From an uncultured Planctomycetota bacterium (GTDB lineage Bacteria; Planctomycetota; Brocadiia; CAIUPP01): 44,648 nucleotides of DNA. The stretch covers positions 1 through 44,648 of the forward strand of contig CAIUPP010000094.1 in NCBI GenBank assembly GCA_903901045.1, read 5' to 3'. Shown piece after piece: positions 1 to 44,648 of the stretch. The notes under the pieces were generated by a model that worked only from the letters and a program-made list of their open reading frames with translations, ran no database searches and was not told the DNA's origin. Every line of letters begins with the position of its first letter. Positions within the stretch are counted from its first letter, which is position 1. Position numbers and translations under genes: made by a program.

Positions 1-97
1 CGATCCCGAAACGCTCGGCGATTTGCCCCATGGATTGGTGGTCCTTCAGGCGCGCCGCCACAATTCGCTTGCGAAGATCTATGGATGTGGGTCTCAT
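1..97 (-). CDS. IS630-type transposase, N-terminal fragment (runs off window)
   Basis: The gene begins with ATG at 97 and leaves the window at base 1, so only 32 residues are visible. They start MRPTSIDLRKRIVAARLKD and continue to QIAERFGI. The pattern 'SIDLRxRIV...QIAERFGI' is that of the first helix-turn-helix of IS630/Tc1-type transposases, which bind the element ends and cut DNA with a DDE domain. That domain would lie outside the window. Upstream (98-138) is AT-rich, as expected at an element edge, but I cannot define a terminal inverted repeat. It could also be a stand-alone helix-turn-helix protein of the same fold. Whether the full gene is intact cannot be seen. Confidence 0.6.
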   Translation of the reverse strand, partial: MRPTSIDLRKRIVAARLKDHQSMGQIAERFGI

Positions 98-138
98 GAC
101 CAACATTATACATCGTAGCTATAAAAAATAAAAGCGCT

Positions 139-331
139 CTAAAAAGCGCCGCAGGCTGTGGCGTCAAGGGTCGCGCTGCGCGCGATGGTTTGTGGAGTGC
201 GGCGGCAACGACGCCGCTTTGGATGGCGCGGAGTCCGGCGCCCTCAGGGTGCAGCCCCGTGAGTCGTGCGCTCCGTCATAGCCAAAGCGCCGCCAGCGGC
301 GGCGCACTCCACATTCTGCGGCGCTTTTTAG
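139..331. repeat. MITE-like long imperfect hairpin with 16-bp perfect terminal inverted repeats
   Basis: CTAAAAAGCGCCGCAG at 139-154 is repeated in perfect inversion at 316-331. Nested inside, TGTGGAGTGC (191-200) pairs with GCACTCCACA (304-313), and CGCTTTGG-type segments near 214-222 pair with CCAAAGCG near 282-289. The 193-bp element has no credible ORF. It fills most of the gap between the transposase fragment and the end of pilT. The size and nested symmetry fit a non-autonomous miniature element. No target-site duplication was established. Confidence 0.6.
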
Positions 332-420
332 ATGCGTTTGCCCTGATGCGAAACTGCCCGCCGGGAGGGGCCTGTGGAGCCATGCGGAGGACCGTTGTGG
401 AAGGAGGGGCGGAGGCAAGC

Positions 421-1503
421 CTACTCGTCCTTGCCCTCTTCGACCGCGAAATTCCAGTGGGCTTCGAAGCGGCTCTTGTCGAACGCCTTGAGGTACGCCT
501 CCTCGCCGTTGATGCGTCCCGTATCGAACAGCTTGCCGATATGGGAGTCCATGGACTGCATCCCGGCCTTGGCCCCGCCCTGGATCATGGTATTGATCTT
601 GGTGGTCTGGCCCGAGCGGATGATGTTGCCGAGCGCCGGGGAGCCGACGAGGATCTCGAACGCGGCGACGCGTCCCTTGCCGTCGGAGGTGCGCAACAAC
701 TGCTGCGCGATCACCCCCTGGAGCGAGCTGGCCAGCATGGTGCGGATGCGCGCCTGTTCCTCGGCGGCGAACACGTCAATGATGCGGTCCACGGTCTTCG
801 AGGCGCTGTTGGTGTGCAGGGTGCCGAACACGAGAATGCCCATCTCCGCGCAGGTCAGCGCCAGCGAGATCGTTTCGGGGTCGCGCATTTCGCCGACCAG
901 AATCACGTTGGGGTCCATGCGCATGGCGGAGCGCAGCGCCGCGGAGAATCCTTTCGTGTGGAGGCCGACCTCGCGCTGCGTGATGAGGCACTGCTTGTGC
1001 TGATGGACGAACTCGATCGGCTCCTCGATGGTAAGGATGTGCCGGCGGTAGTGGTCGTTGATGTAGTCGATGATGCTGGCCAGCGTGGTGGTTTTGCCGG
1101 AGCCGGTGGGCCCCGTGACCAGCACCAGCCCGAACCCCAGCTCCACGAACTGCAGGACGGAGTTGGGCAGGCCGAGTTCCTCGAAGGTCATCTTCTTGTC
1201 GGGAATCATCCGCAGCACCGCGCCGAACCCGTACTGCTGCATCAGGTAGTTGGTGCGGAAGCGCGCGTAGCCGGGCAGGGAGTACGCGAAGTCCAGGTCA
1301 TGCTCGCGCATGTAACTGTCCCACTGCTCCTTGGAGCAGATTTCCGGCATGATCTGGCTGAGCACTTCGTTGGTGAGGACCGGCTCGTCCAGCGTGTTCA
1401 TCTCGCCGTGGATGCGCAGCTTCGGCGGGTGCCCCACGGTCAGGTGGAGGTCCGAGGCCTTGCGTTCGCGCATCATCATCAGCCAGCGGTCGATTGTCGG
1501 CAT
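421..1503 (-). CDS. pilT: Type IV pilus retraction ATPase PilT
   Basis: This is a hexameric cytoplasmic ATPase that drives disassembly of type IV pili (twitching motility, DNA uptake). At 360 aa it is close to the usual PilT length. The N-terminal PAS-like domain (about 1-110) precedes the RecA-like core. The core has Walker A GPTGSGKTT at 131-139, an Asp box (LTIEEPIEF, about 157-165), Walker B VILVGEMRD at 200-208 and a His box GTLHTNSA at 227-234. LGNIIRSGQ (about 291-299) corresponds to the AIRNLIRE motif that marks retraction ATPases. The ATG at 1503 has GGAG about 10 nt upstream. It lies 22 bp downstream of a second PilT-type ATPase, so the two are probably co-transcribed. No pilin, PilB or PilC gene is in the window. 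Confidence 0.93.
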   Translation of the reverse strand: MPTIDRWLMMMRERKASDLHLTVGHPPKLRIHGEMNTLDEPVLTNEVLSQIMPEICSKEQWDSYMREHDLDFAYSLPGYARFRTNYLMQQYGFGAVLRMIPDKKMTFEELGLPNSVLQFVELGFGLVLVTGPTGSGKTTTLASIIDYINDHYRRHILTIEEPIEFVHQHKQCLITQREVGLHTKGFSAALRSAMRMDPNVILVGEMRDPETISLALTCAEMGILVFGTLHTNSASKTVDRIIDVFAAEEQARIRTMLASSLQGVIAQQLLRTSDGKGRVAAFEILVGSPALGNIIRSGQTTKINTMIQGGAKAGMQSMDSHIGKLFDTGRINGEEAYLKAFDKSRFEAHWNFAVEEGKDE

Positions 1504-1525
1504 GCGTCACACACTCCAGGCCATG

Positions 1526-2833
1526 TCAGTGATGGGGCTCCGCCGGCGCCAGAGCGACTTCCGGGAACAGGCGGACCAGTTCCGCGTAGATCGCATCCTC
1601 CGGCAGCTTCCCGTGCTTGGTCTGATAGAACAGGAACGGCACGCGGCCCTTGGCGATGGGCTTCACGAGCTTCGTCTTGCGGTCCAACTGCACAACGCCC
1701 ACCTCCATCAGCTTCTTCCGGCGGGCCTTGTCGTCCGGGATGGTCTGCAACTCATCCCAATTGATCTGGTGCTCGCGCATGCGCGTCAGGTCGGTGAACT
1801 TGCTGCGGTCGTAAGCGCGTTCCAGGGCGGTCTCCGGGGTGATGTCGCCGCGCTGCAACAGCCGGTAGAGGCCGTCGTCCATCAACTGCATTCCCTCTTT
1901 GATGCCGGTCTGCATCTGCGAGGGAATCTGGTACGTGCGGTCTTCCTTGATGAGGTTCGCAATAGCGGGGGTGACCACCAGCACCTCCACGCACACCATG
2001 CGCCCCTTCCCGTCGGCGGTGGGCACCAACTGCTGCGAGATGACGCCGCGCAGGGAGTCGGCGACCATCGTGCGGATCTGGTCCTGCTGGCTCGGAGGGA
2101 ATACGTCCAGGATTCGGCCGATCGTGCGGCCCGCCGTGGTCGTGTGCAGCGTGCCCAGCACCAAGTGGCCGGTTTCCGCGGCCGTGATGGCCATGGAAAT
2201 GGTTTCCAAGTCGCGCATTTCGCCGACGATGATGAGATCGGGGTCCTCGCGCAGGCAGGCGCGCAGGGCGCGGGCGAACGACTCGGTGTGATGCCCCACC
2301 TCGCGCTGGATGATGTGGCACTTCGTCGCGTGGTGCAGGATTTCGATCGGGTCTTCGAGGCAGATGATGTGGTCGGAGCGCCTTTCGTTGACGTGCCGCA
2401 CCATGGCGGCCAGCGTCGTGGTCTTGCCGCATCCGGCCTGCCCGGTGATCAGGATCATCCCCTGGCGATAGTCCAGCAGCTTCTTGACCACCGCGGGGAA
2501 CCCCAGTTCATCCAGCGTCTGGACGGCGGTGGGGATCAGGCGGAAGGTGGCATCGATGCCGCGGTTCTGCACGCAGATGTTCGTGCGGCAGCGGCCGGCC
2601 TCTTCCGAGGCGTAGCTCAGGTCGATCTCCCAGCCTTCCTCGAATTGCTTGCGCTGCTTCTCAGTCATGATTTCGTAGAGCATCGCCTTGGCCTGGTCGG
2701 GGGTGAAGGGGTTGAATTTGATCTTGCGCAGGCCGCCATGCAGGCGAAGGACGGGCGGGGAGCCGACGGCGATGTGCACGTCCGACGCGCCCACCTGCCG
2801 CCCCATCTTGAGGAATTTATCGATCTCGGCCAC
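1526..2833 (-). CDS. PilT/PilU-type ATPase, second paralogue with extended C-terminus
   Basis: The start is set at GTG 2833: GGGAGG sits just upstream (spacing about 5) and the protein then opens VAEIDKFLKMGRQVGASDVH like other PilT proteins. The open frame continues upstream to 2983, but that part looks non-coding. From this start the protein has 435 aa, with Walker A GQAGCGKTT at 131-139, Walker B IIVGEMRD at 201-208 and a His box GTLHTTTA at 227-234, in register with the neighbouring PilT. About 70 residues follow the normal PilT end, rich in Lys/Arg and ending LFPEVALAPAEPHH. All catalytic boxes are intact, so it should be an active ATPase. The role is inferred to be PilU-like or a specialised retraction motor. 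Confidence 0.88.
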   Translation of the reverse strand: MAEIDKFLKMGRQVGASDVHIAVGSPPVLRLHGGLRKIKFNPFTPDQAKAMLYEIMTEKQRKQFEEGWEIDLSYASEEAGRCRTNICVQNRGIDATFRLIPTAVQTLDELGFPAVVKKLLDYRQGMILITGQAGCGKTTTLAAMVRHVNERRSDHIICLEDPIEILHHATKCHIIQREVGHHTESFARALRACLREDPDLIIVGEMRDLETISMAITAAETGHLVLGTLHTTTAGRTIGRILDVFPPSQQDQIRTMVADSLRGVISQQLVPTADGKGRMVCVEVLVVTPAIANLIKEDRTYQIPSQMQTGIKEGMQLMDDGLYRLLQRGDITPETALERAYDRSKFTDLTRMREHQINWDELQTIPDDKARRKKLMEVGVVQLDRKTKLVKPIAKGRVPFLFYQTKHGKLPEDAIYAELVRLFPEVALAPAEPHH

Positions 2834-3019
2834 AACCGCCTCCCAACAACTCCGGGACTCCTCGCGCACGCGCCGCCGGCCCCCGCCGTCGGCATGAATC
2901 ACACTAACAAATCCGGGGAGGTTACGCAATAAGGCATCGGGAGGCAACCGCGCACGCAGGCAGGGACGGGCCAAAACCCGCACCGGCGTTTCCCGCGCAG
3001 CGCCCGCGTCAGGATTCAG

Positions 3020-3940
3020 TCACTCCATGACAAACGGCGCAGCGTCGGTGGAAACCGTGCGCGACGAACGCTTGGCGACGGCGGGCGGGAGGCGAAAAAG
3101 CCTGGAATGAGCGCCGGGGCGATAGAAACGCAGGCCGTTGATGCCCCGGTGCTCCATCCGCTCGCGAATCTGCGCGGCGGTGAGTTTCGCCGGCTCCGCG
3201 CGGTCGGAGGCGCAGAGATACCCCCACGGCTCGCGGAAGGAGGGCATCCGCACCCAGTAGCCGCTCACATGGTCGAAAACGCGCCCCAGCGTGGCGCGCA
3301 CGGTGAGGAACAAGTCGCGGCTGATCTCGTCCACCGGGCCGGACTGCGTGACGAGAATTCCCCCCGGGCGCAGCCGCCGCCGGGCGGCGCGGTAGAATTC
3401 GACGGTGTACAGGAGCATGGAGGGCTCCTGCGCGCGGGGCTCGGGCAGGTCGCAGAAGATCACGTCGAATTGCCGCGTGCCGCGTTCGAGAAAGCCGCGC
3501 GCATCGGCGAAACGCAGCCGCGTCCGCGCGTCCTCATACACCCCCGCCGACCAGCTCTTCAGATGCTTCCGGCTCAGCGCGACCAGTTCGGGATCGAGGT
3601 CCACCATCCACGCCTCGCGCACGCAGGGATGGCGCAGCACTTCGCGCAGCGTGGCCCCCTCGCCGCCGCCGGCGATCAACACGCGCTCCGGGTTCGGGTG
3701 CGCCAACATCGCGGGATGCACCAGGCACTCATGGTACCGCGCCTCGTCCGCGGCGCAGGATTGCAGGCTGCCATCCAGGAACAGAGCGCGCCCGCCGCGC
3801 GTCAGGTCGTAGATGCCGACGTGCTGGAGTGCCGTTTGTTTCTCGCAGAGGACGCGGTCAATCCGGTACTTCGCAATGGGCGGCACCGGATCGCGGTCGT
3901 AGACCCAGAGGCCGGAAGCTGTTTTGTGAACGAGGGTCAT
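3020..3940 (-). CDS. speE: Spermidine synthase-type aminopropyltransferase
   Basis: Transfers an aminopropyl group from decarboxylated AdoMet to a diamine or polyamine. The 306-aa protein has an N-terminal beta domain (about 1-65) and a Rossmann methyltransferase-like domain. GGGEGATLRE (91-100) is the dcAdoMet-binding motif. VDLDPE (113-118), ADARGFLE (145-152) and CDLPEP (163-168) are the following nucleotide and acceptor-site motifs. DGSLQSCAADEARYHE and LVHPA (56-77) resemble broad-specificity and thermospermine-type enzymes as well as classic SpeE, so the acceptor is uncertain. The ATG has only a weak ribosome site. It is separated from the other polyamine genes (19.7-23.4 kb), and it makes sense only if a SpeD in the cell makes dcAdoMet. 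Confidence 0.88.
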   Translation of the reverse strand: MTLVHKTASGLWVYDRDPVPPIAKYRIDRVLCEKQTALQHVGIYDLTRGGRALFLDGSLQSCAADEARYHECLVHPAMLAHPNPERVLIAGGGEGATLREVLRHPCVREAWMVDLDPELVALSRKHLKSWSAGVYEDARTRLRFADARGFLERGTRQFDVIFCDLPEPRAQEPSMLLYTVEFYRAARRRLRPGGILVTQSGPVDEISRDLFLTVRATLGRVFDHVSGYWVRMPSFREPWGYLCASDRAEPAKLTAAQIRERMEHRGINGLRFYRPGAHSRLFRLPPAVAKRSSRTVSTDAAPFVME

Positions 3941-3970
3941 GGGGGTTGTCCGCCGCAGAAAGAGAAGGGA

Positions 3971-4000
3971 TTACTGAATACTGAATACTGATTACTGATT
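3971..4000. repeat. Degenerate short tandem words (TACTGAA/TACTGATT)
   Basis: TTACTGAATACTGAATACTG is followed by ATTACTGATT just upstream of the speE start. This is one of several places in the window where a 7-10-nt word is repeated with small changes at a gene junction. Confidence 0.6.
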
Positions 4001-4058
4001 TGAGATTTGCCAACTAGCGGCCTCCTGCAAAGGAACGCATGCGCCGCTACTCTGAAAA

Positions 4059-4151
4059 GCCCCCGCAGGGGGCGCTGGACTCTAGCCCCCGGCGAGCGCA
4101 GCGAGTCGGGGGGAAAGGGCGCCCCCCACCGTCAAGCCCCCGCAAGGGGGC
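4059..4151 (-). repeat. REP palindromes on the 3' side of the RAYT gene
   Basis: GCCCCCGCAGGGGGC (4059-4073) is followed by an imperfect hairpin GCCCCCGGCGAGCGCAGCGA... (about 4085-4112) and a second simple hairpin (4136-4151). The same two-hairpin unit, in inverted orientation, is tandemly repeated beyond the other end of the transposase gene (4633-4885). The gene is therefore flanked by inverted REPs. The gap 3941-4159 holds nothing else apart from the short-word repeat at 3971-4000. Confidence 0.85.
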
Positions 4152-4159
4152 GCCGGACC

Positions 4160-4612
4160 TCACCGCCACAAACCGACATCGTCGCAAGCAACGCCGTGCG
4201 CCCGGAGAAACTTCAGGTATTCTTCTTGAAACCCGATCCGGCGATGATGTTCCTCCTGCCTCACGATATAGTCGCTCACTTTCGCCACATTGGATTGGCT
4301 GACGCTGAACGCGCCGTATCCCGTCTGCCAGCCGAACCCGCCACACCGCGACATATTATCGCGAACCCATCCGGAGGAGATTGCCTTGATCGCGCAAATC
4401 GCATCCGACACCGCCTTGTCCTGCCGCAGTTCGGCGAGGATGTGCATGTGGTCCGCTACGCCGCCAATCATCACGGGTACGCCCCCCTCGCGCTTGACCA
4501 ACCCGCCGATAAACGCATGGACACGGGGGCGAATTTCCGCGGTGAGCCAGGGTTCCCGGTCCTTCGTGGAGAATATGATGTGGTAGGTGAGCGAACAGAA
4601 GGATTTGGCCAT
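4160..4612 (-). CDS. REP-associated tyrosine transposase (Y1_Tnp / IS200-IS605 TnpA-like)
   Basis: This is a single-domain HUH endonuclease that cuts and joins single-stranded DNA at hairpins through a 5'-phosphotyrosine link. The 150-aa protein begins MAKSFCSLTYHIIFSTKDRE, typical of the family. The metal-binding HUH motif is DHMHIL (54-59: His55, His57), the conserved WQTGYGAFSVS block is at 95-105, and the nucleophile is most likely Tyr115 in SDYIVRQEEHH. The length matches chromosomal RAYT proteins rather than IS200 TnpA. It is tightly bracketed by REP hairpins on both sides, the hallmark of domesticated REP-spreading transposases. A purine-rich GAGGGGGG lies just before the start, inside the flanking sequence. 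Confidence 0.93.
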   Translation of the reverse strand: MAKSFCSLTYHIIFSTKDREPWLTAEIRPRVHAFIGGLVKREGGVPVMIGGVADHMHILAELRQDKAVSDAICAIKAISSGWVRDNMSRCGGFGWQTGYGAFSVSQSNVAKVSDYIVRQEEHHRRIGFQEEYLKFLRAHGVACDDVGLWR

Positions 4613-4632
4613 CCCGCCCCCCTCGTTCCGTC

Positions 4633-4885
4633 GCCCCCTGCGGGGGCTCGGATTGTTCTCTGCGTGTCTCTTTCCCCCGACTCGCTGCGCTCGCCGGGGG
4701 CTACAGTCCAGCGCCCCCTGCGGGGGCTTGAATTGTTTTTGCGCGCCTCTTTCCCCCGACTCGCTGCGCTCGCCGGGGGCTACAGTCCAGCGCCCCCTGC
4801 GGGGGCTTGAATTGCTTTTGCGCGCCCCTTTCCCCCGACTCGCTGCGCTCGCCGGGGGCTACAGTCCAGCGCCCCCTGCGGGGGC
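4633..4885 (+). repeat. Tandem REP array, 79-80 bp unit, 3.2 copies
   Basis: GCCCCCTGCGGGGGC recurs at 4633, 4713, 4792 and 4871, giving a spacing of 79-80 bp. Between copies lies a second hairpin, CCCCCGACTCGCTGCGCTCG through CGGGGG. The three complete units differ at only a few bases in the spacer. The unit is the reverse complement of the REP at 4059-4112, so the RAYT gene lies between inverted arrays. The rest of 4613-4973 holds only a short-word repeat. Confidence 0.92.
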
Positions 4886-4925
4886 TTGACCGTCGCGGCA
4901 AGCGCCATCTGCAAAGGGCCGTTCA

Positions 4926-4965
4926 AGTCGCAATTCGCTATTCGCCAATCGCCAATCGCAAATCA
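4926..4965. repeat. Degenerate short tandem words (CGCCAATCGC family)
   Basis: GTCGCAATTCGCTATTCGCC followed by AATCGCCAATCGCAAATC: a 7-8-nt word repeated about five times with drift, at the 3' end of the acyl-CoA dehydrogenase gene. Confidence 0.55.
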
Positions 4966-4973
4966 TCCGTTCG

Positions 4974-6716
4974 TCACGCCGTCGGCACGTCCGCGCTCAG
5001 GATGTTCTTGTACTCGCGCAGCACCAGGTCGTTGCCGGAGGTGATGGCGCTGTAGTTGGCGGCGCTCCGGATGGCGGCGTCGCGAATGAATTTCTCCGCG
5101 ATAATGCGCTTGTGCGGGGAGAGGGTGGCCTCGTTGAGGAGCAGGTGGCCGATCACCGCGCTGAGGGCGATGTCGCAGAGCTTCTTGCCGACCAGTTCGG
5201 TGTACTCGTTGTTCCCTTCCTTCTTGACGAAGGCGAGGGCGTCCTTCAGCCGCTGCTGCGACTGCCCGGCCAGCGCGGCCAGCAAAGCCACCTCCCCTTC
5301 GTACTTGCGGGCGGAACGCTCGGTGAACCACGGGTCGAGGCTCTCGCCGTGCAGGCCGGCGAGCATGGCGACGACCTGCAGCTCGGAGGTCCCTTCGTAG
5401 ATGGTGGTGATGCGCGCGTCGCGATAGTAGCGCTCGAGGTTGTAGTCGCGCATGAAGCCGCTGCCGCCGAGCACCTGGATGGCGGCGTTGGTGACCTTCA
5501 GCGCCATCTCACAGCAGTAGTACTTGGACATGGGGGTGAGAATGCCCGCTTCCTTGCGGTAGCGCGCGGCCTTCTCCTTGATCTCCTTCGCGCGCGGATC
5601 GTCGCGCTGGACGGTCTCCGCCAGCGCCTCGTACCCCTGCTGGAGGTCCACCACTTTGGCGGTCTCGTAGAGCAGCGTGCGGCCGGTCTCGACGGCAACC
5701 TTCATCTCGACCAGGAGGTCGGCGACCTGGGCCATGTCCACGATGGCCTTGCCGAACTGCTCGCGCTCGATGGCGTAGGCGAGGGCGTCGCGGTAGGCGG
5801 CTTCGGCGATCCCCTGCCCCTGGCTGGCGATGCCGATGCGCGCGCCGTTCATGAGGGCCATGACGTACTTGGTGAGGCCGCGGCGGCGCTGGCCGACCAG
5901 TTCGCACTCGGCGTCGCGGAAGTGCATCTCGCAGGTGGGCGAGCCATGGATGCCCATCTTGTCCTCGATGCGGCGGATGTAAACCTTCGGCCCCTTCTCG
6001 CACAGGAACATGCTCAGGCCGCGCCCGTCCTTGGTCCCCTCCTCGGAGCGGGCCAGCACGAGCAGCACGTCGCCGCAGCCGTTGGTGATGAAGCGCTTGA
6101 CGCCGTTCAGACGCCAGACCCCTTTCTCATCCTGGTACGCCTTGAGGCGGACGGCCTGCAGGTCGGAGCCGGCGTCCGGCTCGGTGAGGACCATCGCGCC
6201 GGTCACCTCGCCGCTGGAGAATTTCGGCAGGTAGCGCGCCTTCTGCTCCTCGGAGCCGAAGGAGTTGATCGTTTCGGCGATGTCCTGAAGGCCGAAGATG
6301 GTCATGAGCGCGGCATCAGCGCGGCTCACCATTTCGATGGCGGCGCAATAGGCGATGGTGGGCAGGTTGAGCCCGCCGTAGCGGCGCGGGAGGGTGAAGC
6401 CCATCAGGTCGGCGCCGGAGAGCGCCTTGAGCGCCTCCTGCGTTCCCTTGGCGTAAGTCACCGTCCCCTCGTGGTACTGCGCTCCCTCTTCATCCACCGC
6501 CGGGGCGCGCGGGGCGATGATGTCGCCGCTGATGCGCCCGACCAGTTCCAGCGTGCGCCGGTAGCCGTCGACAGCGTCCTCGCAGGAGCGCGGAGCGTAC
6601 GGATACTCCTTGCTCTCGGCGAAGGACTCCCCCTCTTTCAGACGGACGATTTCGCGCAGATCCAGATTCTTGAAATGGAACTGCATGTCGGCGTTTTCGG
6701 TGAAGAAATTGGACAT
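4974..6716 (-). CDS. Acyl-CoA dehydrogenase, long form
   Basis: This FAD enzyme introduces the alpha-beta double bond into acyl-CoA and passes electrons to ETF. At 580 aa it belongs to the long group with an extra C-terminal alpha-helical domain. The signature AMVLTEPDAGSD is at 174-185, and QVLGGSGFMRDYNLERYYRD (414-433) precedes ITTIYEGTSELQ, where Glu441 is the likely catalytic base. The ATG at 6716 follows a GAGG motif and is only 7 bp downstream of the etfA stop, so it forms an operon with etfB and etfA. The substrate chain length cannot be read from the sequence. A beta-oxidation or branched-chain acyl-CoA role is inferred. Confidence 0.93.
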   Translation of the reverse strand: MSNFFTENADMQFHFKNLDLREIVRLKEGESFAESKEYPYAPRSCEDAVDGYRRTLELVGRISGDIIAPRAPAVDEEGAQYHEGTVTYAKGTQEALKALSGADLMGFTLPRRYGGLNLPTIAYCAAIEMVSRADAALMTIFGLQDIAETINSFGSEEQKARYLPKFSSGEVTGAMVLTEPDAGSDLQAVRLKAYQDEKGVWRLNGVKRFITNGCGDVLLVLARSEEGTKDGRGLSMFLCEKGPKVYIRRIEDKMGIHGSPTCEMHFRDAECELVGQRRRGLTKYVMALMNGARIGIASQGQGIAEAAYRDALAYAIEREQFGKAIVDMAQVADLLVEMKVAVETGRTLLYETAKVVDLQQGYEALAETVQRDDPRAKEIKEKAARYRKEAGILTPMSKYYCCEMALKVTNAAIQVLGGSGFMRDYNLERYYRDARITTIYEGTSELQVVAMLAGLHGESLDPWFTERSARKYEGEVALLAALAGQSQQRLKDALAFVKKEGNNEYTELVGKKLCDIALSAVIGHLLLNEATLSPHKRIIAEKFIRDAAIRSAANYSAITSGNDLVLREYKNILSADVPTA

Positions 6717-6723
6717 CTGGGCC

Positions 6724-7740
6724 TCACTTACTCTTATAGGCTTTCATGAGCATCGGGATGACGCGGTTAAGGTCGCCGACGATTCCGTAGTGCGCGATGC
6801 CGAAGATCGGCGCGTCCTTGTCGGTGTTGATGGCGACGATCTTGGCGCTCTCCTGCATGCCGGCGCGGTGCTGGACGGCACCGGAAATGCCGCAGGCGAA
6901 GTACAGTTTGGGCCGCACGGTGGTGCCGGTCTGGCCGACCTGATGGTCCTTGCCGATGAATCCGCTATCCACGGCGGAGCGGCTCGCGCCGACGACGCCG
7001 CCGACCATGTGCGCGAAGTCGAAGAGGAGCTTGAAGCTTTCCTTGCTTCCCACCCCCGCGCCGCCGGAGACGACGATGTTGGCGGCCTTGAGGTTGACGC
7101 TCTTGTCCTTGCGCTCGCGGTGGAGAATTTCCAGAACGAAGTCCTCGTCGCGCAACGCCGCTTCGATGGGCAGCACCTTCCCCTGGCGCTTCGGATCGGC
7201 GGGGGTCATCTTCATGACGCCTTCGCGCACCGTCGCCATCTGCGGGCGCGTCTCGGGGCAGACGATGGTGGCGATGATGTTGCCGCCGAACGCCGGACGG
7301 ATCTGGTAGAGCAGATCCTTGTATTCCTTCGCGCCGCCCGCCTCGGTGTGGTTGCCGATCTGCAGGTCGGTGCAGTCCGCCGTGAGCCCGGCCTTGAGCT
7401 CGCTGGCGATGCGCGGCGCCAGGTCGCGCCCGACGACCGTCGCGCCGAAGAGGACGATCTGCGGCTGCGCCTTGCGGATCGCCGCGGAGACGACGCGCGC
7501 GAAGGGCAGCGTGCGATAATGCTTCAGCCGGGCGTCCTCGGCCACGTGGACCTCGTCGCAGCCGTGGGCGATGCAGCGCGCAACGATCTCCTGGCTGCGC
7601 TGGGCGGGCACGACCGCCGAGAGGGTCACGTTCAGCCGGTCGGCCAGTTCGCGGCCGCGGCAGATCAGTTCGAGCGAGACGTCGGCGATGTGCCCGTCAT
7701 CCTGCTCGATGAAGACCATCACACTGTTCTTAGATATCAT
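6724..7740 (-). CDS. etfA: Electron transfer flavoprotein alpha subunit
   Basis: EtfA carries FAD and, with EtfB, accepts electrons from acyl-CoA dehydrogenases. The start is placed at ATG 7740 ([16 protein letters not shown]), preceded by GAGG at a suitable distance. The open frame upstream of it is derived from a short-word repeat. The 338-aa protein has the C-terminal FAD domain with [14 protein letters not shown] and [20 protein letters not shown] followed by GAVQH, then [11 protein letters not shown]. All FAD-contact motifs are in place. It sits between etfB (102 bp upstream) and the acyl-CoA dehydrogenase (7 bp downstream). Confidence 0.95.
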
Positions 7741-7756
7741 CCAGTTGTCCTCAGCA

Positions 7757-7842
7757 AAATGACGAATGACGAAGCACGAATGACGAATTAGCAACTGACG
7801 GGCGGACGCTCCGTTTCGTCATTCGGATTTCGGATTTCGTCA
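7757..7842. repeat. Degenerate ATGACGAA words, present in both orientations
   Basis: Between etfB and etfA, AATGACGAATGACGAAGCAC is followed by GAATGACGAATTAG. After a short spacer the word is inverted (TTTCGTCATTCGGATTTCGG, then ATTTCGTCATT). The two arms could fold into a hairpin inside the etfBA transcript. Confidence 0.55.
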
Positions 7843-8769
7843 TTACCCAATGATATGCTCTTCAACCAGTTCCTTCACCAGCGCCTTCACCCCTTCTTCG
7901 TTCGGCTCGATCCAGGCCAGGTCGCTCCCTTTGAGGACGATGGACTCGATCTTCTTGACCTTGGTGGGCGAGCCGCGCCCGCCGATCTTGTCGGCCTCGG
8001 CGGCGATGGCATCGGCGTCCCAGACCTTCAGCAGGCGGCCTTCGGCGGTCGCGGCGTCGATCAGCGGCTTGGCGCGCGCGGCGATGTCGGGGTCGGTCGG
8101 GGTCTTGCCTTCGGCTTCGATCTGCTTGCGCACCTTGCCCATGATCTCGGCGGCGCAGGTGAAGCTGCGGTATTGAAGGAGGCGCTTGGTGCGGAAGGGG
8201 CGCGGCTCGTTGGCCGTGCCGGTGACGGTGAGCAGAAGCGGCAGCGGGGCGCGCACGACTTCGGAGCCGCCGTCGATGGTGCGCTCGATTTCAATCTTCC
8301 CGTCGCGGATGTCCCGCACCTTCTCGACGTAGGTGACCTGGTTGAGCCCCAGTTTCTCCGCCGACTGCGGACCGACCTGCGCGGTGTCGCCGTCGATCGC
8401 CTGGCGTCCGCCGAGGATGATGTCGAACTTGCCGGCCTTGCGGATGGCGCAACTGAGGGCGTAGCTGGTGGCGAGGGTGTCGGCGGCGGCGAAACGGCGG
8501 TCGGTGAGCAGGACCACGTCATCGGCGCCGAGGTAGAGCGACTCGCGCAGCAGCTCGCAAGCGGCCGGGGGGCCCATGGTGATGACGGTGACTTTGCCGC
8601 CGAAGCGGTCGCGGATCTCCAGCGCCATTTCCAGCGCGTTGAGATCCTCGGGGTTGAAGATGGCCGGCAGCGCGGCGCGGTTGACCGTGCCGTCATCCTT
8701 CATCGCCTGGCCGGTGATGTTCTTCGTGTCAGGAACCTGTTTCGCCAGCACAATGCAGTTATAAGGCAT
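7843..8769 (-). CDS. etfB: Electron transfer flavoprotein beta subunit
   Basis: EtfB binds AMP and pairs with EtfA. The start is placed at ATG 8769 (MPYNCIVLAKQVPDT) with GGGTGG just upstream; four more codons are open above it. The protein has 308 aa, which is somewhat long because of an insert near the C-terminus (GKVRKQIEAEGKTPTDPDIA and following). Family marks are the MPYNCIVLAKQVPDT opening, NPEDLNALEMALEI, TLATSYAL and GGRQAIDGDTAQVGPQSAEK. First gene of etfB-etfA-acyl-CoA dehydrogenase, with a good promoter about 100 bp upstream. Confidence 0.95.
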   Translation of the reverse strand: MPYNCIVLAKQVPDTKNITGQAMKDDGTVNRAALPAIFNPEDLNALEMALEIRDRFGGKVTVITMGPPAACELLRESLYLGADDVVLLTDRRFAAADTLATSYALSCAIRKAGKFDIILGGRQAIDGDTAQVGPQSAEKLGLNQVTYVEKVRDIRDGKIEIERTIDGGSEVVRAPLPLLLTVTGTANEPRPFRTKRLLQYRSFTCAAEIMGKVRKQIEAEGKTPTDPDIAARAKPLIDAATAEGRLLKVWDADAIAAEADKIGGRGSPTKVKKIESIVLKGSDLAWIEPNEEGVKALVKELVEEHIIG

Positions 8770-8867
8770 ACTGCCACCCACTTAACTATCGAAGACCTGG
8801 AGGAAACCTGCGCCGCGCGCGTCGCGCAGCGGCCAAGCTGCACGGGAATACAGTACTCGGGAGGCGA

Positions 8868-8896
8868 AGTATATCAGCCGGGGCGGCGGAGGTCAA
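8868..8896 (-). promoter_or_regulatory. Sigma70-like promoter for etfBA operon
   Basis: On the minus strand, TTGACC (-35, 8891-8896), a 17-bp spacer and TATACT (-10, 8868-8873). Transcription would start near 8861, about 90 nt before etfB. Confidence 0.7.
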
Positions 8897-8910
8897 GGTT
8901 TGTGCGGTCA

Positions 8911-9561
8911 TTACTTGCCCCGCGCGCGGCTGCGCACGCGGTAAAGCCGCTCGGTGAAGCCCCCTTCCCGCTCAAAGGTGTCCGCCTGCGCCGCCAACTG
9001 GCGGTCCAAAAGGCTGTTAGCCACCGCCAGCAGCGCGAGGACGCCGTTGGCGGCTATTTCGGGGTAGGCGGGCGAAATGGACTTGATGGACGAAATGGAC
9101 GGAATGGACGTTTCCGTTTGTCCATCCTGTCCATTCTGTCCATTCCGTCCATTCAGTCCACTTTTCTTAACATCCCTGGCCCATTGCGCCACGGCGTCCG
9201 CCGTGGCAGGCCGTCGGGCAATCAGGTCAGCCCGGCGCGGATCGTTCCATTCCCATTGAGGCAAACTGCGCTGGCGCAGGAAGTCCTCATAGTCTCGCCT
9301 AAGTTCTTCCAGGCTGGCGCGAGCCACATTGGTTAGCTTCAGTTCCATCTTTTTCGATGTGCCCGAAGCTTGACTGCCTTCGGCGATGTTCTGGACCCCG
9401 GAACGCGCCGCCTGGGTCATCTGGTCGTGGGTGCGGCTGCGCCGGTCAATGTACTTATCGCAGAACCGCACCGTGACGTCGTAGACCAACTCCGCCAACT
9501 GAAAACTCTTCAGTTTCCGGTAGCCGCCGTGGGGCGGGATGATCTTCTCTTTTTTCCTCAC
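8911..9561 (-). CDS. Four helix bundle suffix-domain protein
   Basis: The start codon is GTG at 9561, overlapping the greA stop as GTGA, so it is translationally coupled to greA. In the 216-aa protein the first half (KSFQLAELVYDVTVRFCDKY, then AARSGVQNIAEGSQASGTSK and NVARASLEELRRDYEDFLRQ) is the small four-helix-bundle (23S rRNA intervening-sequence protein-like) fold. It is followed by the QWEWND-type suffix seen in that subfamily. The biochemical role of the family is unknown. Residues about 135-165 (GLNGRNGQNGQDGQTETSIP and following) are a low-complexity insert encoded by GTCCATT/ATGGAC repeats. That kind of insert is frequent and variable in this family. Confidence 0.82.
   Translation of the reverse strand: MRKKEKIIPPHGGYRKLKSFQLAELVYDVTVRFCDKYIDRRSRTHDQMTQAARSGVQNIAEGSQASGTSKKMELKLTNVARASLEELRRDYEDFLRQRSLPQWEWNDPRRADLIARRPATADAVAQWARDVKKSGLNGRNGQNGQDGQTETSIPSISSIKSISPAYPEIAANGVLALLAVANSLLDRQLAAQADTFEREGGFTERLYRVRSRARGK
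9076..9162. repeat. Inverted ATGGAC / GTCCAT word repeats inside a coding sequence
   Basis: Four ATGGAC words (9077-9109) are followed after a short spacer by five GTCCAT/GTCCAC words (9120-9161). The arms can pair as one long degenerate hairpin while staying in frame in the four-helix-bundle gene. Confidence 0.75.
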
Positions 9562-11756
9562 GCGATTTTCTCAATCGCAACGATCTCGAACTCCCCCTCC
9601 TCCTCTCCGAAGGCGGCGGCGATGCGGTCGCCCACTTTCTTCCCCATGAAGCGCAGGCTGAGGGGGGCCATGTAGGAGTAGACGCCGTTGGCGATGTCGG
9701 TGTCCCAGGGGCCGACGAAACGCACGGTGCGCTCGGCGCCGGTGGCGCGGTTGCGCAGGCGCGCGGCGGTGCCGACGTTCACCTCGTTCCCGGTGATCTG
9801 ATCGGCATGCAGCACGCGGGCGCGGGAGAGTTCGTCGCGCATGCGGGTGGCGCGCTCGACGAGCCGGTCGCGCTCCTCCAGCGCCGTCTTGTACTCCCAG
9901 TTCTCGCGCAGGTCGCCGCGCGCGGCGGCCGTGCCGATGGCCTGGGCGTTCGCGGGCATGTCCACGTTCGCCAGCTTCTCCATCTCCGCGGTGCGGCGCG
10001 CGAGGCCCGCGGCGCTGGTGTAGAGGTGAGCGTCCTCCCAGAGGTTCTTGCGCTCGGTGAACTCCTCCGGGTAGCGTTCGCGCAGCGCCCCGAGCAATTC
10101 GTGGCGTCCTTCGTCGCCGAGCCCTTCATTGCCGACAATGGCGGTGTGCAGACGGCGCGCGGCTTCGAGGTCGACGGAGCCGATGAGGTCGCGCAGCAGG
10201 CGGAAATCCCCCGCCGAGGCCAGGGCGCTGAGCTTGCCGAGGGACTTGCGCTGATCGGCGCGCGTGGCGCCGCGCGGCGCGTGCGCGAGACGGTTCATCA
10301 GATCGAGCAGGGTGATGCTCACCGAGAGGCGCTCCAGCCGCCCCTGCCCGGGTCCTTCGCCGGAGAGCGCCCACCGCCATACCCAGCCGGTGGTCTCGGG
10401 CGACGCCTCGGGGGCCGTCAACACTTTATCCGCGGCGGCGGCGAGCAATTCGGAGCGGTTCGCCTTGGCCAGTTCGCGCACGATCCAATCGCACAGGCGC
10501 AGGGAGCTTCCGACGAACGCGTCGGCGAAGAACTGCGGCCAGCGCTCCGTCAGCACTTTCTGCGCGACGCCGAGAATCATCCGGGAGATCTCCTCGCCGT
10601 CGATGCTCTTCATCAGCGCGGCGGGCTCCTTGCAGGCGGTCAGGCGCTGCAGCAGGTCGGCGGCGGGATCGGGCAGCTCGGGGAAGCGCGCGCGCAACTC
10701 CGCCAGCGCGGAGAGGCAGGCCAGCGACTCGCCCTGATCGGCGGAGACGCGCCCCATGCCCAGCAGTTCCTCCCCCAGCGCCGCGGCCAGCTTCGGATCG
10801 GCCTCGTGCCCGGCCTCCAACTCGGCCAGGTAGGTGAGCGCCTGCCGCACCTTGTCGTACATCGTTTCGGCCTGGCGGAAACCGGAGAGCACCTTGTCTG
10901 CGTAGCTCGCCTCGGCGGAGCGCAGGACGAACGTCGGCTGCGTGCCCGTGCCGATCTCCAGCAGCGGGCAGCGCTTCAGGATGACTTTGACGGCGTTCCA
11001 CCAGGCGCTCCACTTGTCCGCGGGGATGACGGCGGGGATGAGGAGGAACTTGAGCTGCTTGAAATCGGCGCGGCCGCCCCCGACGCGCAAGGCCTTCTGC
11101 ACCAGCGCGGCGGGGTCCTCCTCCGCCATGCGCCGCAGCGCGTCGATCTGGAACGCGATCATCGCGCGGAAGTCCGCGGGGTCGAGCGGCTCCCATTGCG
11201 ACACCGCTTCGCGCGGCGCGAGACGCTGGACGTTCCCCTCGGAGGCGATCAGGAACTGCCCCGCCTCGAATCCATCCACCCGCCCCACCCGGCGCGACCG
11301 GGTGTGAATCACGCAGGAGCCGGTGCGGTAGCGCAGGCAATGCTGGATCATCTGGACGGCGGCCTTGACGTCCTGGTTGCGGCGCAGGTCGCTGGCTTCG
11401 AGAATGTCCGCCAATTCGGAGATGCCCGGATGCACTTTGCGGTAGAGGTTGATGATCTCCTCGCGGAGCGTCTGCGCCTCGGGGGCGATTTCCGCGGCGC
11501 GGATGGCCACCTCCAGCGCGACGGGAGGCTCCTCCTTCTCCGTCACGTCGGCGACGAGCGACCAGAGCAGCAGCGCGGCATGGTCGGGGAATTTCTTGCG
11601 CACGAGGTAGTCGGCCACGCTGAACAGGTCGCGGAACTCGCGCGGGCCTTTCTCCAGCCGGGCCATCCAGGCCGCTTCGAGTGGCTCGAACTCACGCTCA
11701 CGCGCCAGCGCCAGCAGCGCTTCGACATCCGGGACTCCGGGGGCATTCTGCGCCAT
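9558..11756 (-). CDS. greA: Transcript cleavage factor GreA with a long N-terminal extension
   Basis: GreA reactivates backtracked RNA polymerase by stimulating transcript cleavage. The start is placed at ATG 11756 (MAQNAPGVPDVEALL), with AAGGAG six bases upstream; the frame is open much further upstream, but that part is repeat-derived. The protein has 732 aa, against about 158 for E. coli GreA. The last roughly 146 residues are the GreA domain: coiled coil with tip GDLRENWEYKTA (614-625; Asp615 and Glu618 are the cleavage acidic residues), then the globular FKBP-like domain ending EFEIVAIEKIA. The first roughly 585 residues look alpha-helical and repeat-like, and they lack a recognisable catalytic motif. 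Chlamydial and spirochaetal GreA proteins have comparable extensions. Confidence 0.88.
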   Translation of the reverse strand: MAQNAPGVPDVEALLALAREREFEPLEAAWMARLEKGPREFRDLFSVADYLVRKKFPDHAALLLWSLVADVTEKEEPPVALEVAIRAAEIAPEAQTLREEIINLYRKVHPGISELADILEASDLRRNQDVKAAVQMIQHCLRYRTGSCVIHTRSRRVGRVDGFEAGQFLIASEGNVQRLAPREAVSQWEPLDPADFRAMIAFQIDALRRMAEEDPAALVQKALRVGGGRADFKQLKFLLIPAVIPADKWSAWWNAVKVILKRCPLLEIGTGTQPTFVLRSAEASYADKVLSGFRQAETMYDKVRQALTYLAELEAGHEADPKLAAALGEELLGMGRVSADQGESLACLSALAELRARFPELPDPAADLLQRLTACKEPAALMKSIDGEEISRMILGVAQKVLTERWPQFFADAFVGSSLRLCDWIVRELAKANRSELLAAAADKVLTAPEASPETTGWVWRWALSGEGPGQGRLERLSVSITLLDLMNRLAHAPRGATRADQRKSLGKLSALASAGDFRLLRDLIGSVDLEAARRLHTAIVGNEGLGDEGRHELLGALRERYPEEFTERKNLWEDAHLYTSAAGLARRTAEMEKLANVDMPANAQAIGTAAARGDLRENWEYKTALEERDRLVERATRMRDELSRARVLHADQITGNEVNVGTAARLRNRATGAERTVRFVGPWDTDIANGVYSYMAPLSLRFMGKKVGDRIAAAFGEEEGEFEIVAIEKIA

Positions 11757-11784
11757 GGTATCTCCTTCAGGTAGAGGGCTGTCT

Positions 11785-11813
11785 ATTATGGCCGGTCTCG
11801 GCGCAAGTGGCAA
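11785..11813 (-). promoter_or_regulatory. Sigma70-like promoter for greA
   Basis: On the minus strand, TTGCCA (11808-11813), a 17-bp spacer and CATAAT (11785-11790). Transcription would start near 11778, about 22 nt before the greA ATG. Confidence 0.65.
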
Positions 11814-11827
11814 GTGACGGAACACGT

Positions 11828-11972
11828 CAACGACATTTGGGACAAGATAACGGGGATAACGAGGATAGCAGATGGTGGAGCGCGCTGGGACAGCGCGCTG
11901 AGCACGACAACGACACTTGGGACAAGATAACGGGGATGACGAGGATGCAGCATGGTGGAGCGCGCTGTCTGC
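11828..11972. repeat. Two tandem copies of an 80-bp repeat
   Basis: CAACGACAYTTGGGACAAGA, then TAACGGGGATRACGAGGAT and further similarity to GGTGGAGCGCGCTG, occurs at 11828 and again 80 bp later at 11908. The copies differ at a few positions. The rest of 11757-12122 holds no gene that I can support. Confidence 0.75.
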
Positions 11973-12122
11973 CCTGAGCTTGCCGAATGGGTCCCGGCGC
12001 GCTAAGAGGGACAAAGCGAGGGAAGCGGAAGGGAGGATGGGAGAATTGCCACTCTGCACCTGATGTTCGAGAGAGGCAGCATGCGCCCGACTGAGCGCGT
12101 GGATTGTCCGCCCCTCTTGCGA

Positions 12123-12128
12123 TATAAT
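12123..12128 (+). promoter_or_regulatory. Perfect -10 hexamer upstream of hicB
   Basis: TATAAT 36 bp before the hicB ATG. The -35 region at a 17-bp spacing (TGGATT) is poor; TTGTCC lies closer, at only 13 bp. Transcription may be weak or depend on a regulator. Confidence 0.45.
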
Positions 12129-12164
12129 GTCGCTAAGAGGGTAAGTTGCGGATGGAGGCATGTC

Positions 12165-12371
12165 ATGCGGCAGGTCATCGTTTATCCCGGCGAAGATGGA
12201 TACTGGGTGTCCGAGTGCCCCAGCCTGCCGGGATGCATCAGCCAAGGGCAGACGAAGGAAGCGGCCGTCACCAACATCAAAGAGGCGATTGAGGGGTATG
12301 TCGCCGCGTTGAAGGAGGATGGTTTGCCCGTGCCCGAAGAGCGCTTTGAGACACTGGTGCTCGCGGTATGA
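12165..12371 (+). CDS. hicB: HicB-family antitoxin (orphan)
   Basis: HicB proteins neutralise HicA, an mRNA interferase, through a partial RNase H-like fold. The 68-aa protein reads MRQVIVYPGEDGYWVSECPS, then LPGCISQGQTKEAAVTNIKE and AIEGYVAALKEDG: the classic HicB 'vSEcPsLPGc.SqG.T.eEA..Ni.eAIe.y' pattern. ATG 12165 is preceded by GGAGG at 7 bp; the open frame extends upstream but without a ribosome site. The stop overlaps an ATG (ATGA) that begins the remains of hicA. Short HicB proteins like this lack the DNA-binding tail and are normally followed by hicA. Here the partner is missing. Confidence 0.88.
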   Translation: MRQVIVYPGEDGYWVSECPSLPGCISQGQTKEAAVTNIKEAIEGYVAALKEDGLPVPEERFETLVLAV

Positions 12372-12505
12372 GCAAGCTGCCGCGCGTTGGAGGTGTGGCC
12401 GTTGAAAGTGGTCGAAGTAGCGCGGGTTATCCAACCCGCGAATATCGTGCGTTCCATCCGCTTCCACCTCTCCCGCGCCTTCGGCGCGGGACGCGGACTG
12501 GATAG
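12368..12505 (+). pseudogene. hicA: hicA remnant, disrupted after about seven codons
   Basis: The ATG overlaps the hicB stop (ATGA). The frame reads MSKLPRV, the usual opening of HicA toxins (MSKLPxVSGxE...). It then diverges into GGVAVESGRSSAGYPTREYR and stops with TAG at 12503-12505. The new sequence consists of three short perfect hairpins (12421-12510). I infer that hicA was truncated and replaced or interrupted by repeat DNA. No continuation of HicA was found in the following 100 bp. Confidence 0.6.
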
Positions 12506-12510
12506 TCCGC
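12421..12510. repeat. Cluster of three perfect hairpins within the hicA remnant
   Basis: CGCGGGTTATCCAACCCGCG (12421-12440), CCCGCGCC-TTC-GGCGCGGG (12472-12490) and GCGGACT-GGAT-AGTCCGC (12493-12510). They may also terminate hicB transcription. Confidence 0.8.
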
Positions 12511-12558
12511 GCCACTTACGGCACACGAGAGGCGGGATCATACCGCCCGGCGGGCGCG

Positions 12559-12951
12559 TCAGCACCCCATGAACCCCACCGTCTTCAGATTGTCCGCGCC
12601 GCTGAGCGCCGTGAACCAGCGGCACATCCAGTCCACCAGGGATTCTGTTTCTTCCCGCTTGACCACCCACATGCGATTCTTCTCTTGCGGCCAAGTTGCC
12701 GGCACGTCCGGCGCGCCCGCAGGTCTCTTCTTGCCGAGGTTGAGATACACGGACTGTAGATCTCGCCGGAGTTGGATCTGAATCCAAGGGCCTTTGCCGA
12801 AGAGGACGTCGTGGGCCCATCCATTTGTCGTTCTGCTCTCGATCGTAACAACTGCTTCCGGTTCTGCGTCGTTGTAGAGTTGCCTCATAAGTGCTTCGAT
12901 CAACTCCCGCCGGCTTGGAAACTTAACGCTTGGGCTGGTTCCACGCCTCAT
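12559..12951 (-). CDS. Hypothetical protein, 130 aa
   Basis: I do not recognise the family. ATG 12951 (MRRGTSPSVKFPSRRELIEA) has GGAAGG at about 8 bp; ATG 12957 is an alternative, and the frame is open to 12990. The protein is soluble, has no signal peptide, and is rich in charged and aromatic residues (HDVLFGKGPWIQIQLRRDLQ; MWVVKREETESLVDWMCRWF). It ends in GFMGC. The layout of strand-like segments with a C-terminal helix suggests a small immunity- or chaperone-like alpha/beta fold, but this is only an impression. It lies 26 bp downstream of the Gfo/Idh/MocA gene on the same strand, so may be co-transcribed. Confidence 0.55.
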   Translation of the reverse strand: MRRGTSPSVKFPSRRELIEALMRQLYNDAEPEAVVTIESRTTNGWAHDVLFGKGPWIQIQLRRDLQSVYLNLGKKRPAGAPDVPATWPQEKNRMWVVKREETESLVDWMCRWFTALSGADNLKTVGFMGC

Positions 12952-12976
12952 GGTCATCCCTTCCACCAAAACCCCG

Positions 12977-14110
12977 TTACCCCTTCGCAAACTCCTCCCT
13001 CGTCTTCGCCACGCTCTTGGTCGCCGTCAGCCGCGCGAGGATGTCGTTGAAGAGGCGGGGATCGGCGGGGGTGCGCGTCCACTGACGCCGGATGCCGGAG
13101 ACCAGCAGCGCGTCGGCCAGTTCCACCTCCGCCACGCCCTCCTCGCCGGTGCAGACCAGCGGTGTGCCGCTGCGCAGCGCCTGAGCATAATTCTTATGCA
13201 GCAACTGGAAGGGATCCACGCGCTCGGGGAGCTGCTGAAGGTTCGTCTCCGCCACCGGGGGACCGGACATTTTCAATTCCGTCGTCTCGCAGAACTGGCG
13301 CGAGTCTGCGGTGAGGCGCGTCGCCTTCAGCCCCGCTTCGTCCAGCAGGAGGGTGCCGCGGGTGCCGGCGATTTCGAAGTAGGAGCGCCCCGGCGCTTCG
13401 GCGGTGCTGACCTGCAGCGTCCCCACCGCGCCGTTGGGCCACTTGAGCAGCGCGTTGGTGACGTCCTCCACCTCGATTTGATGCCAGGAGGTGTCGATCT
13501 CCGCCAGCACTTCGCTGGGCATGCCCATCAGCCAGACGATGAAATCGAGGTCGTGCGGGGCCTGGTTGGCCAGAATGCCCCCGCCCTCGCCCGCCCAGGT
13601 GCCGCGCCAACTGCCGGAACGGTAATACGCCATGCTGCGGAACCAGGCGGTGCGCACCATGGTCATGCGAATCACCTCGCCGACAAACCCCTCCCGCACC
13701 AGCGTTTTCATCCGGCTGTGAAGCGGCTGGAGGCGTCCCATGAAGCCGACGCCGACGGTCTTCCCCGTGGCGCGCGCCACTTCGAGGCATTCCCGCGCCT
13801 TCGACGCCTGAATCGCCATGGGCTTTTCAATGAGCACGTTCGCTCCCAGCCGCATCGCTTCGGCGGCGATCTCCGTGTGGCTGTAATGCGGGGTGCAGAT
13901 GACGACGTAGTCCGGCTTGCCGCCGCGGACCAGTTCGGCCGGGGAGGCGAATGCCGTCAATTGGTGCTGCGTGGCGCACGCCGTCCGCGCCTGCTCGACT
14001 GCGTCGGTGACGCCGACGATCTCGAACTCATCCTTCAGCGCCTGCAGCGCCTTCAGGTGCACCTGACCGATCACGCCAAGACCGATGATGCCGACGCGAA
14101 CCTTGCTCAT
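12977..14110 (-). CDS. Gfo/Idh/MocA-family NAD(P)-dependent oxidoreductase
   Basis: Enzymes of this family oxidise or reduce sugars, inositols and related polyols. ATG 14110 is chosen over ATG 14116 because GGAGGA lies 7 bp from the first and only 1 bp from the second. The protein has 377 aa. The Rossmann fold begins VRVGIIGLGVIGQVH (about 4-18). VLIEKPMA (about 92-99) is the EKP motif, whose Lys is catalytic. GGGILANQAPHDLD (about 176-189) contains the active-site His. The C-terminal beta-sheet domain follows. Substrate is unknown. The neighbours (ilvD and a hypothetical protein) do not indicate one. Confidence 0.9.
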   Translation of the reverse strand: MSKVRVGIIGLGVIGQVHLKALQALKDEFEIVGVTDAVEQARTACATQHQLTAFASPAELVRGGKPDYVVICTPHYSHTEIAAEAMRLGANVLIEKPMAIQASKARECLEVARATGKTVGVGFMGRLQPLHSRMKTLVREGFVGEVIRMTMVRTAWFRSMAYYRSGSWRGTWAGEGGGILANQAPHDLDFIVWLMGMPSEVLAEIDTSWHQIEVEDVTNALLKWPNGAVGTLQVSTAEAPGRSYFEIAGTRGTLLLDEAGLKATRLTADSRQFCETTELKMSGPPVAETNLQQLPERVDPFQLLHKNYAQALRSGTPLVCTGEEGVAEVELADALLVSGIRRQWTRTPADPRLFNDILARLTATKSVAKTREEFAKG

Positions 14111-14279
14111 TCCCATTCCTCCGATGTGGCGCGGACCTTCCGCTGAAACTCCATTATTCTTTCACAGCCTGAGAACGACGGCATCCACCGACTGCGCCGG
14201 TGGACGCCGCTTCGACGGACAATATAACAAAGTCAACGACGACTCTCACCATCAAGGCGACCGGGAAAGGAATCCCGGC

Positions 14280-16052
14280 CTACCCAATCAGCGCCGCGCC
14301 GTGCGAGGCGTCGCCGACGACCCTGGCGTAGCGGGAGAGCCAGCCGGTGAGCTTCTGAGGAGCCGGCTTCCAGGCCCTGGCGCGTTTCTTCAACTCCGCC
14401 GGGGAGACCTTCAACTGCAAGCGCCGCTTCGGGATGTCGATGGTGATCAGATCGCCGTCGCACACCAGGCCGATGGGGCCGCCCACCTGCGCTTCGGGGG
14501 TGACGTGGCCGACGCAGGGGCCGCGCGTGCCGCCGCTGAAGCGCCCGTCGGTGATGAGGGCCACGCGGCTCTTGGTCTCCAGCGGATAGCCGGCCAGCGC
14601 CGCGGTGGGCGAGAGCATTTCCGGCATTCCCGGGCCGCCGCGCGGGCCGACGTAGCGCGTGACCAGCACCATGTTCCCTTCTTTCGGAAGCAGTTTGGGC
14701 AGTTTGCGGATGGCCGCCATGACCTCGGCTTCGGAGTTGAAGCAGCGCGCCTGACCGGTGAAGCGGTGCATGGAGGGGTCCACGCCGCTGGCCTTGATGA
14801 CCGCGCCGCCGGGAGCCAGGTTGCCGCTGAGGATGGCGATCCCCCCTTCCGGACGCACGGGGTCCTGCAGGGTGCGGATGATCGTCCGCTTGCGCAGCGC
14901 GACCTGCCTGGTCGCCGCGTCGGTCTCGGCGAGGTACTCGATCTGGATCGGCTGATGCGCGCGCGCGATCGTGAGGATGCCGGGGCCGGAAACCGTCGGG
15001 CTCTCTTTGAGTTTGGGGGCGAGGACGCTGAGCGCCGCGGGGATGCCGCCGGCATACTCGAAGTCCTCCATGAAATTGTCCCCGCCGGGGCGAAGGCTGA
15101 TGATCTGCGGGGTGTTGCGGCTGAGGCGGTCGAACAACTCCAGGTCCAGCGTGATCCCCGCCTCGCGCGCGATGGCGGTGAGATGCAGCACGCTGTTGGA
15201 AGAGCCGCCCAGCGCCATGTCCATGCGGATGGCGTTCTCGAAGGCACGGCGGGTGAGAATGTCGCGCGGGCACACGTTCTGGCGGACCAGTTCCACCACG
15301 CGCCGGCCGCTGTCGTAGGCGATGCGCTTCTTCTTGCCCGAGACGGCCAGCGCCGTGCCGCAGCCGACCAGCGACATCCCCAGCGTCTCGGTCAGGCAGG
15401 ACATGGTGTTGGCGGTGTAGAGTCCCTGGCAACTGCCCGCGCCGGGGCAGGCGTTGATTTCCAGGTCCACCATTTCCTCGCGGCTGATTTCGCCGCGCTC
15501 GTACTGAATCCAGGCCTCGAAGGTATCCTTGACCAGGTCGAGCTTCTTCCCCTCGAAAGCGCCGGGGCAACCCATGCGGCCGGTGAGCATGGGGCCGGCG
15601 GTGACAACGACGGCGGGGATGTTCACGCGCGCGGCGGCCATGAGCATGCCCGGAGTGATCTTATCGCAGTTGGTGAGCAGAATCACGCCGTCGAGGCAAT
15701 GCGCCTGGAGGATGGATTCCACCATGTCGGCGATCAGCTCGCGGCTGGGGAGGCTGAAGCGCATGCCGGGATGCCCCATGGCGATGCCGTCGCAGATGCC
15801 GGGGATGCCGAAGATGAAGGGCGCGCCGCCGCCGGCGGAAACGCCGCGCTCGATGAAGCGCTCCAGCGAGCGCATTTCCGCGTGGCCGGGGATCAGGTCG
15901 GTGAAGCTGCTGGCGACCCCGATGAGCGGCTTCTCCAACTGCGACCGGGTCAGTCCGGTGGCGTGCAACAAGGCGCGATGGGGCATGGTCTCGACCCCCC
16001 GCGCGATAAAATTGCTGCGCAACACCAGGGCCTTGTTTCGGACTCTTGCCAT
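14280..16052 (-). CDS. ilvD: Dihydroxy-acid dehydratase
   Basis: Converts 2,3-dihydroxyisovalerate and its homologue to the 2-keto acids of the valine and isoleucine pathways, using an Fe-S cluster. The 590-aa protein has [15 protein letters not shown] (128-142; Cys129) and [17 protein letters not shown] (201-217; Cys202 and Cys208), the two IlvD/Edd signatures. The C-terminal [11 protein letters not shown] motif is also present. The SFTDLIPGH region near residue 50 follows the E. coli type. IlvD-like sugar-acid dehydratases share these motifs, so a substrate other than dihydroxy acids is possible, but the sequence fits IlvD well. AAAGGA precedes the ATG. No other ilv gene is in the window. 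Confidence 0.93.
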
Positions 16053-16145
16053 GGGGCGTCCTTTCTCATAATGACAGGGACGGAGGAGAGACGATTACTG
16101 ATTCGCGATCAGCGAAAATACTCGAACGACGACAACCCGGTCGTT

Positions 16146-16200
16146 CCCCACGACTCGCCTCGCTCGCCGTGGGCTGCTATTCATCACGCCCTGCGGGGCT
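16146..16200. repeat. REP-like two-hairpin unit (variant of the RAYT-linked REP)
   Basis: CCCACGACTCGCCTCGCTCG followed by CCGTGGG, then CGCCCTGCGGGGC. It has the same architecture and partly the same sequence as the 79-bp REP at 4633-4885. Confidence 0.65.
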
Positions 16201-16218
16201 TCGCAGGATGATTTCAAC

Positions 16219-16369
16219 TAGAAGCTGTTTTGCTCTGTTGAAACTACCGTGACCGCGTGTCGCTCTTCGGGTCGAGGTGGGGACACAAAACTTTCCTTTG
16301 GAAAGTATTGTGTCCCCACCAACCCGGCCTGCCAACCGGGATGATTTCAACAGAGCAAAACAGCTTCTA
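16219..16369. repeat. 151-bp element with 25-bp perfect terminal inverted repeats and an internal 45-nt hairpin
   Basis: TAGAAGCTGTTTTGCTCTGT plus TGAAA (16219-16243) is repeated in perfect inversion at 16345-16369. The interior holds GGTGGGGACACAA ... TTGTGTCCCCACC (16276-16320), a long stem with AACTTTCC/GGAAAGT-type inner pairing. The hairpin recurs at 43071-43117, and the ends recur near 24226, 24490 and 44483. No ORF is inside. With the REP unit it accounts for the gap 16053-16383. Confidence 0.88.
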
Positions 16370-16383
16370 ACCAACGATCTCCG

Positions 16384-19300
16384 TTACTTCACATCCTTCA
16401 CGCAGCGGAATCCGATCTTGTCCGACCGCGTGGCGGGGTCTACTCCCTTGCGCATGGTGACGAGGCAGAACTCCTTGCTCAGTTCATCCCAGGAGGCGCC
16501 GCGAACGACCTTCAGCGTTTCGTCCGCCACGGAGGATTCCTCGGCGCCGGGGTACGGCACGTAACTGCCGCGCGTCCACTCGGCGACGTTGCCGGTCATA
16601 TCCAGCAGACCGTAGGGACTGGCGCCGGCGGGGGTCATGCCGACCGGCTCCGGGCCCTTGGCCCCGGAGAGCGCGGTGACGCAGTTCTTCGCCTCGAATT
16701 CATTCCCCCAGGGGAAGAGCCGGCCATCGGTGCCGCGCGCCCCTTTCTCCCATTCCTCTTCGGTGGGCAGGCGCTTGCCGGCCCACGCCCCGTAGGCGGC
16801 GGCTTCCTCCAGCGTGACGCCGGCGACCGGTATCTGCTGGAAGCCGGCTCGGAGTTCCTTCCCGTCCCAAGCCGGGCTGACCGGCGGGTTGGCGTCGGTG
16901 GCATTCATGAACATCTTGTACTGCTCATTGGTCACCTCGCGCAAATCCATGTAGAACCCCTTCAGTTCCACGCGGCGGGCGGGCATCTGCATGTTGAACC
17001 AGGTCTTGACCATGAAGCTGGGAATGCTGAAGCGCTTGACCACTTCGGCAAGGCGCTCGGGGCTGAGCCCCATGGTGAACGCGCCCGCGGGGATATACGC
17101 CATCCCCTGGGGGGCGGCGGCGATGTGATCCAGCAGCGCGGAGGCCTGGGCGGCGGCGCGGCTCTTGCCGCGCGCCTGGACGATCTGCTCCAGCAGCGCG
17201 ACGGCCTCCGTCTGCTTGCCGGTGCTCAGCAGGTCCAGCGCCTGGGCCAGCCGCTGGCTGGCGAGCAACTCGCCGGCTTCGGCCGATTCCGGGGCGTTCG
17301 GGAAGTCGCGCAGCAGGCGCTCCAGGTTCGGCAGCGCCGAGGCGGAATCGCCGGCCTCGATGGACTTCCGGGCCATGCTCAAGAGCATGGCCGCATCGGC
17401 GGAGGCAGGCGATGCCGCGGGGGACTGCGCGGGGGACTGGGTCGCCGCCGGCGCGGCCGGGAGGGCTTCGAGCAGCGGGGCCATGTCGGCGGCGTGCTCC
17501 TTCAGCGCGTATGCGCCGGGGTAACGGGTTTTGAGGTCCTTCCAGACGGCGACCGCTTCGGTCGGCTTGCCCTGATCCTTGTACTGCAGCGCGAGGCCGG
17601 AAAGCGCGTCGGGCTCCTTGGCCATGATCTTCCCGCGCAGAGCGGGATCGGTCCCCGGAATATCCCGCAGGTCGCGCAGGTCGCGCGTGGCGTCGGCGAA
17701 CTTCTTGCCGGTCAGCTCGCGGTCCACTCGCTTGAGGAGCAACTGGGAAAGGGTACGCTTGAGGGAGGCCAGGTCCGCGTCGGGCAGCTTCGCGCCGACC
17801 AGCGGCTTCATCATCTCGATGGCGCGGTCCGGGTCGGTGGCCGCGATCGACTGCGCCAGCTTCCACTGCACCGGCGGGAGCAGTGCGGCGGCGCGCGTGG
17901 CGGCTTCGCTCTTGGGATAGTCCTTGCGCACCTGTTCGAACAGCGCTATCGCTTTGGCCGGATCGCCGGTGAGATCGGCGGCGACCGCCGCGGCGACGAC
18001 CACATCCCCCATCGACGCGGCGGCTTTATCGGCCGCCGCCGTCGCAGGGTATTCCTTGACAATTCTCTGGAAGAGCAGGAGCGCCTCGGAGGGCTTCTTG
18101 GGAGCGAGTTCCATCCCCTTCAGCAGCATGACGGAGGCCACCACTTCGTTCAGGGAAGGGACCAGCGTCGCGTTCCGCGGATCGGTGGTGAACTGACTGA
18201 GCACGGCGAGCGCGGCGTCGTACTGGCCCAGTTTGACCAGCCCTTCGACGCGGTCATGCAGATCGCGGGCGGATTTCGCGAGCAGTTCCGACTCGCTGGG
18301 CTGGGCCGAGAGAAGCGTGGTCGTGGTGGCTCCCGGGAGGCCCAGCGGCGGCCCGAATTGCCGCGAGAGGTGCGCCAGCGGGTTCCAGGATTGCAGCGTC
18401 TCCTGCGTCGCGTTCGGCTTCCGGATCAGGAGCATCCCCAGAACGACGATCCCCGCGAGCAGCAGAATGCAGAACGCGGCGAGCGCGCCGATGGCGATGG
18501 GCTTCCAGTAGCTGTCGGGACGGCCATGCGGCGCCACGGCGGGGGCGAAGGCGGAGTCGGTCCCCGGCGCGACCGGCAGCGGCTTGACGCCGTTCATGGC
18601 GGATTCGACGCGGTCCAGGTCGTCCAGCACGGACTGGGTGTGGCGGTAGCGGTCGTCGAGCTCGCGCGCGAGCAGACGCGCCAGCACGCGGGCCAGGTCG
18701 GCGGGAAGCTGAAGGTTGACCTTGTCAGCCGGGATCAACGGCGCGACGGTGTTGGCGCGCAGGTAGGCCAGGGGCGTCTCGGCGGGGAAGGGCTCGCGTC
18801 CCGTGAACATTTCGTAGAAGACCACCCCCAGGGCGAACAGGTCGCTGCCGTCGGTCGCCGCTTTGCCGCTCGCCTGCTCCGGGGAGAGGTACTTGGGCGT
18901 GGCCAGGAGCTCCCCCCAGATCGAGACCATGCCGTGCGCCGGGGAGGTAGCCAGGTCGGAGAGGGCGATTTTCACCTGCGTCTTGCCGTTCCGGTCCCGG
19001 CCGACCAGGAGGTTCTGAGGCTTGACGTCCCCATGCACCATGCGATGGCCATGGACGGCGCGGAGGCACTCCAGCATCAGGCGGGCGAGCCGCAGCTTCT
19101 CCTGAAGCGAGGGGTTCTCCCGCATCAGGAACTGATCGAGCGGGAGCGACTCGAAGTATTCCTTGACCACGTAACAGGCTTCGCCGTGGATGCCGGCGTC
19201 GAGAATCTGGAGGAAATGGGGGTCGCGGGCGCGGCGGGGATGCTGCGGGTCGCGCAGCGCCTCGAGCGACGCGCGCACCAGCTCGTTGCGGCAGACGAGC

Positions 19301-19437
19301 CGGTCCACGAGGCGAATCATCACGCGCTGGCCGTTGGTGCGGTCCACCGCGCGGCAGAGACGCGCGAGGTTCCCCTCCGCGATGCATGCCTCGATGCGAT
19401 ACTGCCCGATCGACTCGGACTGGTTGGTTTCGCCCAT
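16384..19437 (-). CDS. Divergent Ser/Thr kinase - transmembrane - helical repeats - FGE/SUMF1-domain protein
   Basis: The start is placed at ATG 19437 (MGETNQSESIGQYRIEACIA). The protein has 1017 aa. Kinase-like domain about 12-275: the glycine loop is degenerate (AEGNLA), Arg42 stands where the beta-3 lysine should be (VMIRLV), HGDVKPQNLL (135-144) keeps the catalytic Asp137 and Asn142, DFG is replaced by DLA (161-163), and SPEQA follows. One membrane segment is at about 313-339, so the kinase is cytoplasmic and the rest outside. Residues about 400-770 are TPR-like helical repeats with PAASPASADAA-type linkers. Residues about 779-1017 form an FGE-sulfatase-like domain (GKRLPTEEEWEKGARGTDGR, FPWGN, GLLDMTGNVAEWTRG). 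ATP use is doubtful; a scaffold or sensor role is inferred. Confidence 0.87.
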   Translation of the reverse strand: MGETNQSESIGQYRIEACIAEGNLARLCRAVDRTNGQRVMIRLVDRLVCRNELVRASLEALRDPQHPRRARDPHFLQILDAGIHGEACYVVKEYFESLPLDQFLMRENPSLQEKLRLARLMLECLRAVHGHRMVHGDVKPQNLLVGRDRNGKTQVKIALSDLATSPAHGMVSIWGELLATPKYLSPEQASGKAATDGSDLFALGVVFYEMFTGREPFPAETPLAYLRANTVAPLIPADKVNLQLPADLARVLARLLARELDDRYRHTQSVLDDLDRVESAMNGVKPLPVAPGTDSAFAPAVAPHGRPDSYWKPIAIGALAAFCILLLAGIVVLGMLLIRKPNATQETLQSWNPLAHLSRQFGPPLGLPGATTTTLLSAQPSESELLAKSARDLHDRVEGLVKLGQYDAALAVLSQFTTDPRNATLVPSLNEVVASVMLLKGMELAPKKPSEALLLFQRIVKEYPATAAADKAAASMGDVVVAAAVAADLTGDPAKAIALFEQVRKDYPKSEAATRAAALLPPVQWKLAQSIAATDPDRAIEMMKPLVGAKLPDADLASLKRTLSQLLLKRVDRELTGKKFADATRDLRDLRDIPGTDPALRGKIMAKEPDALSGLALQYKDQGKPTEAVAVWKDLKTRYPGAYALKEHAADMAPLLEALPAAPAATQSPAQSPAASPASADAAMLLSMARKSIEAGDSASALPNLERLLRDFPNAPESAEAGELLASQRLAQALDLLSTGKQTEAVALLEQIVQARGKSRAAAQASALLDHIAAAPQGMAYIPAGAFTMGLSPERLAEVVKRFSIPSFMVKTWFNMQMPARRVELKGFYMDLREVTNEQYKMFMNATDANPPVSPAWDGKELRAGFQQIPVAGVTLEEAAAYGAWAGKRLPTEEEWEKGARGTDGRLFPWGNEFEAKNCVTALSGAKGPEPVGMTPAGASPYGLLDMTGNVAEWTRGSYVPYPGAEESSVADETLKVVRGASWDELSKEFCLVTMRKGVDPATRSDKIGFRCVKDVK

Positions 19438-19633
19438 AACACCCCGCTCACTGTTAAGAGAATCTTTGCGGAACGCCGGCGGCGTTTCGATTGGATGATA
19501 CCGCTGCAAGCGAAGGGTGTCAACGCGGGGGGAATGGCGATGACGGCAAAAAGGGGGTCCACAGATGAACACAGATGCACACCGATACGGCAACGGCAAG
19601 GGGGCAAGAGCGGCAGCGCGGTTGCCGTTCATG

Positions 19634-19661
19634 TTGCACTATCGCCGGGAACGGGTAAAAT
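19634..19661 (+). promoter_or_regulatory. Sigma70-like promoter for nspC operon
   Basis: TTGCAC (19634-19639), a 16-bp spacer and TAAAAT (19656-19661), about 46 bp before the nspC start. The divergent kinase gene begins at 19437, so 19438-19707 is a shared regulatory region. Confidence 0.6.
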
Positions 19662-19707
19662 ATCCCTTTCACGGTTTGTTCGCGCGTTCCGTTCTCCGGC
19701 GGGATGG

Positions 19708-20862
19708 ATGATGGGCCTGAAGACTCCCTACTACCTGATTGACGAACGCAGGCTCCTGAGGAACCTCAGGATCATTGAGCGCGTCCGGCGCCGGTCGGGG
19801 GCGAAGTCGGTCCTGGCGCTGAAATGCTTCTCCACCTGGTCCGTCTTCGGCCTGATGCGGCGGTACATGGACGGGACGACGAGCAGTTCGCTCCTGGAGG
19901 CGCGCCTGGGGCATGAGAAGTTCGGCAAAGAAGTACACGCGTACAGCGTCGCCTGGACGTCCGAGGAGGTGCGGCAGGCGCGCGCGTTCGCCGATAAGAT
20001 CATCTTCAACTCGGTCTCGCAACTCACGCGCTTCCAGAAGGAAGCCCGGGGATTGAGCGTGGGGCTGCGCGTGAATCCGGGCTTCAGTTGCAGCCATTTC
20101 GATCTGGCGGACCCGGCGCGGCGCTACTCGCGCCTGGGGGTGCGCGACCGGCGGGCGCTGCTCAAAGCCGCCCCCCGGATCCACGGGGTGATGTTCCATT
20201 ACAATTGCGAGAATGACGACTTCGAGAGCTTCGCGGCGACGCTCGACGCGATCAGCCGCGATTACGGCGCGCTGCTCAAGGGCCTCGACTGGGTGAGCCT
20301 GGGGGGGGGGATTTATTTCACCAAGGAAGGATACCCGCTCGACCGGTTCTGCGCGAAACTCAAGGAGTTCGCGGAGCGGCACGAGGTGCAGGTGTACCTG
20401 GAGCCGGGCGAAGCGGTGATCACGCGCTGCGCCGAACTGGTGACGACGGTGCTGGACATCGTGCGCAATGAGCGGGAGATCGCCATCGTGGATGCCTCCA
20501 CGGAGGCGCACATGCTGGACCTGCTGATCTACCGGCTGAGCGCGAAGATCGAAGGGGCCGTGAGCGAAGGGGACAGGCACCTTTTCCAAACGGCCGGAAA
20601 AGGAGCCAGTCCCCAGGGCTCCACTTACGTCGTGGCGGGGCGCTCCTGCCTCGCGGGGGATGTTTTCGGGACGTACCGCTTCCCGAAGAAGTTGAAGGTG
20701 GGCGGCATCATCAGGCTGGCCGATGCGGCCGGCTATACGATGGTGAAGAAGAACTGGTTCAACGGGCTGCCGATGCCGGCCATCGCCGTGCGGCGGCTGA
20801 ACGGAAGAATTGACGTGGTGCGTCGGTTCGATTACGCCGATTATGCAGGCAGTCTGTCCTAA
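19708..20862 (+). CDS. nspC: Carboxynorspermidine/carboxyspermidine decarboxylase
   Basis: This PLP enzyme of the alanine-racemase fold (fold type III) releases CO2 from carboxynorspermidine or carboxyspermidine, giving norspermidine or spermidine. The protein has 384 aa from ATG 19708 (an ATG also follows at 19711), opening MMGLKTPYYLIDERRLLRN. Lys39 in VLALKCFS is the PLP lysine. FHYNCEND (163-170), SLGGGIYF (197-204), LEPGEA (231-236) and RSCLAGD (312-318; active-site Cys314) are the family motifs. Residues about 287-304 (EGDRHLFQTAGKGASPQG) come from a palindromic repeat inserted in frame. The dehydrogenase gene follows after 16 bp, making the expected two-gene pathway. Confidence 0.93.
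   Translation: MMGLKTPYYLIDERRLLRNLRIIERVRRRSGAKSVLALKCFSTWSVFGLMRRYMDGTTSSSLLEARLGHEKFGKEVHAYSVAWTSEEVRQARAFADKIIFNSVSQLTRFQKEARGLSVGLRVNPGFSCSHFDLADPARRYSRLGVRDRRALLKAAPRIHGVMFHYNCENDDFESFAATLDAISRDYGALLKGLDWVSLGGGIYFTKEGYPLDRFCAKLKEFAERHEVQVYLEPGEAVITRCAELVTTVLDIVRNEREIAIVDASTEAHMLDLLIYRLSAKIEGAVSEGDRHLFQTAGKGASPQGSTYVVAGRSCLAGDVFGTYRFPKKLKVGGIIRLADAAGYTMVKKNWFNGLPMPAIAVRRLNGRIDVVRRFDYADYAGSLS
20569..20614. repeat. Palindromic repeat embedded in frame in nspC
   Basis: GGGGACAGGCACCTTTTCC, a short loop, then GGAAAAGGAGCCAGTCCCC. This is an imperfect 46-nt hairpin inside nspC, related to the intergenic hairpin at 26865-26921 (GGGGTCAGGC...ACTTTTC). Confidence 0.78.
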
Positions 20863-20878
20863 GGAGGGTGGGTTCATC

Positions 20879-22243
20879 GTGAAGAAGAATGTGCTGATCA
20901 TTGGGGCCGGGGGCGTCGCGCACGTCGCCGCGCACAAGGCGGCCATGAACAACGACGTGCTGGGGGACATCTGCATCGCCTCGCGCACGCTCTCCAAGTG
21001 CGACGAGATCGTGGAGAGCGTCAAGCGCAAGAAGCACGTCAAGGACGCCTCCAAGCGGCTCTACTCCCGCCAGATCAACGCGCTGGATGTCCAGGCGACC
21101 GCGAAACTCATCCGCGACAGCCAGGCGAGCATCGTTATGAACCTCGGCCCCGCCTTCGTCAATATGACGATCCTCGAAGCCTGCCTGCAAACCGGCGCAA
21201 CCTACCTGGATACGGCCATCCACGAGGACCCGGACAAGGTGTGCGAAAGCCCCCCCTGGTATGCCAACTACGAGTGGAAGCGCAAGGAGCGCTGCAAGGA
21301 GAAGGGGCTGAACGTCATCCTGGGGGTGGGATTCGACCCCGGCGTGGTGAACGCCTACTGCGCGCTCGCGGCCAAACGCTATTTCGACCGGATCGAGACG
21401 ATCGACATCATGGACGTCAACGCCGGACGCCATGGCAAGTATTTCGCCACGAACTTCGACCCGGAGATCAACTTCCGCGAGTTCATCCGCGTCTGGGCGT
21501 GGATCGATCGCCAGTGGAAGATGTACCCGACGCACTCCGTGAAGCGCGAGTACGATTTCCCGGTGGTCGGCCCGCAGCCGATCTATCTCACCGGGCACGA
21601 CGAAATCCACTCGCTCTCCAAGAACATCGACGCCAAGGACATCCGTTTCTGGATGGGATTCGGCGACCACTACATTAATGTCTTCACCGTCCTGCGCACG
21701 CTCGGACTGCTCTCGCACCTGCCGGTGCGGCTCACCACGGGGCAGGAGGTGGTGCCGCTGAAGGTGGTCAAGGCGCTGCTGCCGGATCCCAAGACGCTGG
21801 CGCCGGGGTACGTGGGGAAGACCTGCATCGGCACGTTCGTCCGCGGCTGGAAGGGACGCAAGAAGCGCGAGATCTTCATCTACCAGGTCTCCGACCACAA
21901 GGCGTGCTACGAGGAGGTGGAATCGCAGGGGATCAGCTACACCGCCGGGGTGCCGCCCGTCGCCGCGGCGATGCTGGTGGCGAAGGGAATCTGGAACCCG
22001 CGCACGATGGTGAACGTGGAGGAACTCGACCCGGAGCCGTTCATCGAGTTGCTCGACACGCTGGGGCTGCCGACCCAGATCAAGGAGATCAAGCCGCACG
22101 GCCCGCACTCCTTCGACGGACGGGTGATGGAGGTGCAGAAGGAGATCGACGGGGCGACAGCAACGGTGACGATCTCCGCCGCCAACCCGATGATCGCGGT
22201 GACGCCGAAGGCGGCCAAGGGGAAGGCGCGGAGAAAGGCGTGA
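20879..22243 (+). CDS. Carboxynorspermidine/carboxyspermidine dehydrogenase (saccharopine dehydrogenase-like)
   Basis: Reductively condenses aspartate semialdehyde with a diamine (1,3-diaminopropane or putrescine) to the carboxytriamine that NspC decarboxylates. GTG 20879 is chosen because the protein then opens (M)KKNVLIIGAGGVAHVAAHK like the family, with GGAGGGTGGG upstream; ATG 20843, inside nspC, is an alternative. The protein has 454 aa: an N-terminal Rossmann domain (GAGGVA about 8-13; CIASRTLSKCDEI follows), MNLGPAFVNMTILEACLQTG, YLDTAIHED, and GVGFDPGVVNAYCALA. Most relatives are near 400 aa. The last roughly 50 residues, ending KAAKGKARRKA, are an extra basic tail. Which diamine is used cannot be read from the sequence. 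Confidence 0.92.
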   Translation: MKKNVLIIGAGGVAHVAAHKAAMNNDVLGDICIASRTLSKCDEIVESVKRKKHVKDASKRLYSRQINALDVQATAKLIRDSQASIVMNLGPAFVNMTILEACLQTGATYLDTAIHEDPDKVCESPPWYANYEWKRKERCKEKGLNVILGVGFDPGVVNAYCALAAKRYFDRIETIDIMDVNAGRHGKYFATNFDPEINFREFIRVWAWIDRQWKMYPTHSVKREYDFPVVGPQPIYLTGHDEIHSLSKNIDAKDIRFWMGFGDHYINVFTVLRTLGLLSHLPVRLTTGQEVVPLKVVKALLPDPKTLAPGYVGKTCIGTFVRGWKGRKKREIFIYQVSDHKACYEEVESQGISYTAGVPPVAAAMLVAKGIWNPRTMVNVEELDPEPFIELLDTLGLPTQIKEIKPHGPHSFDGRVMEVQKEIDGATATVTISAANPMIAVTPKAAKGKARRKA

Positions 22244-22298
22244 TGGAGCGATAGGACGGATCCGACGAATCCGGCGGATCGGACGGAATTGATTATTA

Positions 22299-22340
22299 AA
22301 GCGCATCGGGCTGAGGCACGCGCCTCAGCCCGATGCGCTT
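22299..22340. terminator. Bidirectional hairpin terminator between convergent polyamine genes
   Basis: A 19-bp perfect stem (AAGCGCATCGGGCTGAGGC) with a 4-nt loop. It lies 56 bp after the dehydrogenase stop and 18 bp from the end of the minus-strand speD gene. There is no long U-run, only short TTAA or TTTAATAA flanks. Confidence 0.75.
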
Positions 22341-22357
22341 AACTCTTCGCCCGCCAG

Positions 22358-22726
22358 CTACTTGCGAACGATGAAGCGGCTCTTGACCATCTTGGCGCCG
22401 AAGTATTCCTTGCAGAACTTCGTCGCGTCGGCCGGGTCGAACGACTTGCAGGAGAAGACGTTCAGATAAACGCTGTTCTTCCCCTCGCTGAAGTGCGCGC
22501 TGATGCAGCTGGTCTCGATCAACTGAACCAGGCTGTAGCCCGACGTGATCGGGTTCTTGTGACCGAAATGCTCGATCAGCGGCTCGCCAAAGCGCTTCAT
22601 CTTGATGCGCCGGCACAGTCTGCGAACGAACGTGTCAATCTTCTGGCGGCTCCGAATGCTTGCGGCATCGCAGTCGTGGAGATCCAGAATCAACTCGGCC
22701 CCGAAATCCTTGTGCGTTGCGCTCAT
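22358..22726 (-). CDS. speD: SpeD-family pyruvoyl decarboxylase, short divergent form
   Basis: SpeD proteins self-cleave at a serine to make a pyruvoyl cofactor and classically decarboxylate AdoMet. The start is ATG 22726 with AAGGAG upstream. The protein has 122 aa. Aligning to the Thermotoga enzyme by eye, ETSCISAHFSE (71-81) matches the cleavage block: Ser73 is the pyruvoyl precursor, His78 the processing His, and FSCK puts Cys93 at the proton-donor position. The HTWPE substrate motif is replaced by HFSE, losing the Trp-Pro that contacts AdoMet. GYSLVQLIE and LIEHFG are typical of this divergent branch. Some SpeD homologues are known to have become ornithine or arginine decarboxylases, which is a real option here. 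It lies 258 bp downstream of a second speD. Confidence 0.82.
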   Translation of the reverse strand: MSATHKDFGAELILDLHDCDAASIRSRQKIDTFVRRLCRRIKMKRFGEPLIEHFGHKNPITSGYSLVQLIETSCISAHFSEGKNSVYLNVFSCKSFDPADATKFCKEYFGAKMVKSRFIVRK

Positions 22727-22984
22727 TTCACCAACTCCTTTGAGTAGTTTGGGAGAGCGAAACAAGCACGGTGATCTCCGCGTTGTAGTATTTCGCCTTG
22801 AGACCCAGACCGCGGTGGCGGCGCTCAAGACGATTCCCCAGGACCCGGAGTGTCCCGGCTTACTCCTAACCCATGACCTTGCTAAAAGCCACCCATCTGC
22901 GTGGTGACAGGCGCCACGCAAACGCCCGCGGTCGGAAAGGCTGCGACGTCTGCCAGTCCGGGTACAAATTTGCAATACGCTGCG

Positions 22985-23410
22985 TCAGACCCTCACCCCC
23001 CGCTTGTGCTCCGACAACTGAATCCGCTTCGGCGCAAACGCCTTGCGCAACGCCGGGATCGCGGCATGGGGGTTGACCTTGTTGCCGGTGAAAATATCGA
23101 GCGCGGCATAACCGTACTCGGGCCAGGTGTGGATGGAGATGTGCGACTCGCTGAGCACGGCGACGCCGGCAATGCCGCTGGGGGAAAACTTGTGGAGCAT
23201 GACTTTCAGGAGGTTGGCGCCGCAGTCGCTGACGGCGTCGGTCAGCGCCTTCTCCGTGCGCTGGAGGTCGTCGAGGTGTTTCGCGCCCCAGAACTCCAGG
23301 AGGATGTGCGTCCCGGCGCAGGAGCACTTCTGCTCCGCGCTATGCGCCCTTGCGGGCCGCCTCGTGCGGCGTCCTTGCGCCGCAGCCGTCCTACTCCCCA
23401 ACGTCGGCAC
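22985..23410 (-). CDS. speD: S-adenosylmethionine decarboxylase-like protein lacking the catalytic cysteine
   Basis: The open frame starts at GTG 23410 (TTG 23401 is an alternative); no ATG is available, and the first roughly 30 residues do not match the family. The protein has 141 aa. LHKFSPSGIAGVAVLSESHI then SIHTWPEYGYAALDIFT is canonical: Ser89 is the pyruvoyl precursor, His94 the processing His, and HTWPE is intact. The next expected residues, FTCG, read FTGN, so Gly109 replaces the proton-donor Cys, and there is no Cys after residue 63. The codons are TTC ACC GGC AAC, so this is not a frame error. It may be a decarboxylase with changed chemistry or a non-catalytic partner of the downstream SpeD. 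It has its own promoter and a leader of about 200 nt. Confidence 0.85.
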   Translation of the reverse strand: MPTLGSRTAAAQGRRTRRPARAHSAEQKCSCAGTHILLEFWGAKHLDDLQRTEKALTDAVSDCGANLLKVMLHKFSPSGIAGVAVLSESHISIHTWPEYGYAALDIFTGNKVNPHAAIPALRKAFAPKRIQLSEHKRGVRV

Positions 23411-23488
23411 CTTTCAGTTCAGTAAGCCACGCTTCCCGATGCGCGAAGCCCGGCATTCCCAAATCCGTCAAGAACCCAAACCACACAC

Positions 23489-23505
23489 ACCTGGGAGACC
23501 CAGGT
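23489..23505 (-). promoter_or_regulatory. Perfect hairpin in the speD leader
   Basis: ACCTGGG-TCT-CCCAGGT on the transcribed strand: a 7-bp perfect stem with a 3-nt loop, about 80 nt before the speD start. No known SAM riboswitch class was recognised around it. Confidence 0.4.
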
Positions 23506-23518
23506 AGAGCACCCTGCA

Positions 23519-23584
23519 TCACCTTCCGGTTGCTCCCACCCAAAGCCCGTCAGCTAAACCAAACCGACCGACGAAAAGGAACAT
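23519..23584 (-). other. Possible 21-codon leader ORF upstream of speD
   Basis: ATG at 23584 is preceded by GAGG and encodes MFLFVGRFGLADGLWVGATG plus R, then TGA. It lies between the promoter and the hairpin of the speD leader. Upstream peptides control AdoMet decarboxylase in eukaryotes; a similar role here is only speculation. Confidence 0.22.
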
Positions 23585-23618
23585 CCTTCCTCGACGTTCC
23601 GATGTTCGACGTAGTCTC

Positions 23619-23647
23619 AATATAGCGCCTCCTTTCTCCTTTGTAAA
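23619..23647 (-). promoter_or_regulatory. Strong sigma70-like promoter for the speD pair
   Basis: On the minus strand, TTTACA (23642-23647), a 17-bp purine-rich spacer and TATATT (23619-23624). The start would be near 23612, giving a leader of about 200 nt. The region 23411-23812 otherwise holds only the divergent gcvH promoter. Confidence 0.75.
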
Positions 23648-23732
23648 GTGCAACTGGCCCTTTGGACGAAATTTTTTTTGCCGCGGCGGGCGCGGCCCCC
23701 TGCGCGGCCCCGCCGGCCCGTCCACCCGCTGC

Positions 23733-23762
23733 TTGACTTGCACTCCGCCGCGCTGCTACTAT
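23733..23762 (+). promoter_or_regulatory. Sigma70-like promoter for gcvH
   Basis: TTGACT (23733-23738), an 18-bp spacer and TACTAT (23757-23762), 50 bp before the gcvH ATG. Confidence 0.65.
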
Positions 23763-23812
23763 CCCATGAATCCTGTTTTCTGATCCTGACATGGCTGCGG
23801 AGGCTGGCGCAC

Positions 23813-24202
23813 ATGGACGCGGCGGAAATCCGATACACGAGCACCCACGAGTGGTGCAAGATTCAAGACGGTTCCATCCTGATCGGCGTGACCCCGAACG
23901 CGCTGGCCGCGCTCGGCGACGTGGTCTACATCGACCTCCCCTCCGCAGGGGATGACGTGCTCAAGGAAATCCCCTTCGGCGAAATCGAAGGGACCGAGGG
24001 GATCAAGGACCTGGCCTCCCCGCTGGACGGCATGGTGCTGGATGTGAATGTCCGGCTGGCGCAGAACCCGGACCTGATGTCCAAGAAGCCGCTGGAGGAT
24101 GGGTGGCTCATTCGCCTGAAGCCCGACGGCCCCCTGGTGCTGGATAACCTGCTCTCCGCCGCCGCGTACGAAGCGATGACGAGGAAGAAGCGGGCAAGGT
24201 AG
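23813..24202 (+). CDS. gcvH: Glycine cleavage system H protein
   Basis: This is the lipoyl carrier of the glycine cleavage complex. ATG 23813 has GGAGG 9 bp upstream; the longer open frame above it is not protein-like. The protein has 129 aa, the usual length: IRYTSTHEWCKIQDGSILIG, ALAALGDVVYIDLPSAGD, and EIEGTEGIKDLASPLDGMV, where Lys65 sits at the lipoylation position (ESVK in most GcvH). C-terminal DGWLIRLKPDG is also typical. No gcvT or gcvP is present here, but a serine hydroxymethyltransferase-type gene lies 1.3 kb downstream. Stand-alone GcvH-like proteins can also serve lipoate relay, which is less likely than the standard role. Confidence 0.88.
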   Translation: MDAAEIRYTSTHEWCKIQDGSILIGVTPNALAALGDVVYIDLPSAGDDVLKEIPFGEIEGTEGIKDLASPLDGMVLDVNVRLAQNPDLMSKKPLEDGWLIRLKPDGPLVLDNLLSAAAYEAMTRKKRAR

Positions 24203-24225
24203 CTGACGCGGACGGTGACTGATCG

Positions 24226-24513
24226 GAAGCTATTCTGTTGAAATCATCCTTCGAACCCCCGCAGGGGGTGATGGATAGTAGCCCACGGCGAGCGAAGTGA
24301 GTCGTGGGGAACGAGATGACTTGGGAGTGAAGAGAGCCCCCGAAGGGGGCGACGGAACCTTGGCGGGAGGCTCCGTCGCCCCCTTCGGGGGCTCAGGGAT
24401 TGAGTGTGACTTGCCCCCACGACTCGCTTCGCTCGCCGTGGGCTAGAGTCCGACGGCCGCTTCGCGGCCTGACGAACGGAACAGGATGGTTTCAACAGAG
24501 CAAAACGACTCTT
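24226..24513. repeat. Composite palindromic element: GTTGAAATCATCC-type ends around REP hairpins
   Basis: The left end (AGCTATTCTGTTGAAATCAT, from 24229) and right end (GATGGTTTCAACAGAGCAAA, from 24485) match the termini of the element at 16219-16369, with mismatches. Inside are REP-like hairpins (CCCACGGCGAGCGAAGTGAG...) and a 23-bp perfect inverted repeat (24334-24356 with 24372-24394, GAGCCCCCGAAGGGGGCGAC core). No ORF is supported in 24203-24612. Confidence 0.72.
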
Positions 24514-24612
24514 ACTGAACGATGCTGCCGCGCCGCGCACACACCATCCGGACAGGCCGTTCACATCACGAATCAGTAATCGGCTTTTCTCTTCCGTGGT
24601 GAACCTCTGACC

Positions 24613-25509
24613 ATGCAACGTCCTTTGACGGTGGCGATTATCGGGCCGGGCAAGGTCGGTTGCGCGCTGGGCCGGCGACTGAGCGGCCACGGATTCCGCG
24701 TGGCCGCCGTGGCCGGGCGCACGGCGGCGCAGGGGCGGGAGGCGGTGCGCTTCATCGGGGCAGGGCAGGCCTCCGGCTCGCCCGCCATCGCGGCGCGCAA
24801 GGCGGAGTGTGTGCTGATCACCACGGCGGACCGGAGCATCGGCCTGACCGCCGAGCGGATCGCCGCGGCGGGCGGCTTCCGCGCCGGGCAGGTTGTCTTC
24901 CATTGCTCCGGGGCGTACGGCCCGGAGTTGCTGGCGCCCGCCCGCAAGGCGGGGGCGGCGGTCGGAGCGCTGCATCCGCTGCAAAGCTTCGCCTCGGCGG
25001 AGCAGGCGCTGCGGCGGCTGCGCGGCACCTTCTTCACTTTCGAGGGCGATGCCGCGGCGGCCCCTGCGGCCCGGCGGATCGTTCGCGCGGCCGGCGGGCG
25101 CTTCCTTCCCATTGCGCCGGGCAACCGCGCGTTGTATCATGCCGCTTCCTGCGTGTTGTCGAACTACCTGGTGGCGCTGGCGGACCTGGGACTGGAGATG
25201 ATGGAGCACGCCGGCGTGCCGCGCGCCGCCGTGGCGGACGCGGCGCAGCCGCTGCTGCGCGGAACGCTGGAGAACGTGAAGGCGCTCGGGACGCCCCAGG
25301 CGCTGACCGGCCCCGTGGCGCGCGGAGACGTGGAGACGGTGCGGCGGCATATGGAGGCGCTGCGCGATCAGCCCCCCCAGTTCCTCCGCCTGTACGCGGA
25401 ACTGGGGCGATATACGGTGTCGGTCGCGCGGCGCAAAGGCTTGCGGCCCTCGGATGCCGCCATGTTGATGGAACTGTTCAAGGAAACGTCCGGCGGGTCC
25501 GGCGAATAA
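24613..25509 (+). CDS. Rossmann-like / DUF2520 domain protein
   Basis: The 298-aa protein has an N-terminal NAD(P)-binding fold (TVAIIGPGKVGCALGRRLSG, glycine motif about 11-16; VLITTADRSIG; FHCSGAYGPELL; ALHPLQSFAS). A helical DUF2520 domain follows (about 165-290, including ALYHAASCVLSNYLVALADL and MEHAGVPRAAV). The architecture resembles pyrroline-carboxylate, ketopantoate and F420-dependent reductases, but the substrate of the DUF2520 family is not established. The ribosome site at 24613 is weak. It is 16 bp upstream of the serine hydroxymethyltransferase-like gene, so the two are almost certainly one transcript. Confidence 0.87.
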   Translation: MQRPLTVAIIGPGKVGCALGRRLSGHGFRVAAVAGRTAAQGREAVRFIGAGQASGSPAIAARKAECVLITTADRSIGLTAERIAAAGGFRAGQVVFHCSGAYGPELLAPARKAGAAVGALHPLQSFASAEQALRRLRGTFFTFEGDAAAAPAARRIVRAAGGRFLPIAPGNRALYHAASCVLSNYLVALADLGLEMMEHAGVPRAAVADAAQPLLRGTLENVKALGTPQALTGPVARGDVETVRRHMEALRDQPPQFLRLYAELGRYTVSVARRKGLRPSDAAMLMELFKETSGGSGE

Positions 25510-25525
25510 CTGGTGGGAGGAAACG

Positions 25526-26773
25526 ATGTTTGCATCACAAATCGCGCGCGTCGAGGAAATCGTCAACGAGCAGAATGAGTGGCGCGGCCACTGCCTGAAC
25601 CTGATCGCCAGCGAGCAGGTGATGAGCCGCCGGGCGCGCGCCGTCCTCGGCTCCGACTTCGCCCACCGCTACGCCGAAGGGCACCCCGGCGAACGCTACT
25701 ATCAGGGCACCGACAAGATCGACACGATCGAGACCGACCTGAAGCGCTACATGAAGAAGCTCTTCGGCTGCCTGCACACCGAAGTGCGCCCCATCAGCGG
25801 CACCAACGCGAACGAGGCGGTGTTCAGCCGCTACATTCACCCCGGCGACATCGTCATGGCCAATAGCACCCCCGGCGGCGGCCACATCAGCCACCAGCGC
25901 GCCGGCTCGGTGGGCAAGTTCACCCGGAACATCGTCTCCTTCCCCCGCACGAAGGATGGCTACCACCTCGACGTCGCCAAGACCCGGCGCCTGATCCGCA
26001 CCATCAAGCCCAAGCTGGTGATCCTCGGCAAGAGCCTCTTCCTCTTCCCCGAGCCGATCCAGGAGTTGTGCGAAGTGTGCGATAAGGTCGGCGCGCGCAT
26101 CGTCTTCGACGGCGCGCACGTCCTGGGCCTCATTGCCGGAAAGCAATTCCAGAACCCGCTGGCCGAAGGGGCGCACATCCTTGTCGCCAGCACCCACAAG
26201 ACCTTCCCCGGCCCGCAGCGCGGCGTGATCCTGAGCAACCTGCCGGCGGAGGAATGGCGTCGGATCGACAAGGGGGCCTTCCCCGGCTCCAGCAGCAACC
26301 ATCACCTGGACACGCTCCCCCCGCTGCTGATCACCACCTTCGAGATGCTGGCGTTCGGCGAGGCGTATGCCGCGCAGGTGGTGAAGAACGCGCAGACGCT
26401 CGCCGCCGCGCTGGACAAGAAAGGGCTCGACGTGCAGGCCAAGCAGTTCGGCTTCACTCAGAGCCACCAGGTGGCCGTGGACGTTTCGCGCTTCGGCGGC
26501 GGCAGCGCGGTGAGCTCGCTGCTCGGGGAGAATAACATCATCCTGAACATGAACCTGCTCCCCTTCGAGTCGCTCTCCCACCACGACAACCCCGCCGGCG
26601 TGCGCATCGGCGTGCAGGAGATGACGCGCGTCGGGATGAAGGAGGCGGAGATGCAGCAGACCGCCGACCTGATCGCCGCCGTGCTGATGGATGGCAAACG
26701 CGTCGGGGAAGAGGTCAAGAAGATGCGCGCGAAGTTCCAGAAGGTGCAGTACAGCTTCGACGACGCGAAGTAA
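25526..26773 (+). CDS. glyA: Serine hydroxymethyltransferase, archaeal-like divergent form
   Basis: This PLP enzyme interconverts serine and glycine with a folate or pterin carrier. The 415-aa protein starts at ATG 25526 behind GGGAGG. Family residues: LIASEQVMS (about 27-35), YAEGHPGERYYQGTDKID (49-66), SGTNANEAVF (91-100), FDGAHVLGL (194-202; Asp195 binds PLP nitrogen), and ASTHKTFPGPQRG (221-233; Lys225 is the Schiff-base lysine). RYYQGTDKID rather than the bacterial RYYGGCE is closer to archaeal enzymes. Because all catalytic residues are present it is probably active. A related aldolase-type reaction cannot be excluded, given its partner DUF2520 gene. Confidence 0.86.
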   Translation: MFASQIARVEEIVNEQNEWRGHCLNLIASEQVMSRRARAVLGSDFAHRYAEGHPGERYYQGTDKIDTIETDLKRYMKKLFGCLHTEVRPISGTNANEAVFSRYIHPGDIVMANSTPGGGHISHQRAGSVGKFTRNIVSFPRTKDGYHLDVAKTRRLIRTIKPKLVILGKSLFLFPEPIQELCEVCDKVGARIVFDGAHVLGLIAGKQFQNPLAEGAHILVASTHKTFPGPQRGVILSNLPAEEWRRIDKGAFPGSSSNHHLDTLPPLLITTFEMLAFGEAYAAQVVKNAQTLAAALDKKGLDVQAKQFGFTQSHQVAVDVSRFGGGSAVSSLLGENNIILNMNLLPFESLSHHDNPAGVRIGVQEMTRVGMKEAEMQQTADLIAAVLMDGKRVGEEVKKMRAKFQKVQYSFDDAK

Positions 26774-26864
26774 CGGCGGAGCCCCGTTCTCACCGCGGAG
26801 ACGCGGAGTACGCAGAGAACGGCGGACGAAAAAAGGATCAGACGGAAAAAGGGGCAGAAGAAGA

Positions 26865-26921
26865 GGAAAAGGGGTCAGGCTACTTTTCGGCTGTTGGAAA
26901 AGTTGCCTGACCCCCTTTTCC
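26865..26921. repeat. GGGGTCAGGC-type hairpin downstream of glyA
   Basis: GGAAAAGGGGTCAGGC (26865-26880) pairs with GCCTGACCCCCTTTTCC (26905-26921), and inner TACTTTTC with GGAAAAGT. It may terminate glyA, and it is a relative of the hairpin inside nspC. Confidence 0.8.
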
Positions 26922-26951
26922 ATTCCCGCGAGGGGCCTGTAGCGGACAGGA

Positions 26952-26985
26952 ACCTTGCGAAGGGCTAAACGAGCCTTCGCAAGGT
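26952..26985. repeat. ACCTTGCGAAGG hairpin
   Basis: A perfect 12-bp stem (26952-26963 with 26974-26985). A diverged copy of CCTTGCGAAAG ... GGCAAGG occurs near 42961-42992. Confidence 0.7.
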
Positions 26986-27038
26986 CTTCGTTGCGTGTGC
27001 CATGCGAGGGCGCAGCATGCTGCGCCCCTGCAACCTTC

Positions 27039-27152
27039 GCGGGCTGAAGCCCGCGCTACACACGGCGCGCCCCCCGATCGGCTCGCGGGCTGAAGCCCGC
27101 GCTACACACGGCGCGCCCCCGATCGGCTCGCGGGCTGAAGCCCGCGCTACAC
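27039..27152. repeat. Three 45-46-bp tandem units with GCGGGCTGAAGCCCGC hairpin
   Basis: Hairpins at 27039, 27085 and 27130, each followed by GCTACAC, with CGGCGCGCCCCC...GATCGGCTC spacers between copies. Together with the two hairpins upstream this accounts for 26774-27153, between the convergent glyA and epimerase genes. Confidence 0.88.
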
Positions 27153-27153
27153 G

Positions 27154-28122
27154 CTACGCGCGCTTCTCCCCCGCCAGGATGTTCTTCCTATACCACTCTA
27201 CGAAGATCGGTATCCCCCGCTCAATCGGAAATCCTGGGTTGTAGCCGAGGAGGTGCTTGGCTTTGCTGATGTCGGCGTAGGTGGCGTTGACGTCGCCGGG
27301 CTGCATCGGCATCTGCTTGATCCGGGGGGTCTTGCCGGTGGCTTTGGCGACCAGCGCAATCAACTCGCGCAGTTCAACCGTGCGCGATTCCCCCAGGTTG
27401 ACGATCTCGAAGCCGCAATCCAGTTTCATCGCGGCGGTGACGCCGTCGAGGATGTCGCTGATGAAGGTGAAGTCGCGCCGGGCGCTGCCGTCGCCGTAGC
27501 GGATGATCTCCTGGTCGTGCAGCATCTTGTGCGTGAACAGGTAAATCGCCAGGTCGGGGCGGCCGCGCGGGCCGTAGACGGTGAAGAAGCGCAGGCAGAC
27601 GGTCTTCATCTTGTACAGTTCGTGGTACGTGGAGCAGAGCAGTTCGCAGGCGCGCTTGGTCGCCGCGTAGGGGCTGATCGGCGCGTCCACCGAGTCGGTC
27701 TCGGAGAAGGGGAGCTTGGAGTTGTTGCCGTAGACGGAGGAGGAGGAACCGAAGACGAATTTCTCCACGCCGTTCAACCGCGAGAGTTCCAACAGCGCGG
27801 TGGTGCCGCCGCAGTTGGTGCGCTCGTACAACAGCGGGTCTTTGAGCGAGGGACGCACCCCCGCGCGCGCGGCGAGGTGGACGACGGTGCGGATATTGTG
27901 CGCGGCAAAGATGCGGCGGCCGAGCTCCCAATCGCAGATGTCCCCCTCGTACAGGGTGACGCGCTTGCGCTCCACCAGCGGCGCGATGTTCGCGCGCTTG
28001 ACGCGCGGATCGTAGTAGTCGTTGAAGTCGTCCCAGCAGATCAGTTCGTCGCCGCCGGGGGCCAGCCGGTCGAGCAGGCTCGACCCGATGAACCCCGCGC
28101 CGCCCGTCACTAGAATAGCCAT
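27154..28122 (-). CDS. NAD-dependent nucleotide-sugar epimerase (UDP-glucuronate 4-epimerase-like)
   Basis: This is an extended short-chain dehydrogenase/reductase of nucleotide-sugar metabolism in the cytoplasm. The start is placed at ATG 28122 (MAILVTGGAGFIGSSLLDRL) with GAGG upstream; the upstream frame is repeat DNA. The protein has 322 aa: GGAGFIG (7-13) binds NAD, GSSSSVYG (125-132) and YAATK (152-156; Tyr152, Lys156) are catalytic, and FFTVYGPRGRPDLA is characteristic of glucuronate/galacturonate 4-epimerases. It is the last of three same-strand sugar genes (aminotransferase, SDR, SDR), so it probably helps make a surface polysaccharide precursor. Confidence 0.87.
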   Translation of the reverse strand: MAILVTGGAGFIGSSLLDRLAPGGDELICWDDFNDYYDPRVKRANIAPLVERKRVTLYEGDICDWELGRRIFAAHNIRTVVHLAARAGVRPSLKDPLLYERTNCGGTTALLELSRLNGVEKFVFGSSSSVYGNNSKLPFSETDSVDAPISPYAATKRACELLCSTYHELYKMKTVCLRFFTVYGPRGRPDLAIYLFTHKMLHDQEIIRYGDGSARRDFTFISDILDGVTAAMKLDCGFEIVNLGESRTVELRELIALVAKATGKTPRIKQMPMQPGDVNATYADISKAKHLLGYNPGFPIERGIPIFVEWYRKNILAGEKRA

Positions 28123-28150
28123 GCTTCCCTCGTGAAAAAACGACGTCTTC

Positions 28151-28275
28151 TCACCGCAGAGACACGGAGAACGCAGAGAAAACAAAACGACTCTCAAATT
28201 AACGTCAGGTCGTTGTTGCCCTCGGCGCCGTGGACGTTCTCCGCGTTCTCCGCGTTCTCCGTGTCTCTGCGGTGA
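28151..28275. repeat. 24-bp perfect inverted repeat (TCACCGCAGAGACACGGAGA type)
   Basis: 28151-28174 is perfectly complementary to 28252-28275. Extra CCGCGTTCTC copies precede the right arm. It fills the gap between the two epimerase genes. Related CACCGCGGAGACGCGGAG words occur at 26790 and 29300-29520. Confidence 0.85.
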
Positions 28276-28291
28276 AAAGCCGTTGCCGTTC

Positions 28292-29266
28292 TCAGCCGTT
28301 CCGCTTCTCGCTCCGCCCGAATTCCGCAATGACGTCCCGCAGGATGTCGTCGAGGTTGCGCTTGGGCGCGTAGCCGATGGCTTTGTGCACCTTGGTCAGG
28401 TCGGGCAGGCGGCGGCGCATATCGTCGAATCCTTCGAGGTACGCCTCCTCGTAGGGGATGTTGACGATCTTCGAGCGCCCGCCGGTGGCCTTCTGGACGC
28501 GCTGCGCCAGCTCGCCGATGGTCACTTCCTCCGTGCTGCCGACGTTGTAGATCTGCCCGCGCGCCTCCGGCATCGCCAGCAGCTTCGGCAGCGCCTCGAC
28601 CACGTCGCGAACGTGGACGAAGCAGCGGGTCTGCTTGCCGTCGCTGTAGACGGTGATCGGCTCGCCGCGGAGCCCCTGCCTCACGAAACGCGGCACGACC
28701 ATCCCGTACTGCCCGGTCTGGCGCGGGCCGACGGTGTTGAAAAGCCGGACGATCACGACCGGCAGGCGGTACTCGTAGTGATGCGCCAGCGCGAGGAATT
28801 CGTCGAGCGCCTTGGCGCAGGCGTAGCTCCAGCGCCGCTGGGTGGTGGAGCCCATCACGCGGTCATCCTCCTCGCGGAAGGGCACCTTCTCGCTCTTGCC
28901 GTACACTTCGGAGGTGCTGGTGAGGAGGATGGGGCGGCGGTAGCGCGCGCAGGCGCGCAGGATGACGTCGGTGCCCCCCACGATGGTCTCGATGGTCTTC
29001 ACCGGCTGGTCGATGATGAGCCGCACGCCGACGGCGCTGGCCAGGTGCATCACCTGGTCGCACTGCCGGATGCACTCGGCGACGAGGTCGGTGTTGTTGA
29101 CGCTGCCGAGGATGAACTGGAGCTTTTCCTTCTCCAGGTGGGCGATGTTCTCATAGCGGCCGGTGCTCAGGTCGTCGAGGACGAGCACCTCCTCCCCCAG
29201 GCCGATGAGCTGCTCGCACAGGTGCGAACCGATGAAGCCCGCTCCGCCGGTGATGAGAGTTCGCAT
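28292..29266 (-). CDS. NAD-dependent SDR: nucleotide-sugar epimerase/dehydratase (UDP-glucuronate decarboxylase-like)
   Basis: The 324-aa extended SDR starts at ATG 29266 behind TAGGAG. MRTLITGGAGFIGSHLCEQL has the NAD motif (7-13), STSEVYG (117-123) supplies the catalytic Ser/Thr, and YACAK (148-152) the Tyr and Lys. RLFNTVGPRQTGQYGMVVPR is a recurrent block in UDP-glucuronate decarboxylase-like and related epimerases. The exact sugar is not readable. It sits between the other SDR (170 bp downstream) and the aminotransferase (266 bp upstream), all on the minus strand, so they probably contribute to one surface sugar pathway. Confidence 0.87.
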   Translation of the reverse strand: MRTLITGGAGFIGSHLCEQLIGLGEEVLVLDDLSTGRYENIAHLEKEKLQFILGSVNNTDLVAECIRQCDQVMHLASAVGVRLIIDQPVKTIETIVGGTDVILRACARYRRPILLTSTSEVYGKSEKVPFREEDDRVMGSTTQRRWSYACAKALDEFLALAHHYEYRLPVVIVRLFNTVGPRQTGQYGMVVPRFVRQGLRGEPITVYSDGKQTRCFVHVRDVVEALPKLLAMPEARGQIYNVGSTEEVTIGELAQRVQKATGGRSKIVNIPYEEAYLEGFDDMRRRLPDLTKVHKAIGYAPKRNLDDILRDVIAEFGRSEKRNG

Positions 29267-29299
29267 CGTTTTCTCCTATTCAACTATACAGAACGACGG

Positions 29300-29520
29300 T
29301 TCACCACGGAGGGCCACGGAGAACGACGCACCAAGTCAACGGCAACATCAGGAACCGCCGATGAACGCCGATAAACGCGGATACAGAGGCAAGAACGAAG
29401 CGCACTGACGTAGAACTATTTGACTGGTTCAATGTCGGCGCTCATCGGCGGTTCCCAGTCTTGCTGTTACTCTAACTAGCCGTTCTCCGTGTTCCTCCGT
29501 GGCCCTCCGTGGTGAGTCCA
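29300..29520. repeat. Nested inverted repeats (CACCACGGAGGGCCACGGAG and CCGCCGATGAACGCCGATAA types)
   Basis: TTCACCACGGAGGGCCACGG... at about 29300 pairs with ...CCGTGGCCCTCCGTGGTGA ending near 29516. Inside, GGAACCGCCGATGAACGCCG near 29350 pairs with GCGCTCATCGGCGGTTCC near 29438. The region 29267-29532 holds no gene. Confidence 0.75.
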
Positions 29521-29532
29521 GGCCGTCTTTCG

Positions 29533-30765
<1,233 letters not shown>

Positions 30766-30812
30766 GGGCAGCCTCGCGCAAGGGAATCGGGAGCGTCCAT
30801 CGCAATGCGGCT

Positions 30813-30841
30813 ATGATACGGCGCGCGCGCGGGGTTTGCAA
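30813..30841 (-). promoter_or_regulatory. Sigma70-like promoter for the nucleotide-sugar genes
   Basis: On the minus strand, TTGCAA (30836-30841), a 17-bp spacer and TATCAT (30813-30818), about 48 bp before the aminotransferase ATG. The -35 box ends a few bases before the palindrome array begins. Confidence 0.7.
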
Positions 30842-30844
30842 TGC

Positions 30845-31275
30845 GTGTAGAGCGGGCTTTAGCCCGCTTCGGTATCGCCCTGCGCCGCGCGGTTTGTCAG
30901 CCCGCCATATCATGCGTCCCCACCGAACAACGACCGCGGGCTGAAGCCCGCGCTACACGCGATGCGCGAGAAAACCGTGTAGAGCGGGCTTTAGCCCGCT
31001 TCGGGATTACCCCGCACCGCGCGGTTTGTCAGCCCGCCATGACGCGGGCTGAAGCCCGCCATATCATGCGTCCCCACCGAACAACGACCGCGGGCTGAAG
31101 CCCGCGCTACACGCGATGCGCGAGAAAACCGTGTAGAGCGGGTTTTAGCCCGCTTCGGGATCGCCCTGCGCCGCGCGGTTCGTCTGCCCGCCATGACGCG
31201 GGCTGAAGCCCGCGCTACACGCGATGCGCGAGTCCCCACCGACCAACGACCGCGGGCTGAAGCCCGCGCTACACA
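30845..31275. repeat. Array of eight GCGGGCTGAAGCCCGC-type hairpins in composite units of about 132 bp
   Basis: GTGTAGAGCGGGYTTTAGCC starts units at 30845, 30977 and 31131. Each unit contains a TTT-type hairpin, a CGCCGCGCGGTTTGTC segment, sometimes ATATCATGCGTCCCCACCGA, and a GAA-type hairpin followed by GCTACACGCGATGCGCGAGA. There is no coding potential. It lies between the divergent promoter of the sugar genes and the end of ftsY. Confidence 0.92.
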
Positions 31276-31278
31276 CCC

Positions 31279-32196
31279 TCAACCCGCGAACAGCGCCTCG
31301 ACGAACTGGTCGGGGTCGAAGGGTTCGATGTCATCCGCCGTCTCCCCCAGGCCCACGAACTTCACGGGCAGGTCGATGACGTCGCGCATGCCGATGACGA
31401 TCCCCCCCTTGGCGGTGCCGTCGAGCTTGGAGAGGAAGAGGCCGGTCAGGCGGATGGACTCGTGGAAGAGCTTGGCCTGCTGCACGGCGTTCTGGCCGGT
31501 GGTGGCGTCGAGCACGAGGATCACCTCGTGCGGGGCGTCCGGCAGGCGGCGCGTGATCACTTTTTCGATTTTGCTGAGCTCGCGCATCAGGTGGTCTTTG
31601 GTGTGAAGGCGACCGGCGGTGTCCACGATGAGCAGGTCCATGTGCCGCGCGATGGCGGCGTCCACGGCGTCGAACGCCACGGCGGCGGGGTCCGCCCCCT
31701 GCTGATGCTTGATGAGGTCCACTCCGACGCGCTCGGCCCAGATCTGAAGCTGGTCCACGGCGGCTGCGCGGTAGGTGTCGCCGGCAGCGAGCATTACGCG
31801 CTTGTGCTGGTCCTTGTAGTACTTCGCGAGCTTGGCGATGGAGGTGGTCTTGCCGACGCCGTTGACCCCGGCGACCAGCCAGACGGTCGGGCCGGAGGCG
31901 CTCCACTTCATGGAGGTGTCCCAGCCGTGAAGGGTGCGCTCGATGTCCTGCTTGAGGAAGGCGATGGCGCCGTCCGCGTCGGTGAAGCGCCCCTGCCGGA
32001 ACGCCTGCTGGACATCCCCCACCATGCGTTCGGCGGCGCGCGGGCCGACGTCGGCGGCGATGAGCACGTCGGTCAGCCCCTCAATCGTCTCCTCGTCGAG
32101 TTTCTGGCCGATCGCCAGGACGCTGCGGATGCTCTGCGTGAGCTTGGCGCGGGTCTTGGTAAGGCCCTGTTTGAGTTTGTCGAAGAAGCCGGCCAT
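31279..32196 (-). CDS. ftsY: Signal recognition particle receptor FtsY
   Basis: This GTPase docks SRP-ribosome complexes at the membrane. The 305-aa protein is a short form with only a short basic N-terminus (MAGFFDKLKQGLTKTRAKLT) and no long acidic A domain. N domain about 1-95; G domain with GVNGVGKTTS (110-119, P-loop), DTYRAAAVDQL (140-150), VDTAGR (191-196), LDATTGQNA (229-237), SKLDGTAKGG (256-265) and VGLGE (281-285). GGAG precedes the ATG. Both flanks are palindrome arrays, so it is probably transcribed alone. Confidence 0.96.
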   Translation of the reverse strand: MAGFFDKLKQGLTKTRAKLTQSIRSVLAIGQKLDEETIEGLTDVLIAADVGPRAAERMVGDVQQAFRQGRFTDADGAIAFLKQDIERTLHGWDTSMKWSASGPTVWLVAGVNGVGKTTSIAKLAKYYKDQHKRVMLAAGDTYRAAAVDQLQIWAERVGVDLIKHQQGADPAAVAFDAVDAAIARHMDLLIVDTAGRLHTKDHLMRELSKIEKVITRRLPDAPHEVILVLDATTGQNAVQQAKLFHESIRLTGLFLSKLDGTAKGGIVIGMRDVIDLPVKFVGLGETADDIEPFDPDQFVEALFAG

Positions 32197-32216
32197 CTTT
32201 TCTCTCCGATCAACAC

Positions 32217-32612
32217 CCGCGGGCTGAAGCCCGCGCTACACGCGATGCGCGAGAAGACTGTGTAGGGCGGGCTTTAGCCCGCCAAATCATACGTTCCAGC
32301 CGATTCCCAAGCCGCCGCTACGCGCGCTACGCCGCTTGCGCCACCGTTCAACGTCCGCGGGCTGAAGCCCGCGCTACACGCGATGCGCGAGGAAACCGTG
32401 TAGGGCGGGCTTTAGCCCGCCATATACCGTTCAACGTCCGCGGGCTGAAGCCCGCCATATCATGCGTTCCAGCCGATTCCCAGGCCACCGCTACGCGCGC
32501 TACGCTGTGTGCGCCTCCGTTCAACGTCCGCGGGCTTTAGCCCGCCATATCATGCGTTCCTACCGATTCCCAGGCCGCCGCTACGCCCGCTGCGCCGTTT
32601 GCGCCACCGTTT
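32217..32612. repeat. Palindrome array that runs into the 3' end of the PHP gene
   Basis: Six GCGGGCTGAAGCCCGC/GCGGGCTTTAGCCCGC hairpins (about 32218-32545) alternate with a module CGATTCCCARGCCGCCGCTA, then CGCSCGCTRCGCCGYTTGCG and CCACCGTT, at about 32298, 32471 and 32565. The last copy of the module overlaps the end of the PHP gene. A fourth copy is near 36605. Confidence 0.88.
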
Positions 32613-33447
32613 CGGCGCGGCGGCGCAAGGCTTCCAGACGCGATTCGTCGATCCGCACGGTGCCGATGAGGGCGCGGGCTTTGTTGTGGCCGTGGCAGTC
32701 GGAGCCGCCGCTGACCAGCAGGCCAAGCGCCTCGGCGGTTTCGATGTACCGCGCGACCTGCGTGGCCGTATGGTCCGACGAGAACGCCTCGATGCCGTCC
32801 ATTCCCGCCTCGGCCAGCGCGGCGATCTGGTCGTCGCGGCCGCTCTGCCCGGGATGCGCCATAATCGCCACCCCGCCGGCGGCGTGAATCAGCTCCATCG
32901 TCTCCGCGGCGGAGGGATGCGTGCGCGCGACGTAGCCGGGCTTGCCCACGCCCAGCCAGTGGTTGAACGCCGCGCCGATGGTCTTGACGTGCCCCACCTC
33001 GACCAGCGCGCGCGCGACGTGCAGCCGCCCGACGCTGTCGCCGCCTGCGAGCGAAAAAACCTGCTGCGGCCGCAACATGACGCCGCAGCGGTTCAGCCGT
33101 TCGAGCATTTCATGCACGCGCTGTCGCCGCGCGTCGCGAAAGGCGGCCAGTTCGGCGCGCAGGCGCGGAGATTCCGTATCGAGGAACAGCCCCACGATGT
33201 GCAGCTCGCCGGGGCGGTCGTCGTCGCTGGCGACGCCGAACTCGACGCCGGCGATCACCTCCGGCCCCTCCGTCCCGGCGGCCAGACGCGCCGGCGCAAC
33301 GCCGTCCAGTATGTCATGGTCGGTCACCGCAATCGCCGCGAGGTGCTTTTCGCGCGCGGCGGCGACGAGGGCTTCGGGACTGTAAGCGCCGTCGCTGAAG
33401 AGGGTGTGCAGGTGGAGGTCGGCGCCGTTGGGCCGCAGGGTGCTCAA
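32581..33447 (-). CDS. PHP-domain metal-dependent phosphoesterase
   Basis: The start is TTG at 33447, overlapping the nusB stop (TTGA). It is needed because the first metal motif, DLHLHT, is already at residues 10-15. The 288-aa protein then has VTDHD (41-45), IMAHPG and SGGSDCHG, the set of His/Asp ligands for a trinuclear metal site. It resembles the RNase AM / 3',5'-nucleoside bisphosphate phosphatase group (TrpH/YciV), so the likely reaction is removal of phosphate from nucleotide bisphosphates or trimming of RNA ends. The last residues, TVAQTAQRA and stop, are encoded by a copy of a dispersed repeat. Third gene of ribH-nusB-PHP. Confidence 0.87.
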   Translation of the reverse strand: MSTLRPNGADLHLHTLFSDGAYSPEALVAAAREKHLAAIAVTDHDILDGVAPARLAAGTEGPEVIAGVEFGVASDDDRPGELHIVGLFLDTESPRLRAELAAFRDARRQRVHEMLERLNRCGVMLRPQQVFSLAGGDSVGRLHVARALVEVGHVKTIGAAFNHWLGVGKPGYVARTHPSAAETMELIHAAGGVAIMAHPGQSGRDDQIAALAEAGMDGIEAFSSDHTATQVARYIETAEALGLLVSGGSDCHGHNKARALIGTVRIDESRLEALRRRAETVAQTAQRA

Positions 33448-33899
33448 GGCGGCGTGCCGCGCGCACCTGAAGCGGCCCCCTTGGAGAGCGCGGAGGGAAG
33501 GTTGCCGGTCATGATTCGGTCGAGCACGCCGTTGACGAACGCGCCGGAGTCGGCGGTGCTGAACATCTTGGCCAGGCGGATCGCTTCGTTGATGGCGACC
33601 TTGGGGGGAACGTCGGCGCGGTGCAGCAGTTCATGGGTACCGAGCCGCAGGATGGCGCGGTCCACGGCGGCCAGGCGGCTCACATCCCAATTCTTCGCCG
33701 CCCCGGCGATGGCCGCGTCCACCTCGGCGATGCGGTCATGCAGCCCGCGGACGAGATCCTCGGCGTAGAGGCGCACCTCCTCGTCGCTCGCGGCGGAGCG
33801 CAGGAATTCATCCAGGTCGCCTAGGAAGCCGGGTCCGCGCAGGTCGAGCTGATACAACGCCTGCACGGCCAGGATTCGCGCCGAGGTTTTCTTTCGCAT
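33444..33899 (-). CDS. nusB: Transcription antitermination protein NusB
   Basis: NusB binds boxA RNA with NusE (ribosomal protein S10) and supports rRNA transcription. The 151-aa protein is of normal length: [20 protein letters not shown] is the conserved basic opening, then LRLGTHELLHRADVPPKVAI and NEAIRLAKMFSTADSGAFVN GV. The ATG shares one base with the ribH stop (TAATG), and its own stop overlaps the next start (TTGA), so all three genes are translationally coupled. ribH-nusB is a common bacterial pair. Confidence 0.95.
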   Translation of the reverse strand: MRKKTSARILAVQALYQLDLRGPGFLGDLDEFLRSAASDEEVRLYAEDLVRGLHDRIAEVDAAIAGAAKNWDVSRLAAVDRAILRLGTHELLHRADVPPKVAINEAIRLAKMFSTADSGAFVNGVLDRIMTGNLPSALSKGAASGARGTPP

Positions 33900-34381
33900 T
33901 ACTTGCGCGCCTTGCCCGGCAGCTTGCCGAAGAGGTTGGCCATTTCAATGGCGGACGCGGCGGCATCGGCCCCCTTGTTGCCGGCCTTGGTTCCGGCGCG
34001 TTCGATCGCCTGCTCGATGGTGTCGGCGGTAATGACGCCGAAGATCGTGGGGCAGCCGGTGCTCATCCCCACCTGAGCCACGCCCTTGGCGACCTCGGCG
34101 GCGATGTAATCGAAGTGCGGCGTCTGGCCGCGAATGACCGCGCCCAGGCAGATCACGGCATCATAGCGCCCGCCCTGGGCCACTCGCAGCGCCGCGACGG
34201 GAATCTCGAAGGAGCCGGGGACCCAGACCACTTCCACGTCCTCCTCCGCCACGCCATGGCGCGAGAAGCAGTCCTGCGCCCCGCCCAGCAGCCGCGAGGT
34301 GATGAACTCGTTGAACCGGCTGATCACGATGCAGAACTTCTTGCCCTGCCCGAGCATTTCGCCCTGGAATGTCTTGACCAT
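33899..34381 (-). CDS. ribH: 6,7-dimethyl-8-ribityllumazine synthase
   Basis: Condenses the ribityl-aminouracil intermediate with dihydroxybutanone phosphate in riboflavin synthesis. It forms icosahedral or pentameric shells. ATG 34381 ([20 protein letters not shown]) has GAGGAG upstream; the open frame above it is repeat DNA. In the 160-aa protein, [37 protein letters not shown] (with the catalytic His) and [20 protein letters not shown] with GNKG make up the complete active site. First gene of ribH-nusB-PHP, with a strong promoter about 55 bp upstream. The leader is too short for an FMN riboswitch. Confidence 0.95.
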
Positions 34382-34435
34382 CGGGTTCTCCTCACGCTGG
34401 GGTCGCGGAAAACGGCAATACAGGCCTAGGCTGAA

Positions 34436-34465
34436 ATTATAGCACCGGTTCCGAGGGGGCGTCAA
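34436..34465 (-). promoter_or_regulatory. Strong sigma70-like promoter for ribH-nusB-PHP
   Basis: On the minus strand, TTGACG (34460-34465), an 18-bp spacer and TATAAT (34436-34441). The start would be near 34429, 48 nt before the ribH ATG. Confidence 0.75.
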
Positions 34466-34483
34466 ACGCGGAGGATGAACGGA

Positions 34484-34524
34484 TTCAACGTTCAACATCC
34501 GACGTCCAACGTCCAACATTCAAG
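34484..34524. repeat. Degenerate CAACGTCCAAC words
   Basis: TTCAACGTTCAACATCCGAC followed by GTCCAACGTCCAACATTCAA: an 8-9-nt word repeated about five times, just upstream of the ribH promoter. Confidence 0.6.
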
Positions 34525-34582
34525 TAACAGCGAAGACGGAACACAAAGTTCATGCCCCAAGCGGGTTCGTCAATGAAATGTC

Positions 34583-34648
34583 ATTGCGAGGCCGACCGAT
34601 CACGGACGCCATTGGCGGGAACGGGTTCATCCGGTCGGCCGTGGCAAT
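34583..34648. repeat. Imperfect inverted repeat (ATTGCGAGGCCGACCG)
   Basis: ATTGCGAGGCCGACCG at 34583-34598 pairs with CGGTCGGCCGTGGCAAT at 34632-34648. I see nothing else in 34525-34716. Confidence 0.65.
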
Positions 34649-34716
34649 CTTCCGCTTTCAGTGACCTCACCGGGACCGAAGATGCGCGCAGGGAATCTGC
34701 CTCGCCAGACTGCTGC

Positions 34717-35781
34717 TCAAGGAACCACGTGAACATGTTTGCGGTACTCAAGTGATTCGACGTATGTCGGCAGCCAAACCTTCATATGGGAATCAATACG
34801 GCTTTTCTCAATTCCGGGGTTCAATCGAAGAATGCTCTTGCGCCACATATCGCGGATTGTGGCGTTGACCTTGCTGTCCTTATTTTCGTCGTCCCAGCCC
34901 AGCGTCCACACGGAAAGTCGCTCAACGATATCGGAGAGAGGCTCTCCGTCTTGCACCAGCACGTAGGGGCGAGGCGTTCTCACCCGCATTACCTTGGAAG
35001 AGCCGTCCAGTTCCCCTTCTTCTCTGGTCTCCAAAGTCGGCAAGTTGAGTTGAACTCCCTCGTGAGCGCGCTCCCTCTTCACATTGGTAATGAAGAATTC
35101 GACCCGGCAAGGAAGGCCGTTCCTACTCTCCCAAACGATATTTGCCTCGCCATATGTACCTTCCATCTCCCTCCAGCCACTACGTCCCCAATATACTTCC
35201 GGCCCCTCGCCCAAGAATACCCAACGTCCCTTTCTGTCTTTCAGCAGATAGAGCCGGCGCTGGACTTCGGCCAAGCTTGTCCCGTTAGCCATCTCCTTTT
35301 GCCATCCAACCTCATAGACGGTTCCGTGTTGCGGGTTCTCTGACAGGACGATAGCGTAGTCGCCTGAGCCGTGATCACTCGTTGGCTTGGTGCCCATGAG
35401 ACGGGCCTTACCAGGCACGTTGTGCCCCATAAAAAAATAGTATCCGTCGGTCCCTTCTTCTTTGAACGACAGGCATACCCACTGCGGTTTCTCCCCGTCC
35501 GGCTGATAGACATACGCGTGATTAAGGCGAAACAGCGGCTTTCCCTGCGCGTCGCTCTCAATCCACATCATGTCCATTCCGTTCCACGCGAACGTCGGCT
35601 TCACCTTAGCGCAAAGCTCCGGCCATGAATCTGCAGAGTCGTCAATGACTATACTGTCGCCCAGTCCATCGAGGGGATAATAATAAGGTTCGATGGCGGC
35701 CTCTCCCCAGTCGTGCGCCGGACGAACGCAGCCAGAAGTGAACAGCGCCGCCGCAGCCACGGCCACTACAAACACTCTCAT
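34717..35781 (-). CDS. Predicted lipoprotein of unknown function, 354 aa
   Basis: I do not recognise the family. The start is ATG 35781 (MRVFVVAVAAAALFTSGC): an N-terminal signal with lipobox LFTSGC, lipidated Cys18, so it is exported and membrane-anchored. The mature part is rich in Trp, Tyr, Glu and Asp and looks mostly beta-sheet (WVCLSFKEEGTDGYYFFMGH; WVFLGEGPEVYWGRSGWREM; NLPTLETREEGELDGSSKVM). A C-terminal segment with SVWTLGWDDENKDSKVNATI follows. There are no obvious catalytic motifs. It starts 2 bp after the DedA stop, so it is co-expressed with that membrane protein and may work with it at the envelope. A/T content is noticeably higher than in the surrounding genes, which may mean later acquisition. 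Confidence 0.75.
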   Translation of the reverse strand: MRVFVVAVAAAALFTSGCVRPAHDWGEAAIEPYYYPLDGLGDSIVIDDSADSWPELCAKVKPTFAWNGMDMMWIESDAQGKPLFRLNHAYVYQPDGEKPQWVCLSFKEEGTDGYYFFMGHNVPGKARLMGTKPTSDHGSGDYAIVLSENPQHGTVYEVGWQKEMANGTSLAEVQRRLYLLKDRKGRWVFLGEGPEVYWGRSGWREMEGTYGEANIVWESRNGLPCRVEFFITNVKRERAHEGVQLNLPTLETREEGELDGSSKVMRVRTPRPYVLVQDGEPLSDIVERLSVWTLGWDDENKDSKVNATIRDMWRKSILRLNPGIEKSRIDSHMKVWLPTYVESLEYRKHVHVVP

Positions 35782-35783
35782 GG

Positions 35784-36425
35784 TCACTGCCCCTCTTCCA
35801 CGTTCGTTCCGCCCCTTGCCGCCTTCATGTGCCGGTGGACGAAGAGGTAGTACATCGTCCCCATCACCACCACCGCGCCGCCGAGCCAGAGGGTGACTTG
35901 CTTCATGTCGCCGGCGAGCAACTTCTGATCCTGCCCCGCCTTCACTCCCACGTAGCAAAGCACGGAGCACCAGACCGCCGAGCCAACGAGGGTGAAGAGG
36001 GAGAATTTCCAGTAGTTCATTTTCACGATGCCTGCGGGGATGCCGATGAGGTGCCGCACGACCGGCAGAAGGCGCGAGATGAAGATGCCCATCGAGCCGT
36101 ACCGGGCGGCCCAGCGCTCCGCGCCATGGACTTTCTCCTGCGAGATCAGGATGAGCGGGCCGTACTTCAGCACGAGCGGCCGCCCCGCCCAGCGCGCCAG
36201 CCAGTACATCGCCGTCGCCCCCACCCATGAGCCGATCGCGCCGGCCAGCACGATCCCGAACATGCTCAACTTCCCGGTCGTGTACGCCAGGTGCGCCGCG
36301 GGGGGAATCACAAATTCGCTGGGCAGCGGGAGGACGGAGCTCTCGATCGCCATCAGCATCCCCACCAGAACGTACCCGCCCGCATCCAGCGTGTTCATGT
36401 ACCAGTGAATCAGTGAATCGAACAT
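35784..36425 (-). CDS. DedA-family membrane protein
   Basis: DedA (VTT-domain) proteins are inner-membrane proteins; members flip polyprenyl phosphates or phospholipids, or affect proton-motive force. ATG 36425 (MFDSLIHWYMNTLDAGGYVL) has AAAGGAGAAGG upstream; the first codons of the longer frame come from the palindrome array. The protein has 213 aa with about five hydrophobic segments. AIESSVLPLPSEFVIPPAAH is the conserved acidic re-entrant motif, GAIGSWVGATAMYWLARWAG the Gly/Tyr block, and FISRLLPVVRHLIGIPAGI the second re-entrant motif with its Arg residues. Followed after 2 bp by a lipoprotein gene. Confidence 0.92.
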   Translation of the reverse strand: MFDSLIHWYMNTLDAGGYVLVGMLMAIESSVLPLPSEFVIPPAAHLAYTTGKLSMFGIVLAGAIGSWVGATAMYWLARWAGRPLVLKYGPLILISQEKVHGAERWAARYGSMGIFISRLLPVVRHLIGIPAGIVKMNYWKFSLFTLVGSAVWCSVLCYVGVKAGQDQKLLAGDMKQVTLWLGGAVVVMGTMYYLFVHRHMKAARGGTNVEEGQ

Positions 36426-36469
36426 TCCTTCTCCTTTGTCAGTAACTCGCGCCGAGTCCCCGCGCGTGA

Positions 36470-37036
36470 CGTGCAGGGCGGGCTTTAGCACGCCACATCA
36501 TGCGTTCCCACCGAACAACGTCCGCGGGCTGAAGCCCGCGCTACACGCGATGCGCGAGAAGACCGTGTAGGGCGGGATCTAGCCCGCCATATCATGCGTT
36601 CCCACCAATTCCCAAACCCCCGCTACGTGCGCTGCGCCGTTTGCGCCTCCGTTCAACGACCGCGGGCTGAAGCCCGCGCTACACGCGACGCGCAAGAAGA
36701 CCGTGTAGGGCGGGCTTTAGCACGCCATATCATGCGTTCCCATCGAACAACGACCGCGGGCTTTAGCCCGCCATATACCGTTCAACAACCGCGGGCTGAA
36801 GCCCGCGCTACACGCGATGTGCGAGAAGACCGTGTAGGGCGGGCTTTGGCACGCCATAGCATGCGTTCCCACCGAACAACGACCACGGGCTGAAGCCCGC
36901 GCTACACGCGACGCGCAAGAAGACCGTGTAGGGCGGGCTTTAGCCCGCCATATACCGTTCAACGTCCGCGGGCTGAAGCCCGCGCTACACGCGATGCGCG
37001 AGAAGACCGTGTAGGGCGGGATCTAGCACGCCATAT
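36470..37036. repeat. Largest palindrome array: about twelve GCGGGCTGAAGCCCGC-type hairpins
   Basis: GAA-type hairpins followed by GCTACACGCGATGCGCGAGA (or ACGCGCAAGAAG) alternate with GTGTAGGGCGGGCTTTAGCM and CGCCATAT units. Four TTT/ATC-type copies carry the same C-to-A change (TAGCACGCC), which breaks the stem. The module CAATTCCCAAACCCCCGCTA (about 36605) also occurs in the array at 32217-32612. There is no ORF worth reporting. Confidence 0.92.
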
Positions 37037-37041
37037 ACCGT

Positions 37042-38586
37042 TCAATGGCCGGGGGCAGGAGCAGTCTTCACAACCGGTTCCCTCGTTTCCAGCACGGGCG
37101 GGACTGGCCGAAGAGAGGCCGCCGCGAAATGCTCCGAGTCCGGCATGGCCTGCTCGGGCGGGTCGCCCGCCAGGCGCGGCGCCCAAACGGCGGACAGGGG
37201 AATCCACCGCTCCCCCGGCGTCATGGGCTGGTCCGCGTGAGCGGTGAACTGACGCCCCGCGCGGAAATGGCACACCGTCTCCGTCTCGCCGCGCAGCGAC
37301 TCCACCTTCTTTTCAATCGGCCTCCAGGCGGGCGGGCCCAGAAGCTCGGCCGTGAGCCGCGGCGCAGGGCCCAGTTCGGATTGCGGCGTGCGCAACTCGC
37401 CGCGCATGCCGCAAACCATCTCGCTCAGGGAGAAATGGCGCACGTTGTCCGCGTCGGTCTGAATTCCCGTGATGCAGGCGGACGACTCGGTCCATTCCCA
37501 GCGCGCGGCCGTCTGCGACGAGCAAGCCACCCCGGCCATCCACGCGTCCAGTTGAGCGGATGGCTGGGCGGCGGCCGCCGCGGCTTCGGGGGTCTGCGGA
37601 GCGGGCGGCGCGCCCTCGGCGGCGCGCGGCCATTCCAACCAGGAGAGCGACAGGATGGAGCGCTCCGGCAGCGCCGCGGGAGTGGTCGGCCCCGGTTCCT
37701 TGCCGACGCGCCTCAGGGTGACGATATAGAAGAAGTGCTCCCGCACCCGGCCGCTTTCCGGCGAGGCGCTCTGCCGGACGAAATGGGCGGCAACGAGGTG
37801 GCTTCCATCGCGCACCGGCAGCTCCGTGGTCAGCGACTGCGCGCGCTGCTCGGGAAGCTGCACCGCCAGCGCCGGGGCCATCTGCTTCCTGCCCGCCATC
37901 AGCGCGGGGGCGATCTCGAACTCCCCCAGGCGCGCCAGTTGCCAGGAGATGGACAGCCGCAGCATCGCCTCCTTGCGCCCCTCGATCAGCGAGGGCTGAA
38001 TCGACAGTTCCAGGCCCGGGCGCTGCGCCCCCTTCTGCGGAACGCCCATGCTCTCGCGAAAACTCCAATTCGCGATGTAGGGGACTTCCACGGCATCCCG
38101 GTTCCCCGCCGTCCGGCCCGGAAGGATGGTGAAGGAAGGAGCCATGTATAACTCCGCCTTCGCCTCCTTGAGATTCTGCGCCCACTGCTCGAATTGCGGC
38201 TGCGTCAACTCCAGCCCGGCCAGCGTCCCGGGATGATCCGAGGGCCGGATGAGCCCTTCGCGCAGTTCGAAGCCCGGCGCCGGGAAGAACGTGTACCCCG
38301 CCGGAACGATTTCTTTCAGCTCGATCACCTGCAATTGCACGGCGAATTGAAGCGGCATGTTCGCCAGGTCCTGATCCGACGGCCCGGGCAGGACCGGCGG
38401 AGGGGCCGGAGGCGTCGAGCTGCAGGCCGCAAGAAGAAGGAGCAGCGCCATCGTCCCGACCAGCAAGCCGGGATGCTGCCTCCGTCCGGAGCCCCGGCTC
38501 AGGGGGAGTCCGCATGTGGCACAGGCGCGGGCGGCTGCGCCGCGCCGCCCATGACTGGGATGGGCCGACCCAGGAGATCGTTTCAT
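37042..38586 (-). CDS. Predicted lipoprotein, possibly secretin-like
   Basis: From ATG 38586 the protein has 514 aa, with a hydrophobic segment MALLLLLAACSS (46-57) ending in a lipobox at Cys55. The basic N-terminus before it is unusually long and contains CATCG, so an internal start (for example TTG near 38466) is possible. The mature protein runs QFAVQLQVIELKEIVPAGYT, then a run like the secretin beta-domain pattern (APSFTILPGRTAGNRDAVEV, PGLELSIQPSLIEGRKEAML). Later comes a Pro/Ala-rich linker and a Cys-containing part (WMAGVACSSQTAARWEWTES). The secretin resemblance is by eye only. It is the third gene after an FHA-pseudokinase and a kinase-FGE protein, 14 bp after the latter. Confidence 0.65.
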   Translation of the reverse strand: MKRSPGSAHPSHGRRGAAARACATCGLPLSRGSGRRQHPGLLVGTMALLLLLAACSSTPPAPPPVLPGPSDQDLANMPLQFAVQLQVIELKEIVPAGYTFFPAPGFELREGLIRPSDHPGTLAGLELTQPQFEQWAQNLKEAKAELYMAPSFTILPGRTAGNRDAVEVPYIANWSFRESMGVPQKGAQRPGLELSIQPSLIEGRKEAMLRLSISWQLARLGEFEIAPALMAGRKQMAPALAVQLPEQRAQSLTTELPVRDGSHLVAAHFVRQSASPESGRVREHFFYIVTLRRVGKEPGPTTPAALPERSILSLSWLEWPRAAEGAPPAPQTPEAAAAAAQPSAQLDAWMAGVACSSQTAARWEWTESSACITGIQTDADNVRHFSLSEMVCGMRGELRTPQSELGPAPRLTAELLGPPAWRPIEKKVESLRGETETVCHFRAGRQFTAHADQPMTPGERWIPLSAVWAPRLAGDPPEQAMPDSEHFAAASLRPVPPVLETREPVVKTAPAPGH

Positions 38587-38600
38587 GGCGGACCCCTTTC

Positions 38601-41351
38601 CTACGGCGTATCGGTGAACGGACTGGTCACGCAGCGGAAGCCGGTGGCATGATCGCGCGCCAGGCGGCGCATCGGACGGCGCTCCGTGGTCGCACAGGCC
38701 AGGGGGCCGTCCAGGAAGGAGCCGCCGCGCGTGGGGGCGTTCTCGCTCCGCGCGCCCTCTTCGCCGGCGACCCACTCGCGCGCATTGCCGGCCATGTCGG
38801 AAACGCCGTACGGGCTGTCGCTGCGGGGGAAACTGCCCACCGGCGCGACATCCTTGGGCATGTCCTCCGGGCGAGCGGCCATCGCGGGCAGCGCGTTGCA
38901 GATTCCGTTGGTCCAGGTGGAACCCCAGGGGAACTTGCGCCCGTCGGTCCCGCGCGCCGCTTTCTCCCACTCCTGCTCGCTGGGGAGGCGCTTGCCCAGC
39001 CACTGCGCGCAGGCGAACGCGTCGTACCAGTCCACCCCCACCACGGGATAGTTCGGGCGGCCGGCCGAGAGCGTGTCCCAGTCCAGCGGGATGTGATTGG
39101 GCTTGTTCTTCGGCTGCGACGGATGATCGAAGGAAAGGTCTCCGCTCTTCTGCAGGTAATCCAGGAAGCGGGCGTACTCCGCGTTGGTCACTTCAAAGTG
39201 GTCGATGAAGAAAGTGGGAAGCTGGGCCTTGGGGTCATTCCCGTATACGAAAATTCCGGCGCCGACCGATTTCATTCCCTTGGTCAGCATCGTCCGCAAC
39301 TTGCCGTAGGCGGTCTGGAGCTGCGCAAAATGCTCCTGGTAGAAGCGGCTGCGCTGATGCCGCGCTTTGAGCGAGCGCAGCCATTGCTGCGCCTCGCGCG
39401 GGGAATTCTCATCCAGGTATTGCGTGGCGGCGTTCAGGAGCGCGGCGCGCTCCAGGTCCAGGAACCACTCCGGCGCGCGCGCGCTGCCGGGGAGCCGCGC
39501 GGCGTCCGCGAAGTGCGCCGCGGCGTCGCAGTCGCGCCCCTGCAAGTGCAGCAGCGCGGCCAGACCGCTCCCCACGGCGTAGAGATCGTCGCTGCCGCGA
39601 CGCGCCAGCGCCGTCAGGTCCAGCGGGTCCAGGTTGCGCAGGAGAAGGCGCTGCTCGGCCCCGTCTTTCCGGAGGATCACCTGCCGGTCTCCCGCGCCGG
39701 TGACGGTTCCGCCGGGCGGGCCGACGAGTTCATAGCCGGCCGAGCGGGCCGCGCCGGCCAGCACGGCCGATTGCGTCTGGCGCAGGAGCCCCAGGCGGGC
39801 CAGGTCCAGACGCGCCTCGGCATAATGAGAGGCGTTCTGCGAGTCGGCCAGGAAATGCTGCACGGCACGCACGGCCTCGTCGAACCGCTCATCCGCCCCG
39901 AGTTTGGCGACCTCGGCGCCCAGGGCCGCGTAGTGTTGCGTGGCCAATTCGCGGCGGGCTGATTCGGCCGCCTGCACGGCGGCGGTCTGGCTCTGCTGGA
40001 TGCGCTGGCGCAGTTTGTCCGCCGCCTCGACGGCCTCCGGGAGCTGCAGCGCGGCGGTCTTCTCGGCCAGCGCCAGCGCGGCGGGGAACTCACCGGCCGC
40101 AATCGCCTCGTCGGCCTCCCGCACGTACTTCTCTGCCTGCACCTGCGCGCGGCCATGCACTCCGGTGGCGGCGCGCGTCGCCTCCTCGGCAACCTCCGAA
40201 CCGGGATGATCGGCGGCGAACTGCTCGTAGGTCTTCAGCGCCAGCGCGAAATCCCCTTCCGCCATCGCCTTCTCCGCATCGACAATCGCCGCGCGCAGCG
40301 CCTGCGTCTCCAGGTCGTCGGCGGCGGGACGCGCAACCGTCGTGGGGGGCGCGAGGGGAGGCGTATGGGAACGGGCGATCATCAGCGCGGCCACCAGCGC
40401 GCAGCCGATGGCCACGGCGGCGGTCGCCAGCGCAATCGTCGTGACCCAGGGGCGCGGGCGCGCCGCGGACGCGGCCTCCGGGCGCGGCAGGTTCAGCGCA
40501 ATGGGGGGAGGCTGGAGCCGCGTGAGCGCCTCCAGGTCCGTCAGCAGGTCCGCCGGCGAGGCGTAGCGCGCTTCCCGGTCCTGCGCCGTCATCTTGGCGA
40601 TGACCCGCGAGACATCCGGCGGGATCGAGGGGTCCGTTTCGCACGCGGGACGCACCAGCCCGGCCTTCACCTTCTCCAGCACCGCCTTGTTGTCCAAGGC
40701 GAAGAAGGGATTGCGCCCGGTGACCAGTTCATAGAAGGTGATCCCCAGCGAGTAGATGTCGCTGCGGCCGTCCAGTTCCCCGCCGCGAATCTGTTCGATG
40801 GACATGTACATGGGGGTGCCGAAAATGATGCGCTTCTGCGCGTAGATGGCATCCTCATCCTGAACGTGGCGCGCCAGCCCGAAGTCCCCCAGCTTGGCCA
40901 GTCCGGTGGGGGTGAGCATGATGTTGCCGGGCTTGATGTCCAGGTGGAGCAGCCCCAGGCGGCCGGCATGCTCGATGGCGCGGGCGATCTGCAGGATGAT
41001 CCCGGTGGCCTCCGGCGCGGGGAGTTTGGAACGCTCGCGCAACAGCCGGGCGAGAGTGACCCCCTCGACGAACTCCATCGCGAAGTAGTACCACCCCTGC
41101 GCCTGCCCCACGTCGATCGCCTGGATGATGTTGGGATGGTTGAGGCGCGCGGCCGAACGCGCCTCCTTCAGGAAGCGCTGCGTGAAGAGCTCATCCTGCG
41201 TGTACTTCGGGGCCAGCAGCTTCACGGCCACGGGGCGGTCCATGCTCAACTGATACGCTCGGTACACCGTCCCCATCCCGCCGCGCGCAATTTCCTCGAG
41301 GAGACGGAAACCCGCCACCTGCGCAGGAGTCTGGGAGTCGGATGGAGCCAT
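38601..41351 (-). CDS. Transmembrane Ser/Thr protein kinase with C-terminal FGE/SUMF1 domain
   Basis: The start is placed at ATG 41351 (MAPSDSQTPAQVAGFRLLEE); no clear ribosome site is visible and the upstream frame is short-word repeat. The protein has 916 aa. Kinase domain about 14-280, with IARGGMGTVY (21-30), Lys44 in VAVK, Glu63, HLDIKPGN (136-143, Asp138), DFG (156-158) and GTPMYMSIEQ (178-187): all catalytic residues are present. Membrane segment about 302-327, then TPR-like helices (ALKTYEQFAADHPGSEVAEE and others), and an FGE-sulfatase-like domain (about 695-916: FIDHFEVTNAEYARFLDYL, GKRLPSEQEWEKAARGTDGR, GVSDMAGNAREWVAG). In real FGE a Cys pair oxidises a sulfatase Cys; here a ligand-binding sensor role outside the membrane is more likely. 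Confidence 0.93.
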   Translation of the reverse strand: MAPSDSQTPAQVAGFRLLEEIARGGMGTVYRAYQLSMDRPVAVKLLAPKYTQDELFTQRFLKEARSAARLNHPNIIQAIDVGQAQGWYYFAMEFVEGVTLARLLRERSKLPAPEATGIILQIARAIEHAGRLGLLHLDIKPGNIMLTPTGLAKLGDFGLARHVQDEDAIYAQKRIIFGTPMYMSIEQIRGGELDGRSDIYSLGITFYELVTGRNPFFALDNKAVLEKVKAGLVRPACETDPSIPPDVSRVIAKMTAQDREARYASPADLLTDLEALTRLQPPPIALNLPRPEAASAARPRPWVTTIALATAAVAIGCALVAALMIARSHTPPLAPPTTVARPAADDLETQALRAAIVDAEKAMAEGDFALALKTYEQFAADHPGSEVAEEATRAATGVHGRAQVQAEKYVREADEAIAAGEFPAALALAEKTAALQLPEAVEAADKLRQRIQQSQTAAVQAAESARRELATQHYAALGAEVAKLGADERFDEAVRAVQHFLADSQNASHYAEARLDLARLGLLRQTQSAVLAGAARSAGYELVGPPGGTVTGAGDRQVILRKDGAEQRLLLRNLDPLDLTALARRGSDDLYAVGSGLAALLHLQGRDCDAAAHFADAARLPGSARAPEWFLDLERAALLNAATQYLDENSPREAQQWLRSLKARHQRSRFYQEHFAQLQTAYGKLRTMLTKGMKSVGAGIFVYGNDPKAQLPTFFIDHFEVTNAEYARFLDYLQKSGDLSFDHPSQPKNKPNHIPLDWDTLSAGRPNYPVVGVDWYDAFACAQWLGKRLPSEQEWEKAARGTDGRKFPWGSTWTNGICNALPAMAARPEDMPKDVAPVGSFPRSDSPYGVSDMAGNAREWVAGEEGARSENAPTRGGSFLDGPLACATTERRPMRRLARDHATGFRCVTSPFTDTP

Positions 41352-41382
41352 GGGCTGCCAAGAAAAGAACCAGTGATAATGG

Positions 41383-41520
41383 ATAAGTGATAATTGATAA
41401 GTGATGATTGATAATTGATGATTTCTCGAAGAGGGCTGATTGCCCAGGCAGATCACTCGGCGCTTGCGGCACCGCTGCTCAATCAGCAATCAGCAATCAT
41501 CCATTGTCAATCAGCAATTG
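41383..41520. repeat. Degenerate TGATAATTGATAAG and CAGCAATCAGCAATCA words
   Basis: GATAAGTGATAATTGATAAG plus GTGATGATTGATAATTGATG (41383-41422), then CAATCAGCAATCAGCAATCA to CAATCAGCAATTG (about 41479-41520), separate the FHA-pseudokinase gene from the kinase gene. These are strongly AT-rich against a high-GC background. Confidence 0.65.
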
Positions 41521-41524
41521 CCGT

Positions 41525-42823
41525 TCAATGCGCCGGTCCGTGCGGCCAGGCTTCGCCGCGCAGCGCCCAACGCAGGTCGTGCAGCATCTGACCGTAGCTG
41601 CGATAGCGTTCCTCCGGGTCCGGCTCGATCATTTTCTCCACGATGCGGCAAAGCGACGCAGGGGCGTCGCGGTTGACCAGCTTGGGAGAGGGAATGCGCT
41701 GGCGCACGTCGCGCTTCGGGTGAACCCCGGTGAGCATGTAATAAAAGGTCGCCCCGAGCGAGAAGATGTCCGTGGCGTGCCCCGGCGCCGCGTCCGCCCC
41801 CAACTGCTCGGGGGCCAGGTACGCCGGAGCGTCCAGGGGCAAGTCGGGACCGGGCGCGGAGGTAGTATTGTCGAACCCCAGCCCGTTGAGCTTGGCATGG
41901 CGGTTCTCGTCGAAGAGAATCTTCGTGGGCCGGATGCCGAGGTGATAGGCCTTCTTCGATTCGGCGAACTCGAGGGCGCGCGCCACGTGCACCAGCGACT
42001 CCAGCGCGCGCTTGGCCGAGAGCAGGCCGTCGCGCCGCGCGTTGGCGAAGCGCCCCAGCGCATTGTCATCCATGAAGAGGGTGTAGATATATTTGCGGTC
42101 CCCGTCGCGCCCGCCGCCGAGGGGAACGATGACATCCTCATGGCGCAGCCCCGCCGCCCGCTGAGCGCCGGTGACGAACCAGTTCACCATCTCGGCATTA
42201 TTGGACCACTCCGCGCGCAGAAACTTCATCGCGACCACGCGGTTGTGCGACGCCTGGATCCCCTTGTACACGACCATGCGCCGCCCCTTGTTCACCGCCG
42301 CGATGATGCGGATGTCGTTGATGGTCTGGCCGACCAGCGCCAGTTCCTCCTCGGAAAAAGCGGGGCGGGGCAATTCGATCAGCGCGCTCTCGGGCTTGGC
42401 CGGCTGCGCCGCTTCGTCGGGGGCCGGGGCCTCCTCGGAGGGAGCGGGCGGGGGCGGGAGCGGCTGCGGACGGGGGATGATCGGCTTGGGCGCCTCCTCC
42501 TCCGCCTGCGTCGGCTTGTCCGCATCCTCCATCAGGAAACGGATCTTCAGATCGCCCACCTGAATCATGTCGTTATGCCGCAGGACGCTGGAGGTGACCT
42601 TGCGCGCGTTGATCGTGGTGCCGGTTTTGCTTTCCAGATCGGCGATGGCGTACACGCCGTTGCGGCAGGTGATTTGGGCGTGGCGGCGCGAGATGCGGCG
42701 CGACATGACCGGCATATCGCAATCGTGGTCGCGCCCGATCACGAAGACGCGGTCCGACGGGAGGCGAATCAGCTTGTCGCGGACAAACCCCTCGACGACC
42801 TTCAGTCTTCCTTCCTGCGCCAT
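41525..42823 (-). CDS. FHA domain - pseudokinase protein
   Basis: The 432-aa protein starts at ATG 42823 behind AAGAGGAG. The FHA phosphothreonine-binding domain (about 5-97) has VIGRDHDCD (28-36), SRRISRRHAQI (41-51) and SKTGTTIN (65-72). A Pro/Glu-rich linker (100-158) follows, then a kinase-like domain (about 165-420). That domain keeps Lys200 in VAMK and the APEQ/SLGATFYYMLTG region. However, the alpha-C Glu is Gly219, HRDLKPxN reads HLGIRPTK (294-301; Asp to Gly, Asn to Lys), and DFG reads GLG (314-316). It therefore cannot be a normal phosphotransferase. The likely job is to recognise phosphorylated partners and dock or regulate the active kinase encoded 173 bp downstream. Confidence 0.9.
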   Translation of the reverse strand: MAQEGRLKVVEGFVRDKLIRLPSDRVFVIGRDHDCDMPVMSRRISRRHAQITCRNGVYAIADLESKTGTTINARKVTSSVLRHNDMIQVGDLKIRFLMEDADKPTQAEEEAPKPIIPRPQPLPPPPAPSEEAPAPDEAAQPAKPESALIELPRPAFSEEELALVGQTINDIRIIAAVNKGRRMVVYKGIQASHNRVVAMKFLRAEWSNNAEMVNWFVTGAQRAAGLRHEDVIVPLGGGRDGDRKYIYTLFMDDNALGRFANARRDGLLSAKRALESLVHVARALEFAESKKAYHLGIRPTKILFDENRHAKLNGLGFDNTTSAPGPDLPLDAPAYLAPEQLGADAAPGHATDIFSLGATFYYMLTGVHPKRDVRQRIPSPKLVNRDAPASLCRIVEKMIEPDPEERYRSYGQMLHDLRWALRGEAWPHGPAH

Positions 42824-42867
42824 GACGCTCCTCTTGAAACGACTCTCCCGGCCGCCGACGGTATTTC

Positions 42868-42873
42868 ATTATA
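42868..42873 (-). promoter_or_regulatory. Perfect -10 hexamer upstream of the FHA-pseudokinase gene
   Basis: TATAAT on the minus strand with a preceding TG-like context (TATGTTATAAT). There is no good -35 at 16-18 bp. The start would be near 42861. Confidence 0.45.
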
Positions 42874-43021
42874 ACATAGCAGGCGGACGCCCCGGGCCCA
42901 TCCTATCCAGCGTAAGCGAATGATCGTAGGAGTTTCCGGCCACGTTGTCAATAGTTGGAACCTTGCGAAAGTTTCGGCGAACCCTGGCAAGGTCCTCTCG
43001 GTCACCAACGGCTCCTCCCGA

Positions 43022-43050
43022 TTGACCCACAGATACCGTCAGGATAGAAT
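43022..43050 (+). promoter_or_regulatory. Sigma70-like promoter for the AICAR transformylase gene
   Basis: TTGACC (43022-43027), a 17-bp spacer and TAGAAT (43045-43050). The transcript would carry the 47-nt hairpin at 43071-43117 in its leader. Confidence 0.7.
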
Positions 43051-43070
43051 CACCCTCGCCCGCGTGGTCG

Positions 43071-43117
43071 CGGTGGGGACACAAAACTTTCCTTTGGAAA
43101 GTATTGTGTCCCCACCG
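43071..43117. repeat. Hairpin shared with the 16.2-kb element, in the purH leader
   Basis: CGGTGGGGACACAAAACTTT through AAAGTATTGTGTCCCCACCG. 43072-43116 matches 16276-16320 at every base I compared. The following CGGCTTGCCAATCGGGATGG TTTCAA also matches the right side of that element, so a truncated copy lies here. The rest of 42824-43188 has only a CCTTGCGAAAG hairpin remnant. Confidence 0.88.
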
Positions 43118-43188
43118 GCCCGGCTTGCCAATCGGGATGGTTTCAATTGTTCAATTTCGATACGGTGCTCCCCAACCAGGAGGCGCGC

Positions 43189-44484
43189 ATGGCGAAGGAC
43201 TTCAAGGCCGATTACAAAACGATTATGGACGACCACTTTCCGCCGGAAATGAAGATTTCTTTCGGCGACCAGACGCTCCTCTACCGCAAGCGCACTTGGA
43301 AGATTGTGGATGAGGATACCAAGGAGCGCACCGAGAAAGGGCTGCGCTACGGCGAGAATCCCGGACAGGAAGCGGCGCTTTATGAGCTGGTCAACGGCAA
43401 CCTCGCCCTCGGCAAGTGCCAGTTCATCCAACCCGGCAACGGCTTGGTCAGCGCTCTGAGCGAGGAGCACCTGCTCCAGTTCGGCAAGCACCCCGGCAAG
43501 ATCAACCTCACGGATGTCGACAACGCGCTGAATATCCTCAAATACCTGATGGACCGCCCCTGCGCGGCCATTATGAAGCACAACAACCCGAGCGGCGTGG
43601 CATACGGCGCGACGATGGCCGAAGCCTATTCGCGCGCCTATTGGGCCGACCGACTGGCCGCCATGGGGGGCGCCGTGGTCTGCAACCGCCCCGTCGATAA
43701 GGCGACGGCTGAACAGATCAGCCAGAGCTACGTGGAGGTGGTCGCCGCGCCAGAGTACGAGGAGGGCAGCGTGGCCATCCTGGCACAGCGAAAGAACTTG
43801 CGCATCGTCAAGGTCCCCCATATGGACCGGCTGGCCGAGTACTGCCAATTGCGGTTCGTGGATTTCAAATCCCTGATCGATGGCGGCATCGTGGTCCAGC
43901 AGTCGCCGCTGAATCGAATTCGCAGCGTCGCAGACTTCCTGCCCGCCGTCGGAAAGCACGAAGGAAAGGAATTCCGCTGCGAACGCGCCCCCACCGAAAA
44001 AGAGATGAGCGACCTGCTCTTCGGCTGGCAGGTGGAGCAGGGGGTGAGCAGCAACTCCGTCCTCTTCGTTAGAGATGGCTGCACCGTGGGGATCGGCACG
44101 GGAGAGCAGGACCGCGTCGGCGTTGCGGAAATCGCCGTCGAGAAAGCGTATACGAAGTACGCAGACGGCCTCTGCTACAAGAGTTACGGCATCCCCTATT
44201 ACCAGTTGGTGCTGGATATCCAGCAGCAGAAGCGCCCGGCGCACCTGAAGGAGGAGGTCGACGAGAAGACCGAGACGGCCCACGGCGGGCTGGTCGGCAG
44301 CGCGATGGTCAGCGACGCCTTCTTCCCCTTCCGCGACGGGGTGGATGTGGGGATTCACGAGGGAATCAGTTGCGTCGTCCAGCCCGGCGGCTCGCAGCGC
44401 GATTGGGAGGCGATCCTGGCATGCAACGAGGCAAACCCGAAGGTGGCCATGGTCTTCACGGGGCAGCGAGCGTTCAAGCATTAG
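43189..44484 (+). CDS. purH: Stand-alone AICAR transformylase (PurH C-terminal-type)
   Basis: Formylates AICAR with 10-formyl-tetrahydrofolate in the penultimate step of IMP synthesis. ATG 43189 (MAKDFKADYKTIMDDHFPPE) has AGGAGG upstream; the frame is open to 43147 without a ribosome site. In the 431-aa protein, LRYGENPGQ (52-60), IMKHNNPSGVAYG (128-140; Lys130 and His131 are the catalytic pair), GGAVVCNRPVD and SDAFFPF (375-381) are the AICARFT motifs. The IMP cyclohydrolase domain found at the N-terminus of ordinary PurH is absent, so cyclohydrolase must be encoded elsewhere or by a PurO-like enzyme. Confidence 0.9.
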   Translation: MAKDFKADYKTIMDDHFPPEMKISFGDQTLLYRKRTWKIVDEDTKERTEKGLRYGENPGQEAALYELVNGNLALGKCQFIQPGNGLVSALSEEHLLQFGKHPGKINLTDVDNALNILKYLMDRPCAAIMKHNNPSGVAYGATMAEAYSRAYWADRLAAMGGAVVCNRPVDKATAEQISQSYVEVVAAPEYEEGSVAILAQRKNLRIVKVPHMDRLAEYCQLRFVDFKSLIDGGIVVQQSPLNRIRSVADFLPAVGKHEGKEFRCERAPTEKEMSDLLFGWQVEQGVSSNSVLFVRDGCTVGIGTGEQDRVGVAEIAVEKAYTKYADGLCYKSYGIPYYQLVLDIQQQKRPAHLKEEVDEKTETAHGGLVGSAMVSDAFFPFRDGVDVGIHEGISCVVQPGGSQRDWEAILACNEANPKVAMVFTGQRAFKH

Positions 44485-44648
44485 AAGCTGTTCTGCTCTG
44501 TTCAAATCATCGTCATTCGATGAGCCGTCCCGTAGGGACGGCAGGATAATAGCCCAGCACTTTAGTGCTGGGGACAGGCAGGCGCCCCCACCCCCTTCCC
44601 CTCCCCCACAAGGTTGTGGGGGAGGGGAGTAAGGGGAGGGGGTTCTGC
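44483..44648. repeat. Palindrome cluster downstream of purH
   Basis: ATTAGAAGCTGTTCTGCTCT GTTCAAATCATC (from about 44482) matches the ends of the 16.2-kb element. It is followed by GCCGTCCC-GTA-GGGACGGC, CCCAGCACTTTAGTGCTGGG, and a long G/C-skewed inverted repeat (CCCCTTCCCCTCCCCCACAA / TTGTGGGGGAGGGGA...). The first hairpins may terminate purH. Confidence 0.8.

Follow-up and report, generated by a model that had tools for sequence, protein, structure and literature searches.

The closest described counterparts of the locus analysed here are the adjacent or fused speD-speDC genes reported by Li, Liang, Phillips and Michael (2023, PMC10407285). Such arrangements occur in Desulfotignum, Omnitrophica OLB16, Atribacteria, Anaerolinea and Sumerlaeota, and those of Victivallis and Desulfobacter have a degraded C-terminal half. 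SpeDC proteins, of which there are at least 1,000 homologues, are recognised by a Gln, a Thr, a Phe and a Tyr around the cleavage site, with the Ser, His and Cys kept. The known ones function alone, and their genes adjoin casdh/casdc, for example in Electrothrix (PMC10407285). The same work describes the Cys as conserved across AdoMetDC, SpeDA and SpeDC proteins. Hybrid pathways have also been documented, in which CASDH/CASDC lead to spermidine, and AdoMetDC with an aminopropyltransferase leads to spermine (PMC11999265).

The window, i.e. the whole stretch of DNA that we analysed (44,648 nt), is one contig (C94) of a genome of 4.77 Mb that is 94% complete with 3% contamination. It encodes, in this order, nspC (+), casdh (+), SpeDC (-), SpeD1 (-), a GcvH-like protein (+), a DUF2520/Rossmann protein (+) and serine hydroxymethyltransferase (+). 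Gene order and orientations are identical in Planctomycetota bacterium isolate UR.bin147 (JAKJEM010000002.1, hereafter G001), which represents a second genus of the same family and is the sole genome of that family in the comparison. The adjacency of SpeD1 and SpeDC is thus kept in both genera. Both SpeD reading frames were confirmed on the minus strand, with a gap of 258 nt between them. The Pfam AdoMet_dc profile matches the upstream protein with 118.5 bits and the downstream one with 71 bits. The NCBIfam adenosylmethionine decarboxylase model gives 123.5 for the upstream protein, over its cut-off of 75.65, and 32.7, under the cut-off, for the downstream one. A near-perfect inverted repeat (AGCGCATCGGGCTGAGGC / GCCTCAGCCCGATGCGCT, window 22300-22339) lies between speDC and casdh, which converge there, and is probably a bidirectional terminator common to both genes.

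The downstream gene (22358..22726, minus strand, 122 aa) encodes a predicted pyruvoyl-dependent L-ornithine decarboxylase, SpeDC. The protein has Gln68, Thr72, Phe79 and Tyr87 together with the pyruvoyl Ser73, His78 and Cys93, i.e. all four diagnostic residues and the equivalents of Ser63, His68 and Cys83 of SpeD. These seven positions are invariant in 15 aligned sequences (SpeDC and 14 relatives). There is a Ser at the Ser55 position, and the motif at the site of HTWPE is HFSE. Because every sequence feature expected of SpeDC is present, the non-HTWPE motif is best read as a mark of the substrate and the protein, judged by these residues, is not defective. We infer that the gene belongs to the known SpeDC family of pyruvoyl ornithine decarboxylases, with L-ornithine as the predicted substrate.

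The upstream gene, SpeD1 (22985..23401, minus strand, 138 aa), encodes a homologue of class 1b AdoMet decarboxylases. Its best start is the TTG at 23401, which is preceded by AAAGG and common to the window and G001. The earlier note had placed the start at a GTG at 23410, which is not conserved, and we corrected it. The note had the state of the catalytic site right, with a Gly in clear codons instead of the catalytic Cys and the ESHISIHTWPE block kept. The codons GAT ATT TTC ACC GGC AAC AAG GTC AAC read D I F T G N K V N, with GGC at 23084-23086 in place of Cys83, and ESHISIHTWPEYGYAALDIFTGNKVNP has no counterpart of the Cys found after F-T in T. maritima SpeD. A second loss had escaped the note: the Ser55 position is occupied by Ala (GCC, 23168-23170). 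The SpeD1 of G001 reads DIFTGGRV at the Cys83 motif and has a Cys at the Ser55 position. A sequencing or assembly error at the Cys codon is ruled out, since the sister genome shows the same loss.

The rarity of these losses is apparent in an alignment of 112 SpeD-family sequences from Planctomycetota, Pseudomonadota, Myxococcota, WOR-3, phages and T. maritima. None of them lacks the pyruvoyl Ser63 or His68 (112/112 each). Cys83 is found in 109/112, the exceptions being the SpeD1 of both genera and a WOR-3 sequence (L070) whose frame is apparently broken there. Position 55 is Ser or Thr in 110/112, the exceptions being SpeD1 (Ala) and its G001 orthologue (Cys). SpeD1 has therefore two lineage-specific active-site losses, both of which are also seen in another genus of the family. 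The sole gap in the HMMER alignment of SpeD1 with T. maritima SpeD falls at C83 in the motif. Closer relatives read FMCGDADP, a motif equal in length to that of SpeD1, which makes a pair of substitutions (C to G and G to N) as likely as a codon deletion. A compensating role for the Cys of SDCGANLL was rejected because this residue is also found in relatives that keep C83, and no alternative proton-donor residue was identified in SpeD1. The Cys of the T. maritima and human AdoMetDC is the proton donor in decarboxylation, while Ser55 (human Ser229) is required for self-processing. Losing both should nearly abolish activity.

The gene is nevertheless neither decaying nor a pseudogene, but maintained by selection. 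SpeD1 and its G001 orthologue share 65% protein identity with a dN of 0.29, a dS of 1.32 and a dN/dS of about 0.22. The dN/dS values between the same genomes are 0.25 for SpeDC, 0.18 for casdh, 0.18 for nspC, 0.28 for glyA and 0.31 for speE, all of these ratios being rough since a dS near 1 approaches saturation. A block of 22 residues from ESH to FTG, ESHISIHTWPEYGYAALDIFTG, is identical in both genera. The AlphaFold2 model of SpeD1 has a complete AdoMetDC fold, with a pLDDT above 90 for 98 of the 138 residues, and superimposes on T. maritima SpeD at 1.3 Å. Hence, SpeD1 has the class 1b fold, the pyruvoyl Ser, His68, HTWPE and the conserved Pro that marks bona fide AdoMetDC (PMC10407285), but lacks Cys83 and Ser/Thr55.

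We analysed the origin of the two genes with a SpeD tree built on 121 columns, a number that leaves its deep forks poorly supported. The SpeD1 proteins of the window and of G001 group together (100/99) inside a clade of Pseudomonadota and Myxococcota SpeD (100/94), next to a Myxococcota sequence (L038). Nearly all members of this clade have speE directly downstream. SpeDC groups instead with SpeDC proteins of phages and other Planctomycetota, far from that clade. The separate clades indicate that the pair consists of two separately inherited genes that were brought together, as read from the tree, and rule out a recent tandem duplication. Other genomes of the class have mostly one SpeD or none, usually beside speE, and no SpeDC. 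One of them encodes a very divergent second SpeD homologue (L035 6196-6549, G025:C20; KESALQLHTWPEQGEGFMTLLLYSCKD), which has a long branch in the tree. Four other Planctomycetota homologues (L107, L112, L114 and L116) have a Thr before the pyruvoyl Ser and FSC/YSC as in SpeDC, with HTWP or HCW instead of HF, and are by motif neither standard SpeD nor SpeDC. A phage contig (L136 2512-3351, IMGVR_UViG_3300035698_033216) carries adjacent SpeD and SpeDC genes between terminase-like and portal-like genes. Both of its proteins have hydrophobic signal-like N-termini. Its SpeD retains the Cys, which argues against decay of SpeD as the usual consequence of having SpeDC next to it.

These results change how the pair is to be described. 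The earlier note saw tandem paralogues with complementary defects. The first term is misleading given the well-separated clades, and the second does not hold, because SpeD1 is the only defective protein and lacks two residues rather than one. The residues given for the downstream protein (Ser73, His78, Cys93 and HFSE) were accurate, but the missing AdoMet motif that was counted as its defect is the SpeDC signature (PMC10407285). Of the proposed interpretation, the suggestion of a different substrate for the downstream gene is supported, since that protein has the sequence features of SpeDC. The note also held that the pair should not be rarely adjacent in related genomes, and adjacency is indeed found in the sister genus, in the speD-speDC neighbours and fusions described elsewhere (PMC10407285) and in the phage contig.

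The remaining polyamine genes frame what SpeD1 may do. The casdh gene (carboxy(nor)spermidine dehydrogenase, 20879..22243, plus strand, start set by comparison with G001) is convergent with SpeDC. It has Pfam saccharopine dehydrogenase domains and matches the NCBIfam carboxynorspermidine synthase model with 481.5 bits, under the 800-bit cut-off. The nspC gene (casdc, carboxy(nor)spermidine decarboxylase, 19708..20862, plus strand, start approximate) scores 435.5 bits with TIGR01047, over the cut-off of 409.05. It is, with a lysA-like gene, the only PF02784 member of the genome. Arginase/agmatinase was absent from the search of this 94% complete genome, and OKR_DC_1 gave sub-threshold matches only. 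No other putrescine route was thus found among the families searched (PF02784, arginase/agmatinase and OKR_DC_1).

The genome's only PF01564 gene encodes a SpeE-like polyamine aminopropyltransferase (3020..3940, minus strand) and has an orthologue in G001. The protein is closest to the T. thermophilus triamine/agmatine enzyme 1UIR (214 bits), with plant thermospermine synthase at 169 bits, and the catalytic Asp of its DLxxP motif is conserved in both genomes. In both genera DLPEP stands in place of the usual D..DP (window 3020-3940; L127), an Asp to Glu change at the amine site. The gene lies 19 kb from SpeD1. Aminopropyltransferases use decarboxylated AdoMet. SpeD1 is the only AdoMet_dc protein of the genome besides SpeDC, and class 2 AdoMetDC gave no match in these genomes, nor in the control genomes. 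The genome therefore predicts a working SpeD1 and its residues predict a non-working one.

Each of the two genes also has its own conserved leader. The SpeDC leader (22727..22872, minus strand, 146 nt) lies in the SpeD1-SpeDC gap and has a mean column identity of 90% to its G001 counterpart (L034 8366-8510, plus strand). Both sequences fold into the same long hairpin, in which 44/44 consensus pairs are kept (100%), two of them changed on both sides. The shuffling control gave 128/500, which is not decisive with two sequences only. Upstream reading frames are not kept, since the two sequences differ in length by 1 nt ahead of the ATG, and the leader is apparently non-coding. A model of it matches, across 75 genomes of the class, only the window genome and G001. 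It is a candidate cis-regulatory RNA, possibly polyamine-related, that appears limited to this family. The SpeD1 leader (23394..23488, minus strand, 95 nt) ends at the TTG start. It is 92% identical to its counterpart (G001:C211:47731-47822), although the SpeD1 proteins of the two genera share only 65% identity, and has one strong copy per genome. Its fold is no better than that of shuffled sequences. We sought known riboswitches in Rfam and found no match for either leader.

Our preferred explanation, to which we give a probability of roughly 0.4 and which we favour over that of a pseudoenzyme partner, is that SpeD1 decarboxylates AdoMet without the Cys. SpeDC would form its pyruvoyl group and decarboxylate L-ornithine to putrescine, as its family residues suggest, and CASDH and CASDC would form spermidine, with aspartate semialdehyde as the source of the added aminopropyl unit. 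SpeD1 descends from an ordinary AdoMetDC that was acquired from a proteobacterial-type speD-speE lineage, as the tree and the gene context show. In the ancestor of the family it lost the catalytic Cys and the hydroxyl of Ser/Thr55, and it has been maintained by selection with Ser63, His68 and HTWPE. It could then be a slow or differently assisted, Cys-independent AdoMetDC that feeds the SpeE-like enzyme, which might in turn make spermine or thermospermine. The role in the AdoMet branch is suggested because the SpeE-like gene is conserved and SpeD1 is the only candidate AdoMetDC left. It is also suggested by the dN/dS of about 0.22, the identical block, the conserved Pro and the speE-linked clade. 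Several points speak against a working SpeD1: the loss of both Cys and Ser55, the absence of a recognisable substitute for the proton donor, and the 19 kb that separate it from the SpeE-like gene, whose product has an unusual Glu (EP for DP) in the amine site, so that its own activity is putative.

A less probable, though serious, alternative sees SpeD1 as a pseudoenzyme that would form a heterodimer with SpeDC and in this way activate, stabilise or regulate it. AdoMet binding could for example tie putrescine synthesis to AdoMet supply. SpeD1 indeed combines missing catalytic residues and retained selection, as the trypanosomatid prozyme does, with an intact fold and an adjacency to SpeDC that both genera keep. 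There are precedents for both elements: one half is degraded in the SpeD-SpeDC fusions of Victivallis and Desulfobacter (PMC10407285), and a dead paralogue activates the trypanosome AdoMetDC about 1000-fold (PMC5201418). However, SpeDC proteins are known to need no partner (PMC10407285), the two genes lie 258 nt apart, each behind a conserved leader of its own, and the SpeE-like enzyme would be left without decarboxylated AdoMet. We probed the idea that the proteins complement each other like the halves of human AdoMetDC (SpeDC as the N-terminal half, SpeD1 as the C-terminal one), and in the structure alignment both models fall on the C-terminal half, which speaks neither for nor against it. 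Each active site in the T. maritima and human structures is formed across the dimer interface, Ser63 and Cys83 coming from one chain and Ser55 and His68 from its partner. With such cross-interface sites, a SpeDC homodimer would have two complete sites, and neither a SpeD1 homodimer nor a mixed dimer would have any. In the latter the Ser and Cys of SpeDC would face Ala and His, SpeD1 giving no Ser55 to the SpeDC site, and the Ser of SpeD1 would be without a Cys. This reasoning weakens a heterodimer of complementary defects.

We consider it unlikely that SpeD1 has acquired a new substrate or a reaction that dispenses with the Cys. There are several cases of a changed substrate among SpeD homologues (PMC10407285), and Ser63 and His68 are retained, but Li et al. 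expect the Cys at its position (PMC10407285) and the HTWPE motif for AdoMet is fully kept. There is still less to be said for a role of SpeD1 in assisting or dimerising the SpeE-like enzyme, in the manner of the N-terminal domain of human spermine synthase, which has a SpeD fold. The model of SpeD1 aligns with this domain (3c6k, Z 11.6, 100 aligned residues, 2.5 Å) and the source clade of SpeD1 is speE-linked. Yet any SpeD fold would match 3c6k (SpeDC gives Z 10.4), the speE gene is 19 kb distant and no fusion of the two was observed. Equally improbable is a relic decaying after CASDH/CASDC took over spermidine synthesis: the two active-site losses and a spermidine route independent of SpeD1 would fit, but the frame is intact in two genera with a dN/dS of about 0.22 and a confident fold.

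The novelty of the locus lies not in the adjacency of speD and speDC, known like their fusion from other genomes, but in the degenerate SpeD half in a genome that keeps an aminopropyltransferase in need of decarboxylated AdoMet. SpeD1 is the interesting part of the locus, since selection has preserved a protein from which the Cys and another active-site residue have gone, and the retained aminopropyltransferase has no other recognised source of decarboxylated AdoMet. If SpeD1 is active, it would represent Cys-independent pyruvoyl catalysis in nature. If it is inactive, a regulatory pseudoenzyme would be indicated for bacterial polyamine synthesis, a solution so far described for AdoMetDC only in trypanosomatids. 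We think it rather probable that one of the two applies: a natural AdoMetDC without the Cys and the Ser55 hydroxyl, or a prozyme-like bacterial SpeD pseudoenzyme that controls a pyruvoyl ornithine decarboxylase, in a mirror image of the Victivallis fusion.

The comparison with known systems places the two proteins differently. SpeDC shares with the described family (PMC10407285) the signature, the Ser/His/Cys triad, the size and the casdh/casdc neighbourhood, with no difference among the sequence features compared. SpeD1 resembles the class 1b SpeD of T. maritima (TM0655, 1TLU/1VR7) in fold (1.3 Å), sequence (43% identity), ESHISIHTWPE and the Pro marker, but differs from it in lacking the equivalents of Cys83 and Ser55. 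The gene set is that of the hybrid CASDH/CASDC and AdoMetDC/aminopropyltransferase spermine pathways (PMC11999265), here with an AdoMetDC without catalytic Cys. As in the known speD-speDC pairs and fusions, SpeD and SpeDC are encoded together and one is degraded, as it sometimes is there. In the fusions of Victivallis and Desulfobacter, however, the degraded half is the C-terminal one (SpeDC in Victivallis) and the AdoMetDC survives, whereas in the window it is the SpeD copy that has degraded, next to an intact SpeDC encoded by a gene of its own. Like SpeD1, the trypanosomatid prozyme (PMC5201418) is an AdoMetDC paralogue without catalytic residues that is kept by selection. The prozyme is unprocessed and pairs with an active eukaryotic class 2 AdoMetDC, whereas SpeD1 keeps the pyruvoyl Ser and the His, may therefore still be processed, and has a predicted ornithine decarboxylase as its neighbour.
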